A DNA stretch of 50,530 bases, from IMG/VR virus record IMGVR_UViG_3300035661_000089, positions 1-50,530 of that record; one strand, written 5' to 3'. Source of the stretch: a virus. This document shows, in pieces, positions 1 to 50,530 of the stretch. A program made the translations under genes and the position numbers. Below the pieces are notes generated by a model, which saw only the letters and a list, made by a program, of their open reading frames with translations, had not been told where the DNA came from and did no database searches. The first letter of the stretch is position 1, and each line of letters starts with the position of its first letter.

Positions 1-147
1 GGTTAGCTTGACATCCTAACATCACTTGCATTATCAAATTCGGGTGCGCTACATTACGAATCACCAAACAGAACCGCAACCATAGCCCATGAGCTGGTCC
101 CTGTTTGTAGGATGCATCGATGTCTGGCATTGGTACTCTTGCATTCC
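1..147. repeat. Left copy of 147-bp terminal direct repeat
   Basis: Positions 1-147 recur at 50384-50530 with a single difference (A at 21, G at 50404). This is either a physical terminal redundancy used in packaging and circularisation, or the overlap left when a circular map was cut open. The mismatch argues against a pure k-mer overlap, which would be exact. The repeat contains a sigma70-like promoter but no gene. Confidence 0.9.
8..37 (+). promoter_or_regulatory. Candidate sigma70 promoter inside the terminal repeat
   Basis: A perfect -35 box TTGACA lies at 8-13 and TATCAA at 32-37 matches four of six -10 positions, with an 18-nt spacer. It points at the rightward genes that begin at 379. 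The same promoter recurs at 50391-50420 in the right repeat, so it is present whichever end is used. This is a sequence match only; no start site is known. Confidence 0.45.
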
Positions 148-378
148 AGCGCATGGGACACCCCTTCACGTGGGGCAGGTGACGACATAATTCACGTGAC
201 GAACCGTAATCTGTGAATCTTAACCGAAACACTTTGCGCTGACTTGTTCGGCAGGACAAGAAGGCATCCTGCACGCTGCCGCGTGCCTGCCATGTGAGGG
301 ATCGGCTTAGCATGGCGAGCCATTACCGCGTGACCTAGGGCTCGCGGGTTCCCTTGCATTCTCATCTTGGAGCAAACC
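148..378 (+). other. Structured non-coding leader before the first gene
   Basis: No supported gene. The octamer TTCACGTG occurs twice, at 165-172 and 191-198, each containing the palindrome CACGTG, so it could bind a dimeric regulator. A perfect six-pair hairpin with a four-base loop lies at 271-286 (GCACGC/GCGTGC), a five-pair one at 312-323 (ATGGC/GCCAT), and a near-perfect one around 243-260. Together with the upstream promoter this looks like a long 5' leader for the gene at 379. Confidence 0.4.
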
Positions 379-951
379 ATGTCACAGGGCAGCACACAGG
401 CAGCACAGGCCGCGATCGGCGACTCCCCCTCGCAAACTATTGGGCGCTACAGGCGATCGCATGTAGCAAGGGCTCACAACCACTATTTCCGACCCTGCCC
501 GTATGACAGCATTGACGTATATCGCGTGCTGGAGATATTCAACGTGACTGACCCTTGCTTGCAACACGCGGTGAAGAAGTTGCTGGTAGCGGGAAGCCGT
601 GGTCATAAGGATATTCATCGTGACATCCAGGACAGCGTCGACACGCTCGTTCGCTGGCAAGAGATGCGCAATGAAGAACAATTATGTCAAGACGAAGGTT
701 GTTTGCATTACGGAACAAGGAACGCCTGTATTTCACCATCCGATATCCGCACAGATACTTATGTTCCTCAAGGTTCTCTGTTGAGCGGTTTTGGGACGAG
801 GGTTGAAAGTGGTGTTCGCGTGACTCATGTTCCATCGGGAAAATTTGGCGAATGTGATACTGAGCGAAGTGCTTATGCCAATAAGCATAAAGCGATGGAA
901 TCATTGATGGCACAATTTGCCGGGCCTTCGCGTGACAGTTTGCAGCCATGA
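379..951 (+). CDS. Phage protein with release-factor-like C-terminal region
   Basis: 190 residues. The ATG at 379 is preceded by GGAG with a 6-nt spacer, so the in-frame TTG at 367 is not needed. Residues about 38-96 form a helical segment (PYDSIDVYRV, ALIKE-type spacing then a run of conserved D/H/K) that resembles the small phage domain DUF3310. Residues about 136-180 (SGVRVTHVPSG, CDTERSA, NKHKAM) resemble domain 3 of class I peptide release factors, where the consensus reads AVRVTHLPTG then ERSQHKNKAKAM. The catalytic GGQ of true release factors is absent; GFG stands at that place. It therefore cannot hydrolyse peptidyl-tRNA in the usual way and may only bind RNA or ribosomes. The function is unknown. 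It overlaps the next gene by ATGA, so the small genes here are translationally coupled. Confidence 0.65.
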   Translation: MSQGSTQAAQAAIGDSPSQTIGRYRRSHVARAHNHYFRPCPYDSIDVYRVLEIFNVTDPCLQHAVKKLLVAGSRGHKDIHRDIQDSVDTLVRWQEMRNEEQLCQDEGCLHYGTRNACISPSDIRTDTYVPQGSLLSGFGTRVESGVRVTHVPSGKFGECDTERSAYANKHKAMESLMAQFAGPSRDSLQP

Positions 952-1256
952 GCATTCACACGCCAGCTCAGGGCATGGTACTTGCACGCGATGCACTGCG
1001 CCGAGGTGACAACACGGTCAAAGCTGCATTCCTTAAGGGTTTTGAAATGCGCGGCGAACAGGGTTTACAGACGCTGACTTTGACAATGACATTCCTTTCT
1101 AGGAGCTATATGGACCCGATTGAATTACTGAAGTCGCTCGACGATTCATACTGGCGAGCAGCCTTCCGCGAAGGCTTGCGCTGCGGCGCTATGCGCGACA
1201 GGCACTATCACCCGATTGAAGACCGCGAGTTCCTGCTGATGTGGTGCGGTGTATGA
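948..1256 (+). CDS. Hypothetical protein with a possible internal start
   Basis: 102 residues starting at an ATG that overlaps the upstream stop by 4 nt. I do not recognise a family. Two similar helical segments are visible (AAFLKGFEMRG near residue 26 and AAFREGLRCGA near residue 66), perhaps an old duplication. An in-frame ATG at 1110 follows AGGAG at 1101-1105, so a second product of 48 residues could be made. The downstream gene overlaps its stop codon. Confidence 0.5.
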   Translation: MSIHTPAQGMVLARDALRRGDNTVKAAFLKGFEMRGEQGLQTLTLTMTFLSRSYMDPIELLKSLDDSYWRAAFREGLRCGAMRDRHYHPIEDREFLLMWCGV

Positions 1257-1750
1257 AACTCTATTCCGTCAAACCAGAATACCTCTACGGAGACAACTGC
1301 GACGCTAAGCGCCAGGTTCAGTTGGACTTACTGAACAGGCTGGGCATCACCGAGTCGGAGAATCTTGGCGTCGCTATCTGCAACGGTGATCAAGCGATTG
1401 AACTGTTCAATGAAGGCTACTGCGGAACCTACATGAGCGTGAAAGAAAGCATCAAACCACTCTACGAGGTCAAGTCCGAGCTTAACATAGGCGAGATTAT
1501 AGAGTCGTCCGTGCGTAGTTCTGCAGACGCGGTGGCACGCTTGTTCAATGATAAGTGTCAACAGGAACAACCTGGGCCGAATCTTATGAGCGTTGACGAA
1601 ACGATGCTCAAGGAAGATTGCTGCACAGACGAGCTCCAAGAAGCACTGTCCAACGGATGGCGAATCCTGGCAGTATGCCCGCAGCCACAACGTCGACCCG
1701 ATTATGTTCTGGGTCGTAAACTCTTACCGAAATCTGCTCAGCGAGGATAA
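1253..1750 (+). CDS. Hypothetical phage protein with CPQP-type C-terminus
   Basis: 165 residues. The ATG at 1253 overlaps the preceding TGA (ATGA), which favours it over the GTG at 1241. The N-terminal half is a mixed alpha/beta sequence without a motif I know. The C-terminal segment (NGWRILAVCPQPQRRPDYVLGR) resembles a short region I recall from other phage hypotheticals, written there as GWRILAVCPQP then RRPDYILGR; this is from memory of family patterns only. No function is assigned. It is followed after 1 nt by the next small gene. Confidence 0.55.
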   Translation: MKLYSVKPEYLYGDNCDAKRQVQLDLLNRLGITESENLGVAICNGDQAIELFNEGYCGTYMSVKESIKPLYEVKSELNIGEIIESSVRSSADAVARLFNDKCQQEQPGPNLMSVDETMLKEDCCTDELQEALSNGWRILAVCPQPQRRPDYVLGRKLLPKSAQRG

Positions 1751-1751
1751 C

Positions 1752-1952
1752 GTGCACCCGAATGAACTACATATAGGCAACACCATCAAAGACAGTCCTG
1801 TCGGCGAAGGAACGATCACCGATTTCACAGAGCGTGGATACCCGCGTGTCAACCATGTTGCAGTCGCGTGGCTGGAACGTACCGACGGCGCACGCTACGA
1901 CCCTCACAATCACAAAGGCGGAAGCCAAGGAGCACAAGATGCACCAGTCTAA
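1752..1952 (+). CDS. Small conserved phage hypothetical
   Basis: 66 residues, starting at GTG 1752 with GAGG at 1743-1746 and a 5-nt spacer, one base after the preceding stop. The same frame is open further upstream to 1593, but that part lies within the previous gene and is probably not translated. The sequence has a compact beta-like core (SPVGEGTITDF, GYPRVNHVAVAWL) and a histidine-rich end (DPHNHKGG). No known function. Its 3' end overlaps the start of the next, frame-disrupted gene. Confidence 0.55.
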   Translation: MHPNELHIGNTIKDSPVGEGTITDFTERGYPRVNHVAVAWLERTDGARYDPHNHKGGSQGAQDAPV

Positions 1953-2264
1953 ACTCGGATCATTCCTGAAGCTGTGGTCAGCACGGCCATAGGCCTAGTC
2001 ATTGCAATGGGTACGATTGCGCTCATTGCGTACCGCTACGACATTCCTATCACGGCGCGGAATAACTTCATTCTGACCGCCTGGATGACTGTCATCAGCG
2101 TCGTTCGTTCATACCTGCTCCGCAGACTGTTCAACCGCTGGCATAAGTTCCAGGAGCGTCTGCCCGTGTGGTGGATACTGCACAGGCCAGGCATCGTCGC
2201 TGCACTCGACCGCGTATGCGACGCCTATGCTAAGTATGGCGCGGGACGCCCTGGGCGGTTCTAG
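1939..2264 (+). pseudogene. Small membrane protein (DUF7220-like) with a one-base frame disruption
   Basis: A strong AAGGAG at 1927-1932 precedes ATG 1939, which opens MHQSKLGSFL and then runs into a stop at 1990-1992. In the -1 frame the reading continues as EAVVSTAIGLVIAM and onward to 2264. Joining the frames at about 1968 gives SFLEAVVSTA, which matches my recollection of a family of small phage membrane proteins starting with a QSRLGSFIEA-like segment, two hydrophobic helices and an RSYVLRRLFN motif (here RSYLLRRLFN). One missing G near 1966-1970 would explain it: a true inactivating deletion, a sequencing error, or a -1 recoding site. Residues after the junction include two membrane helices around 1980-2035 and 2065-2110. 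Confidence 0.7.
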
Positions 2265-2265
2265 C

Positions 2266-2628
2266 ATGAAATTCAAAGCTCGTGAATTAAGCAAGCAACT
2301 GACGAGCCGTGAGTTCCAGCTCGCGGTCGTAATGTTCTGGACGCAACGGTGCCAGGAGCTACTGCAAGAGCGGAACAACCTCAAGCGCGACGACTTGGAA
2401 TACCTTGCGGAGAAGGCGTCTAAGATGAAGGACGAGCGAATGGCGCATTGCATATCCAGTTTGATTGGATGGGGAGATGATGACAGGGCCGAGCTCGAGA
2501 CATTCTGTGCGATTGCTTTGCAGGTTATGAAGCAGGCAAGCCCGTCTAAGTTACGAGAGGCAGCAATGACGGTAGAATTGCGTTTCTTAATGAATCAGGA
2601 GAATGAGCATGGCTCAAAAGAATCGTAG
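2266..2628 (+). CDS. Hypothetical helical protein
   Basis: 120 residues from ATG 2266, just after the preceding stop; the in-frame upstream ATG at 2227 lies inside the previous gene. Predominantly helical and charged (LLQERNNLKRDDLEYL, AEKASKMKDERM). No recognised domain. The 3' end overlaps the next small membrane gene by 20 nt, consistent with coupled translation. Confidence 0.5.
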   Translation: MKFKARELSKQLTSREFQLAVVMFWTQRCQELLQERNNLKRDDLEYLAEKASKMKDERMAHCISSLIGWGDDDRAELETFCAIALQVMKQASPSKLREAAMTVELRFLMNQENEHGSKES

Positions 2629-2755
2629 TGTCGGGCAGGTTGTCAGCGGTATCACTGCGCTGATTGCGTTCTATGCGATCGTGCTGATTGGCATGGGATG
2701 GGTGGCGGGGGCCGCGTGGCGACTGCTGAAGATTGGTTTTGATTTTTGGAATTAA
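2609..2755 (+). CDS. Small single-pass membrane protein
   Basis: 48 residues (MAQKNRSVGQVVSG start) in a different frame from the upstream gene, with AGGAG at 2597-2601 and a 7-nt spacer to ATG 2609. Residues about 13-35 are strongly hydrophobic (ITALIAFYAIVLIGMGWVAG), flanked by basic residues on the N side, suggesting one membrane helix. Function unknown. Confidence 0.5.
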   Translation: MAQKNRSVGQVVSGITALIAFYAIVLIGMGWVAGAAWRLLKIGFDFWN

Positions 2756-2758
2756 GAT

Positions 2759-3217
2759 ATGCCTATTAACGTCGTCACAAAGGGTAAGGAAGGCGAGCGC
2801 GAAGTCGTGCGAATGCTCAACGCCGAGCTCGAGCGTCTTATCGCGTCCGAAGGGTACGGTGAGGAGACCATTAACATCCTTCGAGGGGTTGCACAGCGCA
2901 ATCAGAACCAGTCCGCAGTCGGTGGCGGTGACATTAACCTCTTTGGATTGAGCCTGGAGGTTAAGCGCCAGGAAACGCTGTCTGTGGAACAATGGTGGCG
3001 CCAGGCTTGCACCAGTGCTCAACGGAACGGTGATAAGCCCGTGCTCATTTACCGCCAGAACCGCAAGGCCTGGCACGTCATCATGGACGGGTTTGTTCCG
3101 CTACCGTCTGGAGCACAGATGGGCGCACGGGTGCAGATCCACATTGAAGAGTTCCGCGCATGGTTCCGCTCATGGGTGCAGGACAAAATTCGCTCCGGGG
3201 AACTGTCAAGAGTTTGA
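2759..3217 (+). CDS. PD-(D/E)XK-type nuclease, Holliday-junction-resolvase-like
   Basis: 152 residues. The N-terminal KGKEGEREVVRML helix, the GGGDI motif near residue 60 and the LEVKRQE motif near residue 70 give the D...ExK arrangement of the PD-(D/E)XK nuclease fold as found in Hjc-type resolvases and VRR-NUC-like enzymes. A likely role is trimming or resolving branched DNA before or during packaging, which fits its place just upstream of terminase. Starts 3 nt after the preceding stop with a weak ribosome site. The exact substrate cannot be read from sequence. Confidence 0.6.
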   Translation: MPINVVTKGKEGEREVVRMLNAELERLIASEGYGEETINILRGVAQRNQNQSAVGGGDINLFGLSLEVKRQETLSVEQWWRQACTSAQRNGDKPVLIYRQNRKAWHVIMDGFVPLPSGAQMGARVQIHIEEFRAWFRSWVQDKIRSGELSRV

Positions 3218-3277
3218 TGGACTTGCATGGTTCGTTCTAGTGTCACATACTACATCACCATTCACTAAGGAGCCAAC

Positions 3278-3418
3278 ATGATTATCCTCGCGATCGCTGT
3301 GGTCATATTCTTCTACGTCCTTGCCTTTGCGCTGTGCAAAATGAGCGGACGGTGTAGTAACTTGCAGCAAGTGGAAGCAGACCGTCTTTGGTGGAAAGAA
3401 CATCAAAGTATTTCTTAG
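3278..3418 (+). CDS. Small membrane-anchored protein
   Basis: 46 residues, with AAGGAG at 3267-3272 and a 5-nt spacer to the ATG. The N-terminal 20 residues (MIILAIAVVIFFYVLAFALC) form a membrane helix or uncleaved signal; the rest is short and polar (SNLQQVEADRLWW). No family recognised. It is the last gene before the packaging operon, and a promoter candidate follows it. Confidence 0.5.
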   Translation: MIILAIAVVIFFYVLAFALCKMSGRCSNLQQVEADRLWWKEHQSIS

Positions 3419-3420
3419 GC

Positions 3421-3450
3421 TTGCTTGACTGACGTCTACTACCCTATACT
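3421..3450 (+). promoter_or_regulatory. Candidate promoter for the packaging/head operon
   Basis: TTGCTT at 3421-3426 and TATACT at 3445-3450 are separated by 18 nt; a better -35 (TTGACT, 3425-3430) has only a 14-nt spacer. It lies 40 nt before the small terminase start in the only gap between the accessory genes and the structural genes. Moderate match. Confidence 0.4.
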
Positions 3451-3491
3451 CCGAATCATTCGTCGGATTTTTCCGGCATTTTGGATCGTAG

Positions 3492-3998
3492 GTGAAAACG
3501 GTGTTAGTCGATAAAGCTCAATTAGATTCGTGGACCTTACAGGCCATGAGCCCCGAACTCTCGGAGCAGGAACGCAAGTTCCGCGACGAGTTTGTTCGTG
3601 AGTTTCTGATTGACTATAACCCGTTCGAGGCTGCATTGCGCCTGGGCTTCAGCAAGGAATATGCGACCGAGTACGCTGCCAAGTTCATGAACGAGCCCTA
3701 TGTGCAGAAGCGCATCAAGGAGATGGAACTTGAAGGCGGTATCGAAGAAGATGCTGACCGGAACAAGAGGAAGGTCATGGCAGCATTATTCCGCGAGGCC
3801 AATTACAAGGGTCCGGGCAGCTCACACTCTGCACGGGTGTCCGCATTGTCCAAGCTGTCCACCATCTTTGGCATGGAAGCGCCTGTCAAGACTAAGACGG
3901 AGCTCATGGTCACATCACCCGTCACATTCTACATTCCAAGCAATGGCCGCGAGGACGTCGTCCCGACGCCTTCTCAACCTGCAACGGGTGCAGCATGA
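3492..3998 (+). CDS. terS: Terminase small subunit
   Basis: 168 residues from GTG 3492; an ATG 18 codons in is an alternative start. The segment FLIDYNPFEAALRLGFS, AAKFMNEPYVQKRI (residues about 38-75) is the helix-turn-helix core of the Terminase_2 family: a short helix, N-x-x-x-A-A-x-R-x-G, then a terminal helix with P-x-V. It recognises the packaging site and loads the large subunit onto concatemeric DNA. Its stop overlaps the ATG of the large subunit (ATGA), the usual terS-terL coupling. Confidence 0.85.
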   Translation: MKTVLVDKAQLDSWTLQAMSPELSEQERKFRDEFVREFLIDYNPFEAALRLGFSKEYATEYAAKFMNEPYVQKRIKEMELEGGIEEDADRNKRKVMAALFREANYKGPGSSHSARVSALSKLSTIFGMEAPVKTKTELMVTSPVTFYIPSNGREDVVPTPSQPATGAA

Positions 3999-5464
3999 GC
4001 GAAGGCCCGAAGTCTATAAGGCCGCAGCCTGGGCCGCAAGAGGATTTCCTCAGTACCTCTGCTGACATCGCGATTTACGGCGGCGCTGCCGGCGCTGGTA
4101 AGACGTGGGCCGTGTTGCTCGAGCCTCTGAGGCACGTTTGTCACAATAAAGAGTTCGCAGCGGTGTTCTTCCGCCGCACTACCGTTCAGGTCAAGAACGT
4201 GGGCGGTCTGTGGGACGAGTCAATGAAGCTGTACCCGCTGACGGGTGCAACACCTACAGCGCACGTCCTGGAGTGGAACTGGCCCGAAGGGGGCAAGATC
4301 AAATTCGCGCACCTTGAACACGAGTCCACGAAGCTGGAGTGGCAGGGTTCACAGATCCCGCTGATCGTGTTTGACGAGTTGACTCACTTCTCGATGAGTC
4401 AGTTCTTCTACCTGATATCGCGGAACCGTTCTATGAGCGGTGTTAAGCCCTACATCCGCGCCACAACCAACCCTGACGCTGACTCGTGGGTAGCGGAATT
4501 CCTTGCATGGTGGATCGATCAGAAGACAGGGTTTCCGATTTCCGAACGTGCCGGGAAGGTGAGATGGTTCATTCGCATCAATGACATTATGCTCTGGGCT
4601 GACTCACGCCAGGAGCTGGTTGACAAGTATGGTGACCCGTCTGTTCCACTTGACCACGAAAATCAGGTGCAGCCGAAGAGCGTCACATTCATCCCGGGCA
4701 AGCTGAGCGACAACCCTGCCTTGATGAAAGCAGACCCTGGCTACCTTGCCAATTTGAAGTCGCTCCCCGTCGTTGAACAGGCTCGCTTGTTGGGTGGTAA
4801 CTGGAAGATCCGTCCTGCGGCTGGTCTGTACTTCAAGCGAGCCTGGGTGGAGGTAGTTGACGCGGTTCCGTCGAACCTTGATATCGTTCGCTATTGGGAT
4901 TTGGCTGCAACGGAGAAGACCGATAATAACGACCCTGACTGGACAGTTGGCGTCAAGTTGGGCCGAGACCGGAAGTCAGGGTTATACTACTGGCTAGATA
5001 CTGTCAGGGTTCGTGTGAGCCCGCTGAAGGTCGAGCGGATAATTGAGAACACGGCGTCAATGGATACCGTGAATGTTCGCATAGGTTTGCCACAGGATCC
5101 AGGCCAGGCAGGTAAGTCGCAAGCTCAGACATTTGTTCGGAACTTGGCGGGTTACAGTGTACGGGCTAGACCTGAGCGGGGCGACAAGATTGTTCGTTTT
5201 GGGCCATTCAGCGCACAGTGCCAGGCAGGGAATGTGAAGGTGTTGCGAGGTGCATGGAATGAAGAGGCGTTCACAGCCCTTGAAGCGTTCCCATCTTCAG
5301 CACACGACGACGACGTTGACGCATGTAGTGGAGCTTTCTCCATGCTTAGCGACGGGAATACGGGTCTGCTTGATTTCTACAGAGAGCAAGCGGAAGAGGT
5401 GCAGGCGGAACAGGTAGCTCCAAAGAGTGCCGGACCATCTGCGTTCTATAGTGCTTTCAGTTAA
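3995..5464 (+). CDS. terL: Terminase large subunit
   Basis: 489 residues, normal for the family. Walker A GGAAGAGKT lies at residues 29-37 and Walker B LIVFDE at 123-128 (D127, E128), giving the packaging ATPase. The C-terminal RNase-H-like nuclease shows the first acidic residue in VRYWDLAATE near residue 299 and the last in AHDDDVDACSG near 440. It pumps DNA into the prohead and cuts concatemers. The ATG overlaps the terS stop. Packaging mode (pac, cos or direct repeats) cannot be decided from the protein alone; the 147-bp end repeat would fit short direct terminal repeats. Confidence 0.93.
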   Translation: MSEGPKSIRPQPGPQEDFLSTSADIAIYGGAAGAGKTWAVLLEPLRHVCHNKEFAAVFFRRTTVQVKNVGGLWDESMKLYPLTGATPTAHVLEWNWPEGGKIKFAHLEHESTKLEWQGSQIPLIVFDELTHFSMSQFFYLISRNRSMSGVKPYIRATTNPDADSWVAEFLAWWIDQKTGFPISERAGKVRWFIRINDIMLWADSRQELVDKYGDPSVPLDHENQVQPKSVTFIPGKLSDNPALMKADPGYLANLKSLPVVEQARLLGGNWKIRPAAGLYFKRAWVEVVDAVPSNLDIVRYWDLAATEKTDNNDPDWTVGVKLGRDRKSGLYYWLDTVRVRVSPLKVERIIENTASMDTVNVRIGLPQDPGQAGKSQAQTFVRNLAGYSVRARPERGDKIVRFGPFSAQCQAGNVKVLRGAWNEEAFTALEAFPSSAHDDDVDACSGAFSMLSDGNTGLLDFYREQAEEVQAEQVAPKSAGPSAFYSAFS

Positions 5465-5475
5465 GGAGATTCAAT

Positions 5476-5748
5476 ATGACCATTCGAGTTCACCCGCCAG
5501 CAAGCGGAGGCGCCACAACCTTGTTCGGCGTTACTTACACAGGCGTTCCTGGCGCTCCCTTGGACGTACCAGATAACGTTGCCTACATTTTGATGGCGAA
5601 CGGATGGACGTTGGTGGGCACTGTGGCCACCACTGCACTGCGCCCCGCTGTACCTTACAAGGGTCAGACGTTGATGGATACGACCCTCGGCTATATGATT
5701 CACTACGATGGCAAGACTTGGCGCAATCCTGCTGGCACCGCTGTCTAA
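5476..5748 (+). CDS. Small head-region hypothetical
   Basis: 90 residues. AAGGAG about 8 nt before ATG 5476 gives good initiation. Rich in beta-forming residues; the VPDNVAYILMANGW segment resembles small proteins often coded between terminase and portal. Possibly a minor head or connector-associated protein, but no function can be assigned. Confidence 0.6.
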   Translation: MTIRVHPPASGGATTLFGVTYTGVPGAPLDVPDNVAYILMANGWTLVGTVATTALRPAVPYKGQTLMDTTLGYMIHYDGKTWRNPAGTAV

Positions 5749-5766
5749 TTAACCTGAGGGCGGACC

Positions 5767-8052
5767 GTGGCTGACGCAGAAAAGACACCAATCGATCAGG
5801 GCATTATTGCTCGGGTTACAGGCGCCCTAAAGGTGCTTACTGGGCAGCGCCAAGCGGTCGACACTGCATGGTTCGGTCCGCTCACGCCCCTTCAGCCCAA
5901 CGTCCCCGCTGAGCAGCAAGAAAGCGTCCGCGGCCGTGCGCTAGACTTCCCGTCCGGTTATAACACACGTATGACGCCGCGTGCCGGAGAGAACGTCACG
6001 TTCTTTCAGATGCGTGCGCTGGCTGATAGCTGCGACATTTTACGTCTGGTGATTGAAACGCGAAAGGACCAGATCGCCAAGATGAAGTTCGGTATCAGTC
6101 CGATCAACGACGATGCTGACCACGACGACCGCTGCAAAGAGATTGAGGCGTTCCTACGCTTGCCTGACGGTGAGAACACTTGGAACGACTGGCTCCGCAT
6201 GGTGATGGAAGAAATGCTGGTGACTGATGCGCTGGCAATTTACCCGTGGTTGAACAATGACGGCAGTCCGTACCGTTTCGATCTGATTGACGGTGCGACT
6301 ATTAAGCGAGTAATTGACGAGCATGGGCGCACCCCTGCACCGCCTTACCCCGCCTATCAGCAAATCCTCAAGGGTGTTGTCGCAGTGGACTACAACTCGG
6401 ACGAGCTGGTGTATGCACCGCGGAACAAGCGGATTCACAAGATCTACGGTTACAGCCCCGTCGAGCAGATCATCATGACGGTGAACATCGCTCTACGTCG
6501 TTCCTTGCATCAGCTTCAGTATTACACCGAAGGCAGTGCGCCCGATCTGTTGTTCCAAGTTCCCGCTGATTGGAACATGACGCAGATCAAGGAATTCAAC
6601 GACTGGTGGCAGAACAGTCTCGCCGGCAATACTTCGGCACGCCGAAAAGCCCAGTTTGTTCCAAACGGCGTGACGCCCATCAACACGAAGGAAGGGATTC
6701 TGAAAGACCCTTACGACGAGTGGCTGGCACGAATTATCTGCTACGCATTCAACGTGAGTGCGCAACCCTTCATCAAAGAAAATAACCGTTCAACCGCGGA
6801 AACTGCTCAAGCAATGGCGCTTGAAGAAGGCCTCTATCCGATCATGCTGTGGGTCAAAGGCGTGATCGACATGCTCATCTGGAAATACTTTGGTTATCGT
6901 GACCTGGAGTTCAAATGGGAAGATCGAGAGGCCACCGATCCCAAGGATCAGAACGAGATGGACGACAGGAACGTGAAGAACGGGACTTCGACCATCAACG
7001 AAATCCGCGCAAAGAGGGGGGATGCCCCTGTGGAGGGCGGAGACGTTGCAATGGTGCTCACTGCGAGTGGTTACGTCCCGATTATCCCGAAGGAACCGGA
7101 ACCGACCCCTCCGCAACTGATTCCACCGACAGACCCGAACGCACCTAAGCCCCCACAAGGCCCCACAAGCGACGATCCTGCTGTAGACGCTAGTAAGGAA
7201 GGACAAGCTCCGCACAGCGGCGCAGACGACAAACAAGGGGTCTATAAACGGTTCCGCAAGGCTGCAAAGAGCAAGAAGGTCAGACAGATCGACAGGAAAA
7301 CCCCTGCCCACAAGAAAATTGAGGAGGACTTAGCGAAAGGTGTTTACAACCTCTTGCAGAAGCAGATGAAGAAGCTGGCGGGAGCTGTGGTCACTAAGGT
7401 TGTCAAAGGCGACCGTGGCGAAACCGACCTGCTGGACAATATAGAGTGGCAGGGATGGGAAGAATTCCAGGATCTATTTGGCGATCAGTTAGCCCTTGCA
7501 AGTAAGAAGGGGGTCCTTGATGCGTATGCTCAAATTGACATTGATAATCCAGACGCCCTGGAGCTTGCAAACGACGAGGCTATTGCATACGCAAAGGACC
7601 GCGCCGCTGAGCTGGTAGGCAAGAAGGTTGATGAAAACGGGGACGTTGTTGACAATCCAGATTCCGCATATAGTATTGAGGACAGCACAAGAGAGATGAT
7701 TCGATCTGATGTTGTTCAAGCAATGGAGCAAGGCCTTTCTAATGACGACCTTGCTGCGATGCTAGAAGAGAATTATGCGTTTAGTGAAACACGGGCTGAA
7801 ACCATAGCTCGGACAGAAACTGCACTAGCGGACTGTCGAGGGAATCTGGTACTATACACCAAGTCGGGATTGGTGGATTCAAAGCAGTGGATCACTGGCG
7901 CAGGATGTTGTGAAGATTGCCAGGAAGTAGATGGGGAGACAGTGGCACTTGATGGGATGTTTTCAATCGGAGTGGATGCTCCGCCCGCTCACCCGAATTG
8001 CCGCTGTGACTTTATCCCTGTATTGACCGACGAGAATGAAGAGGCCGATTGA
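5767..8052 (+). CDS. Portal protein fused to MuF head-morphogenesis domain
   Basis: 761 residues from GTG 5767, preceded by a GAGGG-type ribosome site. The first ~440 residues have the layout of a phage portal: N-terminal wing, a long stem/crown segment (RHRTLHQ-like helix, PFIKENNRSTAETAQ, then the EDREATDPKDQNE clip-like region). A proline-rich linker (about 445-470) leads to a basic helical region and then a C-terminal MuF domain, with the signature ARTETALADCRGN, GAGCCEDCQEVDG and PPAHPNCRCDFIPV (about 680-755). MuF proteins normally follow the portal as a separate gene and are injected or help start head assembly; here both are one polypeptide. The stop overlaps the protease start. Confidence 0.85.
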   Translation: MADAEKTPIDQGIIARVTGALKVLTGQRQAVDTAWFGPLTPLQPNVPAEQQESVRGRALDFPSGYNTRMTPRAGENVTFFQMRALADSCDILRLVIETRKDQIAKMKFGISPINDDADHDDRCKEIEAFLRLPDGENTWNDWLRMVMEEMLVTDALAIYPWLNNDGSPYRFDLIDGATIKRVIDEHGRTPAPPYPAYQQILKGVVAVDYNSDELVYAPRNKRIHKIYGYSPVEQIIMTVNIALRRSLHQLQYYTEGSAPDLLFQVPADWNMTQIKEFNDWWQNSLAGNTSARRKAQFVPNGVTPINTKEGILKDPYDEWLARIICYAFNVSAQPFIKENNRSTAETAQAMALEEGLYPIMLWVKGVIDMLIWKYFGYRDLEFKWEDREATDPKDQNEMDDRNVKNGTSTINEIRAKRGDAPVEGGDVAMVLTASGYVPIIPKEPEPTPPQLIPPTDPNAPKPPQGPTSDDPAVDASKEGQAPHSGADDKQGVYKRFRKAAKSKKVRQIDRKTPAHKKIEEDLAKGVYNLLQKQMKKLAGAVVTKVVKGDRGETDLLDNIEWQGWEEFQDLFGDQLALASKKGVLDAYAQIDIDNPDALELANDEAIAYAKDRAAELVGKKVDENGDVVDNPDSAYSIEDSTREMIRSDVVQAMEQGLSNDDLAAMLEENYAFSETRAETIARTETALADCRGNLVLYTKSGLVDSKQWITGAGCCEDCQEVDGETVALDGMFSIGVDAPPAHPNCRCDFIPVLTDENEEAD

Positions 8053-9524
8053 TGAGACAGTATTTCGCGATTAACAAGGTGGATGAAGAGCTCCGCATGG
8101 TGTGGGGTTACGCATCGACCGAGTCAGTGGACTCGCAAGGTGAGACCGTCACCAAGGATGCCATGAAGGCAGCTTGGGCGGACTATATGCAGTTCGCCAA
8201 CGTGCGCGAAATGCATCAGCCTTGGGCCGCTGGTGTTGTCAAGGAATACGAATTTGACGACGTTGGCGTCAAAATTGGCGCGAAGATCGTTGACGATTCT
8301 GCATGGCAGAAGGTCGTTGAGGGCGTCTATAAAGGGTTCAGCATCGGAGGCAAGACATTGCCTGGTGGATATGACGCAACGACCAAGACCATCTCGGCCT
8401 TGAAGTTGACGGAAATCAGTCTCGTGGATCGTCCCGCCAATCCTGAGGCTCTGATCGAAATGTTCAAGGCGGATAACCCGGAGGACGACACGATGAAAAC
8501 TGCAGGCGCTTCGCCTGTCGACAAGGTCGCGGAGCTGATTAGCAAGGGCGCAATATCGTCCGAGCGCCTGCTCGAACTTGTCGAACAGGACATTACCAAG
8601 AGTTCCACTGAAACCAGTGCGCCGAGCACATCTGGCGACGGTGTGAATACTATAACCAATCCGCAAGCTGGGGCAAGCGTCACGCCGGAAGTCGAAAAGC
8701 CTGTGGAACCTTCCGCCTTGCAAAAGACCATCCGCGTCTTGGGCACTGGCGGTGACGAGCTGAAGAAATGCCTCTACGACGTCAGCTGGTTCAGCGATCT
8801 GGTGCAATCCCTCGCATGGCTTCAACGCTCCACAGCGTACGAAGCTGAAGCGGAAGGTGACGGCAGTACCATGCCCGCCAAGTTGGCGGCAGCGGTGCAA
8901 GCATTGGGCGACCTGCTTCTGCAGATGGCCCAGGAAGAAATTGGCGAGCTGATGGCGACGCTGGAAGTCCCTGAAGGCAGCGTTGATTCCCTGACCACAC
9001 TAACATCGGTTGTGGCCATGGCGGACAAGGGCGGTGACTTGAAGAAGGTCAACGATCTGATCGATGTGCTGAAAGCTGGTGCTCGCAATAGCTCCGCTGA
9101 CATGGAGCGCATCCAGAAGGCCCACGACCTGCTCATGGAACTCGGCGCCGCGTGCGGTGGCGAGACGGAAAAAGTATCCAAGGCTGACGTCGCTGGCAAG
9201 CTGAACAAAGCTGTCCACGATAGCGACATCCACAAGGCCCTCGGTCTGGTGGAAAAGGTCAGCGGCGAAATGGCTGCTTTGCGCAAGTCGTTCGACAAAC
9301 TCAATAGTGAGCATGACACCCTGAAGAAAGCAGTTGGCAAGATGCCTACCGCTCCCAAGGGTGCCTTGAAGGCCATTGGGAAGGGCGATGATGTGGGTGG
9401 ACAGTCCCCGGAAGCGGAGAAGCTGGACCCTGTATTCAAAGCAGACGGCACGATCGACGAAGTGGCCACAGCCGTTCGGAAGATTCATGCAGGCGGCGGA
9501 CGTCCAATCTTTGGACCACGCTAA
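8052..9524 (+). CDS. Prohead protease (XkdF-like) with C-terminal scaffold region
   Basis: 490 residues. The ATG at 8052 overlaps the portal stop (TGATG), so the TTG at 8049 is not needed. Residues 1-140 are an XkdF/Phage_protease-type domain: WGYASTESVDSQGE, REMHQPWAAGVV with the catalytic-type histidine, KGFSIGGKTLP and ISLVDRPANPEA. Residues from about 148 onward are long, charged and helical (LRKSFDKLNSEHDTLKKAV), the character of an internal scaffold. This is the lambda C/Nu3 arrangement, where protease and scaffold share one reading frame. A strong internal start at 8493 supports that reading. Confidence 0.82.
   Translation: MRQYFAINKVDEELRMVWGYASTESVDSQGETVTKDAMKAAWADYMQFANVREMHQPWAAGVVKEYEFDDVGVKIGAKIVDDSAWQKVVEGVYKGFSIGGKTLPGGYDATTKTISALKLTEISLVDRPANPEALIEMFKADNPEDDTMKTAGASPVDKVAELISKGAISSERLLELVEQDITKSSTETSAPSTSGDGVNTITNPQAGASVTPEVEKPVEPSALQKTIRVLGTGGDELKKCLYDVSWFSDLVQSLAWLQRSTAYEAEAEGDGSTMPAKLAAAVQALGDLLLQMAQEEIGELMATLEVPEGSVDSLTTLTSVVAMADKGGDLKKVNDLIDVLKAGARNSSADMERIQKAHDLLMELGAACGGETEKVSKADVAGKLNKAVHDSDIHKALGLVEKVSGEMAALRKSFDKLNSEHDTLKKAVGKMPTAPKGALKAIGKGDDVGGQSPEAEKLDPVFKADGTIDEVATAVRKIHAGGGRPIFGPR
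8493..9524 (+). CDS. Nested in-frame scaffold protein (internal start)
   Basis: Inside the protease gene an in-frame ATG at 8493 is preceded by GGAGG (8480-8484) with an 8-nt spacer, one of the best ribosome sites in the head operon. The 343-residue product (MKTAGASPVDKVAEL start) would contain only the helical scaffold region without the protease domain, like Nu3 inside gene C of lambda. It would form the core around which the capsid assembles and be degraded by the full-length protein. Inferred from start-site quality and domain layout; no protein evidence. Confidence 0.6.
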   Translation: MKTAGASPVDKVAELISKGAISSERLLELVEQDITKSSTETSAPSTSGDGVNTITNPQAGASVTPEVEKPVEPSALQKTIRVLGTGGDELKKCLYDVSWFSDLVQSLAWLQRSTAYEAEAEGDGSTMPAKLAAAVQALGDLLLQMAQEEIGELMATLEVPEGSVDSLTTLTSVVAMADKGGDLKKVNDLIDVLKAGARNSSADMERIQKAHDLLMELGAACGGETEKVSKADVAGKLNKAVHDSDIHKALGLVEKVSGEMAALRKSFDKLNSEHDTLKKAVGKMPTAPKGALKAIGKGDDVGGQSPEAEKLDPVFKADGTIDEVATAVRKIHAGGGRPIFGPR

Positions 9525-9590
9525 TTTCAACCACTGGACAAACCAAGGCATCCGCCGCAAGTCCGAATTCAACTTTAGGAGCTCACCACT

Positions 9591-11066
9591 ATGAACCCGA
9601 CACAAGATACCCTGGCCCTCGTCAAGGCCGCACTCGGAGCAGATGATATCTCGAAGAGCATCACTACCGCGAATGGCCTGATCGCTTACGATCTGCAAGC
9701 CCCCGCGAAAAACCTGTACCCTGTCTTCACGCCGCTGCGGAACCGCATTCCCCGCGTCGCTGGTGGCAAGGGCGTCGCAACAAACTGGAAGGTGATCAGT
9801 TCCATTGTGGGTTCAGGCTTCGACAATGGTGCCTGGATCCCTGAAGGTCAACGCTCGGGCCGCATGTCCTATTCGACCGCCCCCAAGGCTGCGAACTACG
9901 TGACGATCGGTGAAGAAGACAGCGTGACGTTCGAAGCTGTCAACGCTGGCAAGACGTTCGAAGACGTTCGTGCCACGATGGCTGTGCGTCTGCTCCAGAA
10001 GCTGATGCTGAAGGAAGAGACCGCGATCATCGGTGGCAATGCATCCCTGCAATTGGGCACTCCGACCGCTGCTACCCTGACCGCTACCGGTACTAGTGCG
10101 ACCCTGCCCGCGCAGACCTATTCGGTCATCGTGGTAGCCCTCACCCAAGAAGGCTACTTTAACAGCTCGCTAGCTGGCGGCGTTGCAACGACCAAGACGG
10201 TGACCGGCGCTGACGGCGCTGCCTACACGCTGAACGGCGGTTCGTCCAACAAGAGCGCATCTGCTACGCAAGCGATCACCCTCGGCCAGAGCCTGGGCGC
10301 TACCGTTCCGCTGATCAGTGGCGCTGTGGCTTATGCCTGGTTCGTCGGTTCCTCTGGTTCGGAAAAGCTGGAAGCCATTACCACTACCAACACCGTGACG
10401 TTTAGCGCCCCGCTGACTGGTGGGGCGCGTCAGGCTGCTACCGCAATCACCATCGATGCCTCCGCCAACCCTGGCCTGGCTTACGACGGTTTGTTGACCG
10501 CTGCCCTGAACCCTGCCAATGCTGCGTACGTGGCGAAGCTGGCTCCCGGCGGCACGTTGACCAGTTCGGGTCGCGGTTCCGTGGTGGAGATCGACACGCT
10601 ACTTCGCAGTATGTGGGACCAGTACCAACTGAGCCCGACGGTGATCTACATGAACTCGCAAGAGATCAACAACGTCACTCAGAAGTGCATGACTTCCTCC
10701 CAGGGTTCTTTGGTTCGTATGAACGCGAACGCTCAGAACATGAGCGAGCCTTATGCAGTTATTGCGGGCGGTGTGGTCAACAGCTACTTCAACCCGTTCA
10801 TGCCTGACGGCGGCGCAGTGATTCCGGTCAAGATCCACCCGAAGCTCCCTCCGGGCACCCTGATCGCTTATTGCGAAAACCTGCCGATTTACTACCAAAA
10901 CAACGAAGTGACGAACGTCGCCGAAATCAAGTGCCGTCAGGATTACTACCAAGTAGACTGGCCTCTGCGCACCCGCCAATATGAGACCGGCGTGTATTCG
11001 GAAGAAGTGCTGGCGATCTACGCGCCCTTCTCGCTGGGCGTGATCAGCAACATCACCAACGGCTAA
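9591..11066 (+). CDS. Major capsid protein with an inserted beta domain
   Basis: 491 residues; AGGAG at 9577-9581 precedes the ATG by 9 nt. The outer parts fit an HK97-fold capsid: a beta-rich N-terminal arm/E-loop region (TNWKVISSIVGSG, GEEDSVTFEAVNAG), a spine-helix-like segment (ATMAVRLLQKLMLKEETAIIGG) and a P-domain-like C-terminus (LPIYYQNNEVTNVAEIKCRQDYYQVDWPLRTRQY). Residues about 155-290 are an extra Thr/Ala/Ser-rich segment with alternating beta pattern (TYSVIVVALTQEGY, AYAWFVGSSGSE) resembling an Ig- or FnIII-like surface domain. I see no N-terminal propeptide in the protein itself. Followed by a perfect hairpin. Confidence 0.85.
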   Translation: MNPTQDTLALVKAALGADDISKSITTANGLIAYDLQAPAKNLYPVFTPLRNRIPRVAGGKGVATNWKVISSIVGSGFDNGAWIPEGQRSGRMSYSTAPKAANYVTIGEEDSVTFEAVNAGKTFEDVRATMAVRLLQKLMLKEETAIIGGNASLQLGTPTAATLTATGTSATLPAQTYSVIVVALTQEGYFNSSLAGGVATTKTVTGADGAAYTLNGGSSNKSASATQAITLGQSLGATVPLISGAVAYAWFVGSSGSEKLEAITTTNTVTFSAPLTGGARQAATAITIDASANPGLAYDGLLTAALNPANAAYVAKLAPGGTLTSSGRGSVVEIDTLLRSMWDQYQLSPTVIYMNSQEINNVTQKCMTSSQGSLVRMNANAQNMSEPYAVIAGGVVNSYFNPFMPDGGAVIPVKIHPKLPPGTLIAYCENLPIYYQNNEVTNVAEIKCRQDYYQVDWPLRTRQYETGVYSEEVLAIYAPFSLGVISNITNG

Positions 11067-11078
11067 GCAAGCAGACAA

Positions 11079-11098
11079 CAAGGGAGTTCGCTCCCTTG
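11079..11098 (+). terminator. Perfect UUCG hairpin after the capsid gene
   Basis: CAAGGGAG (11079-11086), loop TTCG, CTCCCTTG (11091-11098): eight pairs with the very stable UUCG tetraloop. There is no long T run after it (CCCCTTT), so it may be a partial terminator or an mRNA 3' stabiliser that lets capsid mRNA accumulate above downstream genes. Confidence 0.6.
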
Positions 11099-11117
11099 CC
11101 CCTTTCTGGAGAAGAAA

Positions 11118-11432
11118 ATGGAACAGCTCGAAACCGTGCAAAAACTGGATGGCGTGCGCCTTAGCGTACCCGCCGGTACTACGAGCGTGAATCACCAAGG
11201 ATTTGAATTCACAGCTGACGAAGATGGCACCATTGTCGTGCCCGCTTCAGCTGTGCCTATGCTGGGCGTGCATGGCTTCACCGCTTATGTACCCAAAGCC
11301 GGGAGCGATACCATTGCAAAGCGTGCAGCGGGCCCCGAAGCGGGCGACGCAGGCAGCAATCAGGGTGCGGCCAATACTACCTCACCGGCTACGCAAGCGA
11401 CAGCCCCTGCCGCCCCTTGGGCCAAGAAGTAA
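11118..11432 (+). CDS. Small head-region hypothetical
   Basis: 104 residues; GGAG six nt before ATG 11118. The first 60 residues look like a small beta fold (GVRLSVPAGTTSV, GFEFTADEDGTIVVP); the last 40 are a low-complexity Ala/Thr/Gly tail (AANTTSPATQATAPAAP). Its place between capsid and connector suits a minor head or decoration-associated protein. Not recognised. Confidence 0.6.
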   Translation: MEQLETVQKLDGVRLSVPAGTTSVNHQGFEFTADEDGTIVVPASAVPMLGVHGFTAYVPKAGSDTIAKRAAGPEAGDAGSNQGAANTTSPATQATAPAAPWAKK

Positions 11433-11447
11433 GCGGAGCGAACTGCT

Positions 11448-12056
11448 ATGACGACCCCGATCGCAACCCTGGCCGACCTGAAGACGTTCGCTGGCATCAC
11501 TACGAACAACACTGACGCGGTGTTGACGATGTTGCTCACGTCCTCGTTGGCCGCGATCGGTGCCTTCTGCAACCGAGATTTCACCAGTGCTCAGCGAACT
11601 GAATATCGCGACGGAAACGACGCCACCAGGATGCAGACGGTGGGCTACCCGATCACAGCTTTCAGCTCCTTGAACATTGACGGTCAAAACATTCCCGCCT
11701 CTGTCAACGGAGGCTCCGGATACATCTTTGTTCAGAATGGGAGGATGCTGATCCTGAAGGGTTACAGCTTCACCCGGGGCGACCGCAATGTGGTCATGAC
11801 CTACACGGCAGGGTTCGGCGACGCTGGTGGGCTTGCACCTTGGCCCGACGACCTCAAGATGGCGCTGCTGATGTACGTGACCACACGGTTCAAAGAGCGT
11901 GACCGCTTGGGCATCGGTAGCAAGTCACTCGCAGGCGAGTCCATCACGTTCACGGACGGTCCGTCAGGAACGTCTTCCTCCAGCGGCGGTATCCCGTCAG
12001 CTGCTCGCGACGTGTTGTTCAACTACTTGAACAACGTACCGGAGAGCGGTCAATGA
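11448..12056 (+). CDS. Head-tail connector (gp6-like)
   Basis: 202 residues. The N-terminal helical pattern (ATLADLKTFAGI, TDAVLTMLLTSSLAAIGAFCNRDF) followed by a beta hairpin (TVGYPITAFSSLNIDG) and a second helix (PWPDDLKMALLMYVTTRFKERDRLG) is the phage gp6/DUF3199-type connector layout, which forms a ring below the portal. GGAG lies 9 nt before the ATG. The Ser/Gly-rich tail is disordered. The 3' end overlaps the next gene by ATGA. Confidence 0.7.
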   Translation: MTTPIATLADLKTFAGITTNNTDAVLTMLLTSSLAAIGAFCNRDFTSAQRTEYRDGNDATRMQTVGYPITAFSSLNIDGQNIPASVNGGSGYIFVQNGRMLILKGYSFTRGDRNVVMTYTAGFGDAGGLAPWPDDLKMALLMYVTTRFKERDRLGIGSKSLAGESITFTDGPSGTSSSSGGIPSAARDVLFNYLNNVPESGQ

Positions 12057-12571
12057 CGATAACTGCAACCATTCGCGGGGAACCGCAACTCCGTCGGCGA
12101 CTGTCTGACGTTGAGGTAAAGGCTTTCGCCAGCGTCGAAACTGCTGTGAAGCGTGAGGCGTTGAGTCTTGTAGCATACATCAAAGCCAACAAGCTATCTG
12201 ATCAGGTGCTCAAGGTTCGCACTGGGCGTCTTCGCCGTTCAATCACAGCTCGTTTCGAGGGCGAGGGAACGGGAAACTTTCGAGCATTCGTCGGAACGAA
12301 TGTGAAGTACGCGAGGGCGCACGAACTCGGATTCGAGGGTGCGGTGAAAGTCTCGGAACACCCTGTTCGGGAGTTCCAGAGAATACAATCGATAGCATTC
12401 GGCAAGCAGATGAAGGCTCCTCGGATGGTAACGGTAAGGGCGCACACGGTGAAGGCGCACTTACTGAACATGAAGGTTCCGGCCCGTCCGTTTCTTTCCA
12501 CTTCGCTGGAAGAGAATAAGGACCGCATCACAGGAAACCTTCGGAAAGCTATTGCGGAGGCCTTGCGATGA
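12053..12571 (+). CDS. HK97 gp10-like tail completion/joining protein
   Basis: 172 residues, starting in the stop of the connector gene. The pattern of an N-terminal helix ending in a TGRLRRSI motif (residues about 59-66), FVGTNVKYARAHELG (about 83-98) and PARPFLSTSLEENKDRI near the end is the signature of HK97 gp10-type head closure/tail joining proteins. It links the connector ring to the tail. Overlaps the next gene by ATGA. Confidence 0.8.
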   Translation: MTITATIRGEPQLRRRLSDVEVKAFASVETAVKREALSLVAYIKANKLSDQVLKVRTGRLRRSITARFEGEGTGNFRAFVGTNVKYARAHELGFEGAVKVSEHPVREFQRIQSIAFGKQMKAPRMVTVRAHTVKAHLLNMKVPARPFLSTSLEENKDRITGNLRKAIAEALR

Positions 12572-12999
12572 ACTTGATTCCTAATCGCGAGACCGCTTAT
12601 GTGGCTCTGTTCAACAGGCTGAGCGGGATTGCAATGCTGAAGAGCTGCACCCGTAGGCTGAAGCACTGGCAGGACGTAGCCGCTGAAGATCAGCCCGCGC
12701 TCTACATGGAGCACACGGGTGAGTCAGCTTCTATCGTTCGCGGACAACCCGCTCGCATTGTACTCGAGGTGAATCTTTGGGTCTATGCGCGAAGCGAAGG
12801 AAACCCGGTTGGCCCGGTGATCAATCCGGTGCTGGATGCGATTGGGGCGGCTCTGCTGCCACAAAATGAAGGAGACCACACTCTGACCCTCGGTGGGATC
12901 GTTCATCACTGCTGGATCGAGGGTTCAACGCAAATCTTTGAGGGCGACTTGGGAGAAGAGGCTGTGGCCATTATTCCAGTCAAACTTCTTGTCACTTAA
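12568..12999 (+). CDS. Tail terminator protein
   Basis: 143 residues. Order (connector, gp10-like, this gene, tail tube) and the alpha-beta layout (N-terminal helix NRETAYVALFNRLSG, then strands ALYMEHTGE, ARIVLEVNLWVYAR, and a terminal strand AIIPVKLLV) fit the lambda gpU-like tail terminator family that caps the tube and stops its growth. Assignment rests mostly on position and fold pattern. Confidence 0.65.
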   Translation: MNLIPNRETAYVALFNRLSGIAMLKSCTRRLKHWQDVAAEDQPALYMEHTGESASIVRGQPARIVLEVNLWVYARSEGNPVGPVINPVLDAIGAALLPQNEGDHTLTLGGIVHHCWIEGSTQIFEGDLGEEAVAIIPVKLLVT

Positions 13000-13010
13000 A
13001 GGAGCACATC

Positions 13011-13772
13011 ATGCAATTTATGTTCGGTTCAGGCGTTTTTTGGGGCACTCCGCTTCAGGACGTAAGCGGTAACGCAATCACCAATCCCACGCCAGTTCAG
13101 CTGGGCGTCATGCAGGACATCTCGATTGACATCAGTTTCGACCTCAAAGAGCTGTACGGTCAGAGCCAGTTTCCCGTGGCAGTGGGCCGTGGCAAGGGGA
13201 AAATGACAGGCAAGGCCAAGGTGGCTCAGGTCAACGGCGCGGCACTGAATTCACTGTTGTTCGGCCAGACCACTACGGCAGGCCTGACAGCTGATTACTA
13301 CGACGTCACAGGGGCTGCAATTCCAACGACGCCCTATCAGATCACCATCATCCCTCCGAACTCTGGAACTTTCGCTTACGATCTTGGAGTGCGCGATGCC
13401 AACGGTGTCCCAATGACCCGTGTAGCGTCTGCCCCTGCGACGGGACAATACAGCATCGCGGGTGCTGTATATACGTTCGCTGCCCCAGACACCACTAAGA
13501 CGGTCTTCATCAGCTACCAATACACGGCGGCCAGTACCACGTCGCTCAAGAGTACGGTGAGGAATCTGGTCATGGGTCAGGCACCTGTATTCAAGGGCGA
13601 CCTCTACGTGCCTTACGCTGGCAAGTCGATGATCCTCACGATCCCAAATTGTGTTGCATCGAAGTGGACGCTGGCAACGAAACAGGACGACTTCGCTATT
13701 CCTGAATTCGACTTCAGTGGCTTTGCTGACGCGGCAGGTAATGCGCTCTACTGGTCCACGACCGATCTGTAA
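13011..13772 (+). CDS. Tail tube protein with an inserted beta domain
   Basis: 253 residues; AAAGGAG precedes the ATG by 6-7 nt. The ends show the tube pattern: QLGVMQDISIDISFDLKELYG then KGKMTGKAKVAQVNGAALN, and later KGDLYVPYAGKSMILTIPNC and a final strand. Residues about 108-172 are an inserted domain (TPYQI, GVPMTRVASAPATGQYSIAG, VYTFAAPD, VFISYQYT) that also occurs inside the tail-tip protein at 21590-21787. The insertion probably decorates the outside of the tail. A perfect hairpin follows the gene. Confidence 0.8.
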   Translation: MQFMFGSGVFWGTPLQDVSGNAITNPTPVQLGVMQDISIDISFDLKELYGQSQFPVAVGRGKGKMTGKAKVAQVNGAALNSLLFGQTTTAGLTADYYDVTGAAIPTTPYQITIIPPNSGTFAYDLGVRDANGVPMTRVASAPATGQYSIAGAVYTFAAPDTTKTVFISYQYTAASTTSLKSTVRNLVMGQAPVFKGDLYVPYAGKSMILTIPNCVASKWTLATKQDDFAIPEFDFSGFADAAGNALYWSTTDL

Positions 13773-13783
13773 TCTGTAACCAC

Positions 13784-13810
13784 AGCAAGCGGGTTTGCCG
13801 CCCGCTTGCT
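13784..13810 (+). terminator. Hairpin after the tail tube gene
   Basis: AGCAAGCGGG (13784-13793), loop of 7 nt, CCCGCTTGCT (13801-13810): ten perfect pairs, without a following T run. As with the hairpin after the capsid gene, it sits directly behind a gene needed in very high copy number, so an attenuating or mRNA-stabilising role is likely. Confidence 0.6.
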
Positions 13811-13830
13811 CAACATTCCTGGAGAATAAA

Positions 13831-14163
13831 ATGGGTGAAACCAAAGACGTGAAAGTGCAAGGGCAAGTGATTACCCTCGGCAGTGAAGAATATGTTCTTC
13901 CTCCCCTGCCCCTGATCAAGATGTCTTCGATCAAGCGGCTGATGTCCGGTGGCGACTTCACCGAGGACGAAGAATATGTCGGTTCTTTGGTTAACGCCAT
14001 TTACTGGAGTCTGAAACGCAACTATCCGCAGATGGACCGCGAAACCGTGGAACTGAACCTGGATATGGCGAACTTCCAAGCGGTGATGGATGCGTTCATG
14101 ACAACGAACAAGATGACCCCGAAAGCTGGTGCGCCTGCGACGGGGGAAGCTACGGCGAGCTGA
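13831..14163 (+). CDS. Tail assembly chaperone, short form (gpG-like)
   Basis: 110 residues; GGAG about 7 nt before ATG 13831, which is better than the in-frame start at 13795 that lies in the hairpin. It sits between tail tube and tape measure, where the lambda G/GT pair is found. It chaperones the tape measure protein during tube assembly and is not in the virion. The product ends in ATGEATAS, just after a slippery G run that can shift ribosomes into the longer form. Confidence 0.75.
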   Translation: MGETKDVKVQGQVITLGSEEYVLPPLPLIKMSSIKRLMSGGDFTEDEEYVGSLVNAIYWSLKRNYPQMDRETVELNLDMANFQAVMDAFMTTNKMTPKAGAPATGEATAS

Positions 14164-14474
14164 TCGACTGGGACGAGGTCATTACCCATGTGGCCATCAG
14201 TACGGGATGGACGTTGGATTATGTGGGATGGCATGTCGATCTTCCTCGCCTGGGGACGTTGAACAAGTATTGGAAGAAGTTCCCTCCCGTCCATGTTCTT
14301 GTCGCGTCGTATGTCGGTTATGAAGCGCCTGCGGATGTCGATCTTAAGCCTGAAGAGGTTAAGGCATCGCAGGAGGATATGATGCAGGAATTCATGGCGA
14401 GTATCCCGACCCGTGCATTCCAGAAACCAGTGGTAAAGCATGGCGACGGATCAGAACCTAGAACTTCTAATTAG
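13831..14474 (+). CDS. Tail assembly chaperone, -1 frameshift form (gpGT-like)
   Basis: A -1 frame reads across the end of the short form and is open until 14474, with no good start of its own. The joined frame reads GELIDWDEVITHVAISTGWT, then LPRLGTLNKYWKKFPPVH, a helical pattern typical of T-domain chaperones. The likely shift is at GGGGGAA, 14142-14148, read G-GGG-GAA in the zero frame, giving about 215 residues in all. The 3' end overlaps the tape measure start at 14440. Frameshifting here is inferred from family rule and sequence, not measured. Confidence 0.7.
14142..14148 (+). promoter_or_regulatory. Slippery heptamer for -1 frameshifting
   Basis: GGGGGAA fits X-XXY-YYZ loosely: GGG stays paired with GGG and GAA re-pairs with GGA after a one-base slip. 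It lies six codons before the zero-frame stop (14161-14163) and where the -1 frame already reads as the chaperone T domain. Confidence 0.6.
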
Positions 14475-17076
14475 CGCAGACGCATCCGGTGTCAGAACCG
14501 GAATGGCTGACGCTAAGCAGACCGTCCAAGCATCGACGGAAGCAATTAAGCAAACGACACAAAGCATGGCCGACCAGACGAAGTCCGCCATGCAACAGAT
14601 GCGGGATGCATTCAAGAACATGGCTTCGGGATCTGCTGAAGCTATGAAAGACGGTGCGTCTGCCACCGCTGCCCATGCGCAAACTATTGGCAACTCACTC
14701 ACGGGTGCGGTAAGCGGTATCCAGGGCCAGCTGGGCGGGTTGTCTTCCGCAATTGGTTTTATCACCAAGAACTTCGCAGCTCTTGCAGCAATCACGGCCG
14801 GTGTTGGTGTCTTCAAGGAAGGCATCAACGCGACCAAAGAATTCACAAGCGAAGCCAACAAGCTCGCCAAAGCATTCAACATCAGCGCGACAGAAGCGTC
14901 AACGCTAAACGTAGCCCTGGGCGACATCTATACGGACGCTGAGACAATGGTAGGCGCCTCTCAGCAGCTTTCCCGCCAACTGCGGAACAACGAAGAGGGG
15001 CTGAAGTCAATGGGTTTGCAGACCCGTGACAGCTCGGGTAAATACCGAAACCTCAAAGACCTGATGCTTGACGCTGCCAAGGTGCTTGGCGACTACAAAG
15101 AAGGCACCGACCGAGCTCTGGCAGGGCAGGTACTTTTCGGAAAGGGTGCGGGCGATGCTGCGGCACTGATGCGCCTCAACACTGGTGTCATGGAAGCTGC
15201 CCGGCAGAAGCAAGAGGAGCTTGGACTCACTGTGGGTAAAGAGAACGTCGAAGCTCTCAAAGCATACAAGGCAGCGATGAATGACGTCGGTGACGTCATG
15301 TTGGCGTTGAAGAAGACCATCGGTGACGCTGTGATGCCTATCTTCACCAAGTTCGGTGAATGGTTGTCCTCAATTGGCCCTGCGGCAGTAACAATTCTCA
15401 AGGGTGCAATCGGAGGTCTTGCAGCCACCTTCTGGTATGTGAAGAACGGTGTCACGGTGCTGTGGGAAACGATCAACGCGATGGTCGTCAGCGTTACAGA
15501 GCCTATCCGCGCTCTTGCCTCTGCAATAGCGAAGGCACTGCAAGGGGACTGGGCTGGTGCAAAGAACGAGATCGGAAATATCGGCACGGTGATCAAAACC
15601 ACTTGGGCCGGTGCAATGGACGAGATGTATAAGTCCAGTGAAGAAACGAATGCGCGAGTGGCTGCACTGTTCAACAAGCCTACAGACACGAAAGCAACCG
15701 ACAACAAAGGCAAGAAGGACTTCGTTGACCCGAAGGGCAAGCCTGAGAAGTCCCAGATGAAGGACTATGAGGCTGAGCTGGCGGAGAAGAAAGTCGCATT
15801 CCAGGAAGAGCAGCGAATGGAAGGTTCCTTCCGTGAGTTCAGCAAGCAACAAGAGCTCGCGTTCTGGGAGACCAAGCTCGCCACCGTGGCCAAGGGCACT
15901 GACGATGAAAAGACCCTACGGCTCAAGGTGGCCACAACGAAGCTGGCGATCGACAAAGCGGCCTTCGAGGCAGAGATTGCCAACCTCAAATCGTCCATGG
16001 CTGAGTTCAAGAACAATGCAGACGCACGCCTGGAGATTGCTCAGCAGCTTGCAGAGCGCATGAAGAAAGCCTATGGCGAGGACAGCAAAGAATATGCGAT
16101 GGCGCAGAAAGACATTCTTGCAGCCAAGCGCCAGATCGCAGACCAGTTGAAGCAGATTGAAACCGAGCAAGTCAAAGTCGCGATGGATCGCAATCTGGAC
16201 ATGATCGCTCAAGAGCAGGAAGTGTCGGACATGCGGTATCAGCTAGGCGTGCAATCCGCTCAGCAGACCTTCGCGCTGGAACAGGACTTCGAGGCGCGTC
16301 GCTATCAATTGCAAGCCAAGTCACTGCAAGACCAGTTAGAGCTGGCTAAGCTGAATCCAGACAAGAACCCTGTCGAGGTTGAAAAGATCAACGCTCAGCA
16401 GGAAGAGCTGGAAATGAAGCATCAGGCAACGATGCGAGGCATTCAGCACAAAGCGACCATGGAGCAGATGAAGGACTGGAAGGGTATGTTCGACGCCATC
16501 CAGAACTCGCTGGCTAGGGTGGTCAAAGGTCTTATGAATGGCACCATGACGATGGGCAAAGCAATCAAGACTCTGTTCGCTGGTGTGCTGGACGCGGTAG
16601 TGAATACGCTCGCTCAGATGGCTGCAAAATGGATCATGCAGAAGGTGATCGAAATGATCTGGGGCAAGACTGCGGCCCTGGAAGGTGTTGCAGCGAATGC
16701 AGCGGTGGCAGGGTCGGGCGCTTACGCGGCTACAGCCGCGATTCCCTACGTTGGGCCGTTTATGGCACCCGCTGCGGCAGCGACGGCCTACGCCGGCGCT
16801 ATGTCGTTCGGTGCGGGGCTTGCCGCTGAGAAGGGTTTTGACGTGCCTGCAGGCATGAACCCCATCACGCAACTCCACCAGAAGGAAATGGTTCTTCCTG
16901 CAAACATTGCCCAGCCCTTGCGTGACAGTTTGGACGGTGGCGGAGGTATTGGTGGCGCTGGCTATCACCTCCACGTTCACGCGACCGACTCGGACAGCGT
17001 TAAGCGTCTGTTCCAGAACAATGGTTCTGCACTGGTGGAAGTTCTTCGCCAGCAGCGCCGAAACTTTGCGGGATAA
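14440..17076 (+). CDS. Tail tape measure protein
   Basis: 878 residues, beginning inside the chaperone frame. The N-terminus (NLELLISADASGVRTGM, QTTQSMADQTKSAMQQM) is helical; a hydrophobic segment near residues 100-125 (AAITAGVGVFKEG) and another near 285-320 are typical. A long coiled region (about 420-680) is rich in E, K and Q. The C-terminal AANAAVAGSGAYAATAAIP and GMNPITQLHQKEMVLPANI are hallmark ends of lambda-type tape measures. It fixes tail length; at about 1.5 angstrom per residue this would be roughly 130 nm (inference). It may form the channel for DNA entry. Confidence 0.92.
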   Translation: MATDQNLELLISADASGVRTGMADAKQTVQASTEAIKQTTQSMADQTKSAMQQMRDAFKNMASGSAEAMKDGASATAAHAQTIGNSLTGAVSGIQGQLGGLSSAIGFITKNFAALAAITAGVGVFKEGINATKEFTSEANKLAKAFNISATEASTLNVALGDIYTDAETMVGASQQLSRQLRNNEEGLKSMGLQTRDSSGKYRNLKDLMLDAAKVLGDYKEGTDRALAGQVLFGKGAGDAAALMRLNTGVMEAARQKQEELGLTVGKENVEALKAYKAAMNDVGDVMLALKKTIGDAVMPIFTKFGEWLSSIGPAAVTILKGAIGGLAATFWYVKNGVTVLWETINAMVVSVTEPIRALASAIAKALQGDWAGAKNEIGNIGTVIKTTWAGAMDEMYKSSEETNARVAALFNKPTDTKATDNKGKKDFVDPKGKPEKSQMKDYEAELAEKKVAFQEEQRMEGSFREFSKQQELAFWETKLATVAKGTDDEKTLRLKVATTKLAIDKAAFEAEIANLKSSMAEFKNNADARLEIAQQLAERMKKAYGEDSKEYAMAQKDILAAKRQIADQLKQIETEQVKVAMDRNLDMIAQEQEVSDMRYQLGVQSAQQTFALEQDFEARRYQLQAKSLQDQLELAKLNPDKNPVEVEKINAQQEELEMKHQATMRGIQHKATMEQMKDWKGMFDAIQNSLARVVKGLMNGTMTMGKAIKTLFAGVLDAVVNTLAQMAAKWIMQKVIEMIWGKTAALEGVAANAAVAGSGAYAATAAIPYVGPFMAPAAAATAYAGAMSFGAGLAAEKGFDVPAGMNPITQLHQKEMVLPANIAQPLRDSLDGGGGIGGAGYHLHVHATDSDSVKRLFQNNGSALVEVLRQQRRNFAG

Positions 17077-17079
17077 GCT

Positions 17080-17748
17080 ATGGGAAATTCAGTCTTTCCA
17101 ACACTGCCGGGCCTGGGCTTCAGTGTTACTAAGAAACCTCAGTTCATTACCAAGATCCAGAAGTCAGTTAATGGGCGTGAGCTGCGAGCGAAATTCTCAG
17201 ACAGTCCGCTCTGGACAATCTCGTTGACATTCGAATTCTTGCGTGATAATGTGTCGCTCAATGAGCTGAAGACTTTAGGTGGATTTTTCTTTTCCCGATA
17301 CGGTTCATGGGATTCCTTCCTTTTTGCGGACCCCGATGATTCTGCTGCCTCGAATATGCAGTTCGGAGTCGGGGACGGTGTCACTAAGGTGTTTCAACTG
17401 TCCCGCACCTATGGAACATTCACAGAGCCTGTGACTGCATTCTCCACGTTCGGACAAGTAGGGTCAGCCCTCATGTGGAGCAATAATTCAGCTACATTCT
17501 GGCCCCGCACCAATTCGACGCCGCTAATGTGGTCAGGTCCTAACGGTCTTGAAACTCCATACGTGAGCGCATCTGGTGTCGTTACATTCACCAAGCCACC
17601 GGTAGCGGGCCAGAAACTTTATTGGACAGGCGTGTATTATTATCGCTGCCGTTTCCTGCATGACGAACAGGAATACGAAAAATTTATGTACCAACTCTGG
17701 ACGAATAAGAAATGCGATCTCTATGGTTCGCTCGGAAATAAGATATGA
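17080..17748 (+). CDS. Distal tail protein, DUF2460 family
   Basis: 222 residues. Opening FPTLPGLGFSVTKKPQF, then VNGRELRAKFSDSPLWTISLTFEFLR and GGFFFSRYGSWDSFLFADPDD, is the DUF2460 signature of distal tail proteins in gene-transfer-agent-like and many siphovirus tails. It forms the ring at the tube end that carries the hub. Starts 3 nt after the tape measure and overlaps the next gene by ATGA. The middle (about 105-165) holds a variable beta segment. Confidence 0.85.
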   Translation: MGNSVFPTLPGLGFSVTKKPQFITKIQKSVNGRELRAKFSDSPLWTISLTFEFLRDNVSLNELKTLGGFFFSRYGSWDSFLFADPDDSAASNMQFGVGDGVTKVFQLSRTYGTFTEPVTAFSTFGQVGSALMWSNNSATFWPRTNSTPLMWSGPNGLETPYVSASGVVTFTKPPVAGQKLYWTGVYYYRCRFLHDEQEYEKFMYQLWTNKKCDLYGSLGNKI

Positions 17749-18602
17749 AGACGGCAAGTCCCGCTCTTATTGCTTTGCTGGTAAGCCGGCAATTCATAAT
17801 GGCTGACCTCTATACGATAACCACGATCCAAGGCGGTCAGTATTTCTACACATCTTATGACTACGACCTAGTCGTGAACGGACATACGTTTAACTCCGGC
17901 GGTCTTATTATTGAGCGCAGTAGCATTCGGATCGTTATTGGTGTTGAAGTAGATACATTGGATGTGACGGTGAAAGCGGATAATTCCGCGACCAGTTATT
18001 TCTCTGGAACTCCGTTCATTCAGGTCGTGCATAACGGAGGTCTTGACGGCGCACGGATTAAGCTAGAGCGCGTGTTCATGGGTACGCCAGGTGACACCAG
18101 TGCAGGCACCGTGCTTCTGTTCGAAGGCCGCGTCGCAGACGTTGAGTGCAGTAGAACCATGGCGCGCCTCAAGGTGAACTCCGACCTTGAGTTACTGAAC
18201 ATTCAGATGCCCCGGAACCTGTATCAGCCGGGATGCATTCACAACCTATATGACACTGGGTGCGGCCTGACTAAATCAAGCTGGGCTGTCGGAGGAGCTG
18301 TCTCGTCAGTGTTAAACTATACGGGAGTGGCCTCAGGTTTGTCACAGCCAGACGGATATTTCGACAACGGAGTTTTGATATTCAATTCCGGTACGAATGC
18401 TCAGGTGCGCAGGACGGTGAAGAAGTATGCAGCGGGGATTTTTACATTCTCGACACCGCTGAAGGTGCTTCCATCCGCGGGCGATACCTTTACAGCTTAT
18501 CCAGGCTGTGACAAGACTCAGGTTACATGCACGAGTAAATTCAGTAATGTGATCCATTTTCGGGGATACCCTTACATCCCTATTCCAGAAACTGCAATCT
18601 AG
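17745..18602 (+). CDS. Tail hub protein, DUF2163/BR0599 family
   Basis: 285 residues. A DUF2163 N-terminal part (ADLYTITTIQGGQYFYTSYD, VNGHTFNSGGL, VDTLDVTV) is followed by the BR0599 C-terminal domain (FRGYPYIPIPE). Cysteines at QPGC, DTGC, YPGC and VTC (residues about 165-265) fit a four-cysteine iron-sulfur site as known for hub proteins of this class in RcGTA and lambda gpL. It forms the tail hub ring between distal tail protein and the J-like tip. Overlaps the DUF2460 gene by ATGA. The cluster is inferred from cysteine spacing. Confidence 0.85.
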   Translation: MKTASPALIALLVSRQFIMADLYTITTIQGGQYFYTSYDYDLVVNGHTFNSGGLIIERSSIRIVIGVEVDTLDVTVKADNSATSYFSGTPFIQVVHNGGLDGARIKLERVFMGTPGDTSAGTVLLFEGRVADVECSRTMARLKVNSDLELLNIQMPRNLYQPGCIHNLYDTGCGLTKSSWAVGGAVSSVLNYTGVASGLSQPDGYFDNGVLIFNSGTNAQVRRTVKKYAAGIFTFSTPLKVLPSAGDTFTAYPGCDKTQVTCTSKFSNVIHFRGYPYIPIPETAI

Positions 18603-18612
18603 GAGACCTTTC

Positions 18613-20787
18613 ATGCCCTCAACCCTTCCCAATGCAACCGACTTCACAGATCCCGCTGTGACCGAAGCTCAGTTCAAGACTGCACTGACTCAGCTAATCT
18701 CCTACTTGTCGGGCCTCTTGGGGGCTGACGGTCTGCCCACCACAGCTCGGACCGCCTTAGGCCTGGGCACAGCTCCGCTCGGCACAAACCCTCGAGGCGC
18801 ATACGCGAACAGCACAGCCTATTCCAAAGCGACCAACGATGTAGTCACTTACGGAGGCGTCTCATATCTTTGCGTCTTGAGCTACACGAGCCCAGCGTCG
18901 GCAGGTACTCCTGACACGGATCCGACGCACTGGACGGTTTGGCAGGGCGCGACCCTCTCCCAGGTCAACAGCTTGTTGGCTACGGAAGCCCTTTATCGTG
19001 CCCAAGCAGGGTTTGCGGAAGAACAACGTGAATTCCTAGCCCCGCGCCCGCAAATCCGTCCAAACCAGACTTTCATTAAGGCGATCATGTCCGGCACCGT
19101 GAATATCGTTATTTGCGGCGATTCAATCAGTGAAGGCGCGGATTCGTGGTATGTTAACTCGTGGGCGCAGAACTTTGAACAGATGCTGCGAGTGCAAATC
19201 CCATGGATCACATGGAAGGTCACGAATCTTTCCATCAGCGGTAGGTCCATCGGTAATTTAGCGGACCCTGCTTACGTCTCTCCGGGTTCGTTTAATTATG
19301 CAGCTTGCACAGGTGGGATTACCAGTCAGGCTTGGCCCGACGGTACATACACATCAGGCAAGGCTTGGCGGGATTACGTCCAAGACTATACGCCGGATCT
19401 GATTATCATGGCGCACCAAGAGAATTCAGGTGACACTGGTGACGCTTACCAGACATCACTGCTTTCGTTTATTGCATATACGCAGACATGGACTAAGAAG
19501 CCCTGGTTCACGTTCGTGTCGATGCACTTGCCCACCGCTTACAACAATCCCACATATGGCATGGCTTTTGCCAACGCTCAACAGCAACGGCAGTCGCTAT
19601 CTGATATAAATCGCCATCTGGCAATCTATAACGGGTACGGGCTCATCGACAACAATTCGATCATGCGAATGATGCGTGATGGAGTTAGACGTGAGCACGC
19701 CCCTTTCGTCGTTGAAACCGCGTTCCGCTATTGGGGAAACTCTGCGAAATGGGGACTGCTCGCTGGCGGTACTATGCCAACGCTAAGTGCAGGTGTTTTA
19801 ACTTTCAGCGCGTCCGCGTCCTATGTTTGTCGTTTGGACGTCACGGCGCGGGATGTGGACATATCCGCAAACTTCAACCCTCCCTCCGGTGGCGTTGATC
19901 GTATCAGCTACCGTGTCCAGAACGTGACAGATAACCTGTCTGGATATTCGGTGCAGTATGACCGAACGACAGGCGTGATTAACCTTTATTACCTGGCCAA
20001 CGGAGTCGCTGCTTATACGGTTCCGAGCCCTCCCGGATTGGGCACACCCCACAATCTGCGAGTCAAAGCGACCGGGCCATGGCACGAAATCTTCTTCAAC
20101 GGAAAAAGAGTGCTTAGTGCCGTTCACGGGACTTTGAACTATGCAGGGGCGATCCTTATAGGCTACCCGTCAGGCTCTTCTGGCGGAACAATCTCGACCC
20201 CTTATATCTGCTATGCCCCTGAGGATGTTGAAGCTCAGCAGTTCACCAACGAACAATATCTTCTTGGAAACTATCCCGCGGACTACAGTACAAACCCTGA
20301 CAGTCTGGGCGGTGATGGAATTCACCACTTGTCCATCAAAGGCGTGTTTCTGCTGATGCTGCCTGCTTGCCAGCGATTCATCAACGACCTGAAACGCTTC
20401 TTTGAGCGTCCGCAGGTACTCGGGACGGCCGTCGGGACTAGTATCACAAACACCTCAGGCGCAATGGTCACGCTCGGGCAAGCCATCACAATTACGCTGA
20501 GTCAGACACAGAACGTGAAAGTCGATGTGACGTTCGGATATCAAAATACAGCCACCTCAGACGGTGTCTTGGCCGTCATGCTTGACGGTGTGAACACCCA
20601 GTCATGGTGGCTTGCTCCGACTACTGCAAACAATCCCGGGAACAACCCACGGCCACTCACCGTCTCGACAATCATGCAACTCGGAGCAGGAACGCATACA
20701 ATCGACCTCGGTTGGCAGGGTACAAACCTGAGCAGTGGCGGTGGCGGTGGCACTCGTTACCTGACGGTCGCCGTTCAACCCTCCTAA
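18613..20787 (+). CDS. Tail fibre with SGNH-type esterase domain
   Basis: 724 residues; GGAGAC lies before the ATG. Residues 1-60 look like a virion-attachment region, and about 62-110 (GAYANSTAYSKATNDVVTYG, CVLSYTSP, PTHWTVWQG) resemble a small chitin/cellulose-binding (CBM5/12-like) repeat. The esterase has GDSISEG at 169-175 (Ser171), a glycine block at ISGRS near 210, AHQENSG near 267-273 in place of the usual GxND, and D568-G-I-H571 near the end of the domain. A beta-sandwich of about 165 residues (roughly 375-540) is inserted between blocks. The last 130 residues form a beta-rich terminal domain. Likely removes acetyl groups from host surface polysaccharide. Confidence 0.8.
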   Translation: MPSTLPNATDFTDPAVTEAQFKTALTQLISYLSGLLGADGLPTTARTALGLGTAPLGTNPRGAYANSTAYSKATNDVVTYGGVSYLCVLSYTSPASAGTPDTDPTHWTVWQGATLSQVNSLLATEALYRAQAGFAEEQREFLAPRPQIRPNQTFIKAIMSGTVNIVICGDSISEGADSWYVNSWAQNFEQMLRVQIPWITWKVTNLSISGRSIGNLADPAYVSPGSFNYAACTGGITSQAWPDGTYTSGKAWRDYVQDYTPDLIIMAHQENSGDTGDAYQTSLLSFIAYTQTWTKKPWFTFVSMHLPTAYNNPTYGMAFANAQQQRQSLSDINRHLAIYNGYGLIDNNSIMRMMRDGVRREHAPFVVETAFRYWGNSAKWGLLAGGTMPTLSAGVLTFSASASYVCRLDVTARDVDISANFNPPSGGVDRISYRVQNVTDNLSGYSVQYDRTTGVINLYYLANGVAAYTVPSPPGLGTPHNLRVKATGPWHEIFFNGKRVLSAVHGTLNYAGAILIGYPSGSSGGTISTPYICYAPEDVEAQQFTNEQYLLGNYPADYSTNPDSLGGDGIHHLSIKGVFLLMLPACQRFINDLKRFFERPQVLGTAVGTSITNTSGAMVTLGQAITITLSQTQNVKVDVTFGYQNTATSDGVLAVMLDGVNTQSWWLAPTTANNPGNNPRPLTVSTIMQLGAGTHTIDLGWQGTNLSSGGGGGTRYLTVAVQPS

Positions 20788-20796
20788 TGAGCAAGC

Positions 20797-21210
20797 ATGA
20801 CATCCGCAGTCGTTAGCGAGGCGATGACATGGCTCAACACCCCTTATCACCATCAAGGGCGGATTAAGGGCGCGGGGACTGACTGTGCAATGCTCCTGTG
20901 CGAAGTCTACGAGACCGTAGGCTTGATCCCGCACATAGACCCGAGGCCGTACCCACCCGACTGGCACTTGCACAGGAGTGAGGAACGCTATCTGCGATGG
21001 ATCGAGGACTACGCAGACAAGGTCGACAACCCATTACCCGGGGATGTTGCGCTCTACCAGTTTGGGCGCACGATCAGCCACGGTGCAATTGTGGTCAGTT
21101 GGCCTACTATCATTCACGCATACAGGGGCGAAGGGGTTGTCCTCGCTGACGGTATGCAAGGCGCACTCGCGGGACGTTTAGCAGGGTTTTGGCGTGTGAG
21201 AGGAAAATAA
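20797..21210 (+). CDS. NlpC/P60 tail peptidase
   Basis: 137 residues. GAGTDCAMLLCEVY (about 26-38, Cys30) is the nucleophile motif, SHGAIVVSW (about 94-102) holds the histidine, and a third polar residue follows in the strand at IIHAYRG. This is the tail NlpC/P60 cysteine peptidase, which cuts peptidoglycan cross-links during DNA entry. It sits between the fibre and the J-like protein, as in lambda K and RcGTA orders. No signal peptide, fitting a virion protein. Confidence 0.87.
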   Translation: MTSAVVSEAMTWLNTPYHHQGRIKGAGTDCAMLLCEVYETVGLIPHIDPRPYPPDWHLHRSEERYLRWIEDYADKVDNPLPGDVALYQFGRTISHGAIVVSWPTIIHAYRGEGVVLADGMQGALAGRLAGFWRVRGK

Positions 21211-21211
21211 A

Positions 21212-23983
21212 ATGGGCGGTCTATTCGGTGGCGGTGGAACAATCAGTACGTCAGAACCTCGCATCGGGGCTCTGAACGTACAGACGTCGGCTTACGGCAT
21301 GGTGATCCCTCTTGTGTGGGGTCGCCAGCGCATTCCGGCGAATATGATGTGGTATGGGGATTTCACATCTGTTGCACATACAACGACGCAGAGCTCTGGA
21401 GGTAAGGGCGGGGGCGTTTCGCAGTCGAGCACGACTTACACCTACACCACAGCGGTGGCGATGGGTTTGTGTGAAGGCCCGATTGTCGATATTGGTAGCG
21501 TGTGGAAAGACAAGACTCAGCTGACCACACAAACCAAGCCCGCCACGAACATCACCGTCAACAACGAGCCTAACACCGTACCCGCATCACCCTATCAGAT
21601 CTCGGTAGTCTATGCATCGAACTTCGTGTCCGACGCTGGTGTCATGGGCGCATACGGAAACCCGTTCACGAACGTGTCGCCTGCAACTCCTTCAGCGACT
21701 GGTCAATACAAGGTTGCAGGTGGGACATACACGTTCTTTTCCGGAGATGCGGGAACGGGCATTCAGATCAGCTACGTCTACAATCAACCGACGCAAGTTA
21801 TCAGCCCGCTGTCACAGCTCAACTTCAGTTTGTTTCAGGGTACTTCAAGTCAAGCGGCCTGGGGATATCTCACGAGCAAGCATCCAACGGAAGCCATCGG
21901 ATATCAGAACACCGCTTACGTTGCAAGCGGGTCTTATGACTTGGGCGATTCAGCAGCGATGTCAAACCACAGTTTCGAGGTTCTTGGCCCGCTGCAATAC
22001 GGGGCGGGGATTTTGGATTGCAATCCAAAAGACGTCGTCCTTGACTACCTGACGAACGCACGTTACGGCGTGGGCTTCAACGTCGCTCAGCTGGGCGATT
22101 ACACTCAGTTCTCGAACTATTGCGTGTCCGCTGGTTTGTTCTACTCCCCCGCATTCACCGATCAGACTGCCGCATCTAGCGGGTTGACGGATCTGCTTGA
22201 GTCCGTGAACTGTGCGCCTGTGTTTTCAGAAGGGAAGTTGAAGATCATTCCGTATGGTGATCAGGCGATGTCTGGTAACGGCGCGACCTACACTCCGTCG
22301 GTGACACCGCTCTACGACCTTACCGACAACGACTTCCAAGGCATGGGGGAAGACCCGATTCAGGTGTCCCGCACCCGCCAGGCGGATGCGTTCAATCAGG
22401 TGCAGGTCGAATTCTTGAACCGACTGAACCAATACAACATTCAGATCGCTGAGGCCAAAGATCAGGCAGACGTGGAGCTCAACGGATTACGACCCTCCAC
22501 GGTGTTTTCCTATCATATGTTCTGCGATCCGAACGTCGCTCAGCTTGTGGCCCAGCTCAAGCTCCAACGACTGCTGAACATTCGGAATTCGTATAGGTTC
22601 AAGCTAGGCTGGAACTACTGCCTTCTTGAGCCTATGGATATTGTGACGCTGACTGACTCCGGCCTGGGCCTGAACAGGTTTGCAGTTCGCATCACTGACA
22701 TAGAAGAAGACTCCGACGGGCTGCTGACGGTGACGGCGGAAGAGTTCCAGGCTGGTGTGGCCACCGCTGCCCTTTACAGCTTCCAGAGCTCAGAAGGTTA
22801 TGGTGACGGTCAAAATATCCTTCCTGGTTCTGTGAGTGCGCCACTTCTATTCGAGCCCCCGCTGGCGGTAACGAACGGTGACAGTCAGCTCTGGGCAGCG
22901 GTGAGCGGCGGGTCCACTTGGGGAGGCTGTAACGTGTGGGTGAGCCTGGACGGTCAAAGCTATCAACGAGTCGGACAGATCAACGGGTCGGCTCGTTACG
23001 GAACGCTGAACGCTACGCTCGGCGCACCGTCTGCAGACCCGGATATCACGAACACAATGGTCGCCTTGCTCAATGCAGACGGCCAGCTGCTATCTGGCAC
23101 ACAGGCCGACGTTCTGGCTTTCACGACCCTATGCTATGTGGGGGGCGAATTGGTGGCTTACCGCGACGCTACGCTGCAGGCGGTGCGGCAATACGGGCTC
23201 ACGTATTTGAAGCGGGGCCTGTACGGCACCGCAACGTCCAGTCACTCTTCTGGAACTAGCTTTGCCCGCCTCGACCAAGCGATATTCAAGTATTCGTTCC
23301 CGTCCAACCTCGTGAGCAAGAACTTGTATCTAAAGTTCACGAGCTTCAACATGTACGGTAAGGAAGAACAGAATCTCGCGGAAGTGTCCGCCTACAGCTA
23401 CACGGTGATCGGCGGTCTGCCTGCAGGCCCTGCTAACCTCGCACTCCAGGCACCCTTCACAGGGACCGAGTTCACCGCACAGTGGTCACCCGCTGCCGGT
23501 GCATCGTCTTACAACGTGCAGATCTGGAGCCAAGGCATTCAACGTCGCGCATTCATCACGACCATCACGTCTTTCCTTTACACCTTGGAAATGGCGACAA
23601 ACGATGGCGGACCATGGCGTGACTGGACGCTGAAGGTGCAGACGGTAAGCGGTTCACAGGTGTCAGGATTTTCGCAACTGAACATCACGAACCCTGTACC
23701 CGCTGCACCGACAGGCATCACGACAAGTTCAACGACGACCAGTGTGACAATTAACTGGGCAGCGAACACAGAGACCGACCTGCAAGACTATCAAGTTTGG
23801 CTGTCGACAACCAACGGATTCACACCTGGAGCAGGAACCCTGAAATATACCGGCACGGCACTGACGACCACTATCACAGGGCTGACCACAGCGACGACGT
23901 ATTATCTCTGCGTGGCAGCTCGCGACAAGTGGGGAGCAGGAACCCTGAACTATTCCTCACAGATTACTAGGGCAACACTTTGA
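21212..23983 (+). CDS. Tail tip attachment protein (J-like)
   Basis: 923 residues. The glycine-rich start (MGGLFGGGGT), then GMVIPLVWGRQRIPANMMWYGDF and the middle phage-tail_3-like region (DFQGMGEDPIQVSRTRQADAFNQVQVEF, LRPSTVFSYHMF, LLNIRNSYRFKLGWNY, LLEPMDIVTLTD) are those of lambda J/GTA tip proteins that form the central fibre hub and bind the receptor. Residues about 127-192 carry an inserted domain that is shared with the tail tube protein. The C-terminus has two FnIII-like repeats (about 735-830 and 831-920) ending in GLTTATTYYLCVAARD. Two nt after the NlpC/P60 stop. Confidence 0.88.
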   Translation: MGGLFGGGGTISTSEPRIGALNVQTSAYGMVIPLVWGRQRIPANMMWYGDFTSVAHTTTQSSGGKGGGVSQSSTTYTYTTAVAMGLCEGPIVDIGSVWKDKTQLTTQTKPATNITVNNEPNTVPASPYQISVVYASNFVSDAGVMGAYGNPFTNVSPATPSATGQYKVAGGTYTFFSGDAGTGIQISYVYNQPTQVISPLSQLNFSLFQGTSSQAAWGYLTSKHPTEAIGYQNTAYVASGSYDLGDSAAMSNHSFEVLGPLQYGAGILDCNPKDVVLDYLTNARYGVGFNVAQLGDYTQFSNYCVSAGLFYSPAFTDQTAASSGLTDLLESVNCAPVFSEGKLKIIPYGDQAMSGNGATYTPSVTPLYDLTDNDFQGMGEDPIQVSRTRQADAFNQVQVEFLNRLNQYNIQIAEAKDQADVELNGLRPSTVFSYHMFCDPNVAQLVAQLKLQRLLNIRNSYRFKLGWNYCLLEPMDIVTLTDSGLGLNRFAVRITDIEEDSDGLLTVTAEEFQAGVATAALYSFQSSEGYGDGQNILPGSVSAPLLFEPPLAVTNGDSQLWAAVSGGSTWGGCNVWVSLDGQSYQRVGQINGSARYGTLNATLGAPSADPDITNTMVALLNADGQLLSGTQADVLAFTTLCYVGGELVAYRDATLQAVRQYGLTYLKRGLYGTATSSHSSGTSFARLDQAIFKYSFPSNLVSKNLYLKFTSFNMYGKEEQNLAEVSAYSYTVIGGLPAGPANLALQAPFTGTEFTAQWSPAAGASSYNVQIWSQGIQRRAFITTITSFLYTLEMATNDGGPWRDWTLKVQTVSGSQVSGFSQLNITNPVPAAPTGITTSSTTTSVTINWAANTETDLQDYQVWLSTTNGFTPGAGTLKYTGTALTTTITGLTTATTYYLCVAARDKWGAGTLNYSSQITRATL

Positions 23984-23984
23984 T

Positions 23985-24554
23985 ATGACTACAGGCCTCA
24001 AGCATACAGAAGACTCAAACTTAGGTATGCTTTCCGCTTATAGCCCTCATACACTTGGGAGTCCCATCTTGATGATCAAAACAAAAGATGAACGAAATTC
24101 GGATGGTGCATCCATGAGCGCGGAGCAAGATCTGGCCGTTCAAATAGCTGCTCTGCGCGAGCAAATGAAAAACATGGCGTCCAGCGTGGAAACGATCAAG
24201 GTCTCAGTTGCGCAGATTATTCCGCTTGACAAGACCATTGCAGAGCTTAGCATCTACAAAGACTCGACGCAACGAGATATTGACCTTCTGTGGCAGCGAC
24301 ACGACCAGAGCAAAGACCGCGACGACAAGCTGAAGACCGATATCGACAACGTTGATATCAAGATCGAAGCGTTCCAGAATTCGTTCAACGGGGGCATGAA
24401 AGTCTTTCTCACCATGTTTGGCATCGTGCAAGCGTGCATCATGGGATCGGTCATATGGGTATTCACTCACGTCAACGATGCGGACATGGTGAACCGATTG
24501 CAGGATCAACGCATCCAACAGATCGAGATTCAAATCAAGGAGAATCGCAAATGA
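23985..24554 (+). CDS. Coiled-coil protein with C-terminal membrane helix, lysis-linked
   Basis: 189 residues from ATG 23985 (weak ribosome site; ATG 24072, ten nt after GGGAG, is an alternative). Residues about 45-125 form a long charged coiled coil, followed by one hydrophobic helix at about 140-165 (FLTMFGIVQACIMGSVIWVF) and a short charged tail. This resembles XhlA/hemolysin-type proteins coded next to holins. Possibly helps the holin or anchors to the membrane. The stop overlaps the holin ATG. The function is an inference from position. Confidence 0.6.
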   Translation: MTTGLKHTEDSNLGMLSAYSPHTLGSPILMIKTKDERNSDGASMSAEQDLAVQIAALREQMKNMASSVETIKVSVAQIIPLDKTIAELSIYKDSTQRDIDLLWQRHDQSKDRDDKLKTDIDNVDIKIEAFQNSFNGGMKVFLTMFGIVQACIMGSVIWVFTHVNDADMVNRLQDQRIQQIEIQIKENRK

Positions 24555-24814
24555 GCAGGCGTGACAAGATCAGAATGTCCCAATGGCTGGTGTTGGCAAT
24601 GGCGTTCTACCTGACTGCGATGTATATCGCCATTCAGCCCCAACTCCAGACCGCCCTGTGGAAGTGTGGTCACATCACCGTCGGTGCCTTTGCGGGCTAC
24701 TGGATCGACCGCAACCTCTACGGCCGTCTTGAGGCGGAAGCGGAACACGGACGCATCGTTGCACGGGCGATCGTTGTGGCCGCTGCCATACTAGGGATGG
24801 CGTTCGGGCTATGA
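24551..24814 (+). CDS. Holin
   Basis: 87 residues. AAGGAG stands 8 nt before ATG 24551, which overlaps the upstream stop. Three hydrophobic segments: about 9-29 (QWLVLAMAFYLTAMYIAI), 37-52 (CGHITVGAFAGYWIDR) and 68-87 (RAIVVAAAILGMAFGL). The GHITVGAFAGYWIDRNLY segment is typical of the putative 2/3-transmembrane phage holin families. It opens the inner membrane at the set time. Overlaps the endolysin gene by ATGA. Confidence 0.8.
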   Translation: MSRRDKIRMSQWLVLAMAFYLTAMYIAIQPQLQTALWKCGHITVGAFAGYWIDRNLYGRLEAEAEHGRIVARAIVVAAAILGMAFGL

Positions 24815-25416
24815 AGGCCTACGCGGGGATTGTGTGCCTGCTGTGGGGTGTTGCTGCACTTGCGGCGCCCCCACAGGCCGCGCTCAAGTACCGTAGCCAG
24901 CTGACCCGCGAGGCTCAGTTCGTCTACGGGCTTGACGCACCCGTGCCCATGTTCGCTGCACAGATTGAACAGGAGAGCGGTTGGCGCCCCGGCATCACGG
25001 CTTGGGACGACGGGAGGGGGCTTGCACAGTTCATGGATCCTACAGCGGACACCATTGTTCGCCTGTACCCAGAACTCCAAACCCCTGAACCATATAATCC
25101 GAGCTGGGCAATTCGTGCGCTCGTGCGTTACGACCAGTGGCTCTGGAAACAGGTCAAGGGTGACACCGCTTGCGACCGCTGGGCGGCATCGCTCAAAGGG
25201 TATAACGCTGGCGCGGGCTATGTGCAGCAAGCCCAACGGAAAGCCGGCAAGCCCGGTATCTGGTTCGGCAAGACTGAATTTGTACTGACCCATCAGAGCC
25301 CCAAGAACTTTGAGTATTCACGCCTCTACCCGAGGTGGATTCTGCTGAAGCGTCAGCGGAACTATATGGGATGGGGTTCCTATACTTGCGAGGGGATTCC
25401 TTATGCTGAGCGATAA
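24811..25416 (+). CDS. Exported lytic transglycosylase endolysin
   Basis: 201 residues. The first 19 residues (MKAYAGIVCLLWGVAALAA) form a signal peptide or signal-anchor, so the enzyme reaches the periplasm through Sec and does not need a large holin hole. The catalytic domain of the SLT fold follows: IEQESGW with Glu55, DGRGLAQFM and the YNAGAGYV motif near 143. It cleaves the glycan strands of peptidoglycan. The start overlaps the holin stop, and its end overlaps the Rz start by 14 nt. Confidence 0.85.
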   Translation: MKAYAGIVCLLWGVAALAAPPQAALKYRSQLTREAQFVYGLDAPVPMFAAQIEQESGWRPGITAWDDGRGLAQFMDPTADTIVRLYPELQTPEPYNPSWAIRALVRYDQWLWKQVKGDTACDRWAASLKGYNAGAGYVQQAQRKAGKPGIWFGKTEFVLTHQSPKNFEYSRLYPRWILLKRQRNYMGWGSYTCEGIPYAER

Positions 25417-25921
25417 CGTCAAGAACGCAATCATTGCGCTGACCGTGGGCCTGCTTGTTGGTGCGCTAGGCGCATGGACGCTGACAGGCCATCTTAAAGA
25501 CCTTGAGTGGCAACACGCTATTGACAGACAAAAAAGCGAAGCTGCTACAGAACTCAAGACGCTAATCGACAAGGTTACCATTAAGGACAAAGAAGTCCTA
25601 ACCTTGAAAGACCAATTGGAGAAAAATGATGTTCGAGCACAGCAAACCATTTCAAGCACTCTTGCTAATAACCGTCGCCTTGCTGCTCAGCTTGGTGGGT
25701 TGCGCGACCCAGGACGTCGGGCGGGTTGTCCAGGCCCCATGCCCGCAAGTCCCGCCACCGCCAGCAGCGATTCAACTGCCCCCTCCGGAAGTCAACTTTC
25801 AGAAGAGGCTTCGCAGTTTCTTCTTGAGTTCGCAGCCGACGCAGACCGTGCCGCTCAATACGCTCGCACCTGTCATGACTGGGCAGTAACGCTTCCTCAG
25901 ACGTATCAGTTCCCACACTGA
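25403..25921 (+). CDS. Rz: Inner-membrane spanin (Rz-like)
   Basis: 172 residues. N-terminal membrane helix (about 8-28, NAIIALTVGLLVGALGAWTL), then a long coiled coil (about 35-95) and a flexible C-terminal part. With Rz1 it links inner and outer membranes and fuses them in the last step of lysis. It starts within the end of the endolysin gene, and Rz1 is coded in another frame inside it. Confidence 0.82.
   Translation: MLSDNVKNAIIALTVGLLVGALGAWTLTGHLKDLEWQHAIDRQKSEAATELKTLIDKVTIKDKEVLTLKDQLEKNDVRAQQTISSTLANNRRLAAQLGGLRDPGRRAGCPGPMPASPATASSDSTAPSGSQLSEEASQFLLEFAADADRAAQYARTCHDWAVTLPQTYQFPH
25629..25889 (+). CDS. Rz1: Outer-membrane lipoprotein spanin (Rz1-like), nested
   Basis: 86 residues, in another frame wholly inside Rz. 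Two adjacent ATGs (25626, 25629); the second has GGAG seven nt before. The signal LLLITVALLLSLVGC gives a lipobox with Cys25, and the mature part is proline-rich (PQVPPPPAAIQLPPPE), as usual in o-spanins. Marks the host as Gram-negative. Confidence 0.85.
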   Translation: MFEHSKPFQALLLITVALLLSLVGCATQDVGRVVQAPCPQVPPPPAAIQLPPPEVNFQKRLRSFFLSSQPTQTVPLNTLAPVMTGQ

Positions 25922-26172
25922 GGGTTCGCGGAGGCCCCGCCATGCGCAAAGCAGGCGGGGCTTTTTCTTGGCTGCTGGCAACTGGTCTGGAATGTACCGT
26001 CGTAATCAGGCCAACCCTTGGACGAGTCTTTAAGGTGCTCACGCACCATGTCACAGTAGAGCTGAGACTGAGCTTCCTCGTCCTCCATGTCCATGTGGCC
26101 TACTGCCCCCAGGATGACCACAAAGGCCACCACTCCTAACAGGATCTTCCAGAATGGGTCTGCTTTGCTCAT
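25906..26172 (-). CDS. Small membrane protein, last gene of the leftward block
   Basis: 88 residues from the ATG at 26172, which overlaps the upstream stop (ATGA); an in-frame upstream extension to 26250 lies in the previous gene. One membrane helix (about 7-28, FWKILLGVVAFVVILGAVGHM), then an acidic stretch and a cysteine-containing end. Its 3' end crosses the late terminator and overlaps Rz by 16 nt, so the two operons converge tightly. Function unknown. Confidence 0.55.
   Translation of the reverse strand: MSKADPFWKILLGVVAFVVILGAVGHMDMEDEEAQSQLYCDMVREHLKDSSKGWPDYDGTFQTSCQQPRKSPACFAHGGASANPQCGN
25934..25966 (+). terminator. Rho-independent terminator of the late operon
   Basis: GCCCCGCC (25934-25941) pairs with GGCGGGGC (25954-25961), with three further inner pairs (TGC/GCA), and is followed directly by TTTTTC. 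It ends rightward late transcription 13 nt after Rz. The same bases code the last residues of the leftward gene at 25906-26172. Confidence 0.85.
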
Positions 26173-26435
26173 GACAGATACCCTTGTTTCTTGAGCCAAC
26201 CTTGGAACAACGACACGTCCCCGCGATGCACCTTGCCGCGGTGTTGCCACTTGTTCGACGGAGGGTAATACATCACCGCACCGTGTTCAGTGTCAACGCG
26301 AAAGACGTTCTTGGACTGCTCCCGTGCAGGAATGCGGAGCTCCTGAAGGCGTGCAATGTTCACCACTGCCTTCCCCTGACGCTTCTCTTTATGGTACGCC
26401 TTCAGCGCATTCATTTCTTCTGCCATATCACCCAT
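26169..26435 (-). CDS. Hypothetical small basic protein
   Basis: 88 residues from ATG 26435, with AAGG about 8 nt before; a GTG three codons earlier is possible. Basic N-terminal helix (LKAYHKEKRQGK) and a beta-rich part with FRVDTEHGAVMYYPPSNKWQHRG then a helix LFQGWLKKQ. This resembles a small phage domain in which a value read as a coloured/flat beta sheet ends in W-x-x-R-G, whose function is not known. Coupled by ATGA to the downstream gene. Confidence 0.5.
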   Translation of the reverse strand: MGDMAEEMNALKAYHKEKRQGKAVVNIARLQELRIPAREQSKNVFRVDTEHGAVMYYPPSNKWQHRGKVHRGDVSLFQGWLKKQGYLS

Positions 26436-26460
26436 TGTGTTCACCTTGTTTCATATGCTG

Positions 26461-26529
26461 CGCGGCGCTACGGGGCCGCGTAGGCCGGTTTTGCAGTGCT
26501 GCTGCCGTACTGGTATTGGCTGCACTGCA
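26461..26529. repeat. Two inverted repeats in the gap between leftward genes
   Basis: CGCGGC (26461-26466) pairs with GCCGCG (26475-26480), and TGCAGTGC (26492-26499) with GCACTGCA (26522-26529). They fill the 100-nt gap between the genes at 26169-26435 and 26537-26956. No T run follows, so they may be an attenuator or a processing site on the leftward transcript. Confidence 0.4.
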
Positions 26530-26536
26530 TTGTCTG

Positions 26537-26956
26537 TTAAATTGCTTCTACAGCGATCCGAGCGGTCTGCAGAAGTGCTTCTAGCTTTGCAACTTGTTCC
26601 AGCATGTACTCTTTCGAATAGGTGGAGCGAATGTCTTCGACTCTTACGTCCTTCAGTGCTCTTGCTGCAACCTGCTGGCGGGCAGTGCGCTCCGACTTGT
26701 CTTTCCAGTAAGCGACATCACTGTCAATCCTCTCACCGTGACTCACCACCTTGCCGTTCATGCCACCCTCAACTTGATAGCCTTGTGCGTTGAAATAACG
26801 AATCACAGACCCATCATGGCTCGCGGTTACTTCCATCTTACCGCTAGGGCTTACGCGAGTTACCCGTCCAAAGTTTACGCAAGTCACATGGTCTGCCCAT
26901 GGCAGGAAGACCACTTCTTGGCCGACGGTGACGTTGAGCTTAGCAGGTGCATTCAT
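26537..26956 (-). CDS. Hypothetical protein with beta N-terminus and helical C-terminus
   Basis: 139 residues. The ATG at 26956 has GGAG six nt before it, so the longer frame to 27052 is not needed. Residues 1-60 read like a small barrel (LNVTVGQEVVF, FGRVTRVSPSGKMEVTA), possibly RNA- or DNA-binding by fold only. Residues 65-139 are charged helix (KDKSERTARQQVAARALKDV). A good promoter lies just upstream. Function unknown. Confidence 0.5.
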   Translation of the reverse strand: MNAPAKLNVTVGQEVVFLPWADHVTCVNFGRVTRVSPSGKMEVTASHDGSVIRYFNAQGYQVEGGMNGKVVSHGERIDSDVAYWKDKSERTARQQVAARALKDVRVEDIRSTYSKEYMLEQVAKLEALLQTARIAVEAI

Positions 26957-26986
26957 TTCATTCTCCATTGCGTTAAACATGACGCA

Positions 26987-27016
26987 AGCATAACATAGAA
27001 TAATCCGGTCTATCAA
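26987..27016 (-). promoter_or_regulatory. Candidate leftward sigma70 promoter
   Basis: On the minus strand TTGATA (27016-27011) and TATGCT (26992-26987) are separated by 18 nt in an AT-rich gap. It would drive the three terminal leftward genes separately from the replication genes. Confidence 0.5.
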
Positions 27017-27029
27017 TAGACTTTGCAGA

Positions 27030-27302
27030 TTATTTTTGTTGTAAATAAACAACTACGAGACAAGACTGGTCCAGCGGTGCCTTCACACCATTGCGCACCT
27101 CGCGCTCACTGGACGGCGTCACGTGTAGTGCGGCCTGGACCGCTTCATGCATTGCGGAAGGGAGTGACTCGTAAAGTCTATGAATCATCGATGCTTCCAG
27201 ATCCGCTTGTGAGAGTTGTTCAATCGCTTTCCTGATAGGCTCCTTAGTTGACATGGTTGCAAAATTGCGTCCATGGATTAACTGTACGGGCTTCAGTGCC
27301 AT
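27030..27302 (-). CDS. Hypothetical helical protein
   Basis: 90 residues from ATG 27302; ATG 27254 (MSTKEPIRKAIEQL) is an alternative giving 74 residues. Neither start has a strong ribosome site. Helical and slightly acidic (QADLEASMIHRLYESLPSAMHEAVQAAL). No domain seen. It lies 90 nt after the DNA polymerase gene. Confidence 0.35.
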   Translation of the reverse strand: MALKPVQLIHGRNFATMSTKEPIRKAIEQLSQADLEASMIHRLYESLPSAMHEAVQAALHVTPSSEREVRNGVKAPLDQSCLVVVYLQQK

Positions 27303-27393
27303 CACTTATTGCGTTTTCGCATGAACCGTGCAACTCGGTGGCACGCTTAAATGGTACATGACGACCGTTTTAAGAAAGCAAGCTGATCACCCT

Positions 27394-29397
27394 CTACTCG
27401 GAAGCCTGATATCCAACGTCGCTCAGGATGCGGTATGCGTCAACCTCGTAGCGGTCATAATCGACATTGTCAGGAAACACTTCAGGCAGTTCAAGTAAGG
27501 GCATCGCACCGTCGGACCGTGGCACCTTGTTACCGTTCGACGCATACACCATCTCACCGCCCTGCTCGGTTGCGTAATACCAGCGAATGGACTTGCCGAG
27601 ATACTGGCCGTCTTTTACTGCACCGCCTTTGACTGTTCGTACTGAGACGAACTTGCGAATGTCTTTGCACTCCCGGATCGTTTGCAGTATGGGCACGCCT
27701 TTGGTGAGGAATGCTTCAACAGCTTCTACGCAGATCTGGTTCGTGGGGTTCTTGTGCAAGCGGAGCGCCAGGTTCTTCTTGTCGGCCCACGGGTTAGCAT
27801 AGGCGCCTTTGTTCTTTGTGGTGCCGTCGGGCTTGATCGCGATGTAGTTATTGACGTCCCGACTGTAGATCGCACGGTAAGCCGTCTCTTCTGTCTGGAA
27901 GCCTGTGTCGCGTTCCCACTGAGCAATGATTCCCTCCATTTCCGCGTGGCGCACCTTGGGGCACTTGATCACGATGCCATCGGTGTTTGCGCTGACGACT
28001 TGTATGCCCCGGATCTCCAGGCGCTCGATCAGCATCAGCAAGGACAGCTGGCCCGTCACCGTCACCTGGATCAACAAGTCTGGCGAATAGAGAACGCTGT
28101 ACTTATTGCCGAGTTTTCCGAATGAACCGTTAATCGTAATCTTCAACGAATCGGCGATCACTTTGTTGCCAGCGGCCTTTGCAGCAAGTCGCCTCCCAAC
28201 CAACTGCGCATAGACCCGAAGGAAGTTGGGGCCCAAGTGATGCGGGTAGAGCCCCTGATTAAGAATGATCTGCGGATAGTAGGACGTCACGTCACGGTCG
28301 ACGATCACAGTGTGGTCATCAGCTTCGTGCTTCACGCACTGCTCGGAGCTGTGCAGACCGCCAATCCCCATGCGATAGACCCCCCCTGCGATCTGCAGAT
28401 TGAGCTCTTTCAGCTCAGGGGGCATACCGATGTTCCCGTCCTCGGACACTACGAAGTCAGCATTTCTGACCACATTCAGCGCCCAGTTCATCAGCGGGCT
28501 TTCATACTTTAGGAAGGCCGGGATCTTGTATTTGTAGCGGGTGCCTATGTCGATGACTGGTTTCTGCGCACGCATCCCGTTCAGCTTTGCAACCTCGTCC
28601 GCAATGACAGCCTCTGCAATTTGTGCGTCGGACTTACTGCGGAGGTCCATGCCGTAGTCACTGCTCAGCGTTTCGCGGAGGTCAATCTGTTCTTTGAGGC
28701 ACTGGTACAGAATGGCGGTGTCTGTCAAGTCGTTCACGCAATACCAGCGAACAATCGTAATCTGGTCTTCGCTGAGGAACGTCTCGGGGTGGAACGGTAG
28801 ATCCTGCATCTTGGGGGCGTGCAACCTGCCACCGTAGATTTTCAGGCTTGCTCGTAGTGGTGCAACCTCGATCAGGTCAATGTGATCAACTTGGAGCTTC
28901 CTGACCTTGTATTGCTTCAGCACGTCCGAAGGCCTTGCACCTTCCAGAATGATCTGGTTCGTTGCGTGCTTCAGCAGTGCGCAAGGCTTACCCGCCAGCG
29001 CAAGGGCGGTGATCGGTAAGTCGAAGTTTATACTATTGAAGCCGACGGTCGTGAAGTTCTGCATCACCCACAGCATCTTGGCAACGTCAAACCCCTTGTC
29101 AGGGGTCATCTCAAAATAGATCACCTTGCCTGAAATAACGGAAGTGAACGCGGCTAGGAAATAATTCTGGTAGACCTCAATATCATAGATGAGGCGTTCA
29201 CGGTTAATGCAAGACTGCACCAGCTCGTGATCGGTGAACAGGGGTACAGGGAACACACGTGCCTGTTCCAGCCCCGGCAGGTAGTCCGGACGCTCCCATG
29301 TACGCTCTGGAGGTGTTCGCTTAGGCTTTTCAGCCTTTGGGGGCTTGGCGACTGGCATGTCCTGCCAGAAGAAGCCGATCGAGTCACTGCGGGCCAT
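27394..29397 (-). CDS. DNA polymerase, family B, with proofreading exonuclease
   Basis: 667 residues. Exonuclease motifs: Exo I YDIEVYQ (Asp72, Glu74), Exo II FNSINFD (Asn121, Asp126), Exo III YCVND (Tyr219, Asp223). Polymerase motifs: A DRDVTSYYP (Asp369, Ser372, Tyr373), B KITINGSFGK (Lys419, Asn423, Gly427) and C SANTDGIVI, where Asp473 keeps the metal aspartate but the first Asp of the usual DTD is Asn471. Compact for family B, with no protein-primed TPR insertions that I can see. It replicates the phage genome with the clamp coded just upstream; clamp stop and polymerase start share one base (TAATG). Confidence 0.87.
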   Translation of the reverse strand: MARSDSIGFFWQDMPVAKPPKAEKPKRTPPERTWERPDYLPGLEQARVFPVPLFTDHELVQSCINRERLIYDIEVYQNYFLAAFTSVISGKVIYFEMTPDKGFDVAKMLWVMQNFTTVGFNSINFDLPITALALAGKPCALLKHATNQIILEGARPSDVLKQYKVRKLQVDHIDLIEVAPLRASLKIYGGRLHAPKMQDLPFHPETFLSEDQITIVRWYCVNDLTDTAILYQCLKEQIDLRETLSSDYGMDLRSKSDAQIAEAVIADEVAKLNGMRAQKPVIDIGTRYKYKIPAFLKYESPLMNWALNVVRNADFVVSEDGNIGMPPELKELNLQIAGGVYRMGIGGLHSSEQCVKHEADDHTVIVDRDVTSYYPQIILNQGLYPHHLGPNFLRVYAQLVGRRLAAKAAGNKVIADSLKITINGSFGKLGNKYSVLYSPDLLIQVTVTGQLSLLMLIERLEIRGIQVVSANTDGIVIKCPKVRHAEMEGIIAQWERDTGFQTEETAYRAIYSRDVNNYIAIKPDGTTKNKGAYANPWADKKNLALRLHKNPTNQICVEAVEAFLTKGVPILQTIRECKDIRKFVSVRTVKGGAVKDGQYLGKSIRWYYATEQGGEMVYASNGNKVPRSDGAMPLLELPEVFPDNVDYDRYEVDAYRILSDVGYQASE

Positions 29398-30350
29398 TAT
29401 TTGCGCATCCCGATAATGGCGCCACGCAACCTGTCACCGAAGAACATGCAGGGGCCCGGGTACATGGTCCAGTCTATTTTCGTCACTGGGCCGTCCAGCA
29501 GGCCCAGCATCTCGAAGCTATAGACGCCCTCGTGCTGTAGCTCAGGCACCTCGTAACTTGCCCCCTCCGTGGGGTCTGTGTGGGTGCTGAGCATACCGTC
29601 ACCGAAGAATATGCGGCCCAGCTTGTCCGTGAACGGTTTGACCGTCTGCAGAGCAGTGAACAATCTCGGGTCAATTGGTAGCGGGTTCGATGGTCTGTCC
29701 AACACTTTGGCAAGGTTAGGCCACTCGACGCTATAAAGCTGAGTTCGTATCCAGCGACCGTCACTGTAATGGAACGTGATGCTATTGTCTGTCACTTGCG
29801 CGGAGACAGGAGCCTCGTTGATGCGGAGCATCTCTTTGACGCAGGCACGGGGCACGTTGAGCCGCTTCTGGAAGGTGTGGCCAAGCCAATACTCTGCCAG
29901 AATAATGTTGTTCGTTGCAAACAAGCTCTGACCATCCAACAGAACACCGTTAGACCATGGGCGCGACGCATCGTCACCGATGAACGGAGCCACTGTCTTT
30001 AGTCCGTCGAGCAAGGCCTGGCCGTTAATCCCAACAGGCTCACCCTCGGGTTCAACGTGCGGAGTGTCCCCTTCAATGCAGTCAACAAAGGCCTTAAATG
30101 CACCGGAGCGAATGCTAAGCCTGCCCGCGGGTGTCATGCTCAACTGAACCGTGTCGGTGCAGTTTGCAATGGCGCGAACCAGCGGCTCAGCTTTGGGCTT
30201 GCAACTGATGTCGAAGGGGATGGGGCTGCACAGCGCCAGCGTCCCGTTATACCCTCGCACGCGGCCATCGTTGATCACGAAGTGAGTCAGGGCGGGTAGG
30301 AAGTCTTTCTTGGCGACCGCCCCCATGGCGAATTTGAGTTTGGATAACAT
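29397..30350 (-). CDS. Beta-clamp-like processivity factor
   Basis: 317 residues, slightly shorter than bacterial DnaN (about 366). The repeated clamp pattern is visible: AVAKKDFLPALTHFVINDGRVRGYNGTLAL at the start, then VQLSMTPAGRLSIRSGAFKAFVDC, a second unit with LLDGQSLFATNNIILAEYWLG and QVTDNSITFHYSDGRWIRTQLYSVEWPNL. These fit the duplicated DnaN fold. It would hold the family B polymerase on DNA. The ATG follows the DpdA stop with no gap, which ties DNA modification to replication genes. Confidence 0.7.
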   Translation of the reverse strand: MLSKLKFAMGAVAKKDFLPALTHFVINDGRVRGYNGTLALCSPIPFDISCKPKAEPLVRAIANCTDTVQLSMTPAGRLSIRSGAFKAFVDCIEGDTPHVEPEGEPVGINGQALLDGLKTVAPFIGDDASRPWSNGVLLDGQSLFATNNIILAEYWLGHTFQKRLNVPRACVKEMLRINEAPVSAQVTDNSITFHYSDGRWIRTQLYSVEWPNLAKVLDRPSNPLPIDPRLFTALQTVKPFTDKLGRIFFGDGMLSTHTDPTEGASYEVPELQHEGVYSFEMLGLLDGPVTKIDWTMYPGPCMFFGDRLRGAIIGMRK

Positions 30351-31274
30351 CTAGAAGAGCTCCTGGATTCGGTTCGTAAATTGTTCGTAATTGTTCTGGG
30401 CGTTCATCATCCCGTTAATGACGCCGTATGCCCACAGGTTAAACGCGGCACGTGATTCATAGACAGTTGACAGGCGCTCGTAAGTGAAACCCTCACGCTC
30501 AAGCATCTGCAGAACGAGGTCTTGTTCTATGGATGTCAGCGTGCTGACGTGCTGACCGGCGTCATGCCTAGCGGGTGACTTCTCAGACACCGACAGCGGT
30601 CCCCATTGAGGAGTCACAATGCTACCGAAGGCCGCAGACTGGATCCAGGAAGACGAGTCAACCGAATACCATGGATAACGCTCCATGATTGGCACAGCGG
30701 TAATCCCGAACCCGTGTACCTTGAGGCGGGGGCGTCCGCTACCGTCGGTCAGGTAGCGTTCCCACATACGGTCCAGCCAGATGCAGAGCTGCTTCGTTGA
30801 GCTGCCCACCATACCGCCTAGGGTGATGTATTCATAGTTCTGAACATAATACTCGAGATAGCGCTCGTCCTCACCAGCGTGGAAACACGGTAAGGGCTTC
30901 GCTCCAAGCTGCTCCATGGCCATCTGGTTCTGCCACGTCTTCAGCGGGTCACCAATACCGTCCAGCACAGACGCCATGACCACACCGTCCTCGACGCGCC
31001 AGAGGTCAATGTTCCGCTTGATATATTCGCAGTAAGTGGACAGATCAATATCCACACCCAAGGTGAAAGCAGAGAACGCACCGGAGTCAAGAAACACCTT
31101 TGCATCGTTTACTCGCATGGCGTCCACATAGCGCTGCTTTGAGACATAGTGAAACGACTCGAGGATATGCGGAATCCCGTTGACAATTTGCCGCTCACGT
31201 TCGTTCAGCTCTAGATAACGGTTCTGGCCCTTCATATAGTTATTGCTATAGACCGCAGCCATGAATATGTTCAT
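30351..31274 (-). CDS. dpdA: DpdA-like tRNA-guanine-transglycosylase homologue acting on DNA
   Basis: 307 residues; GAGGA about 8 nt before ATG 31274. TGT-fold signs: FLDSGAFSAF (about 61-70), VMASVLDGIGDP (about 96-107) with the nucleophile-type Asp, ITLGGMVG (about 149-156), KVHGFGITA and WYSVDSSSW (about 185-215). The CxCxxC-His zinc site of tRNA TGT enzymes is absent, as usual for phage DpdA. It swaps guanine in DNA for preQ0 or a derivative. The upstream neighbours folE, queD, queE and gat-queC supply that base, which makes the assignment strong. Confidence 0.88.
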   Translation of the reverse strand: MNIFMAAVYSNNYMKGQNRYLELNERERQIVNGIPHILESFHYVSKQRYVDAMRVNDAKVFLDSGAFSAFTLGVDIDLSTYCEYIKRNIDLWRVEDGVVMASVLDGIGDPLKTWQNQMAMEQLGAKPLPCFHAGEDERYLEYYVQNYEYITLGGMVGSSTKQLCIWLDRMWERYLTDGSGRPRLKVHGFGITAVPIMERYPWYSVDSSSWIQSAAFGSIVTPQWGPLSVSEKSPARHDAGQHVSTLTSIEQDLVLQMLEREGFTYERLSTVYESRAAFNLWAYGVINGMMNAQNNYEQFTNRIQELF

Positions 31275-31304
31275 TCCCAGATTCCTCAGATAACGGTCTG
31301 GCGG

Positions 31305-31871
31305 TTATTTTGCAAGTGTTAGAAACTCAGACCGCGTCTGGGGCTCGTCCTTAATAGCCCCGCGGAGAGCTGTGGTCACTGTATGGTGGCCTTGTTGGCA
31401 TATCCCACGCGACTCCATGCACAAGTGACGAGCCTTAATTAAAACGCCCACGCCGAGCGGTTGCAGGTGCTCAACCAGTGCATCCGCAATCTGGTTCGTG
31501 AGTCGCTCCTGCACTTGCAAACGACGTGCGAATGCGTCAGCAAGACGGGCCAACTTGCTCAGGCCGACAATGCGGCCGTTCGGAATGTACGCAATTGAGC
31601 AGGTCCCAAAGATGTCCGCCAAGTGGTGCTCACACTTGGAATAAATTGGGATGTCCTTTACTATGACCATCTGATCATATTTCTCACCACCGTCTTCGAA
31701 CGCCTTCATTATCTTGGCAATGTCAACTCCGTAACCGCTTGTCCAGTGCGCCCAGGCCTTAGCTACACGGGCAGGAGTTTCAGCAAGGCCTTCGCGCTCA
31801 TGGTCTTCCACCAGTGATGTGAGCATTCCCTTGACATGGGCCTGGAGAATATGGTTATGTTCTTCTTTCAT
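31305..31871 (-). CDS. folE: GTP cyclohydrolase I
   Basis: 188 residues. YSKCEHHLADIFG carries the zinc Cys and His pair, GRIVGLSKLARL and FARRLQVQERLTNQIA the active-site shell, and HLCMESRGICQQG the second zinc Cys. Catalyses GTP to 7,8-dihydroneopterin triphosphate, the first step to preQ0. AAGGA precedes the ATG by 6 nt. Length is normal for FolE. Between queD and dpdA in the modification operon. Confidence 0.95.
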   Translation of the reverse strand: MKEEHNHILQAHVKGMLTSLVEDHEREGLAETPARVAKAWAHWTSGYGVDIAKIMKAFEDGGEKYDQMVIVKDIPIYSKCEHHLADIFGTCSIAYIPNGRIVGLSKLARLADAFARRLQVQERLTNQIADALVEHLQPLGVGVLIKARHLCMESRGICQQGHHTVTTALRGAIKDEPQTRSEFLTLAK

Positions 31872-31880
31872 TTTAATTCC

Positions 31881-32339
31881 TTACGCGTAATATGATGCGC
31901 TGCACTTTGCAGTCTCTTCAATGCGAACAGATGTGAGCGACACACCAGTGCCCGCAAGCTGAAACGGCCCAATGACTTGGACAAGGTACTGGGCCATGTT
32001 TTCAGCCGTGGGATTGAATGGGACAAACACAAGAGATTCTTTGAAACAAAACTTCTCGGCGGTCTCGCCTTGTTCCGACATAAGTCGCGAAGATTGCTGC
32101 ATTACAGAGTCGTGCTCCCATGCCAGGAATTTATGGTCCCAGTTATGCTCCACCCACATGCACAGTTTTTCTTTAATGACACCAAAGTCAATTACCCTGC
32201 CAACGGTGTCTAACTGTTGAGCTTCGCAAACAAAGTGAATCCGATAGTTGTGGCCGTGCAGGTGACGGCACTTGTTCTCGTGACCGACTACACGGTGACC
32301 CGTGCTGATGTCGTGATATCGTTCTGCAGTTTGTTTCAT
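31881..32339 (-). CDS. queD: 6-carboxy-tetrahydropterin synthase
   Basis: 152 residues. ENKCRHLHGHNYRIH contains the catalytic Cys and two zinc histidines; another His lies in STGHRV. VIDFGVIKEKL, NWDHKFLA and NPTAENMAQYLV are the other QueD signatures. It converts dihydroneopterin triphosphate to 6-carboxy-tetrahydropterin, step two towards preQ0. Its ATG overlaps the stop of the methyltransferase-like gene (ATGA). Confidence 0.94.
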   Translation of the reverse strand: MKQTAERYHDISTGHRVVGHENKCRHLHGHNYRIHFVCEAQQLDTVGRVIDFGVIKEKLCMWVEHNWDHKFLAWEHDSVMQQSSRLMSEQGETAEKFCFKESLVFVPFNPTAENMAQYLVQVIGPFQLAGTGVSLTSVRIEETAKCSASYYA

Positions 32340-33145
32340 TTTGTGAACCCCTCAAAGACGTATTGATATTCCGTGAAGAATGGGTCTTTACCGAGGTCAT
32401 CAACGTACTCAGCGGGCACTGTCTGGCGGCGCGAAATAATGGGAGTGTGGCCACATGCTTTCATGTGTGCTTCCAGGACTTCAGGAATTGGGTAGTTGCT
32501 GGATTGATTGCTGAGGATTACAAACTCATAACGCTGGCGGGCTTCGTCCAGATATTCCACCACATCTTGAAGAATTCGGCGGGCGCTCGCTACCTTAAAT
32601 TCCGTCACTGCTGTATCCCCTAGAAGCTGGCCAAGTGTGTCCGCCGTGGTCTCGTATTCTTGCGTATAGCTTCCATCTTTCCAGGGCCAGGCAAAATCAC
32701 AATAGATAAACTTTCCAGTGTGGTTTTTCAACGTCTCGAACAAGTTTCCACGAATAGCGCGGTAGCCAGGGAGCTTCGGTTGCTGGCTGATGAACGCCAG
32801 CCATTTATCCACCAGTTCTTTGTCAGCAACACGGCCTGATTCTGGGTTATATCCGTAAGCCTCAATGAGTGCCGCTCCTTTAGCTGCAATCAATGCAGCT
32901 TCGACATCCCCACTCAGCGCGAGCCCGATGTGGTGACTGTAACAGCCTAGGTCATTAGAGATGGGGCGCAATCCGAGTTCATGTGCCACATGATAACTGA
33001 TCGCGTGACTGCCTGCATTAGTTTCAAACAGGGTGTCCCCTTCTTTAGCGCCAAGCCCGACAAGTAATTCGGAAACGAACGGAACAAAGCGACGCTGATT
33101 TCCGAAGTACGGGAACCACAATGGGGAAGGTTTAAGTAAGTGCAT
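32336..33145 (-). CDS. Divergent D12-type methyltransferase-like protein in the deazaguanine operon
   Basis: 269 residues from ATG 33145, which has AAAGGA 6 nt before; the TTG at 33160 lies in the previous gene's end. The domain order follows Dam-type (D12/alpha) N6-adenine methyltransferases. Motif X-like PYFGNQRRFVPF is at 12-23, motif I-like FETNAGSHAIS at 40-50 (SAM-binding loop), an ND pair is at 64-65, and the catalytic position CDFAWPWKDGSYTQEY is at 149-164, followed by VILSNQSS at 209-216. The conserved DPPY is replaced by DFAW, while the YTxEY that follows is kept. So SAM binding looks likely but ordinary adenine methylation is doubtful. It sits between gat-queC and queD with a coupled stop/start, so the substrate may be a deazaguanine or its precursor. 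It may also be a degraded adenine methylase. Confidence 0.6.
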   Translation of the reverse strand: MHLLKPSPLWFPYFGNQRRFVPFVSELLVGLGAKEGDTLFETNAGSHAISYHVAHELGLRPISNDLGCYSHHIGLALSGDVEAALIAAKGAALIEAYGYNPESGRVADKELVDKWLAFISQQPKLPGYRAIRGNLFETLKNHTGKFIYCDFAWPWKDGSYTQEYETTADTLGQLLGDTAVTEFKVASARRILQDVVEYLDEARQRYEFVILSNQSSNYPIPEVLEAHMKACGHTPIISRRQTVPAEYVDDLGKDPFFTEYQYVFEGFTK

Positions 33146-33156
33146 GATGTGTCCTT

Positions 33157-34521
33157 TCAATTGACGTAGTTGATAACTTCTGGAAGATTGTTAATCTCGA
33201 ATGCTTTGCGACGCATGTAGCACGGTCCGCAGGTTCCGCAGTGCAGCTCACCGGCACGGTAGCAGCTCCACGTGAGGTCCATCGGTGCGCCCAATTGGTT
33301 GCCCAGCGCGACAATCTCATGCTTCATAAGGTTGCCAACAGGCATTATCACACGCATCCGCTTTCCATCGCCAACAGCGAAAGGAAGAAGGTCGTTAAAG
33401 CGTGCAATGAACTCAGGTTCGTTGTCAGGGTAGGCGCCAGCTTCTTCAAGGTTGTTACCGAGAACGATAGTGCTGATCCCTCGTGCCTCCGCAAAGGCTG
33501 TGGCTACGCTCAACAGAAGCAGGTTCCGGGCAGGAACCCACTCATGCGCAAACTCGGCACCAGCTTCGCCTCCTGCCACCTTGCTGTCAGGGTCAAGGAG
33601 CGGTGAGTCACCTTTCGAATAGACGTTCAGCGGAAACAATGTCAGCTCAGCGTCCAATGCTTCTGCGACCGCTTGCACCGCCTTGACTTCAGGGCCTTCA
33701 GCGCGGCTACCGTACAGGAAGTGAATCAGGTGGATACCCATGCCCAAGGCTTGCTTCGCATACGCTGCACTGACCACACTGTCCAGGCCACCACTGCAAA
33801 CGACAAGAGCTCGCTCGTCCAGGCCTGGCTTGTATAGCGACTCTGACACAATGTCTTCCGACGCTGTGAAGCGAGCGACGGTGTAAGGGGTCAGCATACG
33901 GGGCGCCCATTGCTTGGGCAGGTAGTCACGGGCACTTGCGAAGAAGTATCCATAAGGCGTGTCGACGTACCAGATCGGACGGTAATTTGCCGCGACGTAC
34001 ATGGTGTCGGTTTGACCTTCAAAGGTGGCCAGAATTGAGAAGCTGCCTTTCAGCTTGCGCACCACTTCGGCAAAGTTCTCCAGCGTAGGCGGTAAGGGGG
34101 CCAGCTGCTCAGCGATCGCTGCGCTGTCAATGGTAGTGGGAAGGCTACCCGTGCGAAGGCCCTTGTCGTTGGCAATGGTCCCGTTATGCACGATCGACCA
34201 CGGTCCGTCGGTGTAGGGTTGCTGATCGGACAGACGCTTCTCCCGTACGAACTCCGTCGTAGGCTCAGCGCGAAGGTTGCCTACGACCACAGCGGACCGG
34301 CAAGGCGTGAACAGGGTAGGGGGCAAGACGCGGAAACCTTCGCTCCTGGAAGTCTCGCGGTAAGACTGGGACTCGGCTTCGCTGCTTGAATTGATCACGT
34401 ACCCACGACCGTCACGTCCACGCTCGTGGCTCTTGGTCCAGATCCCGTCCAGGATCACGTTGACTGCTTCTATCCGGTTGACGTCCAAACGACGCACCAG
34501 TGCTCCAACTATTGAACACAT
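33157..34521 (-). CDS. gat-queC: Glutamine amidotransferase-QueC fusion
   Basis: 454 residues. N-terminal class II (Ntn) amidotransferase: Cys2 (MCSIVGAL), VVGNLRAEPTTE about 78-89 and IVHNGTIAND. C-terminal QueC: the PP-loop SGGLDSVVSA and the Cys cluster C-YRAGELH-C-GT-C-GP-C near residue 425-440 that binds zinc. QueC makes preQ0 from 7-carboxy-7-deazaguanine with ammonia, here delivered from glutamine by the fused domain. Gat-QueC fusions are known from phage 9g-type genomes, whose DNA carries deoxyarchaeosine. GGAG precedes ATG by 6 nt. Confidence 0.92.
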   Translation of the reverse strand: MCSIVGALVRRLDVNRIEAVNVILDGIWTKSHERGRDGRGYVINSSSEAESQSYRETSRSEGFRVLPPTLFTPCRSAVVVGNLRAEPTTEFVREKRLSDQQPYTDGPWSIVHNGTIANDKGLRTGSLPTTIDSAAIAEQLAPLPPTLENFAEVVRKLKGSFSILATFEGQTDTMYVAANYRPIWYVDTPYGYFFASARDYLPKQWAPRMLTPYTVARFTASEDIVSESLYKPGLDERALVVCSGGLDSVVSAAYAKQALGMGIHLIHFLYGSRAEGPEVKAVQAVAEALDAELTLFPLNVYSKGDSPLLDPDSKVAGGEAGAEFAHEWVPARNLLLLSVATAFAEARGISTIVLGNNLEEAGAYPDNEPEFIARFNDLLPFAVGDGKRMRVIMPVGNLMKHEIVALGNQLGAPMDLTWSCYRAGELHCGTCGPCYMRRKAFEINNLPEVINYVN

Positions 34522-34524
34522 ATA

Positions 34525-35265
34525 TCACTCCAATCCGATATATTTGTGGGTCTGCACTTGCAGAATGAAACCGTGATACGTTGCATTCGCCACGCACTCA
34601 TCGACGTTCAGCTTGTTCTGGTGTTCGTTCTTGTCATCACATGGTTGGATGTAGATCATACCCTTGTAAGCCTCAGGAGGTCGAGCCAGGAACGGGTGGG
34701 CAGTGTGGTCAAGCGCACGGGAAGGGAGTCCGTCAGACATCGTGTCGCCGCAGGTCGCGACGTACTTGAAGGCGCACGCAATGGCGCCAATGACGGGATT
34801 GACCTTGCCTGTCTTGGGACTGCACACGACGAACACCGCATCGCGCCGCGTCAAGTCTTTTGAGCACAGTTCAAGGAATGCAATGTTGGGAGGGGACAGC
34901 GTTCCGTTCGTTTCAATCTGAACGAAGAAACCTGCCTTCAGCAGCTTCTCGCAGAGCTGGAAGATGTCCTGACGGAAAGGTTCACCGCCTGTGATGACCA
35001 CGAGCCGCAGCTTCGTTCCCTGCACCCATGTTTCAGCAGCGCGAACAATGCTGTCAACGGGAATGCGTTCGCGGGTCGACGTGTAGTCGGTGTCACACTT
35101 GGGGCATTGAAGATTGCACCCTGCAAGGCGAATGAAGAGTGCAGGGAAACCAGTGAATGGGCCTTCACCTTGGATGGTGCGGAAGACGGAATGCACGTCT
35201 AACGACCCGTCAGCAGGGGTGTCAAGTCCTGGGACTTGTCGTTTTTCAATGGGTTGATTGTTCAT
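34525..35265 (-). CDS. queE: 7-carboxy-7-deazaguanine synthase
   Basis: 246 residues; GGAG 5 nt before ATG 35265. The start SVFRTIQGEGPFTGFPALFIRLAGC leads to the radical-SAM site CNLQCPKC (CxxxCxxC), which binds the 4Fe-4S cluster, and a VITGGEPF loop near 90-97 that binds SAM. Converts 6-carboxy-tetrahydropterin to 7-carboxy-7-deazaguanine. First gene of the modification operon, behind a terminator and a possible ribosome-site-masking leader. Confidence 0.94.
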   Translation of the reverse strand: MNNQPIEKRQVPGLDTPADGSLDVHSVFRTIQGEGPFTGFPALFIRLAGCNLQCPKCDTDYTSTRERIPVDSIVRAAETWVQGTKLRLVVITGGEPFRQDIFQLCEKLLKAGFFVQIETNGTLSPPNIAFLELCSKDLTRRDAVFVVCSPKTGKVNPVIGAIACAFKYVATCGDTMSDGLPSRALDHTAHPFLARPPEAYKGMIYIQPCDDKNEHQNKLNVDECVANATYHGFILQVQTHKYIGLE

Positions 35266-35270
35266 CAAGA

Positions 35271-35306
35271 CTCCGATAGGTTGCGGGCGATGCCCGGAGG
35301 TTGCGG
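35271..35306 (-). promoter_or_regulatory. Possible translational control leader of queE
   Basis: On the minus strand the queE ribosome site CGGAG (35275-35271) is complementary to CTCCG (35299-35295). A competing hairpin CGGGC-ATC-GCCCG occupies 35296-35284. Both are flanked by direct copies of GGTTGCGG on the plus strand (35279-35286, 35299-35306). The two pairings overlap by two bases and so exclude each other. Confidence 0.35.
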
Positions 35307-35312
35307 ATTAGT

Positions 35313-35344
35313 CCAAAAAACAAGGGCGCCGGAGCGCCCTTGTT
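35313..35344 (-). terminator. Rho-independent terminator before queE
   Basis: On the minus strand AACAAGGGCGC (35344-35334), loop TCCG, GCGCCCTTGTT (35329-35319) gives 11 perfect pairs, followed by TTTTTT overlapping the stem end down to 35315. It ends transcription of the gene at 35381-35830 and would limit read-through into the queE operon. Confidence 0.85.
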
Positions 35345-35380
35345 ATGAGGCAGCAGACGCGCAGTTTAACGTTCTGCAGG

Positions 35381-35830
35381 TTACGCGGCAGCTTGAGCCG
35401 TTTCGGTAGCAGCCGGAGCAGGCTTGCTCACGCGACCTTCGATGCCGTGGAACTTCTTCCAGCGAGCGTATTCGGTGCGGATGTTGCTGGCGTTCAGACC
35501 ACGAGCTTCACCAACAGACAGCGCATCGCCCACGGGGACGGGTCGGCCCAGCTTGGAGCTCAGCTCATCGAACACTGCCCAGGCACGGCCGCACAGACCA
35601 TCGGGGCCGGGACGGCGGACACCGTTTTGTTCGGGCTGGCGGACAGCTTCCTTGGCCGCTTTGGCGTCTTCCTTGGCCTTCAGCTTCGCAGCCTTTTCGT
35701 CTTCCTTGGCCTTCTTGGCAGCGGCTTTTTCAGCTTCCTTGGCAGCTTTCTTGCCTTCGGCTTCAGCCTTCTTGGCAGCGGCCTTCTGGTCTTCGGTTTG
35801 CTCAGCGGAAGCAGCGGTCTTGGCATTCAT
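35381..35830 (-). CDS. Lys/Ala-rich helical protein with a domain shared with the gene at 36833
   Basis: 149 residues from ATG 35830 (AAGGA, 7-nt spacer); a TTG five codons earlier is unlikely. Residues about 10-70 are a long charged alpha-helix of Lys, Ala and Glu (KKAEAEGKKAAKEAEKAAAK). Residues about 75-138 form a compact domain (QNGVRRPGPDGLCGRAWAVFD, NIRTEYARWKKFHGIEGR). The same pattern ends the protein at 36833-37540, so the two share an ancestor. The domain looks like a small winged-helix DNA-binding unit, so this may be an abundant DNA-binding or chromatin-like protein. It has its own strong promoter and terminator. Unproven function. Confidence 0.6.
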   Translation of the reverse strand: MNAKTAASAEQTEDQKAAAKKAEAEGKKAAKEAEKAAAKKAKEDEKAAKLKAKEDAKAAKEAVRQPEQNGVRRPGPDGLCGRAWAVFDELSSKLGRPVPVGDALSVGEARGLNASNIRTEYARWKKFHGIEGRVSKPAPAATETAQAAA

Positions 35831-35890
35831 GATGAAATCCTTCAATGGGTGAGTTAAGTGAACGGGAACGTTCTTGGGAACGCGGAGCGC

Positions 35891-35919
35891 ACTATAAAGA
35901 CCCTCTTACCTGTATGCAA
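35891..35919 (-). promoter_or_regulatory. Strong leftward promoter overlapped by an inverted repeat
   Basis: On the minus strand TTGCAT (35919-35914) and TATAGT (35896-35891) are 17 nt apart. An inverted repeat ACCCTCTT (35900-35907) / AAGAGGGT (35918-35925) covers the spacer and the -35 box, so a bound regulator or a hairpin could block initiation; it may also terminate the upstream transcript. It drives the gene at 35381-35830. Confidence 0.65.
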
Positions 35920-35933
35920 GAGGGTTCGTTTAG

Positions 35934-36617
35934 TCAAACTGGAATGCGCGATTTTTGCCAGCCCCCTAGTGCAGTTGAGGAAGTCGTCCTCTTGATGTTA
36001 TGGTCGGATTCGAGCGTGCTCATCATCTGCTTGCGTAGCGCGAGCACGGTCTTGACGTCAACAGGCTTACCCGCGTCTTCCCACAGCTTGTCAGCCACCG
36101 ACCAGATCACCGCACGATTGCCGCCACTAGGGGCCCCGATAGGTTTGGCCTGTACGGTAACGGCGGCCTGTACGCTTGCGGGCAGCACGGGGGCAACTGG
36201 TAAGGGCGTGCCCGGCTGTAGTGCAAGGGGTTCGGGCTCGAAGAGCTCCTGCAAGCGTGCAGGGCTGGAGGACCCTTTCACGTAGCGGTAGAAACCCTGA
36301 TCGGCCATGCTAATCTTCCGCGCCTGGACCTCTACCTCGAACGCATTGAACACTGACTCAGGGAGCGCCATGCCTAGCTGCATCACAGCCTGGAGCAAGT
36401 GATCGCGGCTGAATCCAATGTGGTCAACCCCTGCCGTATTGCGGTGCAGGAACTTGAGTTCCAAGTCAGTGAACCGAGCATAGGATCCCAGATGGTCGAC
36501 AGGGAAAATCGCGACCGCGGAATGAGCGATCTCGATGTGGGCAAGGTTGCCCAGGGCAGAATTGTTGGCGTGTTTGTACGCGAACACCATCTTGTCGCAG
36601 TTCACTAGAACATACAT
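35934..36617 (-). CDS. Hypothetical protein with winged-helix-like C-terminus
   Basis: 227 residues. The N-terminal 100 residues are mixed alpha/beta (LAHIEIAHSAVAIFPV, LELKFLHRNTAGV). A proline-rich linker (about 130-165, PLALQPGTPLPVAPVLP) follows, then a C-terminal helical domain (AVIWSVADKLWEDAGKPV, LRKQMMSTLESDHNIKRTTSSTALGGWQKSR). The end resembles, in layout, the domain of the neighbours at 35381 and 36833: a helix pair with a W-x-K-S/F end. No known function. Six nt after the preceding stop. Confidence 0.55.
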   Translation of the reverse strand: MYVLVNCDKMVFAYKHANNSALGNLAHIEIAHSAVAIFPVDHLGSYARFTDLELKFLHRNTAGVDHIGFSRDHLLQAVMQLGMALPESVFNAFEVEVQARKISMADQGFYRYVKGSSSPARLQELFEPEPLALQPGTPLPVAPVLPASVQAAVTVQAKPIGAPSGGNRAVIWSVADKLWEDAGKPVDVKTVLALRKQMMSTLESDHNIKRTTSSTALGGWQKSRIPV

Positions 36618-36623
36618 GGCGGG

Positions 36624-36794
36624 TCAACCTAACAGATCGAAAATGTAATCGGGTTCGAGTCCGAAGTCTTCGTAAAGAAGCTCTTCTGGATCCTCGCCTT
36701 GTGCAACACGCTCGCGAGCGTCCTGCACAGCTTCCTCAGCAGCCTCGAGAGTCATGCTGTCCCGTTGCATAAGCACTTCAATGATTGTTTGCAT
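36624..36794 (-). CDS. Small acidic protein
   Basis: 56 residues. AAGGAG five nt before ATG 36794 decides the start; a longer frame reaches 36836. Very acidic helical sequence (LEAAEEAVQDARERVAQGEDPEEL) ending in EPDYIFDLL. Might mimic DNA or bind a host protein, as many small acidic early phage proteins do, but there is no direct sign of a partner. Confidence 0.6.
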   Translation of the reverse strand: MQTIIEVLMQRDSMTLEAAEEAVQDARERVAQGEDPEELLYEDFGLEPDYIFDLLG

Positions 36795-36806
36795 TGCTTC
36801 TCCTTG

Positions 36807-36821
36807 GCGGGGACTCCCCGC
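36807..36821. repeat. Near-perfect 15-bp palindrome between early genes
   Basis: GCGGGGA-C-TCCCCGC, seven bases on each side of one base. On the transcript it can form a GCGGG/CCCGC stem with a five-base loop between the stop of the gene at 36833 and the ribosome site of the gene at 36624. It could protect the upstream mRNA end or tune expression of the acidic protein. Confidence 0.5.
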
Positions 36822-36832
36822 ACTGGTGCGAA

Positions 36833-37540
36833 TCACTTAGCCTGACGACCGCGAATGCCGTTGAACTTGCGCCAGACGTAGAACTCGCAAGACACGTTAT
36901 TCTTGTTCCAGCCGTGCGCCTCAGCCAGTGCGGGCAGATCCTTGGCGGTGATGGTAGGCTGTGCATCGAATGCGGCCCACACTTGACCACACACGGTCCC
37001 GGACGAAGGACGGGTCACGCCATTCTGCTTTGGGCGGTCTTTCTCGATGTTGTAACCCTTGCTCACATTCTCGCGTGTGTAGCCGGTGCGGATTTCCTTG
37101 CCAGTGCTGGCGCTGTACGTCGTTTCGCAGGAGTGGCAGAACAAGCTGACGCCTTCGTTGGCCCATGTCTGGTCGCGCTCTTTGCCACACTTGGGGCACT
37201 TGTGAACATTCGTGTAGAGGTAGCCTGCCAGCTTCTCGGTCTCCTCAACGACTTTCGGTGCAGCGGGTTCAACCTTCTTACCGTCACGGACGACCGTGAC
37301 GTTCTTTGCGGGTGCAGGAGGTGCAGGAGGTGCAACAAAGTCAGCAAACGGGCTACGCGAGGGATCTGTGGCAGGGGTTTCCTCTGCGACGGGTTCCTGC
37401 ACAGCGGCGGTGGCTGCAACCAGTGCGGCACGCATCCCGTCATTGTTCATCTTGCCGTAGTTCTTGACGCCGTGTTGCTTGCAGGCTTCGCGGAGTTCCG
37501 TCTTGCCCATTGCGTGGAATTGGTTGTTTGTTGCTTGCAT
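36833..37540 (-). CDS. SAP-like, zinc-ribbon and winged-helix-like DNA-associated protein
   Basis: 235 residues; AGGAG seven nt before ATG 37540 decides the start. Residues about 10-45 (MGKTELREACKQHGV, YGKMNNDGMRAAL) are a SAP-like helix pair. Residues 50-90 are proline-rich and disordered. A zinc ribbon CPKCGKE...FCHSC (about 118-145) follows, then QNGVTRPSSGTVCGQVWAAFD and VWRKFNGIRGR (about 170-232), the domain also found at 35381. The combination of two nucleic-acid-binding types suggests a DNA-binding protein in replication or transcription control. No enzymatic motif. Confidence 0.6.
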   Translation of the reverse strand: MQATNNQFHAMGKTELREACKQHGVKNYGKMNNDGMRAALVAATAAVQEPVAEETPATDPSRSPFADFVAPPAPPAPAKNVTVVRDGKKVEPAAPKVVEETEKLAGYLYTNVHKCPKCGKERDQTWANEGVSLFCHSCETTYSASTGKEIRTGYTRENVSKGYNIEKDRPKQNGVTRPSSGTVCGQVWAAFDAQPTITAKDLPALAEAHGWNKNNVSCEFYVWRKFNGIRGRQAK

Positions 37541-37550
37541 TTGATTTCTC

Positions 37551-37676
37551 CTAAAGAGGTTGAGGTACTTGGTTAATGAGCGTCTTCTTGTCACCCATGA
37601 CCGCAACTGTAGAGCTCTTTTTGACCTGATGCAAGCGATTTTTGGGCTTGCCCACAAAAATTTCGCTTCTAGTCAT
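37551..37676 (-). CDS. Small basic hypothetical
   Basis: 41 residues from ATG 37676, in the 155-nt gap between the helicase stop and the SAP-like gene. Basic (FVGKPKNRLHQVKKSSTVAV). The ribosome site is weak (CAAGAC), but the stop lies exactly in the leader of the next gene, as in the other coupled genes here. Uncertain. Confidence 0.4.
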   Translation of the reverse strand: MTRSEIFVGKPKNRLHQVKKSSTVAVMGDKKTLINQVPQPL

Positions 37677-37695
37677 AAATGTCTTGTTTTTGCAA

Positions 37696-39420
37696 CTAGA
37701 AGGGAATGTCGTCATCCATGTCCAGATCTGTGCTGGGCTTAGCGTGCCCAGGCGTGTGCAGGGAGCGGGACGATGCAGCGGTGTCGACAGTGGGTGCGCC
37801 TTTTCCATCAGGCTCTTGTGTGCTGAACGCGGTTCCATCAAAGCAGTGCGCCAGGATCTCAGGATACTTCTTGTTCACCCATATACGCAAGTGGCCGGCA
37901 GCTTGTAGAGTCTCCGCTTGCTCAAGCGCGAGCGCAGTGCTCTCAGGGAACGGTGCGCCGTTGCTACGCTGAGCCCACCATTGGCGGGCCTTGCGCTGTG
38001 CGAAACCCTCATGCTGGATGCAGACGTACTCCTGAAACATCCGTAGGCCGCAGTAATAGCTGACCTTCATCATTGGAGGCGCTCCCATCTTTTCGTGAGC
38101 GGAATAGGTGATATGGTCAACCTTGAACACTTCAACGATAGGCGCCTCCCCCTTGATCAGCTCTTGCGTGCTGGCGTACTCTTTCAGCTTGACAGAGAAC
38201 TTGAACTCAGCTCCGCAGCAGATGCAATGAGTGACGCTTGCGTGATTGTAGGTCGCACAGCTTCCGCACAGCTTCACAGGTGCCTCTCCGCCCTTCTGAC
38301 CCTTCTTACGAGGTATGACAGGATCGTTAATAGGCCCCAGGCGCCTTGTGTTGCCCGCAAAGTCAAGAACGAGACAGTTCTCTTTCGCGTGGAATGGACG
38401 TGTTCCGCGACCTAGCATCTGCACCCATAACACAGGCGAAGCGGTAGGCCTGAGCACCACAATGAGGTCGATTCCTGGAAAGTCAAATCCTGTGGTCAGC
38501 ACGTTGTTATTCACTGCCGCCTTGTACTTACCAGCCTTGAACCCTGCGATGCCTTCGTCGCGCTCAGCGTCGGTCATTTTGCTATGGATGACCACAGAGG
38601 GCACGCCCAGCGAGTTCAGCATCGCGCCGACGTTCTCCGCGTGCTGCACCCCTGACGCAAAGATCAACCAGTGGTTCCGGTCACCTGCCTGCTCAAGCGT
38701 CTCTTTCAGCGCCGCATAGGTGATCTCGTCTTTGTCGACAGCCAACTGAAGCTCCGACTGGACGAATTCGCCACCTCGCATGTGGATGCCGTTTGTGTCA
38801 AGGATTGCCTTCGTCTGCTTCGGGACCAGCGGGCACAGATAACCCTCAGCGATCAAGCGGTTGAACGCTGCCATCCCGGTGATGTCGAAACAGATATCGG
38901 TGAAGATACCGTCTTCGGTGATGCGACCATGCCCAAGGCGCCAAGGGGTAGCGGTGAGCCCGATGACCTTCAGGTGTGGACAGGACTGCCTCAATTCCTT
39001 CAGGAGGGCCTGATACATGGTTTCGTCGTTGGGACTAACGAGGTGGGCTTCGTCAATGATAAGCAGATCGGTTCGACCGAACAGGTGCGCCTTCTTTGCC
39101 ACCGACGCAATACCCGCGAAGGTGATAGGCATGTATGCCTCTCGACGGTTAAGACCGGCGCTGTAGATGCCTGCCGGCGCATTGGGCCAGAAGCTGATCA
39201 GTTTGTCATAATTCTGCTGAATGAGTTCTTTGACGTGTGTAAGCACCATCACACGCTGATTCGGAAAGTACCGAAACACGGATTCAAGGAACATCGCAAT
39301 GACGACGGACTTACCAGTCCCCGTCGGAAGAGCCAACACGGGATTCCCCTGCTGGCTTCCGAAATAGTCATAGATGCTCTTGACCGCCTCAACCTGATAG
39401 GATCGGAGCTGGAGCAGCAT
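37696..39420 (-). CDS. SF2 DEAH-type helicase with zinc ribbon and SSB-like acidic C-terminus
   Basis: 574 residues from ATG 39420, overlapping the nuclease stop (TGATG). Motif I PTGTGKS (32-38), Ia VLTHVKEL, II DEAH (123-126), III LTATPWR, V TTGFDFPGIDLI and VI QMLGRGTRP give a RAD25/UvrB-type SF2 helicase. A zinc site CGSC...CICC follows (about 385-405). The C-terminal part carries a helical region and a disordered tail ending in DLDMDDDIPF, nearly the same as the partner-binding tip of bacterial SSB. It would unwind DNA at forks or recombination intermediates and may recruit host SSB-binding proteins. Next to the Cas4/RecB-like nuclease gene, with which it probably works. Confidence 0.85.
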   Translation of the reverse strand: MLLQLRSYQVEAVKSIYDYFGSQQGNPVLALPTGTGKSVVIAMFLESVFRYFPNQRVMVLTHVKELIQQNYDKLISFWPNAPAGIYSAGLNRREAYMPITFAGIASVAKKAHLFGRTDLLIIDEAHLVSPNDETMYQALLKELRQSCPHLKVIGLTATPWRLGHGRITEDGIFTDICFDITGMAAFNRLIAEGYLCPLVPKQTKAILDTNGIHMRGGEFVQSELQLAVDKDEITYAALKETLEQAGDRNHWLIFASGVQHAENVGAMLNSLGVPSVVIHSKMTDAERDEGIAGFKAGKYKAAVNNNVLTTGFDFPGIDLIVVLRPTASPVLWVQMLGRGTRPFHAKENCLVLDFAGNTRRLGPINDPVIPRKKGQKGGEAPVKLCGSCATYNHASVTHCICCGAEFKFSVKLKEYASTQELIKGEAPIVEVFKVDHITYSAHEKMGAPPMMKVSYYCGLRMFQEYVCIQHEGFAQRKARQWWAQRSNGAPFPESTALALEQAETLQAAGHLRIWVNKKYPEILAHCFDGTAFSTQEPDGKGAPTVDTAASSRSLHTPGHAKPSTDLDMDDDIPF

Positions 39421-40334
39421 CAGAACACCTCGTATTCGGGGCACCCGCTAAGCTGGCGCTCTTTGCTCAGCACCTCACCAGCACCAGCACCGTCAGGCTG
39501 AGTCGGTCGGTTGCAATACCATTTCCCGTCTTCCATCGGTTCGCTATGTTTGCAGGTGCGGCAGTTACGTTCGGGCGCCAGCTTTAGGTGGCAGACGGGT
39601 TTGTGGTCACACCACTGGCACGCAAACCAGCCAGGGGACTCGCTCACCTTGGATGGTGCCTGTTTCAGCATGATCAGCGTTCTGCCACGGTCAAGGAACT
39701 GGTCTGCAATCGCTGTATCAAGGTGGACAATCTCACCGTAGATTTCATCGTTGTTTTTGTTCACCGCCATGTAGAGCGCGCACGCGATGCCCATCTTGCG
39801 CATGTAGGTATTCATCTGAACGTAGTGTTCAAACTTGGCAGCGCGAACGCCTTCCTTCACCAGCTTCTTAAAAGACGCATCGTTGTGAGTCTTGAACTCA
39901 AGCAGGCAAGCGGTCCCCTCAGGCACATCGGGAATCCCAATAGCCACACCGTCACCGCTGCCCCCAAGGTGCCCGCCGACGTCGCTGATACGGAACTGGT
40001 TCCCGTTCTCGTCTTGTTGGTACACGGTGCAACCAATGGCCAGCAGCATCGCGATGAAGCGTGCTTCTTCAAGGTGCCCGCGGTTGAACAGGCGCAGGAT
40101 GCGGCCGCCGAATTTCGGCATGGTGGCCCATCGGAAGCTGTACCAGATGGCGCGACCACATTCGCTACCCAGGATGGAGGCGCCTAAGTGGGTGCGGAAT
40201 GGCGCGTCGTGACCGCGAAAGGCGTCACCCATATGAGGAATCACCTTGCCCAGGAATTGGCGGAAGGCTGCACCCTGATCGGATGAAATTTGTTGCTCAA
40301 TGAGCTTCAGTGTTTTCGTTGCGAGTTGGACCAT
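39420..40334 (-). CDS. Cas4/RecB-like PD-(D/E)XK nuclease
   Basis: 304 residues. GASILGSECGRAIWY (about 51-64) holds the first cluster Cys, LFNRGHLEEARF the motif His/Glu, GGSGDGVAIG Asp128, LLEFKTH Glu146 and Lys148, HYVQMNTYM the motif Gln. Further cysteines (ACQWCDHKPVC, RNCRTCKHS, GCPEY) near the end can bind an iron-sulfur cluster as in Cas4 and AddB. A 5'-3' or structure-specific exonuclease making 3' single-strand ends is expected, feeding the Sak4/SSB-like recombination module. Not related to any CRISPR array here; none exists. One base shared with the helicase start. Confidence 0.75.
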   Translation of the reverse strand: MVQLATKTLKLIEQQISSDQGAAFRQFLGKVIPHMGDAFRGHDAPFRTHLGASILGSECGRAIWYSFRWATMPKFGGRILRLFNRGHLEEARFIAMLLAIGCTVYQQDENGNQFRISDVGGHLGGSGDGVAIGIPDVPEGTACLLEFKTHNDASFKKLVKEGVRAAKFEHYVQMNTYMRKMGIACALYMAVNKNNDEIYGEIVHLDTAIADQFLDRGRTLIMLKQAPSKVSESPGWFACQWCDHKPVCHLKLAPERNCRTCKHSEPMEDGKWYCNRPTQPDGAGAGEVLSKERQLSGCPEYEVF

Positions 40335-40335
40335 T

Positions 40336-40749
40336 TCAAACCTCTATAGGTTCGACGTGAACACCGGCACGCCTTAAAAAATCAATGCCCGCTTCGTCAC
40401 GGTAGACCTCACGGTAAAAGACCTCTTTCACCCGTGCTCCGTACAGGCGCTTAGCGCATTCTATACAAGGTGCGGTCGTTACAAAGACTGATGAGCCGAC
40501 GCTGGATACGTTAGACCGAATCACCTTGTCCAGTGCGTTCTGTTCCGCGTGAATAACTTCTGGCAGGGTCTTGGACCCGTCAACAGTCTCGCAATCGTTG
40601 CTCCAGCCCTCAGGAGTGCCATTGTATCCGATAGCGATCACCGTGTCGTTTTTCACAACAATGCAGCCCACCTGACGTCTCTTTGCATAGCTCAGCTGAG
40701 CGTAGATTTCAGCGACCGCCATATGGGCGTGTTTCATACGGGCTTTCAT
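40336..40749 (-). CDS. Deoxycytidylate deaminase
   Basis: 137 residues. HAEQNAL gives the zinc His and catalytic Glu, and PCIECAK the two zinc cysteines; GYNGTPEGWSNDCE is the substrate-binding loop of the ComEB/dCMP deaminase family. It makes dUMP from dCMP for thymidylate synthesis. The ATG overlaps the stop of the upstream hydrolase gene (ATGA). Confidence 0.9.
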   Translation of the reverse strand: MKARMKHAHMAVAEIYAQLSYAKRRQVGCIVVKNDTVIAIGYNGTPEGWSNDCETVDGSKTLPEVIHAEQNALDKVIRSNVSSVGSSVFVTTAPCIECAKRLYGARVKEVFYREVYRDEAGIDFLRRAGVHVEPIEV

Positions 40750-41144
40750 GCTGGCACCTTGTAGAACTTGTGATTACCCCATTGACCCACATACGCCAGC
40801 GACTTCGCCCAGTAAGGGAGAATTGACTTTTCGTGGAAGAAGGTGGCGCCACTGGTGCGGTCGCGCACCAGCATGGAAACCCGTGCAACTGCAAGGCAGT
40901 TATTCCACACGCGGGAATGGAAGTCGGGTAGAGCTGACTTCCCCACCTTGCCGTGTCTGACGTCGGTGATGGTCCAGGAGAATTGATTTCGTGCAAATAC
41001 CACGTCGCAGACTGATTTGTCCTGTTTCTTGGAGCGGTTGAGGGTCACCATTGCGACCGCCATCTTACCCTCTACAGGTTCTCCGCGTGCTTCCTTGTAG
41101 ATGTTGAGCGCCAAGCACATCAGCGCAGTCGTGAAAATAGCCAT
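40746..41144 (-). CDS. SleB-type cell wall hydrolase
   Basis: 132 residues; GAGG five nt before ATG 41144 rejects the long upstream frame to 41264. The family motif LNIYKEARGEPVEGKMAVAMVTLNR (about 11-35, with the catalytic Glu) and SVCDVVFARNQFSWT (about 45-58) are those of Hydrolase_2/SleB. No signal peptide is separate from the domain. Surprisingly it is in the early block, apart from the lysis genes at 24-26 kb, between dCMP deaminase and the TraR-like gene. It may act in the virion, in superinfection control or only late. Confidence 0.82.
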   Translation of the reverse strand: MAIFTTALMCLALNIYKEARGEPVEGKMAVAMVTLNRSKKQDKSVCDVVFARNQFSWTITDVRHGKVGKSALPDFHSRVWNNCLAVARVSMLVRDRTSGATFFHEKSILPYWAKSLAYVGQWGNHKFYKVPA

Positions 41145-41151
41145 TTGCGCC

Positions 41152-41343
41152 TCAAGGTAGTTTGTGTCTGTCGGGGCACGATGCGCAGACACCCTTGACC
41201 AGCCGTTGCGAGAATCCCCCACGGAGGTCGCACTCCCCAGGAACACCGACAGGCATGTTTGCAACCCGTTGGCGTATCACGTTGACCTCTGCTTCAAGCA
41301 GAGGTCCAGCCAGGTCCTGTGCGTGATCTACTTCATCCGCCAT
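41152..41343 (-). CDS. TraR/DksA-like zinc finger protein with one cysteine replaced
   Basis: 63 residues; GAGGAAG before ATG 41343. The opening MADEVDHAQDL, the helix IRQRVAN and the zinc part GECDLRGGFSQRL...GVCASCPDRH follow the TraR family, which binds RNA polymerase in the secondary channel and changes promoter choice without ppGpp. The normal CxxC at the first zinc pair reads C-D-L-R: an Arg codon CGT stands where TGT (Cys) would complete it. Zinc binding may therefore be weakened or changed. Confidence 0.75.
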   Translation of the reverse strand: MADEVDHAQDLAGPLLEAEVNVIRQRVANMPVGVPGECDLRGGFSQRLVKGVCASCPDRHKLP

Positions 41344-41358
41344 TGTTCTTCCTCGTTG

Positions 41359-41382
41359 TAAGGGAGCCCGAAGGCTCCCTTA
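41359..41382 (-). terminator. UUCG hairpin between the MazG-like gene and the TraR-like gene
   Basis: TAAGGGAGCC and GGCTCCCTTA (10 pairs) with loop TTCG on the minus strand. It stands in the gap of 41 nt before the TraR-like gene without a strong T run, so it may cut only part of the transcripts. Confidence 0.6.
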
Positions 41383-41384
41383 GT

Positions 41385-41993
41385 TTAATGAGCCAGCTTC
41401 AGCTGGAATTGTTGGGGCTCTGCTTTGTCAGCACGAGCCAAGGCGTCCGAGTCGCTGTACTTGTCAGGATAACGCTTCTGGAGCTTCTCGATGTTATGCT
41501 TCAAGGTGACCTCCTCGAAGCTGAAACCGTGCAAGTCGCTCAGGAGGCTCAGTGTGGTCACGTAGAGGCTCAGCTGGCGCTTCATGATCTCGTGGTCCAA
41601 TTCCTTGCCGTAGATGGTGTGAGCCTTGACCACAGTCAGCACCTCTCCCGCGTAGTGGGACGCCAGCATTGTCAGCGCCACAGGGTTGCGGCCCAGCACA
41701 GCGACGGCAAGCTCGGGAGACATTTCGCTTGCCAGACCAGGCTCGAGAATCAAGTCTTCAAACTTCCAACCCATGACGTCGGACAGATAGGCGGAATACC
41801 AGCACACATCACCCATCTCTTCCGGGAGGTTCTTGGGGTCGAACGGCAGCTTCATCCATGCACAGGCAACGGTGAACGCCAACTCGCCAGCTTCACTGCC
41901 CAGGCCGAGTGCAGCGTGAATCAGGTTTTCAGCAAGCGTCGGGAAGATCTTTGCGGTACGCATCGCAAGAGCTTGATAATCTTTTAGTTCCAT
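41385..41993 (-). CDS. MazG-like nucleoside triphosphate pyrophosphohydrolase
   Basis: 202 residues from ATG 41993 (weak ribosome site). GLGSEAGEL (about 30-38) and EEMGDVCWYSAYL (about 58-70) are the E-x-x-E and E-x-x-D metal sites of the MazG fold. The end NIEKLQKRYPDKYSDSDALARAD is common in phage MazG. It may remove non-canonical dNTPs or reduce ppGpp. The upstream frame to 42083 is another gene's region. Confidence 0.8.
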   Translation of the reverse strand: MELKDYQALAMRTAKIFPTLAENLIHAALGLGSEAGELAFTVACAWMKLPFDPKNLPEEMGDVCWYSAYLSDVMGWKFEDLILEPGLASEMSPELAVAVLGRNPVALTMLASHYAGEVLTVVKAHTIYGKELDHEIMKRQLSLYVTTLSLLSDLHGFSFEEVTLKHNIEKLQKRYPDKYSDSDALARADKAEPQQFQLKLAH

Positions 41994-42008
41994 TTCAGGT
42001 TCCCAAAG

Positions 42009-42030
42009 GAAAGGGCCCGAAGGCCCTTTC
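42009..42030 (-). terminator. UUCG hairpin before the MazG-like gene
   Basis: GAAAGGGCC and GGCCCTTTC (9 pairs), loop TTCG on the minus strand, 8 nt after the stop of the gene at 42038. No long T run. Similar in form to the hairpin at 41359-41382. Confidence 0.6.
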
Positions 42031-42037
42031 GGGTTGA

Positions 42038-42292
42038 TTACAGCATCGCCCGCAGTTGGCTGATGAGGGGAGCGAGCTGCCACACCACGAAGGAGCCCAT
42101 TTCGTTCGCTTTGGATTCGAGATCATTCAGGACGCGGTGTCTAGGGTGAACGGCCACTTCCTCAGTGGTTGCAGTCTTGGTCGTGGCAGAAGTGTCTGCC
42201 ACATTGGTGTCCGATTGAGCCGTCGTGGTGTCCACGGCAGCGTCAGCGGATGCGGTGTCTGCCGGAGCAGAGGTGTTTTCAGCTTGATCCAT
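42038..42292 (-). CDS. Small protein with disordered Thr/Ala/Asp N-terminus
   Basis: 84 residues; AGGAG seven nt before ATG 42292. The first 45 residues are low-complexity Ala, Thr and Asp (DTASADAAVDTTTAQSDT); the last 35 (HRVLNDLESKANEMGSFVVWQLAPLI) form an amphipathic helix pair. No family recognised. Between SSB-like and MazG-like genes. Confidence 0.55.
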   Translation of the reverse strand: MDQAENTSAPADTASADAAVDTTTAQSDTNVADTSATTKTATTEEVAVHPRHRVLNDLESKANEMGSFVVWQLAPLISQLRAML

Positions 42293-42356
42293 TTAGAATC
42301 TCCTAAGGGTTGCAGGTCAAAGAAAGAGCAGACAGAGTCCGCTCGGGAACGGGAAC

Positions 42357-43160
42357 TTACTGAGCAGGCTGAGCCCAGGGCGGAACCGCACCAGCAGGCT
42401 GAGCGGGTGCGTATTGCGGCGCTGCCTGTTGCGGTGCAGGTTGAGCAGCGGGAGCCTGTTGCATCCAGGGCGGTGTAGGCGCAGCTTGCTGAGGAGCTTG
42501 CTGCTGAACGGGTGCCTGCTGAGGTGCAGCCTGCCAGGGTTGCGCAGCGGCAGGAGCTTGCCAAGCAGAGGGCGCAGCTTGCGGAGCGGGCTGCACAGGC
42601 GGCGCATACTGCTGGGCCTGTGCAGTGGGTGCGGGTGCGTATTGCTGCGGCTGTGCGCCCCATGCTTGCGGCGCTGCCTGTTGCGGGAACTGGTGAGCGG
42701 GAGCCTGTTGAGGCGGAGGCTGGAATGCAGCGGGTGCAGCGGCGTGAGCTTGTTCAACCTGCTCGTTGATGTTCTTGAAAGCGTTGATTTCGTTGGACGC
42801 TTCGTAGTCACCGCTGGCGGCGCGAACCTTCACCTTAATCTTCAGCGGACGGTTATGCAGCATGGAAGAGTCTGCGATCTGCAGAATGCCCACAGCGTGA
42901 GCAATTGCGCTCAGTTGCTTGTAGGCGATTTCCTGTGCCACGGGATTGCCGTTGCGGATGTTCAAGCGCGAGAACACTTTGCGGTTAACGAACTGACCGT
43001 CGATCACGTTGAAGCGGAGTTCGAGGTAAGCACCCGAACCGTCCTTCGTGGGTTTCAGTTCAGACTGGTCGATTGCCGCGTTATACCAGCCTGCGGGAAT
43101 CGCCTCCAGTACGCCAGCATCCGGTGCGACTTGCGATGCATCAAAATTCAATTGTGCCAT
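42357..43160 (-). CDS. DUF669-type single-strand-binding-like protein
   Basis: 267 residues; AGGAG eight nt before ATG 43160. Residues 1-130 (VLEAIPAGWYNAAIDQSELKPTKDGSG, YLELRFNVIDG, NRKVFSRLNIRNGN, ALKIKVKVR-type strands) are DUF669, a beta-barrel family linked to Sak4-type recombinases in phages. Residues about 150-267 are a long disordered tract of Pro, Gln and Ala repeats (PQQAPAHQFPQQAAPQ). It ends in PPWAQPAQ without the acidic SSB tip; that tip is instead on the helicase at 37696. Works with the Sak4-like ATPase next upstream. Confidence 0.75.
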   Translation of the reverse strand: MAQLNFDASQVAPDAGVLEAIPAGWYNAAIDQSELKPTKDGSGAYLELRFNVIDGQFVNRKVFSRLNIRNGNPVAQEIAYKQLSAIAHAVGILQIADSSMLHNRPLKIKVKVRAASGDYEASNEINAFKNINEQVEQAHAAAPAAFQPPPQQAPAHQFPQQAAPQAWGAQPQQYAPAPTAQAQQYAPPVQPAPQAAPSAWQAPAAAQPWQAAPQQAPVQQQAPQQAAPTPPWMQQAPAAQPAPQQAAPQYAPAQPAGAVPPWAQPAQ

Positions 43161-43201
43161 GGTTTAAGCTCCTGAGTTGGGCGTTAGATACGGTGCCCGA
43201 A

Positions 43202-44041
43202 TTACCGCGTGAAAAGATCGATGCCAGAGGTCTTATACAGTGCCTCAGCGAAACTGTTCCATCCATTGGCAGGAGGGGCGGGAATGGGTAACTCGCCCAG
43301 CATACCAAAACGATTTCCGGCGGTATAGGAAGGCGTTCTTGACAGTGCAAGAACTCGACCCTTATTCTGTGACACGCCGCGAGTCATGTTGCTCTTGTCC
43401 GCAGTCATCAGGTAGATCGGTTCATACAGGAAGCCAATAACGTCAGCCCATTGCGTAATCAACTCACGCTTACCGTAGGTTTTCTGATTCTTTGGGGAAT
43501 GCAGAAGCAAGTCCCAAGAGTCATATTCACCGCTTGTTGGATCCATAATTTTGGAACTAAAGACGTGGCAGGTCAACACGATGTTAATCCCGCCAAAGAC
43601 CGCCAGTTGATCCAACTGCTTGAGCAGTCCTTCGAACACCGCGTTCGCAAGGTTGTAGGCCTTACCGTATGCACCGTGAGCGGATTCCATGGTGACCGTC
43701 TTGTTCGACCCTGGCTTGTATGTGGGGTCGAGGCGCAAAACATGCTCATGAATGTGACGCTCCAGTGCGGTGGCGCTGTCAAATACGATGGTCTTGTATG
43801 GGAACTGACCACGCTGAGCCGCTGCCGTGACTTCGGTCAGCAATTGCTGCACCTCGTCGAAGCTCTGGAGCATAGGGGTCTTCTGCACGTTCACCCCTGC
43901 ATAACCTACTTCCAGCGGCACCAGTAGCGAAGCGGGGGCGCCTGCACTGAGGGTCGTCTTACCCATCTTTTCCTGACCCGCAATTACCATGCGAATTCCT
44001 GTGCGAGTTACTCCGCTCGTCACGTTCTGCAGTATGCTCAT
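43202..44041 (-). CDS. Sak4-type RecA-like ATPase
   Basis: 279 residues; GGAG seven nt before the ATG. GQEKMGKTTLSAG (about 22-34, Walker A) and KTIVFDSATALE (about 82-93, Walker B). The core is a RecA-like P-loop fold (AAA_24/Sak4) without the RecA C-terminal domain. Sak4 proteins anneal single strands with a DUF669/SSB partner, which follows directly. The start overlaps the TOPRIM gene stop. Confidence 0.82.
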   Translation of the reverse strand: MSILQNVTSGVTRTGIRMVIAGQEKMGKTTLSAGAPASLLVPLEVGYAGVNVQKTPMLQSFDEVQQLLTEVTAAAQRGQFPYKTIVFDSATALERHIHEHVLRLDPTYKPGSNKTVTMESAHGAYGKAYNLANAVFEGLLKQLDQLAVFGGINIVLTCHVFSSKIMDPTSGEYDSWDLLLHSPKNQKTYGKRELITQWADVIGFLYEPIYLMTADKSNMTRGVSQNKGRVLALSRTPSYTAGNRFGMLGELPIPAPPANGWNSFAEALYKTSGIDLFTR

Positions 44042-44931
44042 GGACTTTCTCCATTGTCAAAATTGTCCGCGAGCTTCTGCAAGCGGGCCTGGATTCCAGC
44101 AATCTTCTCTCGCTTCGCGTTCCAGACAGTGTGGTCAATGTACTTGTTCACGTGTGAGCTGACAAGGTCATGCAGGTACGGAGGTGACAGGGCATCAAGC
44201 TCCCAGCTTTCGCCGCCATACTGGCGTTGATATTCTGTATAACGACTGTCTGTGACTTTTGCAGGATTGGGCGGGAGCGACTGCTCTTCGATCTGGCCCA
44301 TGTTCAATGCAATACGACGGAAGTCAATGTTGACTTGGTGCCGACTGAAAAGGGATAACCTTTCCTTAAGATCTCTTGTCATATCCATACCGCTAGGGTC
44401 GTGATCCCCAAGGTGCAGAATCACAATTCTCTGGCAAGCCCGCATTATACGGGTCCGGGCAAACTCTCTCAACATCGTCGCGCTTGGATACCCACGAGCA
44501 GGAAGCAAAGGAACGTCAAATTCTTTGCAGGTACGCCCAAGCTCGCCTGCCAAGGCTTCCTTTTCAATGACGCAGAATATCCGGGTTTCTTGTCCATCCC
44601 ATAAATCCTCATTGTAATGGCTTGCGACAGCGTGAAGGAGCTGTGAACCGCTTACCCAATGGTTTTGTTCAAGAAACCCACGAGTAGGGTCTTCAATTGC
44701 ATCCCAATCTATAAGACCTGCCAGACGTGCATTGGTCAAAAGCGCAACGATGTTGTCATAGCTGCGAACGCTGTTCTCAATATGCCCACGGGCCACGAGT
44801 TGGTAATAGAGCTGGCGAATGGTGAGCAGGTAACCCGCCCCCTTGTATTCGTCAATGATGCCGTCAACGATGCTAATCAGCGCAAGGCTTGCCTTGTGGA
44901 AGCGGGGAGCTTCACCGTAACTCTCTTTCAT
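44038..44931 (-). CDS. TopoVI-A/Spo11-like TOPRIM protein
   Basis: 297 residues from ATG 44931, which overlaps the stop of the small gene upstream. An N-terminal winged-helix-like part (LLTIRQLYYQLVARGHIENSVRSYDNI) is followed by a TOPRIM domain: FCVIEKEALAGELG (Glu) and ILHLGDHDPSGMDM (the DxD pair). This order is that of the A subunit of topoisomerase VI/Spo11, but the usual catalytic Tyr in the winged helix would be in QLYYQLV and I cannot confirm it. No B subunit is seen. It may nick or relax DNA during recombination-dependent replication. Confidence 0.65.
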   Translation of the reverse strand: MKESYGEAPRFHKASLALISIVDGIIDEYKGAGYLLTIRQLYYQLVARGHIENSVRSYDNIVALLTNARLAGLIDWDAIEDPTRGFLEQNHWVSGSQLLHAVASHYNEDLWDGQETRIFCVIEKEALAGELGRTCKEFDVPLLPARGYPSATMLREFARTRIMRACQRIVILHLGDHDPSGMDMTRDLKERLSLFSRHQVNIDFRRIALNMGQIEEQSLPPNPAKVTDSRYTEYQRQYGGESWELDALSPPYLHDLVSSHVNKYIDHTVWNAKREKIAGIQARLQKLADNFDNGESP

Positions 44932-45083
44932 ACGGGCACCCACGAATCATAGACGTCGTAGTAACCCGTCTGACCATGCACGGTGAACGTCAAGGTTCCC
45001 TGGCTTTCCAGCCAAAGGATTTGCCCGTTATAAGGGCCACCCCTCATTAGATGAGAGCGCTTCACTACTTTCTTCACTTTCAT
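44928..45083 (-). CDS. Small beta-rich hypothetical
   Basis: 51 residues, with AGGAG seven nt before ATG 45083; ATGA overlap with the TOPRIM start below and with the ligase stop above (45080-45083). Basic start (MKVKKVVKRSHLMRGGPYNG), then beta strands (ILWLESQGTLTFTVHG). Its overlap on both sides strongly supports that it is translated. Function unknown. Confidence 0.6.
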   Translation of the reverse strand: MKVKKVVKRSHLMRGGPYNGQILWLESQGTLTFTVHGQTGYYDVYDSWVPV

Positions 45084-45985
45084 TTCGGTTCTCCTATATC
45101 AATTGGGTCACGGAAACCAAGCCACACGGGAAAGCGCGGAGCTTCCTTCACGCCCACCTCGAAATGTTTGTACTTCGTGACCTTGCCCAGAAGCGTGTCT
45201 TGTGCGTTCCACAATTGCTGGCGCTGCGCCGCGCTGTATCCGGTTCCAATGCTGAACTCAATACCAGTAACGCAGTCACGGACCTTCAGCGCCCCTAGCG
45301 TGGCCATGGGCACCTTCCCATCAGCGTGGCTGCTTCGTTTTGTGTAGCCCAGCTCATCAAACGTAGCTTCGTTTGCATTGTGCATCAGCTCCTCAAATCC
45401 AATAACCACAGCTTCCGAGTCCGCAAACCGCTTCAGCTTCAGCAGGTGGCCTTCTCTTGCGGTACTGCGCCCGAACTTGTAAATGCTTTCCACTTTGCGC
45501 AGCATCACGCCTTCGTATCCTTGGGCTAGCGTTTCCTGTTCGAACTTGTCAAGCTCCTCCTGGCTCGTCACCAGTAGCTGAGGAAGTAGCTTGACACGCG
45601 GGAACCGTGAGAGGTATTCCGTGTCTAGTGCAAGCTGCAAACGGCGCAGGCGCGTCGCGTAGGGCATAGCGGGATCTGTCCAATAATCAAAGACCCAGAA
45701 GGTGAAATCGGGTTCCCCATCATGGGACATCACGCCCGAGGTAGTAGATTGCATCACGTTTTTGTCGTTAGCAGGGCCTACCGTAAGTTCCCCGTCCAAA
45801 CCTTCTAAGCCCGTGTTACCGAGACAGCTCTGAACGTACCCGTTCGGAATTGGCTTGAGGCTGCGGGATACCAGAACGGCGTCTTTGACCACTGCTCTCA
45901 CACCGTCCAGCTTTGCGCTCGCATATAAGGGGAATTGAAGCACCTTGGGCGCTTCAACCGCTAGCAGAGGCTTAAACCCTTTCAC
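45080..45985 (-). CDS. ATP-dependent DNA ligase
   Basis: 301 residues from GTG 45985. The adenylation motif SAKLDGVRAV (Lys25) is near the start, followed by LEGLDGELTVG (motif III), FTFWVFDYW (IIIa), QGYEGVMLRKVES (IV) and LLKLKRF (V). Short single-domain phage ligase with an OB-fold end. Seals nicks in replication. Its start lies 14 nt inside the ThyX-like remnant ORF. Stop overlaps the small gene below. Confidence 0.9.
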   Translation of the reverse strand: MKGFKPLLAVEAPKVLQFPLYASAKLDGVRAVVKDAVLVSRSLKPIPNGYVQSCLGNTGLEGLDGELTVGPANDKNVMQSTTSGVMSHDGEPDFTFWVFDYWTDPAMPYATRLRRLQLALDTEYLSRFPRVKLLPQLLVTSQEELDKFEQETLAQGYEGVMLRKVESIYKFGRSTAREGHLLKLKRFADSEAVVIGFEELMHNANEATFDELGYTKRSSHADGKVPMATLGALKVRDCVTGIEFSIGTGYSAAQRQQLWNAQDTLLGKVTKYKHFEVGVKEAPRFPVWLGFRDPIDIGEPK

Positions 45986-46124
45986 AGTGGCACCAGTCAG
46001 CGGCGTCGCTGCTCAGGTCAGCGCAAACAATACTCAGGTCGCTGCCCATATGGCCAACAAGGCGCACCAGACCGTGATCCAGTATGAGATGAAGTCCAGG
46101 GGAACAAATTTCGATGCTGCTCAT
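45972..46124 (-). pseudogene. ThyX N-terminal remnant
   Basis: 50-residue frame from ATG 46124, overlapping the stop of the gene at 46121 (ATGA). The segment VRLVGHMGSDLSIV (about 20-33) matches the conserved start of flavin-dependent thymidylate synthase ThyX, normally followed by AARVSY; here the frame turns to CADLSSDAAD and stops, and the ligase begins. The rest of ThyX, including its RHR motif, is missing. Probably a deletion that joined a ThyX start to the ligase region. It could also be a real small gene. Confidence 0.6.
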
Positions 46125-46558
46125 GCTTGCACTCCTGTGGCCTTTGCAGCCTTAGCGGGGAGCACAATTTCCAAGGCGGGTGAACCGGGCTTGACAATCA
46201 AGCACTGATCGAAGAGGTGCATCTGCTCTTCCGTCAGCGTGCGATATTCCTTCATAAAGAGCGAGGGTTTGTACTGCACCATCGAGTCAGCGGCAATACC
46301 GGCCTTGAGGAACTGCTCCTTCAGCGCACCAAAGGCGCCAGGGTCCACTTCCCGGCTGATTGTGTGCTTACCTTTCAGCACCCATCCAGCGTCGAGCGGA
46401 ATGGTGTTTATGCCTTCTTTGGGGGCGGGGAAATAGAAGCCAAAGATCTTCTGGCGGAGCAGCATTTCTGCCGCCTTCAGTTTCTTCAACTGCTCTTGCA
46501 TTTGATACCATGACGACATGTCTTCTGCTGTGACGGTATTGGGAGGAATCAGGGTCAT
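46121..46558 (-). CDS. Conserved phage hypothetical (DUF7173-like)
   Basis: 145 residues; CGGAG seven nt before ATG 46558 rejects the frame to 46588. A helical N-terminus (MQEQLKKLKAAEMLLRQKIFGFYFPAPKEG) leads to beta hairpins (GWVLKGKHTISREVD) and a C-terminal motif DQCLIVKPGSPALEIVLPAK. I recall this as a conserved hypothetical family next to replication genes; it is not a known enzyme. Coupled to the ThyX-like frame below. Confidence 0.6.
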   Translation of the reverse strand: MTLIPPNTVTAEDMSSWYQMQEQLKKLKAAEMLLRQKIFGFYFPAPKEGINTIPLDAGWVLKGKHTISREVDPGAFGALKEQFLKAGIAADSMVQYKPSLFMKEYRTLTEEQMHLFDQCLIVKPGSPALEIVLPAKAAKATGVQA

Positions 46559-46593
46559 TTGTGGGCTCCGGAGTTGGTTTGTGTACAAGCGTT

Positions 46594-46622
46594 AATTTAA
46601 GGCAACGGTGAAAAATCTGCAA
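46594..46622 (-). promoter_or_regulatory. Candidate leftward promoter after the primase gene
   Basis: TTGCAG (46622-46617) and TAAATT (46599-46594), 17-nt spacer, in a 77-nt AT-rich gap. It would start a second leftward transcript for the recombination genes, apart from the primase gene's. Confidence 0.4.
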
Positions 46623-46635
46623 GCCCGCATTTCGA

Positions 46636-48996
46636 TTATTTAAGGTCTAACGGCAGATCAAGCACGCGAAAAGCCCTACCGTGGAACCCATGCCCCGTCA
46701 ATAGTCTGTCTTTCGGAACCTCGACAATATAACCGCTGTCAACCAGACTGCGAATCGTATCATCGAGCGCCCTGGATGCACCGAATTTGTGTTGCTGGAA
46801 AGTCGGAACCCTCTGCGTCCGAATCTGGAGGTATTTGCGGGGCACGATACCGTCCTTCAACATACTCGACGGTACGTTGTAACCCGTGCCCACCTTGCCA
46901 GAAACATATTCGGAAATGAAGAACAGAATTTTCCGCTCACGGGTGTGGTCATTGATGCCAACGTCACCGGCTGCCAGTCGCCTCGTCATAATAGCAATGT
47001 CGCGACGCACCACTTGCAAAGCCCAGTCCACATACTCAGCAGTCACCACAGCACTCTCAGGCCTGTCTGCAACTGCCAGCAGTGCAGCAATTCGGCAGGC
47101 TTTCAGGTGAGCACGGTTCCACATCTGACGCCATGACTCGTCCGCTGTACTATTGATCTGAACGTCGCATTCCTTGTCAAATGATTGCAGTAGCCGACGA
47201 GCGTGCTCGTCCAGCCCGACACCATATGTCATGAATGCACCTTTGGCAACGACTGCCGTATGTACGACGTGAAGTAATTGGTTGAGTTCGTTCGTGTCAA
47301 GGTTCGTCTTCGGGTTTTCGTTATGTGCAGGACGTTCACCATCGTATTCAATGACGATAAAACGCGATAGAAACCCGTCCTCCATCATGGACTCAGTAAG
47401 CGACTCATAGAACGTGCCCGGTGTCGTTTCGCCGATCATGCTGTATGCAACACCCGTGACCGACGCGACCGTCTTTTCCTTGTCGCTGTATCCAATACCG
47501 CCAACGACACTGGTGGACGAGGACTTCTGATATAGGTTCATCATAGTGGTGCGCAAGGACGCGAGCGGCCCATCCCTGCCTTCTTCTGCCGCCAAGCGCT
47601 TCAGCTTGCGCCCCCATTCACCAGATACGTTCACAAAAGACGGGTTGAATGCGACCGCCTTAGCAAGTGCGGGCCCTGACGCAAAGTCAGAAAAGTCCAC
47701 GAACTCGGCAATCTTATTTCCGTTTGTTGTCAGGCCCATGCACTGGTGAATGATCTTGCTGATCCCGCTGTGCATTGCTTCCTTACCGATGGCGCTCCGA
47801 GCGACCAGAATGATATATAGGTTGAGGCCTGATTGTGGGATGTTCCAAGATTTACCGCACAGCCCTGCAAACAAGCCAAGCGCTGACACAATGCCCACCT
47901 CCCTCACGGGACGCGGTGCAGAGTCATAAATGTAACGTGCAATAACGCCAATGAAGCCTGGAGGCCACGGAAGCTCTGCCGTTGGCTGCATACCCATGGA
48001 CGTGATAGCGCCCACAGGTGCCCGCGGGGCTTGTATTGGTGCAGTAGCCGCAGCGATCTCGGCCTGTGGGGCCCGCATACGCTCCAGCAACGCATTAGCT
48101 AACCCTTCCCCGTGTTCTTCCGCTGCCAGTTCTCGTGACTGCCGACCGCGAATGATACGCAATGTACGATTCAAATAAACGTCGTCCTTCGTTGCCTTGC
48201 CCCGCTTACCCAAACCCGACAACCGAAACAACCTGCGACACTGCGCATTCGACCGCGAGTGAAAAGTAAACATAGACATGAGCGCTAAGTCCGCTTCCGA
48301 TTGCGACGGGTAGCCCATGCCTTTCCAGTCACCTTTGCAGAGTTCATTGAACTTGTCAGCGTTGACAGCGTTCATCAGCATGGACAGAACCTCGTCGTCC
48401 TCAAATTCCTCGCTGAACTCTTCTAGCTCCACCACACTGTCGCGGTTATTCCGTATTTCCTGCACCAGTAAATCAACGAGCTCTTGCTTCTCGCGCAATG
48501 GGCGGTCAAGGATAGTATCCCCAGTGCAAACAATGAACCGCTCCTGCGAATACACTTCAACAAAGTCCCGCCGCGCACCCGCCCCGATGCGTGCCTTGAC
48601 CCATATATGCAGACCCTGCCCCGATTGCGACCGCTCTGTGTAGCTGTCGAATGCGGTCATTATCATGCCGTGCCTCTCAATCGCTGTAGCAGGCGTCCAC
48701 TTAGCAGGGTCTTTTTCGTTAGTTGCGTTCTTGACATCCAAGTCAATACAGCAGAAGGGGTCAGCAGCAGCAAGCACAAACCCAATCCCAAGTTTGTAAT
48801 GGTATGCCGCCTGGCAAGCCATCCCGAATGACAACCATGTGGAAGCGTCCGTCGTGCTTCCTGGACGCAATTGCCCAAGCGAGTCCAGCGACGTTGGAAC
48901 CTTCAGATCTCCTTTGGCATCTGGTGACGCCAAAAGCCATTGTGCCGTAGTTTGCAATTCCGCAGGGATGCGCCCCCATTGCAGGGGGGTCTTCAT
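46636..48996 (-). CDS. PrimPol/DUF3987 primase-helicase
   Basis: 786 residues from ATG 48996, overlapping the HTH gene stop (ATGA); the TTG at 49035 is upstream of it. Residues about 1-190 form an archaeo-eukaryotic primase/PrimPol part: [26 protein letters not shown] (DxD), [13 protein letters not shown] (His), [15 protein letters not shown]. The C-terminal ~450 residues are a DUF3987-like P-loop domain ([22 protein letters not shown] with an altered Walker [18 protein letters not shown]). It makes primers and probably moves along DNA as a helicase at the origin. The last 70 residues are winged-helix-like. It is the first large gene of the leftward block. Confidence 0.82.
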
Positions 48997-49223
48997 GCCC
49001 GAACACCCCGACGCGCATTCAGAATCCTCTGCCAAGCCTCGAGGTGAGGGGTAACGGTGGCCCGCTCCCAGATAAAGAGCTGCCCGTGGTTGACCACAAT
49101 AGGGTTCGGAAGTAAGCCTCTCTTGCGCGCATATAGCAGCCCAGCGCGACTAACACGCAGATCACGCATTATCTGCGCGGAGGTGATATAGGTGTCATCG
49201 AAGTTCTTTTGAGCGGGGGACAT
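48993..49223 (-). CDS. Helix-turn-helix protein (AlpA/MerR-like)
   Basis: 76 residues from ATG 49223; GGAA five nt before it. [31 protein letters not shown] (about 14-44) is an HTH of the excisionase/AlpA/MerR N-terminal kind, with a [10 protein letters not shown] recognition segment. The rest is a short beta hairpin and helix. It sits between a strong promoter and the primase gene, so it may control the early operon or replication start. The longer frame to 49334 covers the promoter and is rejected. Confidence 0.7.
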
Positions 49224-49254
49224 AACGGTTCCAGTAAGGATGCAAAGCCTGCAC

Positions 49255-49284
49255 AGTATAAGTGCGGTCGTTAACGCATTGCAA
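49255..49284 (-). promoter_or_regulatory. Main early promoter with a palindromic spacer
   Basis: TTGCAA (49284-49279) and TATACT (49260-49255) with 18 nt between. The spacer contains the palindrome CGTTAACG (49269-49276), a candidate operator. The promoter points leftward into the HTH and primase genes and thus heads the whole replication/modification block. Confidence 0.65.
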
Positions 49285-49296
49285 CGGGTGTTAATA

Positions 49297-49953
49297 TCAG
49301 AAAGGTTTAGGCGGGGGCACTGGTGCAGGTTCATTCAGTATGTTGTCCCGAACAGTTTGCGCCCTTGTGAGTTCTGCTTTCAACTGTTCTTCAGCCGCCT
49401 TTATGCTTGCATTAAAGGAAGCACGAGCAGAGCCCACGCAAGCAGCATAATCATCACGCGCGTCGGCGTGCCTTCGTTTGCGGCCCCTGCACTGTTCCAC
49501 ATATTTGGAATAGAGCTGTGCGTATTCCCGCCGAGCATTTTCGCGTAGTTCCTGCAACATACGCTCTTCAATTTTCTTTTGATTTTGCAATGACACTTCC
49601 ATGGCATGTTGCGTCATTGGGTGTTGCTTGCGATAGCTGGAATAAACATCCTCAACGGACGTGATTGATGTTAGTTCCCCATCCTTGCGGAACTGCGCAC
49701 CAACATGCCATTCCAGGTCTGAACGAATAATGTCCGGGTAACGTGTACATAGTTTGTCCAGCTCCGCAACGTATGCAGGATCCGCGAGCAATTGTTTATT
49801 TAGACGGTCATGTTCTGCCATATCCTGAATGCTGATTACAGAGGCAGGATTGTCCATCCACAATCCTTTACTTACGAGCGGTTCCCCCGCTGGTGTAATG
49901 GGTGTAACGCCCCAAGACGCATAGAATTGATCCTTGTCTTCAATGCAACACAT
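49297..49953 (-). CDS. First early gene: hypothetical helical protein
   Basis: 218 residues; AAAGGAG five nt before ATG 49953. No membrane segment. The middle and end are charged helix (NQKKIEERMLQELRENARREYAQLYSKYV and AAEEQLKAELTRAQTV), ending in PAPVPPPKPF, a proline-rich tip of the kind that binds a partner. No domain recognised. As first gene of the leftward block it may act on the host immediately after entry, which is inference from position. Confidence 0.55.
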   Translation of the reverse strand: MCCIEDKDQFYASWGVTPITPAGEPLVSKGLWMDNPASVISIQDMAEHDRLNKQLLADPAYVAELDKLCTRYPDIIRSDLEWHVGAQFRKDGELTSITSVEDVYSSYRKQHPMTQHAMEVSLQNQKKIEERMLQELRENARREYAQLYSKYVEQCRGRKRRHADARDDYAACVGSARASFNASIKAAEEQLKAELTRAQTVRDNILNEPAPVPPPKPF

Positions 49954-49977
49954 AGCTGCTCCTTTGTTAATGGGCGG

Positions 49978-50006
49978 ATGCTAATGCAAGGGGCAAGACT
50001 TGTAAA
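49978..50006 (-). promoter_or_regulatory. Candidate promoter of the first early gene, overlapped by an iteron
   Basis: TTTACA (50006-50001) and TAGCAT (49983-49978) are 17 nt apart on the minus strand. The -10 box lies within the repeat GCTAATGC, so a protein that binds the repeats would also block this promoter. Confidence 0.45.
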
Positions 50007-50304
50007 CTTGATCACGGTAGGAGGGGAAGCTGTACGCACTCAGGGGGTCTGGGGCCTGGCATTAAACGGAAAACTTAAAATTAGTACGCTAATGCAAGCA
50101 AAATTAGTAAAAATAGCCGGTAATTGCTTATATCCCCGTAGCGGGGTCCTAGAGGGTAGGGGGAACACTTCGCTATCGCCCCCCTACCCTCCGACACTCT
50201 TGTCGTATCACCCTATATATAAAACGCTAATTTACTAATTATTGGTATAAGGTATTGATCTATAAGGGTTTTTCGCATTAGCCAATAAAATAATGAGCTA
50301 ATGC
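49980..50304. repeat. GCTAATGC iteron-like repeats
   Basis: Exact octamer GCTAATGC at 49980-49987, 50088-50095 and 50297-50304 on the plus strand and at 50275-50282 on the minus strand. Partial copies: GCTAAT at 50226-50231, GCATTA at 50059-50064 and CATTAG at 50321-50326. The end repeat also contains CTTGCATTA (25-33), the reverse of TAATGCAAG as found next to two of the copies. Iterons typically bind a replication initiator or repressor. Confidence 0.65.
50134..50191. repeat. Two GC-rich hairpins in tandem
   Basis: CCCCG-TAG-CGGGG at 50134-50146, then a 12-bp perfect inverted repeat GAGGGTAGGGGG (50152-50163) / CCCCCTACCCTC (50180-50191) with a 16-nt loop. Very stable, between AT-rich stretches. 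Could be a two-way terminator or a structural element of an origin. Confidence 0.6.
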
Positions 50305-50349
50305 AGAATATCGGGTATTCCATTAGTCAGACAGTCGAGGACACGAACC

Positions 50350-50394
50350 ATGCAAGCGCTGGCAGCGCTGAGCGTGCTGATGTGGTTAGCTTGA
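50350..50394 (+). CDS. Possible 14-residue leader peptide
   Basis: ATG 50350 opens MQALAALSVLMWLA and stops inside the end repeat at 50392-50394. GAGG lies about 9 nt before it. The hydrophobic, repetitive peptide could be a leader or a chance frame. AGCGCT occurs twice within it (50355-50360, 50364-50369). Confidence 0.2.
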   Translation: MQALAALSVLMWLA

Positions 50395-50530
50395 CATCCT
50401 AACGTCACTTGCATTATCAAATTCGGGTGCGCTACATTACGAATCACCAAACAGAACCGCAACCATAGCCCATGAGCTGGTCCCTGTTTGTAGGATGCAT
50501 CGATGTCTGGCATTGGTACTCTTGCATTCC
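50384..50530. repeat. Right copy of 147-bp terminal direct repeat
   Basis: Same as 1-147 with G at 50404 instead of A at 21. Contains the second copy of the TTGACA promoter (50391-50420). The window ends with the repeat, so its true outer limit on the right cannot be seen. Confidence 0.9.

Follow-up and report, generated by a model that had tools for sequence, protein, structure and literature searches.

An apparently D12-derived protein with a variant motif IV inside a phage 7-deazaguanine DNA-modification operon

Results

A deazaguanine operon with an additional gene

The DNA analysed here (the window) comprises the 50,530 bases of a single virus record and carries on its minus strand a block of genes in the order queE, gat-queC, X, queD, folE, dpdA, clamp and DNA polymerase (Table 1). 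The sequence-only reading of this DNA had placed gene X within a complete deazaguanine operon, and this description holds, as all five pathway genes are present with intact catalytic motifs: Gat-QueC keeps the amidotransferase Cys2, the SGGLDS motif and the Zn Cys cluster of QueC, QueE contains CxxxCxxC, and the metal and active-site residues of FolE and QueD are in place. Gat-QueC and DpdA of phage 9g place dG+ into DNA (PMC6884629). For gat-queC of the window, the likely products are preQ0 and, through homology to phage 9g, dG+, and the base predicted for the window phage is accordingly dG+ (2'-deoxyarchaeosine). The window phage is Queuovirinae-like. Compared with the 9g-type dG+ operon of the Queuovirinae, the window operon is complete and its pathway genes follow the same order as in Pseudomonas phage PaMx25 and Alteromonas phage R7M; it differs in the presence of X between gat-queC and queD and in a folE that lacks the phosphoribosyltransferase-like domain of its closest relatives. 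Elsewhere in the window, positions 49297-49953 of the minus strand encode a 218-aa protein that has no PHROG and whose only Pfam match, to MbnB_TglH_ChrH, is weak (E 0.004) and does not pass the cut-off.

Gene X starts with an ATG at 33145 and ends with a stop codon at 32338-32336, as previously assigned, and the plus-strand frame across it is interrupted by stops. A Shine-Dalgarno-like AAAGGA is located a few bases upstream of the ATG. The stop of X overlaps the start of queD (32339) by 4 nt in the sequence ATGA, in agreement with the earlier description, whereas the distance to the end of gat-queC (33157), previously given as 12 nt, is 11 nt by our count. The three sequence elements on which the earlier description of the protein was based, namely FETNAGS, DFAW and a subsequent YTxEY, are all found in the translation, the first two at the residues given for them.

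Table 1. Genes of the operon block (window positions) and sequence motifs of the X protein (residue numbers)
Feature	Position	Strand	Basis or sequence
queE, 7-carboxy-7-deazaguanine synthase, radical SAM	34525..35268	(-)	Pfam, PHROGs, catalytic residues
gat-queC, class II amidotransferase-QueC fusion	33157..34521	(-)	Pfam QueC 9e-53 and GATase_7; phrog_10428 5e-200
gene X, orphan D12-derived (by sequence) protein with predicted class I methyltransferase fold	32336..33145	(-)	269 aa
queD, 6-carboxytetrahydropterin synthase	31881..32339	(-)	Pfam, PHROGs, catalytic residues
folE, GTP cyclohydrolase I, without N-terminal phosphoribosyltransferase-like domain	31305..31871	(-)	
dpdA, DNA-guanine transglycosylase	30351..31274	(-)	phrog_887, 5.6e-94; both Asp motifs
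DNA polymerase processivity factor (clamp)	29397..30350	(-)	PHROGs; downstream, same strand block
DNA polymerase	27394..29397	(-)	PHROGs; downstream, same strand block
X, motif X	residues 11-19		FPYFGNQRR
X, motif I-like	residues 40-47		FETNAGSH (FETNAGS, 40-46)
X, motif II	residues 63-65		SND
X, motif IV variant	residues 150-155		DFAWPW (DFAW, 150-153)
X, conserved Y...Y	residues 160-164		YTQEY, after the motif IV variant
X, LSN	residues 211-213		LSN

Relationship of X to D12 methyltransferases

Searches with X gave no significant match in Pfam, NCBIfam, PHROGs or PDB sequences, no tblastn match in 50,697 phages (E ≤ 1) or 72,556 plasmids (E ≤ 10), and no homologue among GTDB genome contigs. 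In IMG/VR the only homologue is on a second contig, which shares 16,328 identical bases with the window and thus adds no independent variation. Apart from this contig, searches of IMG/VR DNA for the patterns YCDFAWP, FETNAGxxA and FPYFGN[QK]R gave only chance matches or an ordinary methylase with DPPY. The best match in the phage collection (E 6) is an M.FokI-like methylase aligned to residues 12-77 of X, and weak matches to Type II methylases of PADLOC cover the same stretch. The Pfam model of the MethyltransfD12 family (PF02086) gives no match to X at E ≤ 1, compared with 4e-23 to 2e-39 for three D12 reference proteins.

A further comparison was made with a D12 profile built from M.FokI-like proteins of phages, IMG/VR and genomes, chosen to contain DPP[YF] and reduced to 114. 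X matches this profile with 19.8 bits (hmmsearch, single-sequence E 2.1e-8) over residues 11-80 only, compared to 2.3 bits for the best of 1000 shuffled versions of X, and it ranks first among 7778 ORFs of related phage loci, the next-best ORF reaching 6.4 bits. HHalign aligns the same residues 11-80 to D12 with P 6e-7 and a probability of 92%, whereas the best of 60 shuffles reached 10% and other proteins of the window at most 5.5%. The N-terminal part of X, which corresponds to the SAM-binding part of D12 enzymes with motifs X, I and II, therefore has significant homology to them, and the D12-like reading proposed earlier exceeds chance for the N-terminal third of the protein.

The C-terminal half of X alone has no significant match to the D12 profile, and its alignment depends on the N-terminal anchor and on a pattern defined post hoc. 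With this anchor, three MAFFT modes all place DFAWPW on the DPPY of all 60 references (D-FAW-P-W against D-P(--)P-Y), followed by the conserved Y...Y, and the domain order and the spacing Y-x-D...P-aromatic...Y...Y after strand 4 are those of the PF02086 methylases. The probability that the motif pattern arises by chance in a shuffled C-terminal part, computed post hoc, is 3e-4 to 2e-5. Identity between X and its D12 relatives is 13-21%. Judged by its sequence, X is a descendant of the D12 (alpha-class, M.FokI-like) amino-methyltransferases, which include adenine-N6 methylases; it is not filed as a D12 member, as the Pfam model gives no match and DPPY is replaced.

Changes at the cofactor side and the target side

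An alignment with 61 relatives shows that X keeps Y13, G15, G45, N64, D65, Y148, D150, P154, Y160, Y164, S212 and E259, and that it carries the changes K17Q, D41E, F43N, P151F, Y155W and N163E in addition to a His at the loop position of G47 (G47H). DPPY is unbroken in 61 of the 61 relatives, partly by construction, as these were selected for DPP[YF]. The motif had been described as lost in X, and it is indeed altered, but a plain loss is not the best description: two residues are inserted after the Asp, one Pro is replaced and the Tyr is changed to Trp, with the Asp, one Pro and an aromatic residue kept. The stretch between motifs II and IV, which corresponds to the target-recognition region, measures about 85 residues in X and at least 143 in 93 relatives, that is, about half the length. 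Since the SAM loop, motif IV and the recognition region all differ from those of the relatives, X is altered on its cofactor side as well as on its target side, and the changes in the SAM loop (K17Q, D41E, F43N, G47H) make its use of the cofactor uncertain.

Predicted fold

Prediction of X by AlphaFold2 from the single sequence gave a pLDDT of 40, and the Foldseek search with that model was uninformative. When the D12 alignment was supplied, the pLDDT was 77.3 and the pTM 0.79. In this model the strands follow the class I order, motif IV lies where strand 144-150 ends, and confidence is low only for residues 1-10, 154-166 and 174-176. Foldseek matched the latter model to class I methyltransferases of many substrates (1.8e-7) and, among viral models, to several adenine DNA methylases. 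X is thus predicted to have a class I SAM-dependent methyltransferase fold, and the structure without a SAM pocket that would have spoken against the earlier proposal did not appear. Because the model was guided by the D12 alignment, it indicates compatibility with the fold and is not independent proof of it.

The gat-queC/queD junction in related operons

X is absent from all 79 other gat-QueC loci and from 35 related records, and the cultured Queuovirinae PaMx25 and R7M also lack it, which indicates that the pathway does not need X. PF02086 has no match in 36 related records, and the N6_N4 and Dam methylase families have none in 22 records that include the window phage. A queD match directly adjoins gat-queC in 46 of the 79 loci. 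The nearest relative, L004, whose Gat-QueC is 94% identical, likewise has gat-queC followed by queD without X. Three other loci hold genes unrelated to X at this junction: a 256-aa orphan in L018 (L018:1247-2014), an HNH-like gene with a weak Pfam match in L026 and a 142-aa gene in L050. X is accordingly an accessory gene specific to its lineage that occupies an insertion slot, and given its absence from the sister phage and the unrelated inserts received by the junction, its position in the operon is weak evidence on its function.

GC3 is low across X, queD and folE, and the queD of the window is unlike that of L004, which raised the possibility that the three genes form a foreign cassette. 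This was rejected for queD: the window QueD resembles most other close relatives (75-78%) as closely as its Gat-QueC does, and it follows that L004 carries the odd queD.

The related operons also vary around X's neighbours. Many encode a FolE with an N-terminal domain that is unnamed by Pfam and contains the phosphoribosyltransferase-like motif FIDDLIDSGST (L004:2854-3753, and also L005-L010, L012, L013, L018, L019, L023-L025, L031, L040, L042, L044, L045, L055, L056, L074, L075 and L081); the FolE of the window is plain. One idea is that this domain feeds GTP into the pathway by purine salvage. That X substitutes for it is an anecdotal suggestion drawn from one case. In PaMx25, gp38 (L287:9801-10175), annotated as hypothetical, is apparently a wrong frame over the phosphoribosyltransferase-like part of the folE region. 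Between queD and folE, L029 contains a gene with a Pfam match to nucleoside 2-deoxyribosyltransferases (L029:7189-7596), and similar ORFs were recognized by eye in L027, L030, L032-L037 and L068; these genes are possibly another route to modified deoxynucleotides. Between folE and dpdA, a 291-aa family with no Pfam or PADLOC match occurs in L029 (8197-9069), L033-L035 and L037. At L074:6533-10860, gat-queC is flanked by genes for a radical-SAM-like protein, a Methyltransf_24 protein and a family 2 glycosyltransferase; dpdA, queD, queE and folE are nearby, and this is a candidate cluster for a hypermodified deazaguanine. At L081:4129-6784, gat-queC is followed by methyltransferase, GFO/IDH/MocA oxidoreductase-like and glycosyltransferase-like genes, and then by queD.

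Discussion

The sequence-only reading had proposed that X is a re-purposed methyltransferase. This proposal is supported by the descent of X from D12 enzymes, by the change in motif IV and by the complete deazaguanine operon around the gene, but the association with the operon is weaker than was assumed. These results lead us to suggest, tentatively and at somewhat less than even chances, that X carries out a SAM-dependent transfer to an exocyclic amine held in an enlarged pocket, most likely that of the deazaguanine made by the neighbouring operon. X would bind SAM, or a SAM derivative, in its altered loop and pass a group on to this amine, whose pocket would be reshaped as well as enlarged and would be held by D150 and W155. 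As the most likely target, the 7-deazaguanine of the operon would be modified either in DNA, at the amidine of dG+, or as the free base prior to its insertion by DpdA, and the product would be dG+ in a +14 Da (or other) form. The deazaguanine is favoured as a target because X lies within the pathway operon, has a short recognition region and does not fit the adenine motif; a short recognition region would suit a site that DpdA has already chosen. The stronger claim that X is the first D12-derived enzyme to alkylate a 7-deazaguanine in DNA, for example at the amidine of dG+, and so produces a base not yet described, is one that we regard as possible though on balance doubtful.

It is somewhat less probable still that X is an orphan DNA amino-methyltransferase that, despite its variant motif IV, acts on ordinary adenine N6 (or cytosine N4) and is a mobile passenger sharing the transcription of the operon. 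Such an activity would be in keeping with the D12 ancestry and with the Asp, Pro and aromatic residue that remain in motif IV, and the unrelated inserts at the gat-queC/queD junction fit a passenger gene. Pantoea phage MED16 has an adenine methylase alongside DpdA (PMC8306585), and the D12-like alpha class also has N4-cytosine enzymes, as described in PMC8616854 and, for M.CbeI, in PMC3425538. However, X lacks N163 and K17, its motif IV has two extra residues and another residue in place of the first Pro of DPPY, and its recognition region has half the usual length. The motif matters for activity, to judge from the beta-class enzymes M.EcoGIX and M.BceJIII, for which a change of DPPY to APPA was used to obtain catalytically defective variants (PMC7736820). 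We consider it unlikely that X is a catalytically dead relative of D12 enzymes that binds DNA, serves as a scaffold for the pathway enzymes or is slowly decaying, even though changes in both the SAM loop (K17Q, F43N, G47H) and motif IV are reminiscent of a pseudo-enzyme and the family can do without X. The gene has an intact frame with a Shine-Dalgarno-like site and the ATGA overlap, and the determinants of the fold survive at 13-21% identity, which points to long-term selection rather than recent decay. N64-D65, G45 and D150 are also kept. Because frame and fold survive at this level of identity, the degenerated adenine methylase named earlier as the alternative looks unlikely.

Least probable of these possibilities, and improbable in our estimation, is that X uses its methyltransferase fold on a target other than phage DNA, such as a host nucleic acid, a protein or a small molecule, for example to block a host restriction enzyme. 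Action on the host is common among the orphan accessory genes of phage insertion slots, and X is a gene of this type; the variety of substrates among the top Foldseek matches is also compatible with such a role. The specific ancestry in the D12 family points instead to nucleic acid, and X is embedded in a modification operon.

If X is a tailoring enzyme of the deazaguanine pathway, as we tentatively suggest, it would resemble in this respect the dPreQ1 methyltransferase DpdM, reportedly described in other phages by Cui and colleagues in 2023, in that both would add a methyl group within a deazaguanine DNA pathway. The fold of DpdM is said to be new to nucleic-acid methylases and would thus differ from that of X, a D12 derivative by sequence. 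In the deazaguanine regions of two Cellulophaga phages, phi38:2 and phiST, which may or may not carry DpdM, no ORF matches X. CmoX of Synechococcus phage S-B43, a carboxymethylating cytosine-C5 enzyme (PMC12783734), is a precedent in that its phage DNA methylase fold has an altered cofactor or active site and makes a new base. CmoX differs from X in acting on C5 of cytosine, in belonging to the HhaI-like fold family and in being paired with CmoA; no gene resembling CmoA was noticed next to X.

If X methylates only adenine, it would represent an unusual variant of motif IV and would revise how strictly this motif should be used in calling such enzymes active. If the proposed function is correct, X would be a natural case of a DPPY enzyme re-aimed at another amine through a lengthened motif IV and a shortened recognition domain, and action on the deazaguanine would extend the pathway that phages use against restriction by one tailoring step and a new base.

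Follow-up and report, generated by a model that had tools for sequence, protein, structure and literature searches.

An SSB-type C-terminal tip on a RadD-like phage helicase, with the sliding clamp or a small Cys4 protein as alternative carriers in related phages

The RadD-like helicase of a Queuovirinae-like siphophage ends in DLDMDDDIPF, an acidic tip of the type found at the C-terminus of bacterial SSB, and in related phages this tip is carried instead by the sliding clamp or by a small Cys4 protein, with at most one carrier per locus. We consider it slightly better than an even bet (probability of about 0.55) that selection maintains the tip as an SSB-Ct docking motif acting in trans on an SSB-interacting protein of the host; that the partner belongs to the host is what we infer. 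The window analyzed here is the entire virus record (50,530 bases), and the features discussed are listed in Table 1.

The C-terminus of the helicase is STDLDMDDDIPF and the ORF, read to its stop, closes with HTPGHAKPSTDLDMDDDIPF. The sequence-only reading of this DNA had correctly noted that the last ten residues nearly match the SSB tip; the final six, DDDIPF, are in fact identical to the C-terminal hexapeptide of E. coli SSB (PMC5928155, PMC10238739), and the helicase displays the SSB-Ct arrangement, i.e., an acidic stretch followed by [IV]PF at a free C-terminus. It is the sole protein found in the virus record with such an end: none of the other ORFs among the 26 read out on the minus strand has one, and a loose six-frame scan returned the helicase and one antisense ORF, nothing else. 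At the DNA level, the pattern [DE][hydrophobic]PF-stop occurs at two sites in the record, 37696-37710 (-) and 1088-1102 (+), the latter in a different frame from the ORF listed at that site. The same reading had stated that the DUF669 SSB-like protein of this phage lacks the tip, and this is true, as the protein encoded at 42357-43160 ends in PPWAQPAQ. At the other extremity of the helicase gene, the ATG at 39420 overlaps the 3′ end of the upstream exonuclease gene.

Table 1. Features of the helicase gene and of the surrounding replication cassette (window coordinates).
Feature	Position	Strand	Remarks
Phage DNA polymerase (phrog_1252)	27394..29397	(-)	
Sliding clamp (phrog_947)	29397..30350	(-)	Tip-less in the window, ends RGAIIGMRK; tip carrier in related phages
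RadD-like SF2 helicase/ATPase	37696..39444	(-)	582 aa from GTG; 574 aa from ATG at 39420
Helicase stop TAG	37696-37698	(-)	
SSB-type acidic C-terminal tip, DLDMDDDIPF	37699..37728	(-)	Ten codons
Variable linker	37729..37821	(-)	Mostly disordered in the AF2 model
Second motor domain, Cys4 zinc ribbon and RadD-type C-terminal domain	37822..38715	(-)	To about residue 541
First motor domain (ResIII/DEAD)	38944..39414	(-)	Residues 11-167; contains the equivalent of the E. coli RadD SSB-Ct pocket
Cas4-type exonuclease (phrog_1990)	39420..40334	(-)	Adjoins the helicase; its end overlaps the helicase start
Phage SSB, DUF669-type (phrog_13350/phrog_6015)	42357..43160	(-)	No SSB-Ct tip; ends PPWAQPAQ
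Sak4-like annealase (phrog_124)	43202..44041	(-)	Possible partner of the SSB PPW tail

The label of SF2 helicase given by the sequence-only reading holds and can be narrowed to RadD specifically. By sequence (phmmer against E. coli RadD 6jde, E=1e-59) and by predicted structure (Foldseek best match of the AF2 model to RadD 7r7j, E=4e-35, about 600 columns over the whole length), the protein is a full-length homologue of RadD (YejH); it also matches phrog_16 (E=1e-94), and its Pfam matches are to helicase/AAA families only, the OB-fold family PF00436 not being among them. In the structure comparison, the E. coli and phage proteins share the full-length fold and the domain order, with 27-28% identity over about 600 columns. 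They differ in that E. coli RadD ends in LAHELRG and receives the SSB-Ct, whereas in the phage the helicase is itself the tip carrier, with non-basic residues in place of two of the three pocket arginines (see below).

Conservation of the tip was followed among homologues drawn from viral contigs and named phages, where the check proposed by the earlier reading, a search for helicases of this family with DDIPF-type ends, proved positive. The tip is present on the helicase in 48 of the 49 members of a sub-clade (45-100% identity to the window protein; clade n=98), the single exception being Knedl, of the Iggyvirus group, whose tip is on the small protein instead. DDDIPF is near-fixed in these homologues, while the linkers that precede it (median of about 36 residues in the other helicases) vary in both sequence and length, so that the tip is conserved above its flanking linker. 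The tip itself was one of the six patterns used in the first locus search; when this was repeated with a profile stopping before the tail, the same picture emerged, with the tip again marking a helicase sub-clade. A scan for DDDIPF followed by a stop further showed that distant RadD-like phage helicases (27-42% identity) end in the same way; its 112 carriers included 32 canonical SSBs and three RadD-like helicases, and others matched further SSB families. Of note, recurring short, un-SSB-like phage proteins of 73-85 aa also end in DDDIPF (L172, L186, L229, L276, L191, L223, L241, L264), so small proteins with such a tip may be widespread among phages.

Helicases without a tip, some of which stop at about residue 535, usually coexist with a tip on one of two other proteins: the sliding clamp (phrog_947), at its C-terminus, or a small Cys4 protein of about 60-85 residues (phrog_23504). 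Across the 98 helicase loci, the carrier is the helicase in 48, the small Cys4 protein in 20 and the clamp in 12; no carrier was found in 18, and none has two. Label shuffles never gave zero double carriers (0/20,000 trials), although they ignore relatedness. Mapped on a 124-row tree, the carrier class requires at least 14 changes, versus a mean of 60 after shuffling, the figures for the clamp and the small protein being 5 and 10. The six named genomes have one tip each, on the helicase in NP1, on the clamp in UF_RH1 and RcThunderbird, and on the small protein in Halfdan, Langgrundblatt1, and Iggy; as NP1, UF_RH1, and Iggy all infect Pseudomonas, the carrier varies while the host genus is constant. 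In 40 whole records, additional copies of the tip pattern were about as frequent as the background given by a reversed-pattern control. Close relatives whose helicase lacks the tip, which the sequence-only reading had named as counter-evidence, do exist in Knedl/Iggy and in the Septimatrevirus UF_RH1, but there the tip has been relocated rather than lost. A whole-record pattern search did not find the tip motif in several longer records (27-59 kb) and, together with the 18 of 98 loci without it, this indicates that the tip is either not indispensable or present in a form missed by the pattern.

Two observations concern the small proteins. At several loci (L145-L147, L151, L155, L160, L163, and L164), a 74-aa protein encoded just past the helicase stop ends in TPEVPF, TEGVPF, or KEGMPF; it is a possible fourth, degenerate carrier and is perhaps DUF6511-like. 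An origin of the small Cys4 protein from the C-terminus of the exonuclease (39420-40334 (-)) was considered and set aside, as the Cys motifs are only weakly alike and the hhalign probability reaches only 52%.

The genes surrounding the helicase encode a DNA polymerase, a sliding clamp, a DUF669-type SSB, Sak4, a topoisomerase, a ligase, a primase, and dPreQ0 functions, a layout that is that of Queuovirinae such as the Nipunavirus NP1. A tip-bearing homologue of the clamp is modeled with the fold of bacterial DnaN, the beta clamp, its C-terminal tail being of low confidence. In 13 phage records, no match to the clamp-loader family PF13177, the single family searched, was obtained, while E. coli and other controls were positive; a divergent loader could escape this search. 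PF00436 SSBs were similarly absent from the 13 records, that of the window included, with positive controls. Elsewhere in this replication cassette, the proteins encoded at 35381-35845 (-) and 36833-37657 (-) match the same PHROGs through their C-terminal parts (phrog_21588 and phrog_11298, with no assigned function), and the ORF at 40746-41264 (-), located between deaminase-like and MazG-like genes, reads as cell-wall-hydrolase-like.

How the tip might work can be proposed from these data. It would give a phage replication or recombination protein a hold on one of the host proteins whose usual docking site is the host SSB. The DUF669-type SSB of the phage would not fulfill this role, its PPW tail probably serving phage partners; the host-type tip would instead be placed elsewhere in the cassette, namely on the RadD-like helicase in this phage and on the clamp or small Cys4 protein in relatives. 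In this respect, the idea of the sequence-only reading that the helicase, and not the SSB, is the docking hub agrees with the presence of the motif on the helicase (48/49) and with the PPW end of the SSB, but is too narrow, given that relatives have their tip on the clamp or the small Cys4 protein. Known SSB-Ct binders include chi, ExoI, RecO, RecQ, PriA, PriC, RNase HI, and RadD (PMC10238739). With a phage-encoded clamp and no detectable loader, this phage plausibly needs the host loader, and because the chi subunit of this loader binds the SSB-Ct, chi is favored as the first candidate: through chi, the tip would bring the host clamp loader to a phage fork that has a clamp and lacks a loader. 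This choice stems from host biology and the failure to detect a loader, not from a signal in the sequence, and chi as the particular partner is a doubtful, if attractive, candidate; it would be the most likely single one, with PriA, RecO, ExoI, RNase HI, and host RadD also possible. A precedent exists in YoaA, which chi links to the replisome (PMC4636137). The likeness lies in a helicase being tied to the replisome through chi, which for the phage tip is only proposed; YoaA is an XPD-type helicase, its chi-binding site was unknown in that study and no SSB-like tip was reported there (PMC4636137).

The host-docking reading has to be weighed against others, among which is the suggestion, also made by the sequence-only reading, that the tip regulates the helicase itself. 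The tip would then dock on the helicase's own RadD-type pocket and switch its ATPase, replacing stimulation by the host SSB; a tip borne by the clamp or by the small protein would then act on the helicase in trans, as an activator. Such a mechanism is suggested by E. coli RadD, where the SSB-Ct is bound in motor domain 1 and the peptide stimulates the ATPase (PMC10238739), and the linker is long enough to reach the pocket. In E. coli, however, this pocket is framed by R21, R49, and R145, and charge reversal of any single one severely weakens binding (PMC10238739), while the window helicase has G29, N62, and K159 at these positions and thus keeps one of the three, as a lysine. Among the 48 tip-bearing helicases, a basic residue is found at R21 in 14 and at R49 in 5; the K or R seen at R145 in all 48 speaks for the self-docking mechanism, but is also there in 41 of 44 helicases with no tip found nearby. 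The AF2 model of the full-length helicase leaves the tail undocked, with pLDDT under 40, even if weak docking can escape monomer modeling. As the pocket is poorly kept, the tail undocked and the tip present on other proteins, self-regulation is disfavored as the main role, and we regard it as quite unlikely.

Another option is that the partner is encoded by the phage, for instance Sak4, the primase-helicase, RNase H, or the exonuclease, with the tip holding together a recombination or replication complex. Phage HK620 offers a direct parallel, as the last six residues of its SSB, NDYPPF, are required for binding and stimulation of Sak4 (PMC5928155), and a Sak4-like protein is encoded in the cassette studied here. 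The two systems would have in common a phage protein whose last six residues dock a recombination partner; in HK620, nonetheless, this protein is the SSB and its partner is a product of the phage, whereas the tip described here is on the helicase, clamp, or small protein. In addition, DUF669-type SSB homologues, found without a tip in nearly all loci, have a conserved PPW motif near their C-terminus, and the SSB adjoining Sak4 keeps this tail, which is nearer to NDYPPF than is the host-type DDDIPF. By analogy with HK620, the PPW tail is a possible Sak4-docking tail; since the NDYPPF end is needed for Sak4, PPW may be phage-internal and DDDIPF host-facing. One exception combines the two, a DUF669-type SSB (L249:6540-7037 (+)) that ends in VPPWAAKPAEGLDDDIPF, i.e., PPW and then DDDIPF. 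The simplest explanation for a tip identical to that of the host is a pocket on a host protein, and a phage-encoded partner seems unlikely. The tip could also be a decoy that competes with host SSB and diverts or blunts the nucleases and repair proteins of the host, ExoI or RecO for example. The motif evidence fits this idea as it fits docking, but the tip is carried by replication enzymes and the host normally contains plenty of SSB, making titration by a helicase or a clamp unlikely; we consider a decoy very improbable. Lastly, the motif is just six residues long and might be a product of chance or a neutral relic, e.g., of the recent fusion of an SSB gene end. This is scarcely tenable: DDDIPF is expected in only about 4e-9 of ORFs (from the C-terminal residue composition of ORFs of six relatives), which led us to reject a chance origin. 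Conservation contradicts it as well, with 48/49 keeping the tip across deep divergence, its presence on the distant helicases mentioned above, and its relocation within the cassette to other proteins when the helicase is tip-less.

The SSB-Ct motif and the RadD family were already known; the nature of the carriers and their at-most-one distribution appear to be new, no description of a tip-bearing phage helicase or clamp, or of such a distribution, having been found in the open-access literature. Like the bacterial SSB-Ct (MDFDDDIPF), the phage tip is acidic, has the same last six residues and closes the chain after a disordered linker; the bacterial motif, in contrast, belongs to an OB-fold SSB, while the phages have theirs on proteins of other kinds (helicase, clamp, small Cys4 protein), with no PF00436 domain in the record analyzed. 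A possible, still tentative rule for this group of siphophages is that each genome has at most one host-type tip, interchangeable between the helicase, the clamp, and a small zinc-type protein; to a fork with its own clamp and SSB and no loader, this tip would recruit the host clamp loader via chi, or else a different SSB partner of the host.

The SSB-Ct is a standard recruiting signal of bacterial DNA metabolism, and the literature ties it to SSB. That related phages have it on the helicase, the clamp, or a small protein, never on two of them, separates the docking signal from single-stranded DNA binding and suggests that the tip is a transferable device for capturing host proteins of replication or repair. 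The variation in carrier amounts to a natural experiment that could reveal the host partner required for phage replication, and suggests a route by which phages with a clamp of their own and no clamp loader might use that of their host.
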